45,678 bases of DNA from Desulfobacteraceae bacterium. GTDB lineage: Bacteria > Desulfobacterota > Desulfobacteria > Desulfobacterales > Desulfosalsimonadaceae. The translations under genes and the position numbers were made by a program. Shown here piece after piece: positions 1 through 45,678 of this stretch. The DNA lies in the NCBI GenBank assembly GCA_021737565.1, contig JAIPDS010000010.1, positions 1-45,678 of the forward strand. The letters run 5' to 3'. Under the pieces are notes generated by a model. It was not told where the DNA came from. It searched no databases and saw only the letters and a program-made list of their open reading frames with translations. Each line of letters starts with the position of its first letter. The first letter of the stretch is position 1.

Positions 1-121
1 TGGCACCGTAAAAAGTCCAATATCTGCGTTACGCGCAATTTCTCAGAATTTCACGTACGGCTAAGTACGCTGCATTCTTCGAAATTGCGCAAGCCTTGAT
101 CTTGAACTTTTTACGGCGCCA
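1..121. repeat. 121-bp palindromic repeat, copy 1
   Basis: This stretch is repeated almost exactly at 42711-42831, in the same orientation, with about two differences by eye. The ends are inverted copies of each other: TGGCACCGTAAAAAGT at 1-16 and its near-complement at 106-121, 15 of 16 positions matching. A second inner pair (GCGCAATTTC and GAAATTGCGC) means the whole unit can fold into one long hairpin. There is no open reading frame of note. It looks like a MITE- or REP-like intergenic element. The window begins exactly at its first base, so this may be an assembly or cut boundary and the left flank cannot be examined. Confidence 0.85.
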
Positions 122-196
122 TCTAAAATCAGACTTTTTTCGAGTGCATCAATATATTATATAGTACAAAATATCGGCTCCCGTACAGAATAATTT

Positions 197-1207
197 TCAG
201 GGAATTATCATAACCTTGACCGCGTCGCGCTCCCGAAGCTGCACCCTGAAGGCATCGGCGGCCTCATCCAGGGAAAATCTGTGGGTTATAAGATGACCGG
301 TGGCCGCCTTTCCAGACTGTATGAGATCTATGGCTCCGGGGAAATTTCCCCCCAAACATCCCACCAGGGAGATATTTTTCCGAATAACCGCCATGGGATC
401 CCATGCAAGGGGTTGCTCAAAAATTCCGACCAGCAGGACCCTGCCCCCGCCCCTGACCATTTCGGTTGCCTGGCTGAAGGTGGCGGAAGAACCGGCGCAC
501 TCAACAACCATATCAACACCCATACCCGAGGTGGCATCCATAACCGCGGCCATGACGTCTTGCCTGGCTGCGTCAATCACCAAATCTGCGCCGGATTTTT
601 TTGCCGCCTCAAGCCTGGAGGCTCTTCTTCCGCTTGCAAGCACCCTTGAGACTCCCAGGGCTTTTAAAGCCTGCACCGCATTTATGCCTATAACCCCCAG
701 GCCCAAAACAGCAGCTGTATCGCCCTCCTTCGGTTTGCCGCGTTTAACGGAAAAAAACGAGATGGAAAGCGGCTCCACTGATGCGCCGTCTTCGTAGGAA
801 AGCTCATCTGGGAGCTTAAATACGGTTTGTCCGGCAATGGCTATTGGAATGGAAACATATTCCGCCATGGCTCCGGGAAGCTGATACCCGGTGAGCTCCG
901 GATTCGCGCAGCGGTGAAACTTGCCCTGCCCGCACCAAAAGCACTGCCCGCAGGGACGGAATCCCGCTGCAGTGACCCGCTCACCGACCCGGATGTCTTT
1001 TACGTTTCTGCCTACTTGCGCAACGTCACCGCTGAATTCATGCCCGAATATGGTCCCCTCAGGCTTGCCCTCCTTGTAGACGTGCAAATCCGAGCCGCAT
1101 ACACCGCAGGCCTTTACGTGGATCACGATGCCGTCATCCGGTACTTCGGGATAATCGACTGTTTCCGTTTTTATAGTTTCAGGACCTCTAAGCACAGCAG
1201 CTTTCAT
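197..1207 (-). CDS. Zinc-dependent medium-chain alcohol dehydrogenase
   Basis: A 336-residue MDR-family dehydrogenase, expected to oxidise an alcohol or polyol, or reduce the carbonyl, with a nicotinamide cofactor in the cytosol. Visible features are the catalytic-zinc Cys37 in CGVCGSD, the GHE motif at 55-57, and four structural-zinc cysteines (86, 89, 92, 100). A Rossmann GLGVIG motif lies near residue 177. The end of the second Rossmann strand reads ASGRRASR, with no acidic residue, which suggests NADP(H) rather than NAD(H). The start at 1207 is chosen because GGAG lies nine bases upstream; an in-frame upstream ATG would add 23 hydrophobic, unlikely residues. It stands alone. Sorbitol or threonine dehydrogenase-like members are closest in pattern; the substrate cannot be told. 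Confidence 0.88.
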   Translation of the reverse strand: MKAAVLRGPETIKTETVDYPEVPDDGIVIHVKACGVCGSDLHVYKEGKPEGTIFGHEFSGDVAQVGRNVKDIRVGERVTAAGFRPCGQCFWCGQGKFHRCANPELTGYQLPGAMAEYVSIPIAIAGQTVFKLPDELSYEDGASVEPLSISFFSVKRGKPKEGDTAAVLGLGVIGINAVQALKALGVSRVLASGRRASRLEAAKKSGADLVIDAARQDVMAAVMDATSGMGVDMVVECAGSSATFSQATEMVRGGGRVLLVGIFEQPLAWDPMAVIRKNISLVGCLGGNFPGAIDLIQSGKAATGHLITHRFSLDEAADAFRVQLRERDAVKVMIIP

Positions 1208-1539
1208 GACACACCACTCCGAAAAAAAGCAAATTAAACAACCAAGGACACCCGTGAGGCAAAAAAAGCATTCCACGGCGAAAATAACACGGGCGGAACC
1301 GCAATTTAATTAAATAGCATAACATACTCCGGACGGATACAAAACCAAAAACCCGAAATGCCCGAGAGAAAAGTGCCTGCAAAAATTCAACCCGGCTACC
1401 GTAGATTCCAGCCCAGCGGCCATGCAAGCTTGAAGGTTTTTTAATTTCAAGACACATTGTAACCCCTGGAGTTAAAAGTTAAGCTTCAGCATTTGAGTTA
1501 TGGAGTAAATTTCCATGCCGCAGGCTGTGGCCATGCGGA

Positions 1540-1722
1540 CAAGGCGGGGCGGTCTTTGAGGGAGCATTGCAGGAGGGCCGGTTAAGCAGATGCCGGCGTG
1601 CGAAGCCATAGTGGCCGGCGCTTGTCTGAGCGCACGTGAGTGCGCGAGTTCGCCGGGCGCGGCGGAGCACACAGGCATCTGCCAGGCCCGAATGCAGCGG
1701 ACGAAAAGACCGCCCCGCCTTG
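1540..1722. repeat. 183-bp GC-rich palindromic element
   Basis: The two ends are a perfect 18-bp inverted repeat (CAAGGCGGGGCGGTCTTT at 1540-1557 and its complement at 1705-1722). The symmetry continues inward imperfectly: GCAGATGCC on the left faces GGCATCTGC on the right. A small hairpin, GCGCAC-GTGA-GTGCGC, sits at 1630-1645 near the centre. The element is far more GC-rich than its flanks and has no believable coding content. It does not share sequence with the CGTAAAAA-bordered repeats elsewhere in the window, so it is a second intergenic element type, MITE-like or a structured RNA module. Confidence 0.7.
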
Positions 1723-1832
1723 GAGAGCATCCCGATAACCGGACTGCGGATTTTCCCAAGGAGACCCGATGTCCAGAGGCAAGCAGAATAATGAAAGATT
1801 CGCCGGGAATTGAGGTTCTAAAAAAAACTTAT

Positions 1833-1862
1833 TTGGCAGTCTGAAACCGTGTATGTTATGAT
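1833..1862 (+). promoter_or_regulatory. Putative sigma-70 promoter of the ene-reductase
   Basis: TTGGCA at 1833-1838 and TATGAT at 1857-1862, each one base off consensus, are separated by 18 bases. The predicted transcript would start near 1869 and give a leader of about 55 bases, ending in a ribosome binding site (AGAGGT) before the ATG at 1924. This is a prediction from motif match only. Confidence 0.45.
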
Positions 1863-1923
1863 CAAAACCTGTTTCCGAATATGACTGCAGTCTTAAACCA
1901 AAATAAACACAAAAGAGGTAGAA

Positions 1924-3858
1924 ATGAGCGAACTAGGCGCCCTTTTTTCACCGATTACCGTAAGAAACATGAAAATACCCAACCGCGCGGTAATCCCGCC
2001 CATGGGAACCGCCCTGTGCGAAAAAGGAGGGAAGGTAAATGACGCGCTTCTGGCCTATATAAAACGCCGGGCCGAAAGCGGCGCAGGACTTTTGATTTCT
2101 GAAATTACAGCGGTCCATCCCACCGGCATGGTGGCTCCCAGACAGCTCGGGGCATGGGATGACGAATTTATCCCCGGCCTTGAAAAACTGGCAGAAGCCA
2201 TGCGCTCCTTTGGCGGCAGGGCTGCCATGCAGCTTCATCACGCAGGCAGGGAAAGCGCCTATATGATAAAAAAACAAAAGGCAATCGGCCCCTCAGCAGT
2301 GCCGAGCCTGATCTACGGCCAGGCACCAAGGGAAATGACAAAAGATGACATTGCGGAAATTGTTTTCTCATTCGGCGCTGCTGCGGCAAGAGCCAGGAAG
2401 GCCGGCTTTGACGCCTTGGAAATACACGGCGCCCACGGATATCTTCTTACCCAGTTTCTGTCCGCAATATCAAATCATCGCACCGACGAATACGGCGGCA
2501 GTTTTAAAAACCGCGCCAGATTCGTTATTGAAGTGACCCGGGAGGTCAGAAAATCGGTGGGGGACGATTTCCCGGTAATGCTCAGAATTTCAGCCGAGGA
2601 ATACATAAAAAACGGCTACACGGTGGATGATATCACGGGCATTCTGCCGGAACTCAAGGAAGCCGGCCTGGATGTAATTCATGCCTCTGTGGGCACCCAC
2701 GGAAGCCCGGCAGGTGTGACCAGCGCCCCGCCCTCATTTGAAACAGGTTTTAACGTATGGAGGGCAAGAAGGATTAAAGAGACAGCCGGCATGCCGGTTA
2801 TAGCGGTGGGCAGATTCACCGATCCGAGACCCGCCAGCGAGGTGATTGCAAACGGGGATGCCGATTTTGTGGCATTCGGCCGCCAGATTTTATGCGACCC
2901 GGATTTTCTTCAGAAAGCCGGGCAGAACCGGTATGAGGAAATCCGCATGTGCATTGCCTGCAACCAGGGCTGTATTGAGCGCGAAATGTTTGAAGGAAAA
3001 TCCGTGCGGTGCGCCATAAACCCGGAAACCGGCCAGGAGCTGGTTTATCCGCGAAAACCCGCAAAACAGCCCAAAAAGGTCTGGATCGCGGGTACGGGAC
3101 CTGCGGGCCTTATTGCCGCATACGAGGCAAAACGGCTCGGCCATGATGTAACCATTTTTGAAAATGAGGCCGAAGCAGGCGGCAATATTCTGTATGCATG
3201 CAAGGCCCCGCACAAGGAGATTTACCATGACTGGATAAAATGGCAGATCCGTCAGACGGAAAAAGCCGGGGTCCGAATTCGCACAAGCACCAGGCTTACC
3301 GCCGAAATGGCCGCGGAACAAAACCCTGACGCCGTTATCCTTGCAACCGGAGGAGAAAAAATCATACCGCAGATACCCGGCATAGACCTGCCGCACGTAC
3401 ATGATGCCTGGCAGATACTGGGGGAAAGCACCGCTCCGGGCAAAAACGTCCTGGTAATAGGGGGAGGCCTGGTGGGAATGGAAACTGCTTGTTTCCTGGC
3501 TTCCAAAAAAAGCTCCGTGACCCTGGCAGAGCAGCTTGAAACCCCGCCCGTGCCCAAATACACCTCTCACGGATATACCCTGCACAAGTACCTGCGCGAA
3601 AACCAATGCGAAATGCGCTTCGGGGCAAAGGTAAAAAAAATCGGCAAAAATTCAGTCGCGGTGGAGGCACACGGGGAGGAACTGGATCTGGAAGGGTTCG
3701 ACCAGGTAGTTGTTGCAGTCGGGATGAAGCCGAGAAACGGACTTGAGCAGGAGCTAAAAGACCGAAACATTGCCTGCAGCGTTGTAGGGGATGCGAAACA
3801 GGTGCGCCGGATTATGGAGGCGGTCGAAGAAGGGGCCCTGGCCGCCTGGGAATTGTAA
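1924..3858 (+). CDS. Old-yellow-enzyme type NADH:flavin ene-reductase
   Basis: A 644-residue enzyme of the 2,4-dienoyl-CoA reductase (FadH/BaiCD) type, which reduces activated C=C bonds using FMN, a 4Fe-4S cluster and FAD. Residues 1 to about 340 form the TIM barrel, with HGAHGYLLTQFLS at 168-180. The cluster ligands are visible as Cys343, 346, 350 and 363. The C-terminal half has two Rossmann folds (GTGPAG at about 390 and GGGLVG at about 515). Length and architecture are those of the full family. It has its own promoter and converges on the acyl-CoA synthetase. In sulfate reducers related enzymes act on enoyl-CoA or aromatic acyl-CoA thioesters such as 2-naphthoyl-CoA; the substrate here is not determined. 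Confidence 0.88.
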   Translation: MSELGALFSPITVRNMKIPNRAVIPPMGTALCEKGGKVNDALLAYIKRRAESGAGLLISEITAVHPTGMVAPRQLGAWDDEFIPGLEKLAEAMRSFGGRAAMQLHHAGRESAYMIKKQKAIGPSAVPSLIYGQAPREMTKDDIAEIVFSFGAAAARARKAGFDALEIHGAHGYLLTQFLSAISNHRTDEYGGSFKNRARFVIEVTREVRKSVGDDFPVMLRISAEEYIKNGYTVDDITGILPELKEAGLDVIHASVGTHGSPAGVTSAPPSFETGFNVWRARRIKETAGMPVIAVGRFTDPRPASEVIANGDADFVAFGRQILCDPDFLQKAGQNRYEEIRMCIACNQGCIEREMFEGKSVRCAINPETGQELVYPRKPAKQPKKVWIAGTGPAGLIAAYEAKRLGHDVTIFENEAEAGGNILYACKAPHKEIYHDWIKWQIRQTEKAGVRIRTSTRLTAEMAAEQNPDAVILATGGEKIIPQIPGIDLPHVHDAWQILGESTAPGKNVLVIGGGLVGMETACFLASKKSSVTLAEQLETPPVPKYTSHGYTLHKYLRENQCEMRFGAKVKKIGKNSVAVEAHGEELDLEGFDQVVVAVGMKPRNGLEQELKDRNIACSVVGDAKQVRRIMEAVEEGALAAWEL

Positions 3859-3885
3859 TTTCCGTGCCAAAACCCGGGCCTTTAC

Positions 3886-5952
3886 TTATGTGAGCACCAC
3901 TCCGGCATCAACCGCGACCGGACTGCCCCTGTTTACTGCAAGAGGATTTATATCGATCTGGGAGATCTGCGGATGGGCCGTGCCCGCCCGCCCCAGATCA
4001 ACGAGGATCTGCGCGGCCGCCTCTTCATCAAGGGGAGGCCTTCCGCGAAAACCCTGGAAAAGCTTTCTGTTGCGCACGGAACGGATCATCTTCAAAGCCC
4101 TTTGCCTGTCAACAGGCGCCAGTTCGAATACAACATCCGGCTCCAGCTCCGCAAGAATTCCGCCCAGACCGAACATCACGCACGCCCCGAAAGCCGGATC
4201 CCTCATAAAACCGGCTATCAGCTCATAGTCAACATGCACCTGCTTCTGGATCAGGATTCTTCCTGACCCCTTAACTTTGTCCGAAAGATCTTTAAATGCC
4301 GATTCAATGGAAAGGCGGTCTGAAAGCGAAAGCTTTACAAGACCGCAGTCTGTTTTATGCCCTTTTTCCGGCACCAGTCCTTTTAAAACAACCGGCATGC
4401 CGGCATGTTCCGCCCAGGCGCGGGCCTCGTCGGCGCTGCTGACAATTTTCTCATCAACAACAGGGATATCAAAGCCTGCAAGAAATTTCTTGCTGTCATG
4501 TTCATCCCATGATTTTCCCGTTTCAGGCAAAGGTTCTGCCGCAGATTTATCCTTTACCACCTCAGGGTTGCCCGGGTTTTGCCCCCTTTCCTCCCTATGG
4601 GCCGAAAACCTGGCAGCCGAACTGATACATTCGGCAAGGCGGGTGGCATCTTCATATACAAGGATACCGGCCCTTTCCGCTTCCTCCTTAAACTGCAGGC
4701 TGCCCAGTCTGCGCCCCATCAGCCAGAAAACAAGAATCTTTCCGTTTTCATCTGCCTGCTGCTTTAAGGAGTAAAGATCCGGGGCCTCATCGCCTATGCC
4801 GGCAACAAAATGGATCACCACCACATCAACCCCGGGATCTCTGACAACTGCATCAACCCCCCCTTTGAAAGCTATTTTGCGCCCCTTTACCGACACCGCG
4901 GGAAACAGGTCCACCGGATTTGATACCGGCATCCAGGAAGGAAAAATTTCTGCAACCGCCCTCCTGGTCTGCTTCGAGAGTTCGGCTACCGTGACACCGC
5001 TTTTTTCAAGGGCATCGCAGGCAAGTATCCCGGCACCTCCGCTGAACGTAAGTATTGCCGCCCTGCAGGCGGGATTTATATTCGAAATCCCGGTCAGGGC
5101 ATGGGCCATGTCCATCATCTGGAACATACTGTTTGCCTTTATGACCCCGGAAAAATCAAGGATACTGTTAAGCAGCCTGGAATCCCCGGAAAGGCTGTAG
5201 GTATGACTTACCGCAGCCTTTGCTCCGGCCCTGCTTTCTCCGCCCTTTAACAGCACAAGGGGCTTGTCAGACTTTCGCGCAAGCTCCGCAAAACGCCTTC
5301 CGCGCGGAATGGATTCCAGGTAAAGGGCTATAACATCGGTATCATGATCATCCTGGAGATATTCAATTATATCGCATTCATCCACATCCGCACGGTTGCC
5401 TATCGAGCAGGCCTTGGCAACCCCGATTCCGCGTCTTCCCAGTTCGGCCAGAAAAATTGCGGACATCATGCCGCTTTGCACTATAAGCGAAATTCTTCCG
5501 GAAAGCAGTTCTTCGCGAACCTCCGGGTTCATAAAAGTAAAAAAATACGGCCTGTGCACGTCCACCAGGCCCATGCAGTTAGGCCCCCACAAACGCATGC
5601 CTGCTTTCCGGGCAATTTGTAAGCATTTTTTTTGAAGGGCGATCCCTTCATCACCGGTCTCGGAGAATCCGGCGCTTTCGATTATAACCCTTTTTACCCC
5701 TTTTCCAGCGCATGCCTCAAGAACAGGGGGAACTGCGTTTGCCGCAACCAGTATCACGGCAAGATCGACTTTTCCGGGGATTTCGGCAACCGAAGGATAG
5801 CACTTAATCCCGTGGAGTTGTTTGTAATTCGGGTTTACAGGATATATGCCGCCGTCAAATCCTGACAGAAGGTTTTTTACAACCGATCCTCCCAGGTTTT
5901 TCTCGCCGGCGCCCACAACCGCAACAGAGGCGGGGTTAAAAAACTTATCCAT
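3886..5952 (-). CDS. ADP-forming acyl-CoA synthetase, fused alpha-beta
   Basis: A 688-residue NDP-forming acyl-CoA synthetase, which interconverts acyl-CoA + ADP + phosphate with the free acid + CoA + ATP. The order is a CoA-binding Rossmann domain (1-130), succinyl-CoA-synthetase-like ligase domains to about 450, and a C-terminal ATP-grasp domain (about 470-688). The phosphorylated histidine of the family is visible as His250 in AVSHTYSLSGD. Both subunits of the two-gene version are here in one chain, as in many bacterial and some archaeal homologues. AAGG lies seven bases before the ATG. It ends 27 bases from the convergent ene-reductase. It may salvage ATP from acyl-CoA or activate organic acids; the acyl specificity is unknown. 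Confidence 0.9.
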   Translation of the reverse strand: MDKFFNPASVAVVGAGEKNLGGSVVKNLLSGFDGGIYPVNPNYKQLHGIKCYPSVAEIPGKVDLAVILVAANAVPPVLEACAGKGVKRVIIESAGFSETGDEGIALQKKCLQIARKAGMRLWGPNCMGLVDVHRPYFFTFMNPEVREELLSGRISLIVQSGMMSAIFLAELGRRGIGVAKACSIGNRADVDECDIIEYLQDDHDTDVIALYLESIPRGRRFAELARKSDKPLVLLKGGESRAGAKAAVSHTYSLSGDSRLLNSILDFSGVIKANSMFQMMDMAHALTGISNINPACRAAILTFSGGAGILACDALEKSGVTVAELSKQTRRAVAEIFPSWMPVSNPVDLFPAVSVKGRKIAFKGGVDAVVRDPGVDVVVIHFVAGIGDEAPDLYSLKQQADENGKILVFWLMGRRLGSLQFKEEAERAGILVYEDATRLAECISSAARFSAHREERGQNPGNPEVVKDKSAAEPLPETGKSWDEHDSKKFLAGFDIPVVDEKIVSSADEARAWAEHAGMPVVLKGLVPEKGHKTDCGLVKLSLSDRLSIESAFKDLSDKVKGSGRILIQKQVHVDYELIAGFMRDPAFGACVMFGLGGILAELEPDVVFELAPVDRQRALKMIRSVRNRKLFQGFRGRPPLDEEAAAQILVDLGRAGTAHPQISQIDINPLAVNRGSPVAVDAGVVLT

Positions 5953-5998
5953 GATCGAACCTTATCTGTATTCAGATTACCGGGCAGGAGAGGAATGC

Positions 5999-6032
5999 AA
6001 AAAGAGGCCGGCATATTTGCCGGCCTCTTTTT
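5999..6032. terminator. Strong intrinsic terminator hairpin
   Basis: A perfect 15-bp stem (AAAAAGAGGCCGGCA and its complement) with a TATT loop, starting with A-tracts and ending with T-tracts, so it can work in both directions. It lies 17 bases past the ferredoxin stop codon on the minus strand and insulates the acyl-CoA synthetase from ferredoxin transcription. Confidence 0.88.
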
Positions 6033-6048
6033 GCCTGATCGGAGCTGC

Positions 6049-6240
6049 TTATCCCTCCCAGGAGATGCACTCCGTCGGGCACGAATCGATTGCCTCCTGG
6101 ATTTCGTCTTCAGGACCTCCCTCGGGCTTGATCACGTAAGCCTTTTCCGTGTCCTCGTCAAAGCCGAAAACCTCGGGGCAGAGCTCCACGCAGCTTTCAC
6201 AGCCTTCACATTCGTCGGTATCAATAACCACCTTTGCCAT
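6049..6240 (-). CDS. Small 4Fe-4S ferredoxin
   Basis: A 63-residue acidic ferredoxin, a soluble low-potential electron carrier. CEGCESCVELCP supplies Cys11, 14, 17 and 21, and a second group DSCPTEC supplies Cys53 and 57. This matches single-cluster 4Fe-4S ferredoxins (Cys11, 14, 17 and 53 as likely ligands), with two extra cysteines as in Desulfovibrio-type ferredoxin I, where they may form a disulfide. GGAGG lies six bases before the ATG. It has its own promoter and terminator, so it is expressed apart from the iscU-iscS genes upstream. It could feed the Rnf complex encoded in this window, though that partnership is inferred. Confidence 0.9.
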   Translation of the reverse strand: MAKVVIDTDECEGCESCVELCPEVFGFDEDTEKAYVIKPEGGPEDEIQEAIDSCPTECISWEG

Positions 6241-6303
6241 AGCCGACCTCCATTTACACCAGATTGTTGAAAGAAAAAGCCTCTTCCTACCATATTCAGC
6301 CTT

Positions 6304-6332
6304 AATATGTTGTTATAAAAAAAATATGTCAA
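6304..6332 (-). promoter_or_regulatory. Putative ferredoxin promoter
   Basis: On the minus strand TTGACA (6327-6332) is followed after 17 bases by CATATT (6304-6309, four of six matching). This lies about 65 bases before the ferredoxin ATG and downstream of the iscS stop codon. The perfect -35 and ideal spacing make it believable, and imply a separate, possibly abundant ferredoxin transcript. Confidence 0.5.
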
Positions 6333-6354
6333 TATTCAAATTTAAGTGGCCTTT

Positions 6355-7527
6355 TTATGTCCCCGGCTTGTTGTAAAGGGGCGACATACTGCGAAGTGTT
6401 TTTACCACCCCGGAGAGCGAAGCCAGAAACTTATCAATATCCTCGAGGGTATTGTCTATGCTCCAGGATATCACAACCGTGCCCTGGGCATCTGCATGGC
6501 TTAATCCCAGGGAAAGCAGCACGTGGGAGGCTCTCAGGGATCCGGTGGCGCACGCGGATTTGGTGGAAACAGCCATGTTGTCCTCATCGAGCATCAGCAT
6601 TACGCTCTCGCCCTCTATATATTTCAGGGAAATGTTGAGCAGATTCGGAAGACTGTGCTCAAGGTTGGTATTTACAATGTATTCGTCTATGTAGCCGGGA
6701 AGTTTTCCAACCAGGTAATCCTTGATTTCTCCGAGGCGTACAAGGCGCTCTTTCATGTGCTTTGCCGCGAGTTCCGCGGCTTTTGCCATTCCTGTTATAC
6801 AGATGAGGTTTTCGGTTCCCGCGCGCTTGTTATTCTCCTGAACTCCGCCGTCGAGCAGCGGGAAGATCCTGGTACCGCGGCGGATATATAAACCGCCGGC
6901 CCCGGGGGGGCCGCCGTACTGATTGGATCCGAAACTGAGCAGGTCAACGTTTAGCTTTTCCACATCAACCGGCACCACGCCGACCGAATCCACTGCGTCG
7001 CTGTGGAACAGGACCTTGTTTTTCCTGGTTATCCGGCCAATTTCCTCTACGGGCTGGATGGTGCCGGTCTCATTGTTGCTGTGCATTACCGAAACCAGAA
7101 TGGTCTGATCGGTTATGGCGTCTTGCACCGCTTTTGGATCAACGCGGCCCGATGCGTCAACCGGAAGAGATGTCACCTTGAAACCCTGGGATGAAAACCT
7201 TTTGATACTTCGTAGTACAGAGTTGTGCTCTATATTGGTAGTAATAATATGATTGCCCTTTTCCCGGTTGGCCAGGGCCGCACCCTTTATGGCGTGATTG
7301 ACCGATTCCGTTCCGCAGGAGGTAAAAACTGTCTCCCTAGGGTTTGCGGCGTTGATAAGCCCGGCCACTGCTTGCCGTGCATCCGAAATAATTTCCGCTG
7401 ATTTTTCACCGGCCTTGTGCTGGCTTGACGGGTTGTGCAGATCGCTGTTGACCGCCTCTGTCATGACCTGCTTTACTTCCGGCAGAAGCGGAGTAAAAGA
7501 TATGTTGTCAAGGTTAATGTAATTCAT
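6355..7527 (-). CDS. iscS: IscS/NifS-family protein lacking the PLP lysine
   Basis: A 390-residue class V aminotransferase fold protein placed directly after iscU, so its context is iron-sulfur cluster assembly. Family landmarks are present: GTES at 72-75, His101, SNNETGTIQP at 150-159, Asp177, RAGTEN at 235-240, and the sulfur-carrying cysteine Cys326 in SACATGS. However, the segment that normally reads S-x-H-K-x-x-G-P-K is here S-N-Q-Y-G-G-P-P: Asn202 replaces the histidine and Gln203 replaces the lysine that forms the Schiff base with PLP. The usual Gln of DAVQ is Asp180. The DNA at about 6905-6930 confirms this with no frameshift. Ordinary desulfurase activity is therefore doubtful; Archaeoglobus IscS is a known family member also lacking this lysine. 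GGGGG lies five bases before the ATG. Confidence 0.9.
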   Translation of the reverse strand: MNYINLDNISFTPLLPEVKQVMTEAVNSDLHNPSSQHKAGEKSAEIISDARQAVAGLINAANPRETVFTSCGTESVNHAIKGAALANREKGNHIITTNIEHNSVLRSIKRFSSQGFKVTSLPVDASGRVDPKAVQDAITDQTILVSVMHSNNETGTIQPVEEIGRITRKNKVLFHSDAVDSVGVVPVDVEKLNVDLLSFGSNQYGGPPGAGGLYIRRGTRIFPLLDGGVQENNKRAGTENLICITGMAKAAELAAKHMKERLVRLGEIKDYLVGKLPGYIDEYIVNTNLEHSLPNLLNISLKYIEGESVMLMLDEDNMAVSTKSACATGSLRASHVLLSLGLSHADAQGTVVISWSIDNTLEDIDKFLASLSGVVKTLRSMSPLYNKPGT

Positions 7528-7539
7528 CTTTGCCCCCTT

Positions 7540-8058
7540 TTAATGCTCTTCTTCTGTAAGTTTCCTCTGGCAGGCTTCGCAGAACTCCGCATCACTGCTT
7601 ATCTCAACATCGCAGTAAGGACAGTGGCATGTTTCACCATCTGCGTGCTCGTGTTTCTCCTGCCTTTGCTCGGGCTTTCTGGCCACCCCGGTCTTTTTGT
7701 CCTTGTAATTCTGAATGGCCATGTGAAGAGCATCGGCTCCAAGATTCGAGCAGTGCATCTTGTTTTTCGGCAAACCTTCCAGGGCATCGGCCACATCCTT
7801 GTTTGTAATGTGTCTGGCCTCTTCTATGGTTTTTCCTTTTGCCAGTTCAGTGAGCATGCTCGATACAGCTATGGCAGAGCCGCACCCGAAGGTCTGAAAC
7901 TTGATGTCTGATATCCGCTCGTCTTCATCCACCTTAAGGTAGATTGTCATCATGTCTCCGCACAGGGGATTGCCTACTTCGCCCACTCCGTCTGGGTCCT
8001 CGATTACGCCCACGTTTCTCGGGTTTTTGAAATGATCCATCACTACCTGATTATACAT
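7540..8058 (-). CDS. iscU: IscU scaffold with C-terminal zinc-ribbon tail
   Basis: A 172-residue iron-sulfur scaffold. The first 120 residues are the U-type domain, with its three ligand cysteines (Cys33 in NPLCGD, Cys59 in FGCGSA, Cys103 in MHCSNLG) and the aspartate Asp35. A charged linker (about 121-142) follows. The tail then has Cys144, 146, 149, 160 and 163; CPYC and CEAC are spaced like a small zinc ribbon. This tail replaces neither the ferredoxin-like nor the Nfu domain of NifU. The start at 8058 is preferred because GGAGG precedes it by eight bases; a GTG five codons upstream overlaps that site. It is 12 bases upstream of iscS and surely co-transcribed. No iscR, hscA or hscB lies nearby. 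Confidence 0.92.
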   Translation of the reverse strand: MYNQVVMDHFKNPRNVGVIEDPDGVGEVGNPLCGDMMTIYLKVDEDERISDIKFQTFGCGSAIAVSSMLTELAKGKTIEEARHITNKDVADALEGLPKNKMHCSNLGADALHMAIQNYKDKKTGVARKPEQRQEKHEHADGETCHCPYCDVEISSDAEFCEACQRKLTEEEH

Positions 8059-8364
8059 GTCGCTTTCCTCCACATTTGATGTTCATATGTATTTCTCAGA
8101 ATAAGCATGAATCTTTTTTTGTACAATATGATTTTAAACATCCCGGCATAGCCGCCATACATCTGCTTGACCCGGGGGCAAAGCGTTATTATTTTAAAAT
8201 TATAAAAGTTCATTTTATTTTCACCACCTGTTCCTCCTTACTTTTCTCTTTTTCGGCCGGCAGCTATATCGCGCTTCCCCCCTATTATAAGGGGGATTTA
8301 AATAAAAACCCGCATGTCAACATTGCGGCCTTTCCCAAACCATCAAAAAAAGGGGGGCGGAAAA
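8059..8364. other. Divergent promoter region, iscU and GAF gene
   Basis: This 306-bp AT-rich stretch lies between the divergent iscU and GAF genes. Weak promoter-like pairs can be found in both directions, for example TTGACC at 8167-8172 with an AT-rich -10 region for the plus strand. None is strong enough to call. A short dyad (CCCCCT-ATTATA-AGGGGG, 8278-8295) lies about 70 bases before the GAF start. No IscR-type site was recognised. Confidence 0.4.
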
Positions 8365-8949
8365 ATGAAAAAACAGCTTTTAAATTACGATACCCTGGTG
8401 AAGGTTGCAAATGCGATCTCCCATTCCAGGGATCCGGAGGAAGTGGTGCTGCTGGCGGTGGAAAGCATTACAAGGGCCCTTGATGTAAAAGGTGCTGCGC
8501 TGTTTCTGGTCAACAGGGAAACAAAGCAACTCGAAATAGCCGCCTCGTTCGGCCTGAGCAACAACTACATAAACAAGGGGCCGCTAAGCGCGCTTAAATC
8601 CATTTCCGAATCCCTGGAGCAAGGCCCGGTGGCAATATACGACGTAGCCGACGATCCAAGGATCCAGTATCCCATGGAAGCCCGGGAAGAAGGCATAGCC
8701 TCTATTCTTTCGGTGCCAGTAATGATCCAGGGACGCTCCATAGGAGTTCTTCGGGTCTATACGGCCGAACCCTGGGAGTTCACACTTGAGGATGTGAATT
8801 TCGTACAGGCCGTGGGAAGCATTACCGGCATGGCTATTGACATGGCACGCCATTACAAGGGGATGAAACAAAGCATAGATGTGCTCAAAACAATGCGCGC
8901 CAAGGGCGGGGGTAAATCAGCTCCGGGGCCCGCACAGGACATGGCGTAA
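8365..8949 (+). CDS. GAF domain protein
   Basis: A 194-residue soluble protein made of one GAF domain (roughly 15-170) with no output domain. Typical GAF stretches are ALDVKGAALFLVN, the VAIYDVADDPRIQYP segment and IASILSVPVMIQGRSIGVLRVY. Such stand-alone GAF proteins bind a small ligand or act as sensory partners; nothing here shows the ligand. The start at 8365 has a G-rich ribosome site (GGGGGGCGG) five bases before it; an upstream ATG at 8314 would add 17 atypical residues. It is followed 96 bases later by the acyltransferase, possibly in one transcript. Confidence 0.82.
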   Translation: MKKQLLNYDTLVKVANAISHSRDPEEVVLLAVESITRALDVKGAALFLVNRETKQLEIAASFGLSNNYINKGPLSALKSISESLEQGPVAIYDVADDPRIQYPMEAREEGIASILSVPVMIQGRSIGVLRVYTAEPWEFTLEDVNFVQAVGSITGMAIDMARHYKGMKQSIDVLKTMRAKGGGKSAPGPAQDMA

Positions 8950-9045
8950 ATAAAACAATCATCCTGTTGATTTTCAGGTCCGGGCTGTGATATCCGGAAA
9001 ATGTCTGGTTCATCCGGTTTCACTGTCTGAAGAAAGGAGAACTGT

Positions 9046-9963
9046 ATGCTCTCGTTTCTGCCCGGACCGATAAGGGCTGTGATCGCGTTCCTTCTCTACA
9101 CGGCAAACACCATGGGCGGGGTGCTTACCATGATACCGTTTATCGTGCTCAAGGTGGCCATCCCGCACGAAGAAACACGCCATCAGCTCACCCGCGTGAT
9201 TACGGCCATCGCCTGGATATGGGTTGATATTAACAGCCTTATCCTGTATGCAACACAGAAAATCCGGTTTGACACCGAGGGACTGGAGGGCTATAACCCG
9301 AAATCATCGTATCTTGTTATCAGCAACCACCGCTCATGGGCGGACATAGTGATGCTGCAGCACCTGTTCAAACACCGGATACCCTTTCTCAAATTCTTTA
9401 TAAAAAGGGGACTCATCTGGGTGCCGCTTCTTGGCATTGCGTGGTGGGCTCTTGATTTTCCATTCATGAAACGTTATTCAAAAGAATTTTTAGAAAAACA
9501 TCCGGAACTTAAGGGAAAAGACATAGAGACCACCCGCACATACTGCGAAAAATTTAAAAGATCGCCTGTCTCGGTAATAAATTTTGTTGAAGGTACAAGA
9601 TTTGACGAATCCAAAAGACAAAAATATGGTTCCCCCTACCGCCACCTGTTAAAGCCCCGGGCCGGGGGAACCGCGGTTGTGCTCTCTGTTATGGGAGAAA
9701 CCCTGGAGGCGATTATTGACGTCACAATAGTGTATCCTGAAAACAGCCCTCCGCTGCCGTTTTGGAATTTTTTAAAGGGGAAAATCCCCATGGTGGTTCT
9801 CCGTGCACGCAGGCTGGAAATCCCTTCAGAGTTTACTGGCCGCAGCTACGACCAGGACCCGGAATTCAGGGAGCAGATCAAAAATTGGGTAAACGAACTT
9901 TGGGAAGAAAAGGACCGGCAGATAGCCGATATTCTTGAAAAATATAAGGAGGGAAACCGATGA
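9046..9963 (+). CDS. PlsC-type 1-acylglycerol-phosphate acyltransferase
   Basis: A 305-residue membrane-associated acyltransferase of the PlsC/LPLAT family, closest in pattern to YihG-like members. It would transfer an acyl group to a lysophospholipid on the cytoplasmic side of the inner membrane. The catalytic HX4D motif is NHRSWAD (His95, Asp100) and the substrate-binding EGTR is at 182-185. Hydrophobic segments at about 10-35 and 55-70 anchor the N-terminus. AAGGAG lies six bases before the ATG. Its stop overlaps the start of the following membrane protein by four bases, so the two are translationally coupled. Confidence 0.9.
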   Translation: MLSFLPGPIRAVIAFLLYTANTMGGVLTMIPFIVLKVAIPHEETRHQLTRVITAIAWIWVDINSLILYATQKIRFDTEGLEGYNPKSSYLVISNHRSWADIVMLQHLFKHRIPFLKFFIKRGLIWVPLLGIAWWALDFPFMKRYSKEFLEKHPELKGKDIETTRTYCEKFKRSPVSVINFVEGTRFDESKRQKYGSPYRHLLKPRAGGTAVVLSVMGETLEAIIDVTIVYPENSPPLPFWNFLKGKIPMVVLRARRLEIPSEFTGRSYDQDPEFREQIKNWVNELWEEKDRQIADILEKYKEGNR

Positions 9964-10451
9964 CGCTGCAGGACGCCGATCTTAAGAAAACTTATACTTT
10001 CACCGATTACATATCATGGACCCTTCTGACGCTGATTCCCGTTTTAACGGCCATTTATGGCATTTCACGGGCCTCTGTCCTATGGACCATTGTATACCTG
10101 ATAGTAATGGCAATCTGTTTTGCAGGCATCATATACAGATTTTTCTGCACGCATTGCCCCCATTACAAAAACGCAGGCCAGAGCACAAAATGCATATTTT
10201 TATGGAAAGTACCCGCCTATTTTGACCCGCGGCCCGGCCCCTTAAGTTTCTTTGACAGATTAATGGTATCTGCGGGATTTATTATTGCGGTTGCTTTCCC
10301 TGTATACTGGCTGCTTGCCCGCCCCCTTCTGCTGATTATTTACGCCCTTTCCTGGGCGGTGCTCTTTATTTTCCTTTACAAATACGAATGCATAAGATGC
10401 ATTTACAAAGACTGCCCCATGAACAGGGTCACTGAAATCTCCGGCTCATAA
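9960..10451 (+). CDS. Cys-rich four-helix membrane protein, unknown
   Basis: A 163-residue protein I do not recognise. It has four predicted membrane helices (about 18-37, 41-61, 100-120, 122-142). After helix 2 comes Cys63, Cys66 and Cys78 (CTHCP ... C), and after helix 4 comes Cys144, 147 and 152 (CIRC-x4-CP). Both cysteine groups would lie on the same side of the membrane and could bind a metal, form an iron-sulfur site or be redox-active. It overlaps the acyltransferase stop by four bases (ATGA), so a role beside that enzyme in membrane lipid work is possible but unproven. A strong terminator follows. Confidence 0.75.
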   Translation: MTLQDADLKKTYTFTDYISWTLLTLIPVLTAIYGISRASVLWTIVYLIVMAICFAGIIYRFFCTHCPHYKNAGQSTKCIFLWKVPAYFDPRPGPLSFFDRLMVSAGFIIAVAFPVYWLLARPLLLIIYALSWAVLFIFLYKYECIRCIYKDCPMNRVTEISGS

Positions 10452-10473
10452 GGGGTTTGGACGGTCGTAAAAT

Positions 10474-10516
10474 GCGAAAGCCGCAGGCAGAATCATCGCC
10501 CGCGGCTTTCGCTTTA
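10474..10516. terminator. Intrinsic terminator between convergent operons
   Basis: An 11-bp perfect stem, GCGAAAGCCGC at 10474-10484 pairing with 10502-10512, closes a 17-base loop and is followed by TTT. It lies 22 bases after the membrane-protein stop codon and 32 bases from the rnfB stop on the other strand. The T-tract is short, so efficiency is uncertain. Confidence 0.65.
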
Positions 10517-10547
10517 CAGGGGAGGGGGGGTAAAACATTGTTAATTA

Positions 10548-12629
10548 TTATGCAGCATTCTGAGTCTTATCAGGGTCATAGCACACCCGGCAGCAATTAA
10601 GGCATCGAACGGCTTCGGCCAGGGCATCCGGCTCTGCAAGCACCTGATCCACTTCAATAAAACTGGTAATCCGCTCTTTTACCGGGATTTCCGGCATTTG
10701 AGCCCTTTTGCTCTTTTTAACCCCGGGTATGGAATCAAACAGGGATTCCTGTATATGACGCTTTGACAGCAATGCCTTCGGCTCCGGTTTTACTTCCTTT
10801 CCCTTTAAAAACAAATCTATGGCCCTTGCAGCACGCCTGCCGCCTCCGATGGCGTCCACCACCAGGGCCGGCCCGGTAGCCCCGTCTCCTGCAGCGAAAA
10901 TATAGGGAACATTAGACCTGCATGTGTCAGGATCAACATCAATTGTCCCCCATCTTGTAATGTTAAGCTCCTCCATCCGGGTGCCTTTTGTGCAAAACGC
11001 AGTATCTGTTGACTGACCGATCGCGGTAATAATCATGTCCACGTCAAGAACGGTTTCAGATCCCTCCACGGGTACGGGGCGCCTGCGTCCGCTTGCATCC
11101 GGCTCGCCAAGCTCCATCTTTAAATACTCGAGGCCTTTCACATTGCCCTCATCATCGCCTAAGACCTGGTTGGGGGCGGCCAAGTAAATGGACTCTATCC
11201 CCTCATGCGCTGCAGCCTCAATTTCCACCTCATTGGCAGGCATTTCCTTTCTTGTTCTGCGATAGACAATGTATACTTTTTCAACCCCGAGACGCACCAG
11301 TGTACGGGCGCAGTCAATCGCGGTGTTGCCGCCCCCTATTACCGCGGCACGTTTTCCTGCCTGTATCTTTTCCTGGTTTCCTATGCGTGAAAGAAAATCG
11401 ATGCCGGTGTAGCAGCCGTTTAAGTCCTCTCCCGGGATGTTGAGCCTGTAGTCCTTCCATGAACCCACACCCATGAAAATGGCGTCAAAGCCGGCACCCA
11501 CAAGGGAGCCGAGATCAAAGTCAACCCCCATTTTTACGTTGGTATGATATTGAATGCCAAGGTTTAGTATCCCCTGAATCTCCCAGTCAAGCACCGCCTT
11601 GGGAAGCCTGTACTCGGGTATGCCGTATCTGAGCATTCCGCCCATCTTGGGCATGGCTTCGAAAATGTTGACGCTGTGACCGACCCTTCGCAGAAAATAT
11701 GCGCAGCTTAGCCCTGCAGGCCCGCCGCCAATTACCGCCACCTTTTTGCCGGTATCCGGTGCGCAGGGGATGGGGATTCTCTTGCCGGAATTCATCTCCA
11801 TATCCGCCACAAAGCGCTTGAGCTGATTAATGGAAACGGACTCTTCGTCTTCTATGGCTCTTCTGCAGTATTCTTCGCAGGGGTGAGGGCATACACGCCC
11901 GCATGCCAGAAGAAGCGGGTTACGCTCCCTGATTGTATCAACCGCGGATTCGTATTCTTTATTCCTGATCTGACCGATATACCTGGGAATATCTATTTCC
12001 GCCGGGCAGGTCTGCTGGCACGGTGAGAGCGCGTCGTCTTCGGTATTTAAGTGCAGGAGCCTCTGGGACATCGTACGCACTTCCATAATGGATTTCGGGC
12101 ACACCTTTTCACAGGCACCGCAGCCCACGCATTTATTCCTGTCTACAACCGGATAACCATTGGGGCCCATCCTCAGGGCATCGAACTTGCAAGCCCTCAC
12201 ACAGTCACCAAATCCAAGGCATCCTATTTCGCAGTCTCTTTTACCCCCGTAAAACGCATTAACCGCGCTGCACCTGTTTAACCCCTGGTAAAAAAACCGG
12301 TCGGTAGCCCTGTCTCCACCCTGACAATTATTGTAGGACTTAAGCGGCTCCGCTGTGCCGGCTTCCGCCCCCATGATCGCCGCAATCTCGCCCACATTTT
12401 CCGGTCCGATCAGGATGCAGACATTGGGAGGGGCCTGTCCGTTTACTATGGCCTCGGCTGCCGCACCGCAGCCGGTATATCCGCATCCGCCACAGTTGGC
12501 ACCTGCAAGCAGGTCTTCCACCTTTGCAATCCGGGGATCCTCATATACGTAGAATATCCTGGAGGCCACGCTTAATGCTGCTCCGCATGCGCCCCCAAGA
12601 CCAAGTGTAAACAGTATTGCTTCTATCAC
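10548..12629 (-). CDS. rnfB: RnfB fused to GltD/NfnB-like NADPH oxidoreductase
   Basis: A 693-residue fusion. Residues 1-185 are RnfB, the ferredoxin-accepting subunit of the Rnf complex: an N-terminal membrane helix, the Cys46-49-54-71 cluster domain, and a two-cluster ferredoxin domain (Cys133, 137, 143, 147 and Cys167, 170, 173, 177). From about 200 a GltD/NfnB-like unit follows with its own cluster cysteines (204, 208, 243, 247, 251, 255), an FAD motif (GGGPAG near 298) and an NAD(P) motif (GGGNTAID) followed by YRRTRKEMPA, an arginine-rich stretch typical of NADPH sites. The C-terminus adds CLNCCRVC. The start is GTG with AGAGGA upstream. It is last in the rnf operon. The fusion suggests electron exchange between ferredoxin, NADPH and Rnf. 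Confidence 0.92.
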   Translation of the reverse strand: MIEAILFTLGLGGACGAALSVASRIFYVYEDPRIAKVEDLLAGANCGGCGYTGCGAAAEAIVNGQAPPNVCILIGPENVGEIAAIMGAEAGTAEPLKSYNNCQGGDRATDRFFYQGLNRCSAVNAFYGGKRDCEIGCLGFGDCVRACKFDALRMGPNGYPVVDRNKCVGCGACEKVCPKSIMEVRTMSQRLLHLNTEDDALSPCQQTCPAEIDIPRYIGQIRNKEYESAVDTIRERNPLLLACGRVCPHPCEEYCRRAIEDEESVSINQLKRFVADMEMNSGKRIPIPCAPDTGKKVAVIGGGPAGLSCAYFLRRVGHSVNIFEAMPKMGGMLRYGIPEYRLPKAVLDWEIQGILNLGIQYHTNVKMGVDFDLGSLVGAGFDAIFMGVGSWKDYRLNIPGEDLNGCYTGIDFLSRIGNQEKIQAGKRAAVIGGGNTAIDCARTLVRLGVEKVYIVYRRTRKEMPANEVEIEAAAHEGIESIYLAAPNQVLGDDEGNVKGLEYLKMELGEPDASGRRRPVPVEGSETVLDVDMIITAIGQSTDTAFCTKGTRMEELNITRWGTIDVDPDTCRSNVPYIFAAGDGATGPALVVDAIGGGRRAARAIDLFLKGKEVKPEPKALLSKRHIQESLFDSIPGVKKSKRAQMPEIPVKERITSFIEVDQVLAEPDALAEAVRCLNCCRVCYDPDKTQNAA

Positions 12630-12678
12630 GACAGTTCCTCTTGAAGATAAACAAAAATTAAACTACATCGTTCGCAGG

Positions 12679-13254
12679 CTATGCCATACCCTTAAATCCC
12701 CAAAACGCAAGGGCCAGCATTCCGGCAGTAACCAATCCGATGGATGTATCCTGCAGCGGCCTTGGTACGCGCCCCAGTATAATCCGCTCCCTTACTCCTG
12801 CAAAAAGGATCAGGGCCAGTCCGAATCCTGCCGCATAGGCTATGGAAGCGATAAGAGCCTCCAGAAAAATGTATTCCTCCTTAATGTTAATTAAGCAGAC
12901 ACCCATTACCGCGCAGTTTGTAGTGATCAACGGCAAAAATATTCCAAGCCCTGAATAAAGGGCCGGTATCATTTTCTTCATGAACATTTCCACGAACTGA
13001 ACCAGCGAAGCAATCACCAGAATAAATGCAATAGTTCTCAGGTACTCAATATCAAGAGCTTTTAAGAAGTAATGATCCACAATCCAGGTAATAATCCCTG
13101 CCATGGTCAATACAAAAATAACTGCTCCGGCCATTCCTACAGCAGTGTCCATTTTTTTTGAGGTGCCCAGAAACGGGCAGTTTCCCAAATACTGGGCCAG
13201 GACGATGTTATTTATAAAAATACAGCTTATGATTAACACTAAATATTCGCCCAT
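12679..13254 (-). CDS. rnfA: Rnf complex membrane subunit RnfA
   Basis: A 191-residue integral membrane subunit with six predicted helices, the usual length for RnfA. It contains the conserved IFINNIVLAQYLGNCPFLG segment near residue 11 and a second conserved cysteine segment, LITTNCAVMGVCL; these cysteines bind an intramembrane iron-sulfur cluster between RnfA and RnfE. The start at 13254 fits the family; an upstream in-frame start at 13308 would add 18 residues that run back towards rnfE. A ribosome site (GGAAGAG) precedes the chosen ATG. It sits between rnfE and rnfB. Confidence 0.93.
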   Translation of the reverse strand: MGEYLVLIISCIFINNIVLAQYLGNCPFLGTSKKMDTAVGMAGAVIFVLTMAGIITWIVDHYFLKALDIEYLRTIAFILVIASLVQFVEMFMKKMIPALYSGLGIFLPLITTNCAVMGVCLINIKEEYIFLEALIASIAYAAGFGLALILFAGVRERIILGRVPRPLQDTSIGLVTAGMLALAFWGFKGMA

Positions 13255-13277
13255 AATATTCTCTTCCTGTCCTTTAC

Positions 13278-13871
13278 TTATTTCTTGCCCAGCATATTCA
13301 TGATACACAACATCAATCCCAGACAGACAAAGGCTCCCGGGGCCTCAACCATAAATGTAAACGGCTCGAAGGAAGCACCAAAAACAGGATTGCCCCAAAA
13401 AGTCCCGCTGCCCAGTACTTCACGGATTGCGCCCAGCGCACCAAGTGACAATGTAAAGCCGATACCAATGCCAAGGCCGTCTGCGACCGAAAGCACGGGA
13501 CCATTTTTTGATGCAAAGGCTTCTGCCCGCCCCAAAACGATGCAGTTAACAACTATCAGGGGAATAAATATCCCAAGGCTCATATAAAGCCGGTATGCAA
13601 ATGCCTGAGATACCAGTTCTACTACTGTGACAAATGTTGCTATGATAATTATAAAGCACGCAATCCTGATTTTGGGCGGTATAATGTTGCGCAGGATCGA
13701 TACCAACAGATTTGAGCAAACCAGTACAAAGGTGGTTGCCAAACCCATTCCCAGCCCGTCTTCAACTGTTTTAGTAACCGCCAAGGTCGGACAAAGGCCA
13801 AGTACCAGCCTAAAGGGCGGTATCTCCTCCCACAGGCCCTTTACAAATTCCTGACTGATTGATTTTGCCAT
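13278..13871 (-). CDS. rnfE: Rnf complex membrane subunit RnfE
   Basis: A 197-residue membrane subunit homologous to RnfA and forming the mirrored half of the ion-translocating core. It has about six helices, the LVLGLCPTLAVT segment near residue 23 and the VVNCIVLGRAEAFA segment near 107, each with the cysteine used for the shared intramembrane cluster. AGGAG lies about ten bases before the ATG. It is 23 bases upstream of the rnfA start and 13 bases after rnfG. Confidence 0.93.
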   Translation of the reverse strand: MAKSISQEFVKGLWEEIPPFRLVLGLCPTLAVTKTVEDGLGMGLATTFVLVCSNLLVSILRNIIPPKIRIACFIIIIATFVTVVELVSQAFAYRLYMSLGIFIPLIVVNCIVLGRAEAFASKNGPVLSVADGLGIGIGFTLSLGALGAIREVLGSGTFWGNPVFGASFEPFTFMVEAPGAFVCLGLMLCIMNMLGKK

Positions 13872-13884
13872 AAACTGTTCACTC

Positions 13885-14478
13885 CTACTTGGTAAAGGTT
13901 TTCACCTTTTCCTTAATTTGGGATTGCAGTTCCTTGTAGGTTTCCGCGGCCTTACCAACAGCAGCACAAACTCCCCGTGATGTAAACGTAGCCCCTGAAA
14001 TCGGAATGATACTGCCTCCGTCCTTTTTCACCTTGGGATCCGCAGATATATCCAATCCGGCAAACTGATTCTTAAAATCTTCGGCTGTTTCAACTCTGGC
14101 CCCAACGCCGGGTGTCTCGTTATGGGTCGTAACGCTGACACCCTTGATCTTATCGGTATTTATATTAAAGGCAACCATTACCCCCATCTCGCCGCCATAA
14201 CCGCCTGCCTTTGTTTCAAAGGCCACGGCCTTGGGCTTGCCTTCATATATACCGACGAAAAAGTTTTTTTCCTTCCCGTCAATCTTAATTTCAAAACGGT
14301 CTGATACCGGATCGTTGGAAGCCTTAGGCAGAATTTTCTCAATTGCGGGGCCCTTAACGAATTTAAGGATCTGGCTGTCAATACGATCCTGAGTGCTGTT
14401 TTTCAAGGCCGCAAGCACTCCCCCTGAAAGACAGCTTAACACCGTCAAAACAACAATCATCTTCACCATTTCACGCAT
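13885..14478 (-). CDS. rnfG: Rnf complex FMN-binding subunit RnfG
   Basis: A 197-residue subunit with one N-terminal membrane helix (about 6-25) and a periplasmic FMN-binding domain. SGATFTSRGVC near residue 160 carries the threonine to which FMN is covalently attached in this family; ETPGVGARVE upstream of it is also conserved. The start overlaps the rnfD stop codon by eight bases, indicating coupled translation. It passes electrons along the periplasmic branch of Rnf and could be where the octaheme cytochrome of this operon docks, which is inference. Confidence 0.93.
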   Translation of the reverse strand: MREMVKMIVVLTVLSCLSGGVLAALKNSTQDRIDSQILKFVKGPAIEKILPKASNDPVSDRFEIKIDGKEKNFFVGIYEGKPKAVAFETKAGGYGGEMGVMVAFNINTDKIKGVSVTTHNETPGVGARVETAEDFKNQFAGLDISADPKVKKDGGSIIPISGATFTSRGVCAAVGKAAETYKELQSQIKEKVKTFTK

Positions 14479-15436
14479 GATGCATAATCCTTCCCATTGC
14501 TTTGGGTCTGATCTTTTCTATAAGCGGATGAATCAGATTAATAATCAGAATTGCGTATATCACTCCGTCCACATGTGCACCCAGATTCCTTATCAGGACT
14601 GTGAGAAAACCGCCGAGCGCGCCGTAAATAAGCATGGGGAAAAAGTGCACCGGTGAAGAGGAATCTTCTGTTGCCAGAAAAAATGCGCCGATCAGTGAAA
14701 ATCCGGTCAGTAAATGAAAACCGGGCGACGCATAGATCTCCGGGTTACAGAGATTAAAGCAAAGAGCCGTGATAAAAATGCCGGCTAAGAAGGAAACAGA
14801 TATTTCCCAACGGATAAAACCCCTAATAATAAGATATATGCCGCCCAGAATCAATCCAAGCCCGAAAGTAGCCCCTATGCCACCTGTCTGCCTGCCCAGC
14901 AGCAGATCCATCATTCCGAAATCCAGGGCGCCGGTTCCCTGAAATTTATAGAGCACCAGCGGATAGGCAGCTTTAAAATTAAAGCTGTAGTCTACAAGCA
15001 TAGCGTTGAAATCAAGGTATAACGGCCATGAAATCAGAAGAATTGCGTAGGCCACAGCTACGGGATTAAACGGGTTGCCGCCTATACCGCCGTAAATCTG
15101 TTTTCCTATGACCACCGCCACCAGGGTCCCGACAATAACCACCCACCACGGAACCATTGCAGGTAGCAGCATACCGAAAAGCAATCCGATAAGGGCTGCA
15201 CTTCCGTCGCCTATGGATACCGGGCGGCGCATAAGCAGGTTCATCAAGAATTCCCAAGCCATTGCAGAGCCAACCGAAAGAGTCAACACTGCCAGAGCCG
15301 GTAAACCATACTGAACCAGCCCGGCTATCACCGCTATCAGTGTGGCTGCTATGATATTATAGTGCTTGGTTGTTATACTGCTCCCGTCATGCCAGAACGG
15401 GGCATGTGAAACTGTTAGCTTGATTCTGTTAGGCAT
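14471..15436 (-). CDS. rnfD: Rnf complex membrane subunit RnfD
   Basis: A 321-residue membrane subunit related to NqrB, with about nine helices. GGNPFNPVAVAYAILL near residue 120 is a family hallmark, and TGGIGATFGL contains the GAT motif where a second FMN is covalently bound. The start at 15436 is chosen because GGAGG lies six bases before it; an upstream ATG at 15454 precedes that site. This ATG overlaps the rnfC stop by eight bases. RnfD forms part of the ion path. Confidence 0.92.
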   Translation of the reverse strand: MPNRIKLTVSHAPFWHDGSSITTKHYNIIAATLIAVIAGLVQYGLPALAVLTLSVGSAMAWEFLMNLLMRRPVSIGDGSAALIGLLFGMLLPAMVPWWVVIVGTLVAVVIGKQIYGGIGGNPFNPVAVAYAILLISWPLYLDFNAMLVDYSFNFKAAYPLVLYKFQGTGALDFGMMDLLLGRQTGGIGATFGLGLILGGIYLIIRGFIRWEISVSFLAGIFITALCFNLCNPEIYASPGFHLLTGFSLIGAFFLATEDSSSPVHFFPMLIYGALGGFLTVLIRNLGAHVDGVIYAILIINLIHPLIEKIRPKAMGRIMHHA

Positions 15437-16703
15437 TTGCTTCCTCCGCTGCATTCATGCGTTCCACAGCATGCTTGGCCAGCCTGATGAACTGGAAGAC
15501 CGGTATCCTGGACTCGCACACATAGGCACAAAGCCCGCATTCAATGCAGGAAAACAAAGCCGTACGCTCTGCGGCCTGTTCGTATTCTCCCGCATCCATA
15601 TATCTGACCAATTCATTTACCGGTATGTTAACCGGGCAGATCCTGACGCATTGCCCGCAATTGGTGCAGGGGGTATCGGTTCCTTCAACTATGGTTTCTT
15701 TCCCCTGAATTATTACGGCGTCGGTATCGGGTTCCACCGGATGATCTGGTGAATAAAGCGCGGCCCCTGTCATGGGACCTCCTGCTATAAGCCTGTCTCC
15801 GGGCTCGATCTTTTCGCCCACGGCGGCAAGAATATCAGTAATCGGCGTTCCCACGGTCACGGAGACAAGTTTGCGGGTCCCGTCCTTTTTGACTGTGGTT
15901 ACGATCTTTTCCATGGGAATCAGGCCGGAGCTGAAGGCTTCTCCTATCGATGCCACTGCCTCTGCCGTAAAAAGGGCAATACCCCCCTGCCCTGTCTGTT
16001 CGGGGAGCAAATACCTAAGGATCATCTCCGGATGGGCCAAAGGATATTTGCTGCCCACTGCTCTTACCCCTGCGGCAGTGGATCCGGCCACCTGCACCTG
16101 ATGCTGTGCAACCGTAATTACCACATTCTGCACCCCCGTGATTTTACGGAGTATATCTATGCCGGTCTTGACAGATGCAATACCGGTCTTGATTACATAT
16201 TGATTGGTGACTGTCATAAGATCCCGGTCTGCGCCAAGGACCACAATTGTCTTAACTGATCTGTCGGGATCCTGAAACTGAGCCAGGTCGGGCTTCCCGG
16301 CAGAGGCGGCCAGAAAGCGGGCCGCTTCCTGTAACGAGGGGTTTTGCGACACTTCCTTAAAAGGAGTGTCAGCCGAATCTCCGCCTTCCTGGTCAATATC
16401 AATTATCACGGCGGTCATCTGTTTTTCCATCATTCCCAAAAAAGAGGAGATTTCCGCTATCCGTCCCGCCACAGGGCTGATCGTGTATGCTTTCGGATTG
16501 TCTTCATAAAGCTGCAGACGCTGTCCGGGGACTACTGAGTCGCCTTTTTTTATCATTGTTCTGCCCGCGCGGGTAAAAGGCGCATCAATAAAAAGGGTTA
16601 CGCGCCGCCCGGGCTTGACAGAGACGGGTTCGGGCCGTACGTCTTCAATGGTGTCGTATTCGAGCTTCGGTCTCGCGATTCCGAAAAAAGACCTCTTAAT
16701 CAT
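15429..16703 (-). CDS. rnfC: Rnf complex NADH-interacting subunit RnfC
   Basis: A 424-residue peripheral subunit that carries FMN, binds NAD(H) and holds two 4Fe-4S clusters. The cluster motifs are CTNCGQCVRICP (near 340) and CIECGLCAYVC (near 380). It lacks the long alanine-rich C-terminal extension of gamma-proteobacterial RnfC, as is usual outside that group. AAAGGTGG precedes the ATG. It lies 58 bases after the cytochrome gene and is followed by overlapping rnfD, giving the order C-D-G-E-A-B seen in many anaerobes. Confidence 0.93.
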   Translation of the reverse strand: MIKRSFFGIARPKLEYDTIEDVRPEPVSVKPGRRVTLFIDAPFTRAGRTMIKKGDSVVPGQRLQLYEDNPKAYTISPVAGRIAEISSFLGMMEKQMTAVIIDIDQEGGDSADTPFKEVSQNPSLQEAARFLAASAGKPDLAQFQDPDRSVKTIVVLGADRDLMTVTNQYVIKTGIASVKTGIDILRKITGVQNVVITVAQHQVQVAGSTAAGVRAVGSKYPLAHPEMILRYLLPEQTGQGGIALFTAEAVASIGEAFSSGLIPMEKIVTTVKKDGTRKLVSVTVGTPITDILAAVGEKIEPGDRLIAGGPMTGAALYSPDHPVEPDTDAVIIQGKETIVEGTDTPCTNCGQCVRICPVNIPVNELVRYMDAGEYEQAAERTALFSCIECGLCAYVCESRIPVFQFIRLAKHAVERMNAAEEANA

Positions 16704-16761
16704 GGACCCACCTTTGCTTGGATTTTATTTCGCGGCAGTTAAAACTGCGCGGCCGTAATGA

Positions 16762-17403
16762 TTAATATCCGTGGCATCTTTGACAATCATTCTCTGTCGG
16801 CCCGGCTCCCATATACTCATGGCATTGCCTACACTGGTTATGGAAAGCATCAGTGCGATTGCGCGGCTTGTGGCAGGCATTGCAGTCTTCGGTTGCCGGA
16901 CCCGTGCCAAAATCCTCGTGGCACCCTATGCACTGCCGGTGATAGGAATCCGCCAGGCTCGGCATATACTCATCGCCGGTATCGGCATGACAGGCATTGC
17001 AGTTCTGGGGAGCGGCTCCGCTGCTCTGGTCATACATGTGATGGCAGTCCGTGCAGGAAAGCCCGTAATACTCTGCATGAACATCATGATCAAAAATCCC
17101 TTTCTCACCGAGCGCCGGCTTGCGGGAGCTTTCTCCTGTATGGCAGCTGCCGCATGAGATCTCCTGCCCTTCTTTATCGCCCCCTTCCCATGCAATCTTG
17201 TGATGGCATTCCATGCATTCTAGCCCGTAGCTTTCGCTGTGGGTCATATGTTTGAAAAGGACGTTTTCACCGGTACACTCGTAAAATACGCGAACCGGCT
17301 CTTCCGGAGACCTGGCCTGGATAACGCCGTAAGATACAACCCCGACAATAAGACAGACCAGCGCTGCTGCACCGGCGAATTTCAGTTCTTTTTTCACTGG
17401 CAT
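16762..17403 (-). CDS. Rnf-associated octaheme c-type cytochrome
   Basis: A 213-residue membrane-anchored cytochrome with eight CXXCH haem motifs, at Cys63, 84, 117, 135, 158, 174, 191 and 207. One hydrophobic segment (about 8-28) anchors it so that the haem domain is periplasmic. Spare histidines in FKHMTH, FDHDVH, SYHRQC and AFHNQC are likely distal ligands, giving bis-His haems as in the cytochrome c3/c7 class. The start at 17403 has GGAAG nine bases upstream; a second ATG nine codons earlier is weaker. It opens the rnf operon. Multihaem cytochromes next to rnf are known in methanogens with cytochromes (MmcA) and in some sulfate reducers, where they link Rnf to periplasmic or quinone electron carriers. 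Confidence 0.9.
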   Translation of the reverse strand: MPVKKELKFAGAAALVCLIVGVVSYGVIQARSPEEPVRVFYECTGENVLFKHMTHSESYGLECMECHHKIAWEGGDKEGQEISCGSCHTGESSRKPALGEKGIFDHDVHAEYYGLSCTDCHHMYDQSSGAAPQNCNACHADTGDEYMPSLADSYHRQCIGCHEDFGTGPATEDCNACHKPRNRTDAFHNQCRQCHEYMGAGPTENDCQRCHGY

Positions 17404-17522
17404 ATTCTGATGCTTCCTTTCAGAGGGCATGCTTTCCGAGTTAGACCCGGCATTCAGTCCCGCCGGCCACCCCAGCCGTCTGGCTGACTGCCGAATAAAT
17501 TAACCAGAAATTTAAACTACTG

Positions 17523-17551
17523 CCTTTATTACGGAAGATCCGATTTGTCAA
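17523..17551 (-). promoter_or_regulatory. Putative rnf operon promoter
   Basis: On the minus strand, a perfect TTGACA (17546-17551) is followed after 17 bases by TAAAGG (17523-17528, three of six). It lies between the ftsZ stop codon and the cytochrome gene and would give a leader of about 110 bases. The weak -10 suggests activator dependence or a false match. No terminator was seen after ftsZ, so read-through from the dcw operon is also possible. Confidence 0.35.
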
Positions 17552-17578
17552 GCATTTTAAACAAAACATTTTTCCCTG

Positions 17579-18805
17579 CTAATCGGCCTTTCTGCGGAGA
17601 AATGTCGGCACGTCTAACATATCAAGATCAAAATAATCATCCATGCTGCTGCCGGTCTTTTTTTTGCCCTTGTCACCTTCTGACTCCTTTTGCTCTGCCT
17701 GCTTCTGCTTAACCCGCCAGAAGGTCGGCTGGTTAAGATTTTTCTCGTATTCCCTGTCCTCGTTTGTATAATCACGGACCACGCCGCGCTTGACCTCCTT
17801 TAGTTGGCGTACGGACTTTCCGGGAAGCTGCATGTTTTCGTCGTCTTCCTCCCCGATTCCGGTGGCTATGACCGTAATGCGCATTTCATCGCCAAGGTTG
17901 TCGTCCATGGCCGTGCCCCAGATGATCTCCACATCGTCGTCTCCGATTTCATTATAGATCCGCTCCGAAGCCTCGATAGCCTCCTCCATTGTCAGCTCAG
18001 AGTTGCTGGTGATATTCATGAGCACGCCCTTGGCCCCGGAAATGGAATTGTCCTCCAAAAGGGGATGAGATATGGCTTTTTCCGCCGCCTCAATGGCCCG
18101 GTTGTCCCCGCTGGAAATTCCTATGCCCATTATGGCCATGCCTGACTTGGACATTATGGTCTTTACATCGGCAAAATCAAGGTTGATCAACCCGGGATGC
18201 ATTATAAGGTCCGTAATCCCCTTTACAGAATGATGCAGGATTTCGTCGGCCATTTTAAACATTTCGATGAGGGTGGCGTTCTTTTTGGCAAGCCCCCGCA
18301 ACCGGTCATTGGGAATGGTAATCACGGTGTCGGCCACCTCCTTTAATTTGGTGACACCGTCTTCTGCCTGTTTGCTTCGCTTTCTGGCCTCAAACTTAAA
18401 CGGCTTTGTAACCACGGCTACAGTGAGCGCCCCGAGCTCCTTGCAGATTTCGGCGATCACCGGTGCAGCGCCTGTGCCGGTGCCCCCGCCCAGCCCGGCT
18501 GCTATGAAAACCATGTGGCTGTCTCTTAAGGCCTCCCGCAGGAGATCGGCGGACTCAAGGGCTGCGTCCCGGCCGACGTTCGGGTCCGCACCCGCGCCCA
18601 GACCTTGGGTCAACTGTTCGCCGAGCTGAATTTTCGTGTTTGCCTTGGCATGCGCCAGGGCCTGGGCGTCGGTGTTGGCCACGATGAACTTCACCCCTTT
18701 TAAATTGGAGTCTATCATGTTGTTTACGGCATTTCCCCCGCCGCCGCCGATTCCGATAACTTTGATTTTTGCGGATTTTTCATTATCCACATAGGTAAAA
18801 TCCAT
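17579..18805 (-). CDS. ftsZ: Cell division protein FtsZ
   Basis: A 408-residue tubulin-like GTPase that polymerises into the division ring. The tubulin signature GGGTGTG is at 106-112, the N-terminal GIGGGGGNAV loop at 18-27, and the synergy-loop region (NLDFADVKTIM) is intact. The variable linker leads to the conserved tail LDVPTFLRRKAD that binds FtsA. The start at 18805 is chosen because AAGGAGG lies five bases upstream; a start eight codons earlier would place that site inside the gene. It is the last gene of the dcw cluster, 43 bases after ftsA. Confidence 0.97.
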   Translation of the reverse strand: MDFTYVDNEKSAKIKVIGIGGGGGNAVNNMIDSNLKGVKFIVANTDAQALAHAKANTKIQLGEQLTQGLGAGADPNVGRDAALESADLLREALRDSHMVFIAAGLGGGTGTGAAPVIAEICKELGALTVAVVTKPFKFEARKRSKQAEDGVTKLKEVADTVITIPNDRLRGLAKKNATLIEMFKMADEILHHSVKGITDLIMHPGLINLDFADVKTIMSKSGMAIMGIGISSGDNRAIEAAEKAISHPLLEDNSISGAKGVLMNITSNSELTMEEAIEASERIYNEIGDDDVEIIWGTAMDDNLGDEMRITVIATGIGEEDDENMQLPGKSVRQLKEVKRGVVRDYTNEDREYEKNLNQPTFWRVKQKQAEQKESEGDKGKKKTGSSMDDYFDLDMLDVPTFLRRKAD

Positions 18806-18848
18806 CTTTGCCTCCTTATTATTATTCATTAAAAGTTCGAGCCCGTTT

Positions 18849-20075
18849 TTATATCACTTCATCAAACCACCGTTTCATGCGGTTTATGATCCTGTGAAAT
18901 ATATTTGTGTCCCTTATCCTGAACTTTTTGCGTTCCTCGTCTCTTGCCCCGTACAGCACCAGCCCGACCCCGGTGGCATACATGGGGTTGTTGACCACGT
19001 CAACCAGGCCGCTGATGCCATGAGGTACGCCCCTTCTGACCGGGACTTCAAATACGGATTCAGCCACCTCGCATATCCCGTCGAGAAGAGAGGCGCCGCC
19101 GGTAAGTACAATCCCCGAGGCTATCTCTTCATTCATGTTGGAACGGTTTATTTCACGCCTGATCAGGGCGAATATCTCCTCGACCCTGGGCTCCAGGATT
19201 TCGGACAGAATCTGCCTGGGAAGCTTTCTTCCCTTGCGGCTGCCTATATCGGGCAGGTCAATGGTCTCTCCGCTTTTGACCCGGTCCGAGGCACACGTTC
19301 CGTGCTCCTTTTTTATGCGTTCGGCCTCTGCCATGGGCACTCTCAGGCCGACGGAAATATCGTTTGTCATGTTGTTGCCGCCAAGAGAAAGTACGAAGGT
19401 GTGGCGAATTGTATTTCCGGAAAATACCGCCAGGTCGGTAGTCCCTCCGCCAAGGTCGATAAGTCCCGTACCCACCTCCCGCTCCTCAGGCGTAAGAACC
19501 GATTCGCAGGAGGCAATGGGCTCAAGGATAATGTCGCATACGTCCAGTCCTGCCTGATTGGCGCACTTGACAATGTTCTGTGCAGATGTCACAGCGCCTG
19601 TAACTATGTGAATCCTGGCCTCAAGCCGTACCCCGGCCATCCCCGCCGGGTTCTGGATTCCAGCTTCGCCGTCTATTATAAATTCCTGGGGCAGCACATG
19701 TATTACTTCCCGGTCCATGGGAATCGCCACGGCACGGGCTGCCTCTATGACGCGGTTTACATCGGACTGGCTGATTTCATTTCCTTTTATGGCTATCACA
19801 CCGTGACTGTTGAACCCGGTTATATGACCCCCTGCAATGCCCGCATACACGGATGAAATTTCGCACCCCGCCATAAGTTCAGCGTCCTGAACCGCCTTTT
19901 TGATGGAATCCACCGTTGAATCTATGTTTACAACAACGCCTTTGCGCAAGCCTATGGAAGGGTGACTTCCGATGCCGATGATATTAACTTTTCCGCCGGA
20001 GACCTCGGCAACCACCGTGCATATCTTAGTGGTCCCGATATCCAGGCCTACGACGATTTCTTCCTGGTCTTTCAC
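18849..20075 (-). CDS. ftsA: Cell division protein FtsA
   Basis: A 408-residue actin-like ATPase that tethers FtsZ to the membrane. The first phosphate motif VGLDIGTTKIC is at 8-18, a second (GLIDLGGGTTDLAVF) near 205, and the C-terminus ends in an amphipathic stretch (FHRIINRMKRWFDEVI) serving as membrane targeting helix. It starts with GTG, six bases after AAGGAGG. The stop of ftsQ is one base away from this start. Length is normal for the family. Confidence 0.96.
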   Translation of the reverse strand: MKDQEEIVVGLDIGTTKICTVVAEVSGGKVNIIGIGSHPSIGLRKGVVVNIDSTVDSIKKAVQDAELMAGCEISSVYAGIAGGHITGFNSHGVIAIKGNEISQSDVNRVIEAARAVAIPMDREVIHVLPQEFIIDGEAGIQNPAGMAGVRLEARIHIVTGAVTSAQNIVKCANQAGLDVCDIILEPIASCESVLTPEEREVGTGLIDLGGGTTDLAVFSGNTIRHTFVLSLGGNNMTNDISVGLRVPMAEAERIKKEHGTCASDRVKSGETIDLPDIGSRKGRKLPRQILSEILEPRVEEIFALIRREINRSNMNEEIASGIVLTGGASLLDGICEVAESVFEVPVRRGVPHGISGLVDVVNNPMYATGVGLVLYGARDEERKKFRIRDTNIFHRIINRMKRWFDEVI

Positions 20076-20076
20076 C

Positions 20077-20946
20077 TCAGGCCTCCTTTTGCCGTCTGGT
20101 TAAGTTTGCTTGATCCTTGGCCGGTTTTGCCACTATCCGATCCCTGTATCTCAGGTCGATTTCCTCAAAACCGGCGACTCCCCTACGCTCCAGATAGGAA
20201 AAAAGTTTTGACAAACGTGTGTATTTGCTTTCATATTCCCCAAAACCCAGATGAATTTTTCTGGCCGGATATTGCCCGGTTATAACTGTAAGACCAAGCT
20301 CGGGATCCGCCTGTATCTCTACGATGCTTTCATAAGGCAGGACGGCATGGTCCTTCATGCCGCGGTTAAGCACAAACATCACTGATTCGGACATCCGCGT
20401 TTTCCCGTTGACGTCATCTTTCCAGTGCTGGTATTTTGCCCCGGAGATTACCGGAAGATTCCGGAACTGTTCCCGGTCGGTTTCCTTGAAAATTTGACCC
20501 TCCGCATTTACCAGAAAACTCCTGCCCAGTTCGATAACAGCCACGGGCGTATGCTCATAAATTTTTATCCTGAAGATATCGGGAAACTCTCTTCTGATTT
20601 CGGCCCCGGCCACCCACGGAAGAGCAAGCATTCTCTTTCTGGCCGCAGCCAGATTAACTGAAAGAATGTTGATTCCCTCCGATATTTTTGCCGCCCTTAA
20701 AGCCTGCTCCCTGTCAAGCCTTTTAAGACCGGAAACTTCAATCTTTTCTGCGCTGAAATATTCCCACTGGGTAATCCAGTCATAACCGAAGATAAACACC
20801 AGGCTCATTACCGCGATGGCAGTCGCAACTGAAAAAAATTTCAAAAACACCACGGGCCATCGGGCCGTCGTTGCCCGGGGCTGCCCCTCGGCTTTTCTGT
20901 ATCGATTCTCCCGAAATTTTTTGCTGCTCACCTTATTATTCACCAA
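20077..20946 (-). CDS. ftsQ: Cell division protein FtsQ
   Basis: A 289-residue bitopic membrane protein: a basic cytoplasmic N-terminus, one helix (about 33-56), then a POTRA domain beginning at FSAEKIEVSGLKRLDREQAL, and the FtsQ/DivIB beta domain with YESIVEIQADPELGLTVI. It connects early and late division proteins in the periplasm. The start overlaps the murB stop by 11 bases and is non-ATG: TTG at 20946 (GGAG ten bases upstream) or GTG at 20943. Either choice changes the protein by one residue. Confidence 0.92.
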   Translation of the reverse strand: MVNNKVSSKKFRENRYRKAEGQPRATTARWPVVFLKFFSVATAIAVMSLVFIFGYDWITQWEYFSAEKIEVSGLKRLDREQALRAAKISEGINILSVNLAAARKRMLALPWVAGAEIRREFPDIFRIKIYEHTPVAVIELGRSFLVNAEGQIFKETDREQFRNLPVISGAKYQHWKDDVNGKTRMSESVMFVLNRGMKDHAVLPYESIVEIQADPELGLTVITGQYPARKIHLGFGEYESKYTRLSKLFSYLERRGVAGFEEIDLRYRDRIVAKPAKDQANLTRRQKEA

Positions 20947-21880
20947 TGATTTTTATCTCCGGCTCAAGTTCCACCCCATGCGCCTTAAGCACCTTCTGTC
21001 TGACCGTATCCGTGAGGCGCAATATATCCGAGGCGCTCGCCCTGCCAAGGTTTACGATAAAATTGGCGTGCACCTCGGAAACCTGTGCATCCCCTATCTG
21101 AAGACCTTTCAGCCCGGCCTGATCTATTAGTTTTCCCGCAGGTATTTGCGGGGAAGGATTCTTAAACACGCATCCGGCCGAAAGCCCTGTAGGCTGACTT
21201 TGCCTGCGCCATGCCTGCAGGGATTCTGCTTCTGCGCTCTGATCCCGGTCTCCGGCCGGTTCAAGTTCAAACCTCCCCGCCAGTATGATCGGCGCGCGCC
21301 CCCCTTCTGTTATTATGGAATCATCCCATACCAGGCCCCGGTAGTCGAAGCAAACCCGGCTGCCATGGACCGTCCCCGGTTTGTCAGGCACGTAAAGCAC
21401 GTCTATCCCCGCAAGGACCGACTCCATCGTCCCCAGTCCCGTACCTGCATTCATGATTACAGCCCCTCCCACGGTGCCGGGAATTCCAAGCGCAAAATTC
21501 ATGCCCGCCAGGTTGTTTTCAAGCGCATACCTGCACAATGCGCTCAGCCGGGCCCCGGCCCCCGCATGAACAAGCACGGAATCCCGCCCGGTTTTTTCCG
21601 CTTTAATTTTTGAAAAACCCTGCTTCAGAGAAATCACCACGCCCCGGATTCCGGAATCTTTGACCAGCAGATTGGTCCCGCCGCCCAGCACAAACCAGTC
21701 AACACCCGAATCCTCAAGCATTACCATAAGATCGATCAATTGCCGGCTATCTGCCGGAGCCGCCAAAGCATCGGCCGGCCCCCCAACCTTAAACGAGGTG
21801 TGCGCGGCCATTGGCACGTCAAAGCCGACCCTTTCACCCAGAAGTTCGGCAAGCATTTTTTTAAACCCGCTGGTAAGCAC
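20936..21880 (-). CDS. murB: UDP-N-acetylenolpyruvoylglucosamine reductase MurB
   Basis: A 314-residue FAD enzyme that reduces enolpyruvyl-UDP-GlcNAc to UDP-MurNAc with NADPH. Seen are the FAD-binding FVLGGGTNLLV (63-73), the GIPGTVGGAVIMNAG segment (132-146), and AGCVFKNP at 235-242. In the last motif the proton-donating serine of E. coli MurB is a cysteine (Cys237), a substitution found in other short-form MurB proteins. The start is GTG with GGAG eight bases before it; an ATG eight codons in is a weaker alternative. It lies 15 bases after murC. Confidence 0.95.
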   Translation of the reverse strand: MLTSGFKKMLAELLGERVGFDVPMAAHTSFKVGGPADALAAPADSRQLIDLMVMLEDSGVDWFVLGGGTNLLVKDSGIRGVVISLKQGFSKIKAEKTGRDSVLVHAGAGARLSALCRYALENNLAGMNFALGIPGTVGGAVIMNAGTGLGTMESVLAGIDVLYVPDKPGTVHGSRVCFDYRGLVWDDSIITEGGRAPIILAGRFELEPAGDRDQSAEAESLQAWRRQSQPTGLSAGCVFKNPSPQIPAGKLIDQAGLKGLQIGDAQVSEVHANFIVNLGRASASDILRLTDTVRQKVLKAHGVELEPEIKIIGE

Positions 21881-21895
21881 GGCGTATACTCCGTT

Positions 21896-23284
21896 CTATG
21901 GAAGTTCTTCTGTCCGGCCAAGCCGGTCGCTCAAAGCGTCTCCCACCTGCCAGACGTTTCCGGCGCCCAGGGTCAGAACTATATCTCCTTTTTCCAGGAT
22001 CTGCTCAAGGCGCCCCAGCACCGATTCCATGTCATCTGCCGCATAGGCCCGTTTATGCCCGTGGGCACGAATTGCGCCGCAAAGCGCATGATGGTCAACT
22101 CCCTGAATTTCATTCTCATTTGCTGCATATATCGGCATCACCACCAGGATGTCAGACTGATAAAAAGACCTTGCAAACCTGTCAAACAGCGCTTTTGTCC
22201 GGGAGTAGCGATGCGGCTGGAAAACCACCACCAGGCGGCGGTTTGGCCAGCTTGTCTGGATTGCCTCCAGAGTGGCTTTGATCTCGGTGGGATGATGCCC
22301 GTAGTCGTCGACTATCTTGATCCCGTTGATCTCGGCTTTGACCTCCAGGCGACGCTGCACGCCCGCGAGATTCTCGAGTGCCGCGCGCATTGTATCAAAC
22401 GGAATCTCAAGCTCATGGCCCACTGCAATCGCCCCAAGAGCATTGGCTATATTGTGCCTGCCGGGCAGGTTAAGTGTTACCTCCCCCAGGCGCCGCCCCC
22501 TGTAATAGACTGAAAACCGACTTTTTTCCCCGTTAAAAGTCACGGCCGCGGCCTGGAAATCGGCCTGGGCTGACAGGCCGTAGGTAATGCACCTTTTCTT
22601 TATGCCGGGTATAAGGTCCTGGACATGCTCGTTGTCCAGGCACAATACAGCCAGGCCGTAAAAGGGGAGCCGGTCAATAAACTCGAGGAAGACTTGTTTT
22701 ATCTGCTCAAGATCCCTGTAGAAATCCAGATGCTCAAGGTCGATATTAGTGATCACTGAAATGGTGGGGGAAAATTTTAAAAACGAGCCGTCGCTTTCAT
22801 CAGCCTCTGCCACTATAAAATCCCCCCTGCCCAAAACCGCGTTGCTGCCTATACTTTTAAGCTTGCCACCTATAACAACTGTTGGATCAAGACCGCCTGC
22901 TTCAAGTACGCCTGCCAGCATCGATGTTGTGGAAGTTTTTCCATGGGCTCCCGCCACCGCCACGCTGTATTTGAGGCGCATGAGTTCGGCCAGCATCTCA
23001 GCTCTTGGAATAACCGGAATTGATGCTGCCTGTGCGGCACTGACTTCGACATTATCATGTTTTACGGCTGATGAAGTCACCACTACATCCGTACCCTTGA
23101 TATTTTCCGGACTGTGGCCGATAAAAATTTTTCCTCCAAGACTCTGCAGGCGGCGGGTTGAGTCCGAGCCTGAAATGTCGGAACCTGAAACTCTGTAGCC
23201 AAGGTTAAGCAGCAGTTCGGCAATCCCGCTCATCCCTATCCCGCCTATGCCGACAAAATGTATGTGATATTGCTTGCGATACAT
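21896..23284 (-). CDS. murC: UDP-N-acetylmuramate--L-alanine ligase MurC
   Basis: A 462-residue Mur ligase that adds L-alanine to UDP-MurNAc using ATP. An N-terminal Rossmann motif GIGGIGMSGIAEL is near 11-23, the ATP P-loop AHGKTSTTSML near 108, EADESDGSF near 166, and DDYGHHPTEI near 330, all typical of MurC. The ATG at 23284 has GGGAG five bases before it; a TTG five codons earlier is unlikely. It follows murG by 25 bases. Confidence 0.96.
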   Translation of the reverse strand: MYRKQYHIHFVGIGGIGMSGIAELLLNLGYRVSGSDISGSDSTRRLQSLGGKIFIGHSPENIKGTDVVVTSSAVKHDNVEVSAAQAASIPVIPRAEMLAELMRLKYSVAVAGAHGKTSTTSMLAGVLEAGGLDPTVVIGGKLKSIGSNAVLGRGDFIVAEADESDGSFLKFSPTISVITNIDLEHLDFYRDLEQIKQVFLEFIDRLPFYGLAVLCLDNEHVQDLIPGIKKRCITYGLSAQADFQAAAVTFNGEKSRFSVYYRGRRLGEVTLNLPGRHNIANALGAIAVGHELEIPFDTMRAALENLAGVQRRLEVKAEINGIKIVDDYGHHPTEIKATLEAIQTSWPNRRLVVVFQPHRYSRTKALFDRFARSFYQSDILVVMPIYAANENEIQGVDHHALCGAIRAHGHKRAYAADDMESVLGRLEQILEKGDIVLTLGAGNVWQVGDALSDRLGRTEELP

Positions 23285-23309
23285 TAAATCTCCCGTCAAC
23301 CGTCCCTTG

Positions 23310-24479
23310 CTATTTCTTTGCCGGAACAGCGGCCGTTATTTGATCCAGTATAACGGATGCGGAGTCCGGCATCCCCGCGGCAGCGGCAGAAGCCTTCAGT
23401 TTCTCAAATTCTGCCGGATCCGCCCGGTATGCCTCAAAACGCCCGGCAAGCACGCCTCCGCTTAAGTTTCTTTCATCTATTATTTCCGCTGCCCCGGCAG
23501 CCGCCAGCCCCTCTGCATTGGCCGCCTGGTGATCGTCTGCGGCATGAGGAAACGGTATAAACAATGCCGGAAGCCCAACGGCCGCGATTTCAGCCACAGT
23601 GGAGGCCCCGGCCCGGCATACTGCAAGATCCGCTGATTCATAAAGAGAAGCCATATCATTGAAAAACGATGCTACGGTTGCATTCACGCCCATGGACTCA
23701 TATGCCCGCCGCACATATTGCTCGTCTTTTGCTCCGGTCTGGTGAATTACCTTGAAATTCCGAGTATTTTCAATGCGGGAAAACGCCTCTGTCACAGCCG
23801 TGTTAATACTGTGGGCTCCCTGGCTTCCGCCGAGCACCAGGATCGTAAAAGGCTCTTCATTCCCTCTCTGCCGACTTTTTATCCCGGCCCGCAAGCATCC
23901 GCGGATCCCGGCCCGTACCGGATTGCCGGTATAAACTATTTTATCTGCCCTGCAGCCCATATCCGTGTCCTCAAACGATACAAACACCTTGTCGGCAAAC
24001 CCGGACAGCCACTTGTTCGTTATTCCGGCAATGCGGTTCTGTTCATGAATAAACCGCGGAATGCCTTTCAAGCAGGCGCCAATAACCACCGGCGCCGAGG
24101 AATAGGCGCCCATGCCCAGCACAGCATCAGGTGAAAATTTGCGCAGCAGCCCCATGGACTGGAAAAGTCCCCTCGGCAATACCTTGAAAGCCGCCAGTTT
24201 ACGCCACAGGCTCATTCCCTTAAAGCCTGCCGCCGTGATTGCGGCTGTTTCAAACGGCTTTTCCTCAAGCACGGTCTTTTCCACCGGCCTTCCTGTCGTA
24301 ATAAAAAGCACCCTGGATTCAGGGGACCTACGCATAAGTTCTTCGGCAACCGCAATTCCCGGAAACAGATGCCCCCCTGTTCCGGCACCGGCAATCACCA
24401 GGTGCATGGGACGCACCGGCGGTGCATTTGCACCACATACTTCGGCTTTACCGGATTCAGAGTCGCCGTTGATGTTCAT
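23310..24479 (-). CDS. murG: Undecaprenyl-pyrophosphoryl-MurNAc GlcNAc transferase MurG
   Basis: A 389-residue peripheral membrane glycosyltransferase that makes lipid II from lipid I and UDP-GlcNAc. The glycine loop GAGTGGHLFPG lies at 31-41, a second loop LVLGGSQGAHSIN near 215, and the donor-site region CRAGASTVAEIAAVGLPALFIPFPHAADDHQ near 295-325. The start overlaps the ftsW stop (ATGA) and has GAGGGG upstream, so translation is coupled. This gives a 24-residue N-terminal extension before the usual start; the next ATG at 24407 lacks a ribosome site. Confidence 0.95.
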   Translation of the reverse strand: MNINGDSESGKAEVCGANAPPVRPMHLVIAGAGTGGHLFPGIAVAEELMRRSPESRVLFITTGRPVEKTVLEEKPFETAAITAAGFKGMSLWRKLAAFKVLPRGLFQSMGLLRKFSPDAVLGMGAYSSAPVVIGACLKGIPRFIHEQNRIAGITNKWLSGFADKVFVSFEDTDMGCRADKIVYTGNPVRAGIRGCLRAGIKSRQRGNEEPFTILVLGGSQGAHSINTAVTEAFSRIENTRNFKVIHQTGAKDEQYVRRAYESMGVNATVASFFNDMASLYESADLAVCRAGASTVAEIAAVGLPALFIPFPHAADDHQAANAEGLAAAGAAEIIDERNLSGGVLAGRFEAYRADPAEFEKLKASAAAAGMPDSASVILDQITAAVPAKK

Positions 24480-25597
24480 TTTCCCCTCGTGGTGCCTATG
24501 TTCATAAGTATGCCTATACACCCCAGGTTAAACACCAGGGAAGAGCCTCCGTAACTCAAAAACGGCAGAGTCAGGCCCTTTGTCGGCAACAGGCTAAGGT
24601 TCACACCCATGTTTACAAGAGCCTGCATGGCTATGGAGACCGTAATGCCGAATGCCAGCAAAGAGCCGAAGCAGTCCCTGGCAGTGGCGGCAATTCTCAT
24701 ACCCCTTAAAAGTAAGACAATGTAGAGCCCGATAACCAGAAGCACCCAGATCAGTCCGCCTTCTTCGCCGAGAACCGAAAAGATAAAATCCGTGTGAGGT
24801 GCCGGCAAATAAAACAGTTTCTGATACCCCTCGCCAAAACCCTTGCCGAAAATGCCCCCCGAGCCGAAAGCCATCAGGGAATGAATAATCTGGTATCCGT
24901 CCTCCAGTGGATATTTCCACGGGTCAAGAAATGTCATGTAGCGCTTGAGCCTGTAATCCGCGGAAATCAGAAGCCATAAGGCCGCGGGCAAAATCAGAAT
25001 CATGGCTGATGTAAGATGCAGCAGAGGAACCCTGCCGGCAAACATTATGATCCAGGCCAGCATCCATAGCAGGGCCACCGTGCCGAAATCGGGCTGAAGC
25101 AGGATAAGGATAGTAAACATGCAAAGAACCAGAAAATGGGGCAGAAAACCTATGGACAAATCCGAAATCCTTCCCTGTTTCTTTGTCAGCGAATAGGCCA
25201 TAAACACGATTAACGCCAGCCTTGCAAATTCGGCCGGCTGGAAAGAAACCCCCATCATGCGCAGCCAGCGGGTCGCCCCTCCCGCGGAATGCCCGGCGCT
25301 GGTAAACAGAAGTGCGGAAAGCATAACCGCCGCGATAAAAAGCATCAAATAACTCAATTGCCTAAACACCCTGTACGGAATAAAGGCCAGGGCCAGCATG
25401 CCGGAAAACCCAAGGGCTGCGTGTAAGAGCTGCCTTGAGAAAAAATAGTATTCGTTTCCGTAATGGCGCAGGGCAATCTCGCTGCTGGCGCTGTAAACCA
25501 TTGCCAGGCCAATGCCCGTTAGCATCATCACGGCAAAAAGCAGCACCGGATCGGGAAATCCAGTTTTGTAATTATATGTTTCCCTGTTGTTTTCCAT
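24476..25597 (-). CDS. ftsW: Lipid II polymerase FtsW
   Basis: A 373-residue SEDS-family membrane protein with about ten helices, which polymerises lipid II at the septum together with its partner FtsI. Recognisable are LAMVYSASS at 25-33, RWLRMMGVSFQPAEFARLALIVFMA near 115, and the C-terminal NMGVNLSLLPTKGLTLPFLSYGGSS. The start at 25597 is the one that fits the family, 26 bases inside the murD 3' end; a longer frame reaching 25792 is an artefact of reading antisense to no known domain. It overlaps murG by four bases. Confidence 0.95.
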   Translation of the reverse strand: MENNRETYNYKTGFPDPVLLFAVMMLTGIGLAMVYSASSEIALRHYGNEYYFFSRQLLHAALGFSGMLALAFIPYRVFRQLSYLMLFIAAVMLSALLFTSAGHSAGGATRWLRMMGVSFQPAEFARLALIVFMAYSLTKKQGRISDLSIGFLPHFLVLCMFTILILLQPDFGTVALLWMLAWIIMFAGRVPLLHLTSAMILILPAALWLLISADYRLKRYMTFLDPWKYPLEDGYQIIHSLMAFGSGGIFGKGFGEGYQKLFYLPAPHTDFIFSVLGEEGGLIWVLLVIGLYIVLLLRGMRIAATARDCFGSLLAFGITVSIAMQALVNMGVNLSLLPTKGLTLPFLSYGGSSLVFNLGCIGILMNIGTTRGK

Positions 25598-26954
25598 CCC
25601 CGTCTTTTCCCAGGCTGTGGACCGCCCGCTGAAAGTCCTTGCCCCTGCTGGCATAGTTTTCATACATGTCAAAACTTGAACACGCCGGCGAAAGCAGAAC
25701 CGTGCCTCCGGCCGGCGCAAGCCCGGCCGCCTGTGCCACGGCATCATCCATTGATGCGGCCCGCCGGGTCTCAACAATTCCCCCGAGTTCACGGTCTATG
25801 CAATCCGCGGCTTCTCCCATTAAAACCATGGCCTTTACGCGGCGCTGAATTACTTGTGTCAAACCTTTGTAGCCGCCGCCCTTGTCCCTGCCGCCCAAAA
25901 TCAAAATCACCGGGGGGCGAAAAGCCTCAACCGCTCTTGCCACGGCATCCACATTTGTGGCCTTGGAATCGTCATAATAATCAACCCCATTTATACATGC
26001 CACCCACTGCATCCGGTGCGGGTCGGGAACAAATTCCCGGAGTCCCGCGGCGATACCCTCAAAAGAAGCCCCGGCAGAAAAGGCGGCAAGGGCGGCAGCC
26101 GCGGCGTTTTCAAGATTGTGCCTTCCGGGAGGGAAATTATCGCCGAATTCGATTCTTGCCCCGCCCCTGCCGGTGAAAAAAAGGTTTATTCCTTCGTCCT
26201 TAATCATGGCACCGCATTGCGCCGGTGCGCTGATGTTAAACAGGCACCTGCGGGCTCTTATATTTCTGGTAAGCTCCATAATCAGCTTGTCTTCGGCATT
26301 TAACACGGCAATGTCGTCTTCTGTCTGCCGCTCAAAAAGTTTTGCCTTGGCTTGGCCGTATGATCTTAAGTCCGGATACCTGTCGAGATGATCGGCTGTG
26401 ATATTTAAAAGCACCCCGACCGCCGGGTGAAAAGTTTCCGCGGTGTCGAGCTGAAAACTGCTGATCTCTGCCACCACCACGTCGGCCTCCTGGGCGCCGT
26501 CCGCATAGGATATCAGGGGGGTGCCCAGATTCCCCCCCACAAAAACCGACAGCCCGGATTTTTCAAGCATAAACCCGATCAGGCGAGTAACCGTTGATTT
26601 GCCGTTGGTTCCTGTTACGGCCACCACCGGGGTTGTTATAAACCGCGCAGTAAGCTCAATCTCCCCGATAACCGGAACCCCCGCCCTGCAGGCTGCCTCG
26701 ACCGGCGCGATCGTGTGAGGCACACCAGGACTTAAAACAACAAGATCCGCCTGTTCAAATGTTGGCGTCTCGTGTCTGCCCAGCTCAAGTTTTGCCCCGG
26801 CCTGCCGAAGCTTAACCTGAACCTCGGGCAGAATCTTTTCAGGGGCGCTGTCGGAAACCGTAACCTCGGCTTCGCGGCGAAGCAGGAAATACGCCAGTGC
26901 CAGCCCTGTTTTGCCAAGACCGGCCACTGTAATATGTTTTCCGTTCAGTTCCAT
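25572..26954 (-). CDS. murD: UDP-MurNAc-L-alanine--D-glutamate ligase MurD
   Basis: A 460-residue Mur ligase adding D-glutamate. The N-terminal domain has VAGLGKTGLALA at 10-21, the ATP loop TGTNGKSTVTRLIG at about 114, and YDDSKATNVDAVARAVEAF at about 325 followed by ILGGRDKGGGY and the C-terminal LLSPACSSFDMYENYASRGKDF, which are MurD hallmarks. It starts 12 bases after mraY ends and its 3' end overlaps ftsW. Confidence 0.96.
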   Translation of the reverse strand: MELNGKHITVAGLGKTGLALAYFLLRREAEVTVSDSAPEKILPEVQVKLRQAGAKLELGRHETPTFEQADLVVLSPGVPHTIAPVEAACRAGVPVIGEIELTARFITTPVVAVTGTNGKSTVTRLIGFMLEKSGLSVFVGGNLGTPLISYADGAQEADVVVAEISSFQLDTAETFHPAVGVLLNITADHLDRYPDLRSYGQAKAKLFERQTEDDIAVLNAEDKLIMELTRNIRARRCLFNISAPAQCGAMIKDEGINLFFTGRGGARIEFGDNFPPGRHNLENAAAAALAAFSAGASFEGIAAGLREFVPDPHRMQWVACINGVDYYDDSKATNVDAVARAVEAFRPPVILILGGRDKGGGYKGLTQVIQRRVKAMVLMGEAADCIDRELGGIVETRRAASMDDAVAQAAGLAPAGGTVLLSPACSSFDMYENYASRGKDFQRAVHSLGKDGDGKQQGNI

Positions 26955-26966
26955 TTACTTTTCCGC

Positions 26967-28046
26967 TTACCGCAGTTTCAAGGTACTTATGGCCACCAGT
27001 GCCAGCATTATGGCAATCAGCCAGAAACGTACGATCACCTTTGGTTCGGCCCATCCTTTGAGCTCAAAATGGTGATGCAGCGGGGCCATTTTAAAAATCC
27101 GCCTGCCGCCGCTTAATTTGAAATATCCAACCTGCAAAATTACAGACAAGGCTTCCACCACGAAAATTCCGCCTACAATAATCATGAGAATTTCCTGCTT
27201 TGTAATCACGGCAACAGAGCCCAGCGCCGCGCCCAGGGGCAAAGAGCCGACATCTCCCATAAAGACCTCGGCAGGATAGGTGTTAAACCACAGAAAACCC
27301 AGGCCTGCCCCTGCAATTGCCCCGCATAATATGGTCACCTCCCCGCAGCCGGTGACATAATTTATCTGAAGATACTCGGCTATCCGAACGTGACCGGCGA
27401 CATATGCAAAAAGCATGTAAGTGGCGGCAGCTATAATCACCGGCCCGATTGCAAGCCCGTCAAGCCCGTCTGTAAGGTTAACCGCGTTTGAAGTCCCCAC
27501 TATCACCAGCACTGCAAACAGGATATAGCCGGCACCAAGCTCGGGATCGACGGTCTTAAAAAACGGTATAGTGACCGTGTCGGAAAAATCAGGATTCATA
27601 TACAGAACTGTCCCGGCAATCGCGGCGGCAAGTATCTGCATGGAGAACTTGTGCCATGCCCGCAAGCCTCTGTTTCGCTTCTGAATCTGTTTTAAATAAT
27701 CATCTGTAAAGCCTATCAGGAAGTAGCTCACGATAATGAAAACCACCACCCATGCATAATGATTGGTCAGATCCACCCACAGCAGGGTTGAAATCAGAAT
27801 CGCCGGAAGCATCAGAACACCTCCCATGGTGGGAGTACCCGCTTTATCGCGATGCGAGGCCGGCCCGAGACGGCGGATGTATTGCCCTATCTGCTTTTCC
27901 CGTAGTTTTTCAATCACCCAGGGACCGAGTATAAAGCAGATCAGAAAAGCGGTAAGCCCTGCATAAATGGTCCTGAACGTAATGTAGCGAAACACGTTGA
28001 AAAAGGATATTTCTGTATGCAGGGAGTATAACAGATGATAAATCAT
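26967..28046 (-). CDS. mraY: Phospho-MurNAc-pentapeptide transferase MraY
   Basis: A 359-residue membrane enzyme with about ten helices that makes lipid I from UDP-MurNAc-pentapeptide and undecaprenyl phosphate. The paired catalytic aspartates are Asp115-Asp116 (FTDDYLK), followed by [10 protein letters not shown] (190-199) and the [11 protein letters not shown] loop near 257; [13 protein letters not shown] is the conserved histidine-rich loop. The ATG shares one base with the murF stop codon (TAATG). A longer frame starting at 28091 lies inside murF and is rejected. Confidence 0.96.
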
Positions 28047-29494
28047 TACAAATCCGCCTCCTGCCCGGCGCCCTCTGCTGCATGAATACATGCACCCCCG
28101 GTAAGCCGTGCAACAATTTCATCCATTCCCGTGCTGCGGGACCCTTTGACCAGGATCCAGTCTCCCGGCTCCAACCGGGTTTCAAGGTCTTTTATAATAT
28201 CCTGCTTGGTGCCGACGAAAATATCCCCACCGTTCATTCCCGCGCATTTTGCTCCATGGGCCACCCGCGAGGCAAACTCACCGGCCAGATATAGCCGGCT
28301 TATGCCGGCACCGGCCGCAAGGCGCCCCATGTCTTCATGAAGTTTTGCAGCAGCCTTGCCCAGCTCCAGCATGTCGCCCGCCACCAGAATACCGCGCTTC
28401 GGATCGTTTAACGAAACAAGAGACCTTATGGCCTCTTCCATGGAGCCCGGATTGGCATTGTAGGTGTCGTCTATTATATAGGCCCCGGTCCCTGTCCTGT
28501 ATACTACCATTCTGCCGGGAACCGGTTTGAATTCTGCCAGCCTCTCGCTGAGTTCTTTTGCTGAAATGTCCATAAGGTATCCGATCGCTGCTGCGGCCAG
28601 GGCGTTGTGGGCCATAAATCGCCATCTCAGCCGAAGTTTTACGTCTGCCGACTCCTCAGGCGTCACAAGAGTGAAAAATATGCCGCCTTCCCCTTGCTCC
28701 ATATTGGTTGCGCGGATGTCGGCATTTTCGTCAAAGCCGAAAAAAAGCACACGCCTGCCTGTGCGCGAGGCAAGCCAGGGGCCATAAGCATCATCTGCAT
28801 TGAGAACTGCCGTGCCTCCGGTTTTTATATTTTCGAAAAGCTCGGCCTTGGCTTTTGCCACGGCCTCGATGCTGCCGAGCCCTTCGAGGTGGGCGGGACC
28901 TATGTTGGTTATCAATCCGATATCAGGACTACAGATAGCCGAAAGCTTCGCAATTTCTCCGGGATGGTTCATCCCCAGCTCCACTACGGCGGCCTGGTGA
29001 TCATGGCTTAACTGCAGAAGCGTCAGGGGGAGCCCTATTTCATTATTAAAATTGCCGGGTGTTGCAAGCACCTTGTATTTTCCACTTAGAACCGCTGCCG
29101 TCATTTCCTTTGTGGTGGTCTTGCCGTTGGAGCCCGTTATCGCGGAGACCAAAATCCCGGCACGCCTTCGCTGGTAGTCCGCCATGTCTCCAAGCGCCCT
29201 GATGGTATCGTCCACCGCAATGCAGCCGGCTTTCTTTCTTCTCCATTCGGAGACCGGAAGCGAATTAACCCTGTCTCTTTGCACGATTACACACCGCACA
29301 CCCGCTTCCGTCACCGTGGCCGCAAAACTGTGCCCGTCATACCGCTGTCCGGCAATGGCCACAAAGACCTCGTCTTCCTTTATCCTGCGGGAATCAATTC
29401 CCACGCCGGAAAACGAGGACACGTCGGTAGCGCTAAGCAGTTCCCCGCCTGTCGCCTTGACAATATCGTCAACCGTCCATGGTATCGGCGTCAT
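28046..29494 (-). CDS. murF: UDP-MurNAc-tripeptide--D-Ala-D-Ala ligase MurF
   Basis: A 482-residue Mur ligase that completes the pentapeptide. It shows the N-terminal [28 protein letters not shown], the ATP loop [12 protein letters not shown] near 113, and [15 protein letters not shown] near 334, where NANP is the MurF-specific motif. GGGGG lies five bases before the ATG. It overlaps the murE end by 26 bases and the mraY start by one base. Confidence 0.96.
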
Positions 29495-31013
29495 TTATCC
29501 CCCTTGAAAGCACCTTCTCGGCCTCCAGGTGATCGTCGAAAGCCACGGTTTTCTCTCCTATTATCTGGTAGGTTTCATGGCCCTTGCCGGCTATAACCAC
29601 CGCGTCTCCGGACCTTGAGGCCCTGATGCCCAAGCTTATGGCCTTTTTTCGATCAGATTCGACTGTAAAAACCCCTGAATCAAACTCCCGGCCCAGCAAC
29701 CCGGGCTCCACTTTTCTATGCCCGACAATTCCCTTTACTATGTCTTCTATAATTCTTTCCGGCGACTCGGTGCGGGGATTATCCGAGGTAACCACCGCCA
29801 GATCAGAGTATCTGGCAGCTATTTCCCCCATTTCGGGGCGTTTGCCCCGGTCCCGGTCTCCGCCGCAGCCGAAAATGCAGATAATCCTTCCGTCCACTAT
29901 CTCCCTTAAGGTCGCCAATACATTTTCCAGCGCCGCAGGAGTATGGGAAAAATCAACAAAAACGTGCCTGTCTAAAGTATTTGGAACCCTTTCCAGGCGG
30001 CCCGGGACCGAAACAAAGGTTTCAATCCCTTTACAGATGATTTCGCTATCCACGCCGAAAGCTAAAGCCGCGCCTGCGGCACACAGAATATTTTCAAGAT
30101 TAAACCGGCCCGCCAGGGGTGAATGAAATGCAAAGACATCCTCTCCCAAATGCAGCATCCCGGAAATGCCGCCCTGATTGAAGCGAAGCCCGGAGGCACG
30201 GACCCGGGCTTCATTCGAAATTCCTACGCGGACCTGCCTTACGCCTCCGAGAACTTCTTTAAGTTTAAGCCCTTTTTTATCATCCAGATTAATTATCGCC
30301 CAGCCGGCTGATTCAGAGATATAATCCGTAAAAAACCTTTTCTTGGCGGCCCAGTATTGCTCCATATCCCCGTGGAAATCGAGATGGTCCTGGCTGAAAT
30401 TGGTAAAAACACCTCCCGCAAACCTGCACCCCCTGATTCTCTCCAGAACCACCCCGTGGGAGGAAACCTCCAGGATAACATGGGTGACCCCGGCTTCGGC
30501 CATTTCAGCCAAAAGGCCTTGCAGATCCGGGGCTTCCGGAGTGGTCAGACCGCTTTTTAAGGTTTTGCCTGCATAACGATAATTAACCGTCCCTATTACA
30601 CCGGAGCGGTATCCGGCACGCCGCAGAATGTGGTCTAGCAGAAAAGCCGTGGTTGTCTTCCCGTTGGTTCCGGTTACCCCGACAAGGCTCATTTTTTCCG
30701 AGGGATGCCCGTAAAATGCCGAAGCCATATCCGCCAGCGCCCGGCGGGTATCTTTCACCTCAATCGCGGTGCAGTCTATATTTATGGGCTTTTGTAAAAT
30801 CACCGCAGCAGCTCCGCGGGCTGCGGCATCTTTTGCAAAATCATGCCCGTCGGTCCTCTGTCCGGCAAGAGCCGCAAAAACACCGCCCGCACCGACCTGA
30901 TCAGAGCGGTAATAAATCCCCGTGACCTGCGGATCAACCGAAGGCCGGGGGGCGGTAACAACCCTTTTGATATTGTTGGCTTCAATTTTTTCTATAAGCC
31001 CGGAAAGCTTCAT
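29469..31013 (-). CDS. murE: UDP-MurNAc-dipeptide--meso-DAP ligase MurE
   Basis: A 514-residue Mur ligase adding the third residue. The ATP loop TGTNGKTTTAF is at 114-124, and a lysine in the KKRFF stretch at 224-228 is the expected carbamylated residue. DNPR at 411-414 is the signature that selects meso-diaminopimelate over lysine, so this organism should build Gram-negative type peptidoglycan. It begins in a four-base overlap with ftsI (ATGA). Confidence 0.96.
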   Translation of the reverse strand: MKLSGLIEKIEANNIKRVVTAPRPSVDPQVTGIYYRSDQVGAGGVFAALAGQRTDGHDFAKDAAARGAAAVILQKPINIDCTAIEVKDTRRALADMASAFYGHPSEKMSLVGVTGTNGKTTTAFLLDHILRRAGYRSGVIGTVNYRYAGKTLKSGLTTPEAPDLQGLLAEMAEAGVTHVILEVSSHGVVLERIRGCRFAGGVFTNFSQDHLDFHGDMEQYWAAKKRFFTDYISESAGWAIINLDDKKGLKLKEVLGGVRQVRVGISNEARVRASGLRFNQGGISGMLHLGEDVFAFHSPLAGRFNLENILCAAGAALAFGVDSEIICKGIETFVSVPGRLERVPNTLDRHVFVDFSHTPAALENVLATLREIVDGRIICIFGCGGDRDRGKRPEMGEIAARYSDLAVVTSDNPRTESPERIIEDIVKGIVGHRKVEPGLLGREFDSGVFTVESDRKKAISLGIRASRSGDAVVIAGKGHETYQIIGEKTVAFDDHLEAEKVLSRGINDADTMDG

Positions 31014-32755
31014 GCTCCCTCTTTTTCCCTTTTGATATCTCCCTGTTCCGCAACAACCGGCGGGATATCCATGTAATTGAAGGATCCGCTGACAATCTCG
31101 GCAAAAGCGGGGGCTGCAACCATTCCTCCGTAATGCCCCACCTTGGGGTTTCTTACCACGACAAGAACCGCAAGCTCAGGGGAATCAACGGGTGCAAATC
31201 CGGCAAACACAGCATTATATTCACTGTCTTCATAGGTGCCTCGACTGTTTAAAATCTGTGCGGTTCCAGTTTTCCCGCAAACCCTATATCCTTCCGGGGC
31301 GGCCCGGGCCCCTGTGCCATCCGGCTCGGTTGCTGCATGCATTATGTGCTTTAACTTTTCCGCGGTATCCGAAGAAACAACCCTTCGCAGCACCTCCGGC
31401 TCAAAACGCTTATGCAGGCTCCCGTCAGGATTGGTTACTTTCTCAACAATCCTGGGCTTCATAAGTGCCCCCTGGTTGGCAATCGCCGAAACCGCGGCGG
31501 TCAACTGGACCGCCGACACGGTGATGCCCTGGCCAAAGGCTATGGTTGCATTGTCAACTTCCCGCCAGTTCCTGTAATGCCTTAAACGTCCCGGTGTTTC
31601 GCCGGGCAATCCAATGCCTGTCTTTTCACCAAAACCAAAATCGCTCAAAGCGTCATACAGAGTTTTTGGCCCAATGGCCCGGGCGATTTTTACCGCGCCT
31701 ATATTACTTGAATATTTGATCACTTCCCTCAGGCTCAACTCCTCGTGCGGCCTGCTATCAGTGATGGTGAAAGTGTCTATTGCATACACTCCGTTCTCAC
31801 AGTCAACCATTGTATTTGGCCCGTACAACCCGGACTCCATGGCTGCTGCGGCAAGAAAAATCTTCAGCGTTGAACCCGGCTCAAACTCGTCTGTAACAGC
31901 CCGGTTGCGCCAGGTCTCCTTTTGAAAACGAGCAAAAGCATTTGGATTGAAGCTCGGATAATGGGCAATAGCTCGCACCGCCCCGGTTTCGGGTTCCATA
32001 ACAACTGCGATACCCGAATCCGCGTTAAATTTCAGTACCGACTTTTTAAGGGCTTCTTCAGTGGTGTACTGGATATTGGCATCTATTGTCAGGATCAGAT
32101 TTTTTCCTTCCCCGCCCTGCTCTGCCGAACCTGATCTGTGAAAAATCCGGCCCAGAGCGTCCTTTACAACCGTCCACTGACGCACATTTCCCCTCAGATA
32201 ATCATCGTAATAATATTCAATACCTTCCAGGCCGTTTCCGTCCACGCCCGAAAAACCCAGCACCTGTGCGGCCAGATCCTTGTGCGGGTAAACCCTGGAA
32301 TAGGTGTTTATAAGCTCCAGACCTCTGTCGATTTCCCGGTTTACTGTTTCTGCACGTGCAGGGGAGGCATTGCGCTGAATCCAGACAAACGGCTTTCCTG
32401 AATTAAGTTTACCAAGCACCCTCTCCCTTTTTAAGTCAAGAGTCTTTGACAGTACCGCAGCCGCCTTTGCTTTATCCTGGATACGATCGGGACGGGCCCC
32501 GATGGATACAACACCCGTACTTACAGCAAGCTCCCGTGAGTTTGCATCATATATTGTGCCCCTTTTCTCCCGCATTTCAATGCGGCGGCTGTATTCTCCG
32601 GACGCCCGCAACGAAAGGCGTTCGTCTTGAAAAACCTGAAGGTGAAAGGCCTTGCCGGCAACAACAAGATAGCAAAGCACAAGAAAGAAGGAAAAAAACA
32701 CAATACGCCTGTTGCGCCTGGCAATGCATTTTTTTTCTTTTTCGCTACCGTTCAT
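31010..32755 (-). CDS. ftsI: Septal transpeptidase FtsI (PBP3)
   Basis: A 581-residue class B penicillin-binding protein, the transpeptidase partner of FtsW. One membrane helix (about 18-36) is followed by the dimerisation domain (GEYSRRIEMREKRGTIYD) and a transpeptidase domain with its three motifs: Ser295-x-x-Lys298 (STLK), Ser349-Ser350-Asn351, and Lys495-Thr496-Gly497 (KTGTAQ). No PASTA domain is present, separating it from SpoVD/PBP2X-type proteins. It overlaps ftsL and murE by four bases each. Confidence 0.96.
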   Translation of the reverse strand: MNGSEKEKKCIARRNRRIVFFSFFLVLCYLVVAGKAFHLQVFQDERLSLRASGEYSRRIEMREKRGTIYDANSRELAVSTGVVSIGARPDRIQDKAKAAAVLSKTLDLKRERVLGKLNSGKPFVWIQRNASPARAETVNREIDRGLELINTYSRVYPHKDLAAQVLGFSGVDGNGLEGIEYYYDDYLRGNVRQWTVVKDALGRIFHRSGSAEQGGEGKNLILTIDANIQYTTEEALKKSVLKFNADSGIAVVMEPETGAVRAIAHYPSFNPNAFARFQKETWRNRAVTDEFEPGSTLKIFLAAAAMESGLYGPNTMVDCENGVYAIDTFTITDSRPHEELSLREVIKYSSNIGAVKIARAIGPKTLYDALSDFGFGEKTGIGLPGETPGRLRHYRNWREVDNATIAFGQGITVSAVQLTAAVSAIANQGALMKPRIVEKVTNPDGSLHKRFEPEVLRRVVSSDTAEKLKHIMHAATEPDGTGARAAPEGYRVCGKTGTAQILNSRGTYEDSEYNAVFAGFAPVDSPELAVLVVVRNPKVGHYGGMVAAPAFAEIVSGSFNYMDIPPVVAEQGDIKREKEGA

Positions 32756-33054
32756 GGCACAATCACTATCTGATCCGGTTTAGGCGTTATAAGCCCGTGT
32801 TCATCCCTGGCCCTGACACCCAGGACCTGCGGCGACTTTAGCCGACTCTGCTCGATTGTGAGTTTCTTGCGGGTTTCCAGAAGCTTTTTCTGCCTTGATT
32901 CGGCCTGAACGATTTCATAGCCCGTTCTTCTGCACTGCACCGCACACCACGTATCAAAAAAAACCTCTGCAGCCATTATTAATACCAGCAACAAAACCGC
33001 GGCCATTCTGCGGGGGGTAAATACCGGGCTGACGAGTTTTTTATTTGTTTTCAC
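32752..33054 (-). CDS. ftsL: Cell division protein FtsL
   Basis: A 100-residue bitopic protein with one helix (about 14-34) and a periplasmic coiled coil (YEIVQAESRQKKLLETRKKLTIEQSRL). Sequence is weakly conserved in this family, so position between rsmH and ftsI and the helix-plus-coiled-coil form carry the call. It starts with GTG, four bases after AGGAGG. It would form the FtsQ-FtsL-FtsB complex; no ftsB is in the window. Confidence 0.88.
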   Translation of the reverse strand: MKTNKKLVSPVFTPRRMAAVLLLVLIMAAEVFFDTWCAVQCRRTGYEIVQAESRQKKLLETRKKLTIEQSRLKSPQVLGVRARDEHGLITPKPDQIVIVP

Positions 33055-33086
33055 GGCGCCTCCTACTAAAACATAGGATTTTAACT

Positions 33087-34028
33087 CTATTCCAGCTTCT
33101 CTGCAGCCCTGAGCCGTGCGCTTCTGGACATGGGATTCGCCCGGATCTCGGCCTCGGAAGGCTTCCTTACCTTACGTGTCAAGACCCTTAACACAGGCTC
33201 TTTGCCGCAGGCGCATACAGGAAAATCCGGCGGACACTGGCATCCGGCGGCAAACTCATTGAAACTCCGCTTCACAATCCTGTCCTCCAGGGAATGAAAC
33301 GAAATAACGCATATCCTTCCTCCGGGCTTTAAGTGCGCCACTGCATCTTTTAGAAACGTGCCGAGAGCTTCAAGTTCGCGGTTGACTGCTATGCGAAGCG
33401 CCATAAACGCTCTGGTTGCAGGATGAATTCTGCTTTTTGCAGCAGATTTGCGCCCCACTGCTTCACGTATGAGTTCGGCGAGCTGCCGGCTTGTTTCAAT
33501 TGGCGCGTTTTTCCGCTGTTTTTCGATTCTCCGTGCAATTCTGCCGGCCCGCTGCTCCTCGCCGAATTCTCTTAAAATCCTTGTCAGGTACTTTGTCCCG
33601 GCGGTATTTACTATATCGGCCGCAGTCTCGGGGGACTGCGGGTTCATACGCATGTCAAGCGGCTCGTCCTTTTTAAAGGAAAAGCCCCTTCCCGAAAACT
33701 CTATCTGGTCATAGGAAAGACCAAGATCAACAAGAATCGCATCTATTGCATCGATTTTAAGCGAAGAGAGTATATGAGGAAGGTTTACAAAATTGTCATG
33801 AACAAGACGTATGTTGCCTGACCAGGGTGCAAGCTCTTGCTCTGCGTTCTCTATTGCGTCCGCGTCCTGATCAATGCCTATTAACAGACCGTCTGGAAGT
33901 ATCTTTTCAGCTATGGCCGCGGCATGGCCGCAACCGCCCAGGGTACAGTCGGCTACAATCTTTCCCGGCGCACAATTAAGGTAATACATCGTCTCTTCGC
34001 GCATTACGGGAATATGATTATAAGCCAT
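33087..34028 (-). CDS. rsmH: 16S rRNA (cytosine1402-N4)-methyltransferase RsmH
   Basis: A 313-residue S-adenosylmethionine-dependent methyltransferase that modifies C1402 of 16S rRNA. YNHIPVMREETMYYL at the start, the methyl-donor motif DCTLGGCGHA at 27-36, DAILVDLGLSYDQIE near 95, and GGRICVISFHSLEDRIVKRSF near 238 are family hallmarks. The ATG is three bases after the mraZ stop codon. Also known as mraW. Confidence 0.96.
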   Translation of the reverse strand: MAYNHIPVMREETMYYLNCAPGKIVADCTLGGCGHAAAIAEKILPDGLLIGIDQDADAIENAEQELAPWSGNIRLVHDNFVNLPHILSSLKIDAIDAILVDLGLSYDQIEFSGRGFSFKKDEPLDMRMNPQSPETAADIVNTAGTKYLTRILREFGEEQRAGRIARRIEKQRKNAPIETSRQLAELIREAVGRKSAAKSRIHPATRAFMALRIAVNRELEALGTFLKDAVAHLKPGGRICVISFHSLEDRIVKRSFNEFAAGCQCPPDFPVCACGKEPVLRVLTRKVRKPSEAEIRANPMSRSARLRAAEKLE

Positions 34029-34031
34029 GGT

Positions 34032-34490
34032 TTACAACCCTAGTCTGGCAATTTCGTTGGAAACCTCCTCATCTCTCATGTCCTCTTCGCGCAGCCTGCG
34101 CTTTTCTTCATTCCAGTTCTCCAACGACCAGATTTCAAAATGATCGAGAACACCGACAAGCACTATATCTTTTTCCAGGCTAGCATAATCCCTGAGGGAT
34201 TGAGGGATTAAAATGCGAGCCTGTCTGTCAAGCTGGCATTCGGCAGATTCTCCGATAAAAATGCGCCTGAAACGCCTCATTGCCGGGCTTTTTTCCGCCA
34301 TCTGCAGTATTTTTTCCTCGACGGCTTCCCAGCTCTTGTAGGGATAGGCGACCAGACCCTTCTCATCAAGGCCCGGACCGGAAAGCACCAGCCCGTTTCC
34401 CCCGTTGTTCCTGATCACCTCTCTGAACCGCGAGGGGATATTGATGCGCCCCTTGGCATCGATTGTATGGTACGAGCTTCCTCTGAACAT
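34032..34490 (-). CDS. mraZ: Transcriptional regulator MraZ
   Basis: A 152-residue protein with two AbrB-like half domains: YHTIDAKGRINIPSRFR (7-23) and a second with CQLDRQARILIPQSLRDYA near 86-104. MraZ represses the dcw operon in E. coli by binding direct TGGG-type repeats before its own gene; in other bacteria it can activate. Similar repeats occur just upstream here. GGGAGAGG precedes the ATG. It is the first gene of the 15-gene cluster. Confidence 0.96.
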   Translation of the reverse strand: MFRGSSYHTIDAKGRINIPSRFREVIRNNGGNGLVLSGPGLDEKGLVAYPYKSWEAVEEKILQMAEKSPAMRRFRRIFIGESAECQLDRQARILIPQSLRDYASLEKDIVLVGVLDHFEIWSLENWNEEKRRLREEDMRDEEVSNEIARLGL

Positions 34491-34504
34491 GCCTCTCCCT
34501 TTTC

Positions 34505-34530
34505 ACCCACTTTGCACCACTTCTGTCCCA
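34505..34530 (-). promoter_or_regulatory. MraZ-box-like direct repeats
   Basis: On the minus strand three pentamers follow each other: TGGGA (34526-34530), TGGTG (34515-34519) and TGGGT (34505-34509), separated by six and five bases. They lie just downstream of the predicted -10, between promoter and mraZ start codon. MraZ in E. coli binds three TGGGN repeats spaced by five bases, so this is the expected autoregulatory site. Confidence 0.65.
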
Positions 34531-34558
34531 AATTTACAGGTCCTAAAAAATTTGTCAA
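34531..34558 (-). promoter_or_regulatory. Predicted dcw operon promoter (P-mra)
   Basis: TTGACA (34553-34558) is followed after 16 bases by TAAATT (34531-34536) on the minus strand. The transcript would begin near 34524, inside the MraZ-box repeats, which suits repression by blocking RNA polymerase. The region upstream of the -35 is very AT-rich. Confidence 0.6.
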
Positions 34559-34622
34559 GAAAAAAACACGGATTTTCTTAAATTTTTCATGTTATTTTAG
34601 ATGTTAAGAAAAGGAAGAGTTT

Positions 34623-34640
34623 GTGGTGTAAAGTGGTGAA
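34623..34640 (+). promoter_or_regulatory. Second MraZ-box-like site, inverted
   Basis: GTGGTGTAAAGTGGTGAA on the plus strand matches the minus-strand mraZ operator segment (GTGGTGCAAAGTGGGTGAA) with one change and one missing base. It holds two TGGTG repeats ten bases apart. It therefore forms an inverted copy of the operator about 100 bases away, on the side facing the transporter operon and upstream of its predicted -35. Confidence 0.5.
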
Positions 34641-34708
34641 TATTTTAAACACATGTACACCCTCGGATAAGGAAATATTATTAAATCAATGGTTTTTCAC
34701 AATTCTAT

Positions 34709-34737
34709 TTGACATTTATTTGAACTGCAGATATTGT
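34709..34737 (+). promoter_or_regulatory. Predicted liv operon promoter
   Basis: TTGACA (34709-34714) is followed after 17 bases by TATTGT (34732-34737, four of six). A transcript starting near 34744 would have a leader of about 56 bases ending in AAGGAGG, nine bases before the ATG at 34800. Confidence 0.5.
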
Positions 34738-34799
34738 TGTTAACAGTGTTCAACATTCTTTTTGCTTTTTTCAACCTGCCCAAAATAAGGAGGTTAGAC

Positions 34800-36089
34800 A
34801 TGAAGTTTTTCAGCCTCAAAATTATCCTGCCGGCTGTGTTAATTTCCATTATCCCGTTTATTTCAACTTTCAGCGCATTTGCAGCAGGTCACGGAAAAAT
34901 CGTGATAGGCCATTCCGCATGTCTTTCCGGCAAATATGCAAAAGCCGGAGAACAGGCAGTCGGGGGCATTGAAGCCTGCGTGGACTGGGTTAACAATGAG
35001 TACGGCGGTATTACATTGGGCGGCAAAAAAGTCCCACTTAAGTACAAAAAATACGACTGCGAATCCAAAAAGGAAAGCGTAACCAGTCTGATTGGCAGAC
35101 TGATTACGGTGGACAAGGTGGATGTTGTCTTTGCTCCCTACAGCTCCGGGTTGACTCTGCGGGGCGCACCAATTGCGGAAAGTCATCAGATGCTTTACAT
35201 GGACCACGGAGGAGCCAACAATAAAATCTTTGAGCAGGGCTTTAGATATGCCGTTCAAACAATCGGGCCGGCAACCAGTTACCACAAGGGAACCCTGGAC
35301 ATGGTTAAAAAAATAGCTCCTGATGCAAAAAAAGTGGCCCTGGCATATGAAGACTCGGAATTTGCCACAATGGTTATGGAAGGAGCCAAAAATCATGCTG
35401 AAAAGCTGGGCTTTGAAATAGTCTTTGAGCGGACATATCCAAAGGGGACTACTGATTTAACCCCCCTTCTTTCCGCCATGAAAGCTGCCAAGCCGGATTT
35501 TGTTCTGGGCGGCGGGCACTTTGAAGACGGCCAGCTTTTCAATCGTCAAATGGCGGACCTTAATATTAATGTGGACTGCCTTTCCCTTATTGCCGCGGCC
35601 ACCCTGCCGGCTTTTTCTGATGCCCTGGGGCACATGGCAGAAGGAGTGATGGGTCCCTCTCATTGGGAATACGGTGTTACCTATTCAAAAGAGGCTGCCA
35701 AAGAAAAAGGCAAACAATGGATCGGTCCCAGCCAGGATGAATTTGTCAGTCTGTTTAAAAAAGCAACCGGCGATCAGAAAATGCTTCCGGACTACCACGC
35801 AGCCGAAGCCGGGGCCCAGGTTTTGGCATATGTCCTTGCTGTGGAAAAAACCGGCTCAACCGATTCTGACAAAGTACGCGCCGCCCTTGGCGATCTGGAG
35901 TTCATGTCCTTTTACGGAAGCTGGGATATCGATGATTCAGGCCTGCAGGTCGGACACAGCATGGTTGACGTGCAGTGGCAGGACGGAAAACGGGTAATTG
36001 TATGGCCGGAATCCGCCCAGACAGGCAAACCATGCTATCCAATGCCGACTTTTGATGAAAAAAAGGATGGTAAAAAAGCCCTGCCGTAA
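34800..36089 (+). CDS. livK: Branched-chain amino acid ABC transporter, binding protein
   Basis: A 429-residue periplasmic solute-binding protein of the LivJ/LivK type. A signal peptide covers about 1-29 (basic start, hydrophobic core, cleavage after SAFA). The mature part starts KIVIGHSACLSGKYA and shows the two-lobe type I fold (DVVFAPYSSGLTLRGAPIAESHQ; KVALAYEDSEFATMVMEGA). The start at 34800 has AAGGAGG nine bases upstream; an upstream ATG at 34734 would spoil the signal peptide. It leads a five-gene operon. The ligand may be an amino acid or an organic acid or amide, as this family is broad. Confidence 0.92.
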   Translation: MKFFSLKIILPAVLISIIPFISTFSAFAAGHGKIVIGHSACLSGKYAKAGEQAVGGIEACVDWVNNEYGGITLGGKKVPLKYKKYDCESKKESVTSLIGRLITVDKVDVVFAPYSSGLTLRGAPIAESHQMLYMDHGGANNKIFEQGFRYAVQTIGPATSYHKGTLDMVKKIAPDAKKVALAYEDSEFATMVMEGAKNHAEKLGFEIVFERTYPKGTTDLTPLLSAMKAAKPDFVLGGGHFEDGQLFNRQMADLNINVDCLSLIAAATLPAFSDALGHMAEGVMGPSHWEYGVTYSKEAAKEKGKQWIGPSQDEFVSLFKKATGDQKMLPDYHAAEAGAQVLAYVLAVEKTGSTDSDKVRAALGDLEFMSFYGSWDIDDSGLQVGHSMVDVQWQDGKRVIVWPESAQTGKPCYPMPTFDEKKDGKKALP

Positions 36090-36130
36090 AATTAAGCCTG
36101 AAACCATTTTGATAAAAGGATCTTGGATCT

Positions 36131-37018
36131 ATGTTACTTGAACAGCTTTCGGGCAACCTGATTCAGGGTGTGGTACTTGGTGCGGTATACGGCATGGCCA
36201 CCATGGGCTTAAGCCTTATATTCGGTGTATTAAAAGTAGTCAATGTGGGTCACGGCGCCTTTGTAATGGTAGGGGCGTTTGTGACCCTGTTTTTTTTCAG
36301 CTCCCTCGGCCTGAACCCTTTTATAGCCATCCCGGCCGCCTTTCTCGTGGGTATTCTGCTCGGGCTTGCATTCTACTACGCAGCAATAAAGAAACTCTTA
36401 AACGCACCGGAGCTTGCAACGCTTCTTGCAACTTTTTCAGCAGGAGTACTGCTGGAAGAAACTGTAAAAATGATCTTCGGATCAGAGTACCGGGGGTTTA
36501 ACTGGGATGTGGGAAAGGTTGATTTGATCGTTACAGCCCTTCCCATGAGTAAAATATTTGCAGCCCTTGGCAGCGTGGCTATAGCCCTGCTGCTTTATGT
36601 CTGGTTTAAACGCACCAGGGCGGGATCGGCAATGCGCAGTGTTGTTGAAGACAGCCATGGTGCGCGCGTATGCGGAGTAAACGTGGACGGCGTCTATGCC
36701 ATGAGCTTTGCCCTCGGCATAGGGCTTACCGTGGCAAGCGGGGTGCTTCTTACCATGTTCATACCCGTGGGCATAAACCCCTATATGGGCGGCGGATATA
36801 CATTGAAGGCTTTCGTAATCGCAGTGCTGGGAGGACTTTCTTCACCGTACGGAGCCTTTTTCGGAGGTTTGGTATTCGGCCTGATCGAAAACACCTCATA
36901 TACCTTGTTTGCATTTATTCCCGGTGTGGAGCCTTTTTCTCTAACCAGGTTTCTGTCGTTTCTTATCCTTCTTATTATTCTGTTAATCCGACCAACAGGG
37001 ATAATTAAAGCCAAATGA
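36131..37018 (+). CDS. livH: Branched-chain amino acid ABC permease LivH
   Basis: A 295-residue inner-membrane permease with about eight helices. It shows the family start (LIQGVVLGAVYGMATMGLSLIFGVLKVVNVGHGAFVM) and the cytoplasmic coupling segment AMRSVVEDSHGARVCGVNV. It pairs with LivM to form the channel for solute delivered by the binding protein. Its stop overlaps the livM start by four bases. Confidence 0.94.
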   Translation: MLLEQLSGNLIQGVVLGAVYGMATMGLSLIFGVLKVVNVGHGAFVMVGAFVTLFFFSSLGLNPFIAIPAAFLVGILLGLAFYYAAIKKLLNAPELATLLATFSAGVLLEETVKMIFGSEYRGFNWDVGKVDLIVTALPMSKIFAALGSVAIALLLYVWFKRTRAGSAMRSVVEDSHGARVCGVNVDGVYAMSFALGIGLTVASGVLLTMFIPVGINPYMGGGYTLKAFVIAVLGGLSSPYGAFFGGLVFGLIENTSYTLFAFIPGVEPFSLTRFLSFLILLIILLIRPTGIIKAK

Positions 37019-38016
37019 AGAATCGATTAAGTCCATATTATCCGCTCCTTCCGGTATTTGTAGCTTATTTTGCGCTTTTTCTCGTAGGACGCAATGTGGA
37101 AGGAACGTGGCAGCTTGTTGCGACCCTTCTTTTTTACTGTGCTCTCGGCCAGGCTTTCAACATTTTTTTGGGCATGACCGGATATGTGGATTTCGGTTAT
37201 GTCGCTTTTCTCGGAGTCGGCACATACGGAATGGCGATTGCCATCACGGGCCTTGCAAACTTTCCTCAGCTTGGCCTGGGCATTGTGGCAATCGGATTTG
37301 TCCTGGCCATAATCATGGCAACCCTTCTTTCCACGGCAGTGGGGGCAGTGGCATTGCGATTGCGGGGAGCTTATTTTGCAATTGCCACAATAGGAGTAAA
37401 TGAAGGATTCAGGTTCCTGATAGAGGGGGCAAACCTTTGGAACGGCTCTTCAGGGATGATATTTACAGCCCAGCTAAACGAAATCCTGGGACGGGATCTT
37501 GCGAGCCGTGTCATGACCCTTTGGGCTGATATACTGGTTCTGTTTATCGGAGCACTCGCGGCTGTAGTAACGCTTCTTTATATGAAAAGCAAAATCGGCT
37601 ACGCTCTTACAGCACTGCGGGAAGACGAGGATGCTGCAAAGGTTATGGGAATCAACGTTACAAAATACAAAATAACAGCTTTTATAACCAGCGCATCTTT
37701 TGCGGGAACAGTGGGCGCTGCCGCATGGGCACTTAAAACACCCTACGTGTTCCCTCCTGAAGTCTTTGAGATCCATTACACTATTGAAGCCATTATCATT
37801 GTTATGCTGGGAGGCGCCGGCACTCTGCTCGGCCCCTTGGTGGGGGCTCTTATATATGGAGTCTCTAAGTATTACCTTTCTATTTTCCTTCCGGGAGTTC
37901 AGCTTTTTATTTTTGCCCTGGTGATTATTTTCGTTATTGTTACGTTTCCGGAAGGAGTAGTTGGGGTGATTAAGAGGAAAACCAGGAATACCGCCATAGG
38001 GCAGTATATAATATAG
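37015..38016 (+). CDS. livM: Branched-chain amino acid ABC permease LivM
   Basis: A 333-residue permease with about nine helices, the partner of LivH. GYVDFGYVAFLGVGTYGMAI near 59-78 and the coupling segment ALTALREDEDAAKVMGINVTKYK near 198 are family hallmarks. It starts in an ATGA overlap with livH and ends eight bases before livG. Confidence 0.94.
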   Translation: MKNRLSPYYPLLPVFVAYFALFLVGRNVEGTWQLVATLLFYCALGQAFNIFLGMTGYVDFGYVAFLGVGTYGMAIAITGLANFPQLGLGIVAIGFVLAIIMATLLSTAVGAVALRLRGAYFAIATIGVNEGFRFLIEGANLWNGSSGMIFTAQLNEILGRDLASRVMTLWADILVLFIGALAAVVTLLYMKSKIGYALTALREDEDAAKVMGINVTKYKITAFITSASFAGTVGAAAWALKTPYVFPPEVFEIHYTIEAIIIVMLGGAGTLLGPLVGALIYGVSKYYLSIFLPGVQLFIFALVIIFVIVTFPEGVVGVIKRKTRNTAIGQYII

Positions 38017-38024
38017 GAAATGCA

Positions 38025-38780
38025 ATGTCTCTTCTGCGGCTTGAAAATGTGACCAAAAGATTCGGCGGGCTGGTAGCGGTCGACAGGGTGAGCCTGGAGA
38101 TTAAAAAAGGCGAATTCCTCGGCATCGTAGGACCCAACGGAAGCGGCAAAACCACTTTGTTCAATGTGATCAACGGGGTCTTCTATCCTGATGAAGGGCG
38201 GGTATTTTTCGAAGAAACGGATATTACACGCATGCCGCCCTACAAGCGTGCACCGCTGGGGATAGCAAGGACTTTTCAGATACCCAGGCCGTTTGCCTCG
38301 GCTACAGTACGCGAAAATGTTGCTGTGGGAGCCATGTTCGGCTTTCAGGCCAAAACAATAAACGTCGAACAGTCCCTTGAAATTGCGGACAAAGTAATAG
38401 AACGTATCGGCTTGTCCAGCCACGGAAATAAGAGTGCGGGTGTTCTGACGCCGGTGGAAAAAAAACTTATGGAAATTGCAAGAGCACTGGCCATGAAACC
38501 CAAACTGCTTTTAATGGACGAGGCTATGGCTGGAATGCATCCCGGAGAAATCGACAATATGGTTAAATTCCTCAGAGAAGTTGCACAGGAAGAGGAAATC
38601 GCAATTGTCGCCATGGTCGAACACATCATGCGGGCGGTTGTCAACATGGCAGAAAAAGTTATTGTGCTTGATTACGGGGAAAAAATCGTGGATGCTCCAA
38701 CCAGGGAGGCTCTTTCAGATCCCCGGGTGGTTGACGTTTATCTGGGTAAAGGGGCAAAGGAAGAAAATGCTGAAGGTTGA
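38025..38780 (+). CDS. livG: Branched-chain amino acid ABC ATPase LivG
   Basis: A 251-residue ATPase. Walker A is GPNGSGKTT (about 37-45), the Q-loop region is ARTFQIPRPF, and Walker B is LLLMDEAMAGMHP. The ABC signature between them reads LTPVEKKLMEIARAL, where the usual LSxGxQ is strongly diverged (TPVEKK), a variation common in LivG proteins. It powers uptake together with LivF. Its end overlaps livF by 14 bases. Confidence 0.93.
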   Translation: MSLLRLENVTKRFGGLVAVDRVSLEIKKGEFLGIVGPNGSGKTTLFNVINGVFYPDEGRVFFEETDITRMPPYKRAPLGIARTFQIPRPFASATVRENVAVGAMFGFQAKTINVEQSLEIADKVIERIGLSSHGNKSAGVLTPVEKKLMEIARALAMKPKLLLMDEAMAGMHPGEIDNMVKFLREVAQEEEIAIVAMVEHIMRAVVNMAEKVIVLDYGEKIVDAPTREALSDPRVVDVYLGKGAKEENAEG

Positions 38781-39474
38781 AAATCTTGAATCCGGCTACG
38801 GAGCCATGCAGGTGCTCTGGCAGACCGAGCTTGAAGTTGAAAAAGGCACAATAACCTCACTGCTCGGACCCAACGGGGCCGGCAAAAGTACACTGCTTTC
38901 TACGATTTTAGGCTCTGTACGGCCGTGGGGGGGAGTAATTTATTATGAAAACCAGGATATTACGTACATGCCCAGCCACAAAAAAGTCGGACTGGGAATT
39001 GCACTGGTACCGGAAGGAAAGCACCTTTTCCCAAACATGACGGTTTATGAAAACCTTATGATGGGAGCTTATCAAAAAGATGCCTATGCACGGAGCCGGG
39101 AATCTCTTGATACTGTATACACACTGTTTCCAAGGCTAAAGGAGCGCAGTTGGCAAATGGCCGGATTACTGAGCGGAGGGGAACAGCAGATGGTCACAAT
39201 CGGAAGGGCGCTAATGACTATGCCCCAGCTGATGATGCTCGACGAGCCCAGCCAGGGCCTGGCTCCGAAACTGGCAGGAGAAGTCTTTGAAACTATAGAA
39301 AAGTTAAAATATGATATAGGGCTTACCATTCTCCTGGTGGAGCAAAATGCCGATGCATCCCTTGGCACTGCTGACTATGCCTATATAATGCACGAGGGGA
39401 AAATAAAGGCCAGCGGCACATCCGAGGAAATAAAAAATTCAAAAGATATTCGGGAAGCATTTCTGGGAATTTGA
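38767..39474 (+). CDS. livF: Branched-chain amino acid ABC ATPase LivF
   Basis: A 235-residue ATPase. Walker A is GPNGAGKST (about 35-43), the signature LSGGEQQMVTIGRAL (near 138) is canonical, and Walker B is MMLDEPSQGLAP. The start at 38767 gives MLKVENLESGYGAMQVL, the normal LivF beginning; the longer frame from 38581 lies within livG and is rejected. It is the last gene of the transporter operon. Confidence 0.94.
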   Translation: MLKVENLESGYGAMQVLWQTELEVEKGTITSLLGPNGAGKSTLLSTILGSVRPWGGVIYYENQDITYMPSHKKVGLGIALVPEGKHLFPNMTVYENLMMGAYQKDAYARSRESLDTVYTLFPRLKERSWQMAGLLSGGEQQMVTIGRALMTMPQLMMLDEPSQGLAPKLAGEVFETIEKLKYDIGLTILLVEQNADASLGTADYAYIMHEGKIKASGTSEEIKNSKDIREAFLGI

Positions 39475-39544
39475 TTCAAGAGCCCAAGCCCTTCCTGCCA
39501 CTCTCGCTGCAAATAATTTCCCCGCCCTCCTTTCATTTGCCTCT

Positions 39545-39574
39545 TTGTCCCTTGTATTGCTATATTGGTATAAG
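39545..39574 (+). promoter_or_regulatory. Putative promoter of the COG2509 flavoprotein
   Basis: TTGTCC (39545-39550) and TATAAG (39569-39574, five of six) are separated by 18 bases, about 54 bases before the ATG at 39628. This lies in the 153-bp gap after livF, which shows no clear terminator. Confidence 0.4.
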
Positions 39575-39627
39575 GGTAAAAGACATGCGGTTAAAATACC
39601 CGGTTGAGAAAAAAGCAGGATGACGGT

Positions 39628-41016
39628 ATGAAAAAATATGATGTTATTATAGTAGGAGGCGGACCTGCAGGGCTTTTTGCCGCATATTATCTTTCAAAAA
39701 ACTCCGGGCTGAAGATACTTCTCCTGGAAAAAGGCAAATCCCCGGACAAACGCAAATGCCGAATCAATGAAACACAGGAATGTCCCGGATGCCGGCCCTG
39801 CGATGTATTATGCGGAATCGGAGGGGCCGGCCTTTTCTCAGACGGCAAGCTAAACTTCATACCCAGGCTGGGCAAGACCGATCTTACACAGTTCATGCCG
39901 CTTTGCCGGGCACGCGAATTAATTGATGAAACAGAGACCATTTTTGAAACCTTCGGCATGACAGGGCCGGCTTTTCCCACTAATATGCAGCAGGCCAGGG
40001 ATTTCCGCAAGCTTGCGAAAAAACACGGCATTGATCTTCTTATAATCCGCCAGAAGCACCTTGGAAGCGAGCGCCTGCCTGAACACATAGGCCGTATACA
40101 GTCTCTGCTTGAAGATAAGATAACAATCCACACCATGGAACCGGTCATTGACGTTGTGCCGGAAAAACCCGGCAAATTAAGGGTGGTATCAGAAAAGGGC
40201 GAATACCTTGCCGAATCGGTAATCCTGGCCCCGGGCCGTGCAGGGGCCGACTGGGTCTCCCAGCTTGTGCAGAAATACGGTATAAAAATGCACCACAGGG
40301 GAATCGAGGTGGGGGTACGCGTAGAGGTGCACAGGGAAATCATGGATGATCTGTGCGATGTAATATATGATCCAACCTTTTTCATCCAGACTGCCAAATA
40401 TGATGATGAAACACGCACTTTCTGCACGAATCACGGCGGTTTTGTAACCCAGGAAAACTATCACGGCTTTGTCTGTGTAAACGGGCACGCCTACATGGAA
40501 CGCAAATCAGAGAACACGAATTTCGCCTTTCTCTCCAAGGTGATTTTAACAGACCCGGTAACAGACAACCAGGCATACGGGGAGTCAATAGGCAAACTCG
40601 CTTCCCTTATAGGCGGAGGAAGCCCCCTTCTGCAGCGGATGGGGGACTTAAAACGGGGCAGGCGAAGCACCTGGGCCCGCATTAAAAAAAGCACAATCAA
40701 CCCCACGCTTAAAAACGTGGTATGCGGAGACATTGCCATGGCTCTTCCCGAGCGGATACTGGCAAACATCATGGAGGGTATGGACAAGCTCAACCAGGTG
40801 GTGCCGGGGATTTCAAACGATGAAACCCTGCTTTATGCTCCTGAAATCAAATTTTTTGCCACCCAGGTAGAAACGCAAAACACGCTGGAAACAGCCGTGC
40901 CCGGACTTTTTGTTGCAGGCGACGGCCCGGGGGTGGCCGGAAACATAGTATCAGCGGCTGCTACGGGCCTGATACCGGCAAAGGAAATAATCAGGCGAAA
41001 AACAGGTAAAACCTGA
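39628..41016 (+). CDS. FAD-dependent dehydrogenase, COG2509 type
   Basis: A 462-residue flavoprotein. The FAD-binding motif VGGGPAGLFAAYYLSK is at 9-24 with the acidic LLLEKG strand end at 31-36, and a C-terminal FAD segment GLFVAGDGPGVAGNIVSAAATGL lies near 430. A cysteine-rich stretch follows the first fold: Cys44, 52, 55, 58 and 62 (C-x7-C-x2-C-x2-C-x3-C), then GIGGAGLFSDGKLN. This matches the widespread but uncharacterised FAD-dependent dehydrogenases of COG2509. AGGA lies before the ATG; a TTG eight codons earlier is less likely. The reaction is unknown. It converges on the MBL-fold gene with an eight-base gap. Confidence 0.82.
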   Translation: MKKYDVIIVGGGPAGLFAAYYLSKNSGLKILLLEKGKSPDKRKCRINETQECPGCRPCDVLCGIGGAGLFSDGKLNFIPRLGKTDLTQFMPLCRARELIDETETIFETFGMTGPAFPTNMQQARDFRKLAKKHGIDLLIIRQKHLGSERLPEHIGRIQSLLEDKITIHTMEPVIDVVPEKPGKLRVVSEKGEYLAESVILAPGRAGADWVSQLVQKYGIKMHHRGIEVGVRVEVHREIMDDLCDVIYDPTFFIQTAKYDDETRTFCTNHGGFVTQENYHGFVCVNGHAYMERKSENTNFAFLSKVILTDPVTDNQAYGESIGKLASLIGGGSPLLQRMGDLKRGRRSTWARIKKSTINPTLKNVVCGDIAMALPERILANIMEGMDKLNQVVPGISNDETLLYAPEIKFFATQVETQNTLETAVPGLFVAGDGPGVAGNIVSAAATGLIPAKEIIRRKTGKT

Positions 41017-41024
41017 TTTCCGGC

Positions 41025-42578
41025 CTACCGCCGGATACGCAGTCCCTCGCCGGCCCGGGGCATAAATATCTTGTAGCCTTCTTTTTTCAAGGTTTCTGCA
41101 AAATCGCTCATCTGGTCTTCTTCTCCGTGCACAAGCGCAATGCGCTTTACCCTGAGGTTGGATTCCTTTAGAAACCTAAGCATTTCATCTTTATCCCCGT
41201 GGGCGGAAAAACCCTCCAGGCTTACAACACGAGCCTTCAATGGATACTCCTTGTTCATGAAGCGCAGCACGGGAGGCTCCCCTTTCCGGCCATTTTCCTC
41301 GTACTCGAGCCCCTTTTCCTTGAGTCTCCTGCCCAGGGTATGGGCGGCCATGAAACCGACGATCAAAATGGTATTTTTTTCATTATGAATCTTGTGGCGC
41401 AGATGATGCAGGATGCGGCCGCCTTCGCACATGCCCGAGGCAGACAGCACGATATGGGGGCTTTGATCGCGCATAAGGGCCATTGACTCCTCGACCGACT
41501 CCGTAAAATAAAGCTGGTCAAACATAAAGGGATTTAGCCCTTCCCTTAGAAAATTGCTGTGGGTCTGCTTGTCATAAACCTCGGGATGTTCGCCATAGAC
41601 CCTGGTAATGCGGCTTGCAAGCGGACTGTCAACATAAACAGGGACCTTTGGCACCTCGTTGTTATTATAGAGTTCATGAATGTTATGCAGGATCTCCTGG
41701 GTCCTGCCAAAGGCAAAAGCCGGGATCAGAACTGTACCTCCCCGTTCTACGGTTTCGGTGATGATTTTCTTCAAATTAGGAGCCATGTCGGCCGCAGGCT
41801 CGTGAGTCCTGCTGCCGTAGGTGCTCTCCATTATCATAAGATCGATCTGCCGGTCCTGCTCTTCAAATTGGAGTTCGGGATTCCTGAGAATGGGCTTGTC
41901 AAAACGCCCCAGATCTCCGGTATAACAGATATTATATGAATGCCCCCTTTCCTTTGCCCGGATAATTGTCACTGCTGAGCCCAGGATATGTCCTGCTTCA
42001 TAAAAAACGCATTCCATGTCCCGGCCCACGGTAACCCTGTGCTTATAGGGCTGGCCTGCAAAATGGGGCAAAGCCTGCTCCGCGTCCTCCATTGTATACA
42101 GGGGCCTGACCTTGTCGAGACCATAGCGTTCCATGTAACGCTGAATTGCTTCATCATCCGTGCGGCCGTTTTTCTTCAGGCTCTTTTTGATTTCCTCGCG
42201 GCTTTTGCCCGTTAAATCGGCAATTACATCGCGCACCCTTTTATAGTTAAGATAGGAGGCGTCTGATTCCTGGATCTTGGCGCTGTCGGCCAGCAGATAA
42301 TTGCAGGCATCCGCTGTTGCCCTTGTGGAAAATACATGACCGGTAAATCCCTTTTTTACCAGCAGAGGGATTCTGCCCGAGTGATCTATATGAGCGTGGG
42401 AAAGCACCACGTTTGCGACAATGCCCGGATCAAAGGGCAAGACCCGGTTTTTTTGATCAGCCTCCGCCCGCCTGCCCTGAAACATTCCGCAGTCGAGTAG
42501 AATACGGTCTTTTTCGGTTTCCAGCATATGCATGGAACCCGTAACCTCACGTGCCGCTCCGTAGAACCGAATCTGCAT
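41025..42578 (-). CDS. Beta-CASP metallo-beta-lactamase RNA-processing-type protein
   Basis: A 517-residue zinc hydrolase of the beta-CASP branch, related to archaeal and bacterial CPSF-like ribonucleases. The metal motif SHAHIDHSGRIP gives His61, His63, Asp65 and His66; AGHILGSA and YTGDLGRF supply further ligands. The beta-CASP region has LIPAFAFGRTQEIL and SASGMCEGGRILHHL, and the C-terminal EGFSAHGDKDEM plus LVHGEEDQM complete the RMMBL part. GGGAGG lies four bases before the ATG. Such proteins are predicted exo/endoribonucleases; the target here is not known. Confidence 0.88.
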   Translation of the reverse strand: MQIRFYGAAREVTGSMHMLETEKDRILLDCGMFQGRRAEADQKNRVLPFDPGIVANVVLSHAHIDHSGRIPLLVKKGFTGHVFSTRATADACNYLLADSAKIQESDASYLNYKRVRDVIADLTGKSREEIKKSLKKNGRTDDEAIQRYMERYGLDKVRPLYTMEDAEQALPHFAGQPYKHRVTVGRDMECVFYEAGHILGSAVTIIRAKERGHSYNICYTGDLGRFDKPILRNPELQFEEQDRQIDLMIMESTYGSRTHEPAADMAPNLKKIITETVERGGTVLIPAFAFGRTQEILHNIHELYNNNEVPKVPVYVDSPLASRITRVYGEHPEVYDKQTHSNFLREGLNPFMFDQLYFTESVEESMALMRDQSPHIVLSASGMCEGGRILHHLRHKIHNEKNTILIVGFMAAHTLGRRLKEKGLEYEENGRKGEPPVLRFMNKEYPLKARVVSLEGFSAHGDKDEMLRFLKESNLRVKRIALVHGEEDQMSDFAETLKKEGYKIFMPRAGEGLRIRR

Positions 42579-42653
42579 AAAACCTCCCTTTACTGTGTAA
42601 CCAGAGCTTGAAATAAGCTGAGACACTTTTTCCGATTTACCCTTGCGGGCATA

Positions 42654-42693
42654 AATGTTATGAATAATATTTCCATAACATTAAAACAGTAAA
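42654..42693 (-). promoter_or_regulatory. Promoter with operator-like dyad, MBL gene
   Basis: On the minus strand TTTACT (42688-42693) and TATTAT (42664-42669) are separated by 18 bases. The -10 sits in the spacer of a perfect inverted repeat, AATGTTATG (42654-42662) and CATAACATT (42674-42682), 11 bases apart. A dimeric regulator binding this dyad would cover the -10. It lies about 76-115 bases upstream of the MBL gene. Confidence 0.4.
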
Positions 42694-42708
42694 ACATCCA
42701 TTAAGATT

Positions 42709-42833
42709 GATGGCACCGTAAAAAGTCCAATATCTGCGTTACGCGCAATTTCTCAGAATTTCACGTACGGTTAAGTACGCTGTATTCTTCGAAATTGCGC
42801 AAGCCTTGATCTTGAACTTTTTACGGCGCCATC
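42709..42833. repeat. 121-bp palindromic repeat, copy 2
   Basis: Nearly identical to 1-121 and in the same orientation. Here both flanks are visible, and the terminal inverted repeat is 18 bp: GATGGCACCGTAAAAAGT at the left and its complement, with one mismatch, at the right. The homology ends shortly beyond the right end, apart from a tail resembling TCTGAAATCA that is also seen in the other copies. No clear target-site duplication was found. It lies between the MBL gene promoter and the AdoMet decarboxylase, ending about 33 bases before the latter's start. Confidence 0.87.
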
Positions 42834-42866
42834 TGAAATCAAATTTTTATGATTTAATTGGTTACG

Positions 42867-43814
42867 ATGGCAATGGAGTTTGAAGGTCCTGAAAAGAAAC
42901 TGGAGATCATTCTTTTAAAACCGGATCCCGGACTCAGGTCCAATACGGATCAGAGATGGGATACGGTGGTTCGCGCAAGCGGTGCGGAAATCGTAAGCAG
43001 GCTTTCGACCCATGAAATGGACGCCTACCTGCTCTCGGAGTCAAGCCTGTTTGTATGGGATGACAGGGTGCTGATGATAACCTGCGGCAAAACAACCCTG
43101 GTAAAGGCGGTACCCGAACTGATCCATACAATCGGACGGGGAAAAATCGCCTTTTTCTTCTATGAACGAAAAAACCTCATGTATCCCCACGCGCAGTCCT
43201 CGGACTTTGAAGCAGACGTAGCAGTGCTAAACAAACATTTCGCAGGCAAAAGCTACAGGCTGGGTCCTGCAAATCACGATCATATGCATATTTTCTATGC
43301 TTCTTCACCACCCAATGCCAAAGGAGTGTGCCCGGAGGAAGAAGATGAAGACGAAACACTGGAACTGCTTATGCATGACCTTGATCCATACGTGCTCAGG
43401 GCCTTCATACCCCGGCCCGGAGAGCGGGCCTCAGACATAGAATCACGCACCGGTATAGACAGCCTTTACCCGGGCATGTTAAATGACAGCTTTGTCTTTG
43501 AGCCTTACGGCTATTCCATGAACCGGGTCTCCGGGCAATATTACGCCACCATACACGTAACCCCCGAGGAGTGCGGCTCCTATGCAAGCTTTGAAACCAA
43601 CGTTGCCGAAACAGATTACACCGAAAGAATAAGGCAGATAACCGATATTTTCAGACCCGGCCGTTTCACCCTGGTTTTCACCGAAGCGGTATCCGAGAGC
43701 GACCCGGGCGAAGGAAAGCTTCCCCGGAAAATAGAAGGCTACCGCCGCTCGGAGAAAAGCCTCTATGAATTTGACAGTGGTTACGGGGTCTTATTTTCAA
43801 CCTGGGAGCGTTGA
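42867..43814 (+). CDS. speD: Eukaryotic-class S-adenosylmethionine decarboxylase
   Basis: A 315-residue proenzyme that makes decarboxylated AdoMet, the aminopropyl donor for spermidine. It resembles the human/plant enzyme end to end, not the short bacterial SpeD. By eye alignment, the self-cleavage site LSES-S gives Glu58/Ser59 (human Glu67/Ser68, Ser becoming pyruvoyl). Catalytic Glu6, Glu9, Cys73, Ser217 and His230 are all present, as are substrate-contact Phe5, Phe211 and Glu234. Acidic putrescine-pocket residues (Glu13, Asp162, Glu166, Glu243) are kept, but the lysine equivalent to human Lys80 is Ile71. No ribosome site precedes the ATG (42867) or nearby TTG/ATG. No spermidine synthase is adjacent. 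It sits between repeat elements. Confidence 0.88.
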   Translation: MAMEFEGPEKKLEIILLKPDPGLRSNTDQRWDTVVRASGAEIVSRLSTHEMDAYLLSESSLFVWDDRVLMITCGKTTLVKAVPELIHTIGRGKIAFFFYERKNLMYPHAQSSDFEADVAVLNKHFAGKSYRLGPANHDHMHIFYASSPPNAKGVCPEEEDEDETLELLMHDLDPYVLRAFIPRPGERASDIESRTGIDSLYPGMLNDSFVFEPYGYSMNRVSGQYYATIHVTPEECGSYASFETNVAETDYTERIRQITDIFRPGRFTLVFTEAVSESDPGEGKLPRKIEGYRRSEKSLYEFDSGYGVLFSTWER

Positions 43815-43833
43815 TTTAATCAAAAGCCAAGCT

Positions 43834-44085
43834 TGATGGACTCGTAAAAAGCGATTTATTCCGCTGGCGCGGCATTTTTGCAGAAAGGAAATCCGTAAGC
43901 ACCTTGGCTGATCGGCGGTGCGAAAAAGGAGTTTCCTCGCTCCAGGAGCCTCGTCGAGCCTCAATTTCCGCTCGGAAACCCGCTTTTCCACACCGCCGTC
44001 AGGGCAACGAAGTGCAATTTCGTGAGAGCGGAAAAAAAGGATTTCCTTGGAAGCTTCTTACATCAGCGTTTTTACGGATTCATCA
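43834..44085. repeat. 252-bp nested palindromic element
   Basis: The ends TGATGGACTCGTAAAAAGC (from 43834) and the complement of TGATGAATCCGTAAAAACGC (to 44085) form an imperfect terminal inverted repeat. Inside, GGCGGTGCGAAAAAGG (from about 43915) faces the complement of GGCGGTGTGGAAAAG (to about 44000), a second nested stem. A further CGTAAAAA/TTTTTACG pair lies just beyond (44141-44148 and 44172-44179). No gene is believable here. It shares only the CGTAAAAA core with the 121-bp repeats, so it may be a distinct family using similar ends. Confidence 0.6.
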
Positions 44086-44329
44086 AATGCCTTCGCTAAA
44101 ATATCAAAATCTCGGCCTGTCGGCCTCAAACAGTTTGAAATTTTTACGCTCCGGCATTTGCTGAATTTTTCCGTAAAAAAGCTCAATGTCGCTTCAAAAG
44201 CGAACCCGACCTTCGATTCCCCCTGCTTAACCATCCCGCCGGAGAACCGGCAACGATCTGAAAAAAGCTGCATCTTTGTATAATCTAATATATTTTCTCC
44301 TTTGTATTTTATTTATTAACAAATTTTTC
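44086..44329. other. Gene-free region between repeat elements
   Basis: This stretch between the 252-bp element and the AT-rich promoter region contains a small TTTTTACG/CGTAAAAA stem (44141-44179) and otherwise no feature I can support. A 71-codon frame on the minus strand (44058-44273) lies partly inside the repeat element, has no recognisable domain and no clear ribosome site. Confidence 0.4.
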
Positions 44330-44358
44330 TTGACATAAAAGGCTTTTCTATTTAATAG
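44330..44358 (+). promoter_or_regulatory. Possible promoter in AT-rich intergenic region
   Basis: A perfect TTGACA (44330-44335) is followed after 17 bases by TAATAG (44353-44358, three of six). It lies in very AT-rich sequence about 350 bases before the lipoprotein gene, with a strong hairpin in between, so it might drive a short untranslated RNA or the lipoprotein gene. Confidence 0.3.
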
Positions 44359-44495
44359 AAACAGAATATTAAAGATTCTTTTTAGCCTATAAGCTTCCGC
44401 CAATATGTATCAAAGCCCAATAGTTATAGAAACAAATAATTAGATTATAACCTGAAATCAGCTTTAACACATATTTATTCCTTAACGGTTACATG

Positions 44496-44537
44496 CAAGA
44501 TGAAAGTGCACCTATAAAGTGGTGCACTTTCATTTTG
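44496..44537. terminator. Strong hairpin, terminator-like or operator
   Basis: A perfect 13-bp inverted repeat (ATGAAAGTGCACC at 44500-44512 and its complement at 44521-44533) with an eight-base loop extends to 17 pairs if one G-T pair is allowed, and is followed on the plus strand by TTTTG. No gene ends just before it. It could end a small RNA started near 44365, or be an operator for the downstream lipoprotein gene. Confidence 0.5.
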
Positions 44538-44563
44538 CCATCAACCCTTAACCGTAGCCAGAG

Positions 44564-44671
44564 TCGTAAAAAGTCGATTTCAGACGGCAAAGTAAAAAGT
44601 TCAAGATCAAGGCGCGCAAAATCCCGAGGGATGAAGCGCAACGCCGATATTGGACTTTTTACGAAGCCGTC
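44564..44671 (-). repeat. Diverged third copy of the CGTAAAAA repeat
   Basis: Read on the minus strand this matches the 121-bp repeat: GTAAAAAGTCCAATATC, then a GCG-rich middle, CGCGCCTTGATCTTGAACTTTTTAC, a GCCGTCTGAAATC tail and a final ACTTTTTACG. The ends form GACGGC (44583-44588) / GCCGTC (44666-44671). The loop region differs from the other two copies, as expected for an older relative. It lies about 35 bases before the lipoprotein start codon. Confidence 0.7.
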
Positions 44672-44706
44672 AACCGTATAACCTATAGCAACAAGGAGAT
44701 TCTAAA

Positions 44707-45678: not shown

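Follow-up and report, generated by a model that had tools for sequence, protein, structure and literature searches.

The window, a stretch of 45,678 nucleotides from a Desulfobacteraceae bacterium, carries an iscS-like gene directly downstream of an iscU gene. The following features were assigned to the pair:

6355..7527, minus strand: iscS-like gene without the PLP lysine (P0001, 390 aa), based on its ORF, Pfam match and AF2 model
6472..6474, minus strand: codon of Val352, replacing the Arg that binds the substrate carboxylate (E. coli R354; role according to PMC9978102)
6550..6552, minus strand: TGC codon of Cys326, a retained cysteine with a putative sulfur-carrying or ligand role
6919..6924, minus strand: codons of Asn202-Gln203, replacing the His-Lys pair that holds the PLP phosphate and aldehyde
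6988..6990, minus strand: GAT codon of Asp180, replacing the Gln bonded to the PLP phenolate oxygen
7540..8058, minus strand: iscU, with an ATG start behind GGAGG (an alternative GTG start would be at 8073)
7570..7629, minus strand: zinc-ribbon-like CxCPYC-x10-CxxC tail of IscU, common to the IscU partners of lysine-less IscS

The iscS-like ORF has no internal stop and is accompanied by a plausible ribosome-binding site (AAAAGGGGGCAAAGATG). Codon readings for Asn202 (AAT, 6922-6924), Gln203 (CAG, 6919-6921) and Pro208 (CCC, 6904-6906), together with those for Asp180 and Cys326, reproduced the residues listed in the original prediction, which had named Asn-Gln for His-Lys, Asp for Gln, GPP for GPK and a retained cysteine. 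The strand needs correcting to minus, and two losses had been overlooked: that of the substrate-carboxylate arginine at Val352, and that of the lysine in a second iscU-linked IscS of the host (Val-Ser). The protein matches PF00266 (E 3e-66), so that a class-V aminotransferase fold is present, and it falls below the curated cut-offs of both TIGR02006 (IscS; 337.6 bits, cut-off 643.2) and TIGR03402 (NifS; 419.8 bits, cut-off 530.75). An AF2 model based on 63 aligned homologues, which supersedes an earlier one from a narrow alignment (pLDDT 68), has the IscS fold at pLDDT 94, only residues 325-330 in the Cys loop and the C-terminal end being modelled with low confidence. The nearest solved structures retrieved with this model by Foldseek include human NFS1, E. 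coli IscS and Archaeoglobus fulgidus IscS.

Our genome scan recovered 20 close relatives at 64-81% identity, after which identity dropped to 47%. All 20 have Asn at residue 202, and neither Asp180 nor Cys326 nor the rest of the Cys loop varies among them; at residue 203 they have Pro, Thr, Arg or Ser and never Lys, which speaks against a misread His-Lys pair. Among 395 Desulfobacterota species genomes, profile search and reading of sequences identified at least 64 that carry a lysine-less copy, distributed over 24 family groups, and none of the sequences read with a score of about 447 bits or more has His-Lys. Lysine is absent from position 203 in all 62 bacterial clade proteins, where Q, P, T, R, S, I or A occurs instead. 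At position 208 the clade has S, T, A, P, H, V or K, so that GPP is not clade-wide. The same change is seen in close relatives and in more than 60 sampled genomes, including the single-contig genome G331, which excludes sequencing error or chance. Frames are open across the clade and pairwise dN/dS is 0.05-0.11, indicating purifying selection, and the gene is not a pseudogene. The original prediction had expected one bacterial example to extend an idea known from archaea; what is confirmed is a conserved bacterial version of IscS without the residues for taking sulfur from cysteine, rather than one gene only.

The Lys, His and Gln of the PLP site occur in none of the 62 bacterial lysine-less sequences and in all 52 canonical His-Lys sequences, and Arg at 352 divides them in the same way (0/62 versus 52/52). 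Because all four residues are lost, both the cofactor and the substrate sides of the active site are gone. We take the lost His to be the counterpart of H205 in E. coli IscS. Other parts of the site persist: Cys326 is kept in 61 of the 62 sequences, the ring-stacking His101 and the Asp177 at the ring nitrogen are invariant, and Arg235 and Thr73 are also kept. The pocket may still bind something, given that His101 and Asp177 do not vary. Group I has Arg or Lys in place of Gly just before SAC in 49 of 50 sequences, the remaining one being gapped. The E. coli IscS counterparts of the lost Lys, Gln and Arg are K206, Q183 and R354; K206A and Q183E abolish desulfurase activity, and the conservative R354K is nearly normal (PMC9978102). 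Judged from these alignments, a loss of desulfurase chemistry is well supported, and the clade proteins would be expected to have no desulfurase activity.

The window IscU keeps the equivalents of C37, D39, C63, H105 and C106, in agreement with the original prediction of an intact iscU neighbour. In our collection of loci, which is unevenly sampled, iscU is adjacent and on the same strand for 80 of 83 lysine-less genes versus 15 of 65 His-Lys genes. It comes first in 68 lysine-less loci, and the basal group has the order iscS-iscU. All cluster-binding residues are kept in the IscU partners of the clade, nearly all of which end in a tail of the CxCPYC-x10-CxxC type. The tail matches zinc-ribbon models weakly (Pfam DZR, E 3e-4, below the gathering score). 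It is missing from the IscU partners of His-Lys and of archaeal IscS, a few clostridial ones having a different Cys-containing tail. We found no wider conserved operon around the pair: only iscU recurs, with dsr genes in three loci. Further lysine-less IscS paralogues with a longer Cys loop were observed at L182 (G062; SSQMLHGPVG) and L186 (G024; SSHLIHGPKG), each closely followed by an iscU of ordinary length.

Archaeoglobus fulgidus is a sulfate reducer. Its IscS (IscS2; PDB 4eb5, 4eb7, 4hvk) is the best PDB sequence match of the window protein (42% identity in the fold match), has Asn-Asp for His-Lys, Ala for Gln and Leu for Arg, and keeps the Cys loop, as does the window protein. The parallel between the two, drawn in the original prediction, thus holds at the level of sequence and fold. 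The bacterial clade differs in never having Asp at 203, in the placement of iscU before iscS (group I) and in its tailed IscU. In an ML tree built after removal of the motif columns, the 62 bacterial lysine-less sequences formed one clade (SH-aLRT 99), and the archaeal Asn-Asp group including A. fulgidus IscS formed a separate one (99). The best tree implies two lysine-loss changes; a single bacterial and archaeal clade is less likely but is not rejected (p-AU 0.22), and one shared origin with the archaeal Asn-Asp clade is thus neither supported nor rejected by this phylogeny. The bacterial proteins most likely represent a separate, IscU-modified lineage that would run parallel to A. fulgidus IscS. 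PMC7585200 cites A. fulgidus IscS as inactive in desulfurase terms and as contributing a Cys ligand to the cluster on IscU. It also describes IscS1 of Methanosarcina acetivorans as iscU-linked and without the catalytic lysine, and suggests that it is A. fulgidus-like; this protein is archaeal and uncharacterised, and we liken it to the clade by description. Canonical IscS/NifS proteins (E. coli IscS, human NFS1, TIGR02006, TIGR03402) share the fold (TM-score 0.93-0.95), family and IscU partnership of the clade proteins, which differ in having no PLP-site Lys, His or Gln and no substrate Arg. The window pair belongs with the A. fulgidus type of lysine-less IscS in having no PLP Lys, no Gln and no substrate Arg, while keeping the Cys loop and an iscU neighbour.

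The host genome carries dsrA, in keeping with the original prediction of a likely sulfate reducer. Counted by genome, dsrA was found in 56 of 64 with the clade versus 132 of 331 others (Fisher 6e-13), and by family, counted by hand, in 22 of 24 versus 32 of 83 (Fisher 4e-6); in these tests relatedness is only partly corrected for, and the clade may also be present in some unread genomes of the comparison group. The iscU-iscS pair lies directly upstream of dsrA in three genomes. In G177, the same-strand order is iscU-iscS, dsrA, dsrB, a small ORF, a cobB-type gene, a gap and a dsrK-like gene; G167 has iscU-iscS-dsrA-dsrB, and G125 has iscU-iscS-dsrA as far as its sequence was read. In eight lysine-less genomes, no dsrA hit exceeded the cut-off; several of the eight are incomplete, but completeness reaches 98% in G208 and G252. 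Many dsrA-bearing families are also without the lysine-less clade. Sulfate reduction is neither necessary nor sufficient for lysine-less IscS.

The original prediction had left room for a second, normal iscS or sufS in the host, whose genome is 88% complete. A NifS-like protein with His-Lys is indeed present, unlinked to iscU; the second iscU-linked IscS is itself lysine-less, with Val-Ser for His-Lys, and is encoded beside an Rrf2-type regulator. This second locus (L085:7145-9117, contig C110) has the order iscS-rrf2-iscU, and its IscU is without the zinc-ribbon-like tail. G044 and G336 have a similar extra IscS copy with Pro-Ala for His-Lys. One SufB/D-type protein of the host adjoins a SufC-type ATPase; this sufC-sufB pair (L193:1154-3153, contig C110) has no sufD or sufS nearby and resembles the minimal SMS system. 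Most clade genomes checked, the host included, hold at least one His-Lys desulfurase-like protein, a possible sulfur supplier. Profile searches of draft genomes, on which all of the following absences rest, found no His-Lys desulfurase in G210 (99% complete), whose class-V proteins are the lysine-less IscS and SerC only, or in G009 (85% complete). SufB/D is absent from G210 and, overall, from 8 of 11 genomes tested, so that the IscU-IscS pair is probably the main scaffold there. In G134 (L174, contig C54), a His-Lys NifS-like domain was seen behind a molybdopterin-oxidoreductase-like domain in one open frame.

What the sequences show for the clade is a lost catalytic set, a conserved Cys loop, the operon with iscU, the IscU tail, purifying selection, and association and linkage with dsrAB. 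This combination suggests that clusters are built from free sulfide, with IscS kept only as a helper. We consider it reasonably probable that the dead IscS provides IscU with a dimeric platform and a cysteine ligand, the sulfur coming from sulfide. The protein would be an IscS-fold dimer with no PLP-lysine Schiff base and no hold on the cysteine carboxylate, retained as the partner of a zinc-ribbon-bearing IscU. IscS would dock IscU, and the inorganic sulfur would come as sulfide from dissimilatory sulfite reductase, which produces it in bulk. By analogy with the A. fulgidus IscS-IscU complex, Cys326 would probably bind the nascent [2Fe-2S] cluster transiently as its fourth ligand; the IscU tail may also have a role. 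Sulfide is a plausible sulfur donor, as anaerobic E. coli without IscS can assemble Fe-S clusters from H2S through IscU (PMC13015791). Fe-S assembly from sulfide without a cysteine desulfurase is also known from SMS (SmsCB), a minimal archaeal system (PMC12192291); its scaffold is of the unrelated SufBC type, whereas that of the clade is IscU, with the desulfurase fold kept.

The main rival is a persulfide relay through Cys326, to which we assign a modest chance. The cysteine would be loaded by a protein of the TusA/DsrE/YedF type, a rhodanese or polysulfide and would pass the sulfur to IscU, making the protein a sulfurtransferase and not a ligand donor. Few parts of the protein are as well conserved as the Cys loop, the basic residue before SAC in group I could tune Cys326, and a YedF-like sulfurtransferase gene lies within the dsr cluster of G177. 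No sulfurtransferase gene, however, is conserved beside the pair as iscU is, and the A. fulgidus protein provides a precedent for a role as ligand. It is rather improbable that the dead IscS acts as a regulatory or heterodimeric subunit, pairing with an active His-Lys paralogue and directing it to IscU. Many genomes do hold such a paralogue, including that of the host (C52), and the fold is intact in the AF2 model; however, G210 and G009 have no His-Lys paralogue, and the paralogues, whose genes lie elsewhere, show only about 40% identity.

We regard as very improbable that the protein is still a PLP enzyme, holding PLP non-covalently or by another lysine and turning over cysteine. The retention of His101, Asp177 and Thr73 would fit, as would the residual PLP in E. 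coli IscS K206A (PMC9978102), but the phosphate, phenolate and substrate contacts were lost together. The original prediction had allowed for another lysine taking over; Lys81, the only lysine invariant in the clade, is common in active enzymes (39 of 52 canonical IscS), and a replacement lysine was rejected. Lys323 of the window protein was likewise discarded, most clade members having Arg there. Gene decay or sequence error, to which only a clade member without about 13 residues including the loop cysteine (L145:2998-4119, G286) might point, is ruled out by clade-wide conservation.

Sulfur is generally regarded as entering the bacterial ISC pathway by way of cysteine desulfurase. In the lysine-less clade, strong selection has preserved the IscS fold, the cysteine loop and the pairing with IscU, with the chemistry lost. 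A fold kept without its chemistry makes two old questions testable, namely which roles IscS has beyond sulfur release and whether free sulfide serves anaerobes for cluster building. Desulfobacterota genes annotated as cysteine desulfurase may therefore not be enzymes. We see an even chance that the clade marks a large, old sulfide-producing lineage with a desulfurase-free ISC system. Such a lineage would combine zinc-ribbon IscU with dead IscS and build its clusters from sulfide, with the gene pair next to dsrAB in some members and with at least one near-complete genome without an IscS/NifS/SufS-family desulfurase. Lysine-less IscS is known from archaea; no bacterial clade this large, having an IscU variant of its own, turned up in the accessible literature. 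Our search, which covered few subscription papers, returned no description of a bacterial lysine-less IscS.

Elsewhere in the window, a minus-strand gene at 10548-12629 encodes an RnfB-like protein that appears to carry a fused glutamate-synthase-like NAD(P)/FAD domain. This gene ends an rnf cluster that includes a multihaem cytochrome at 16762-17430.
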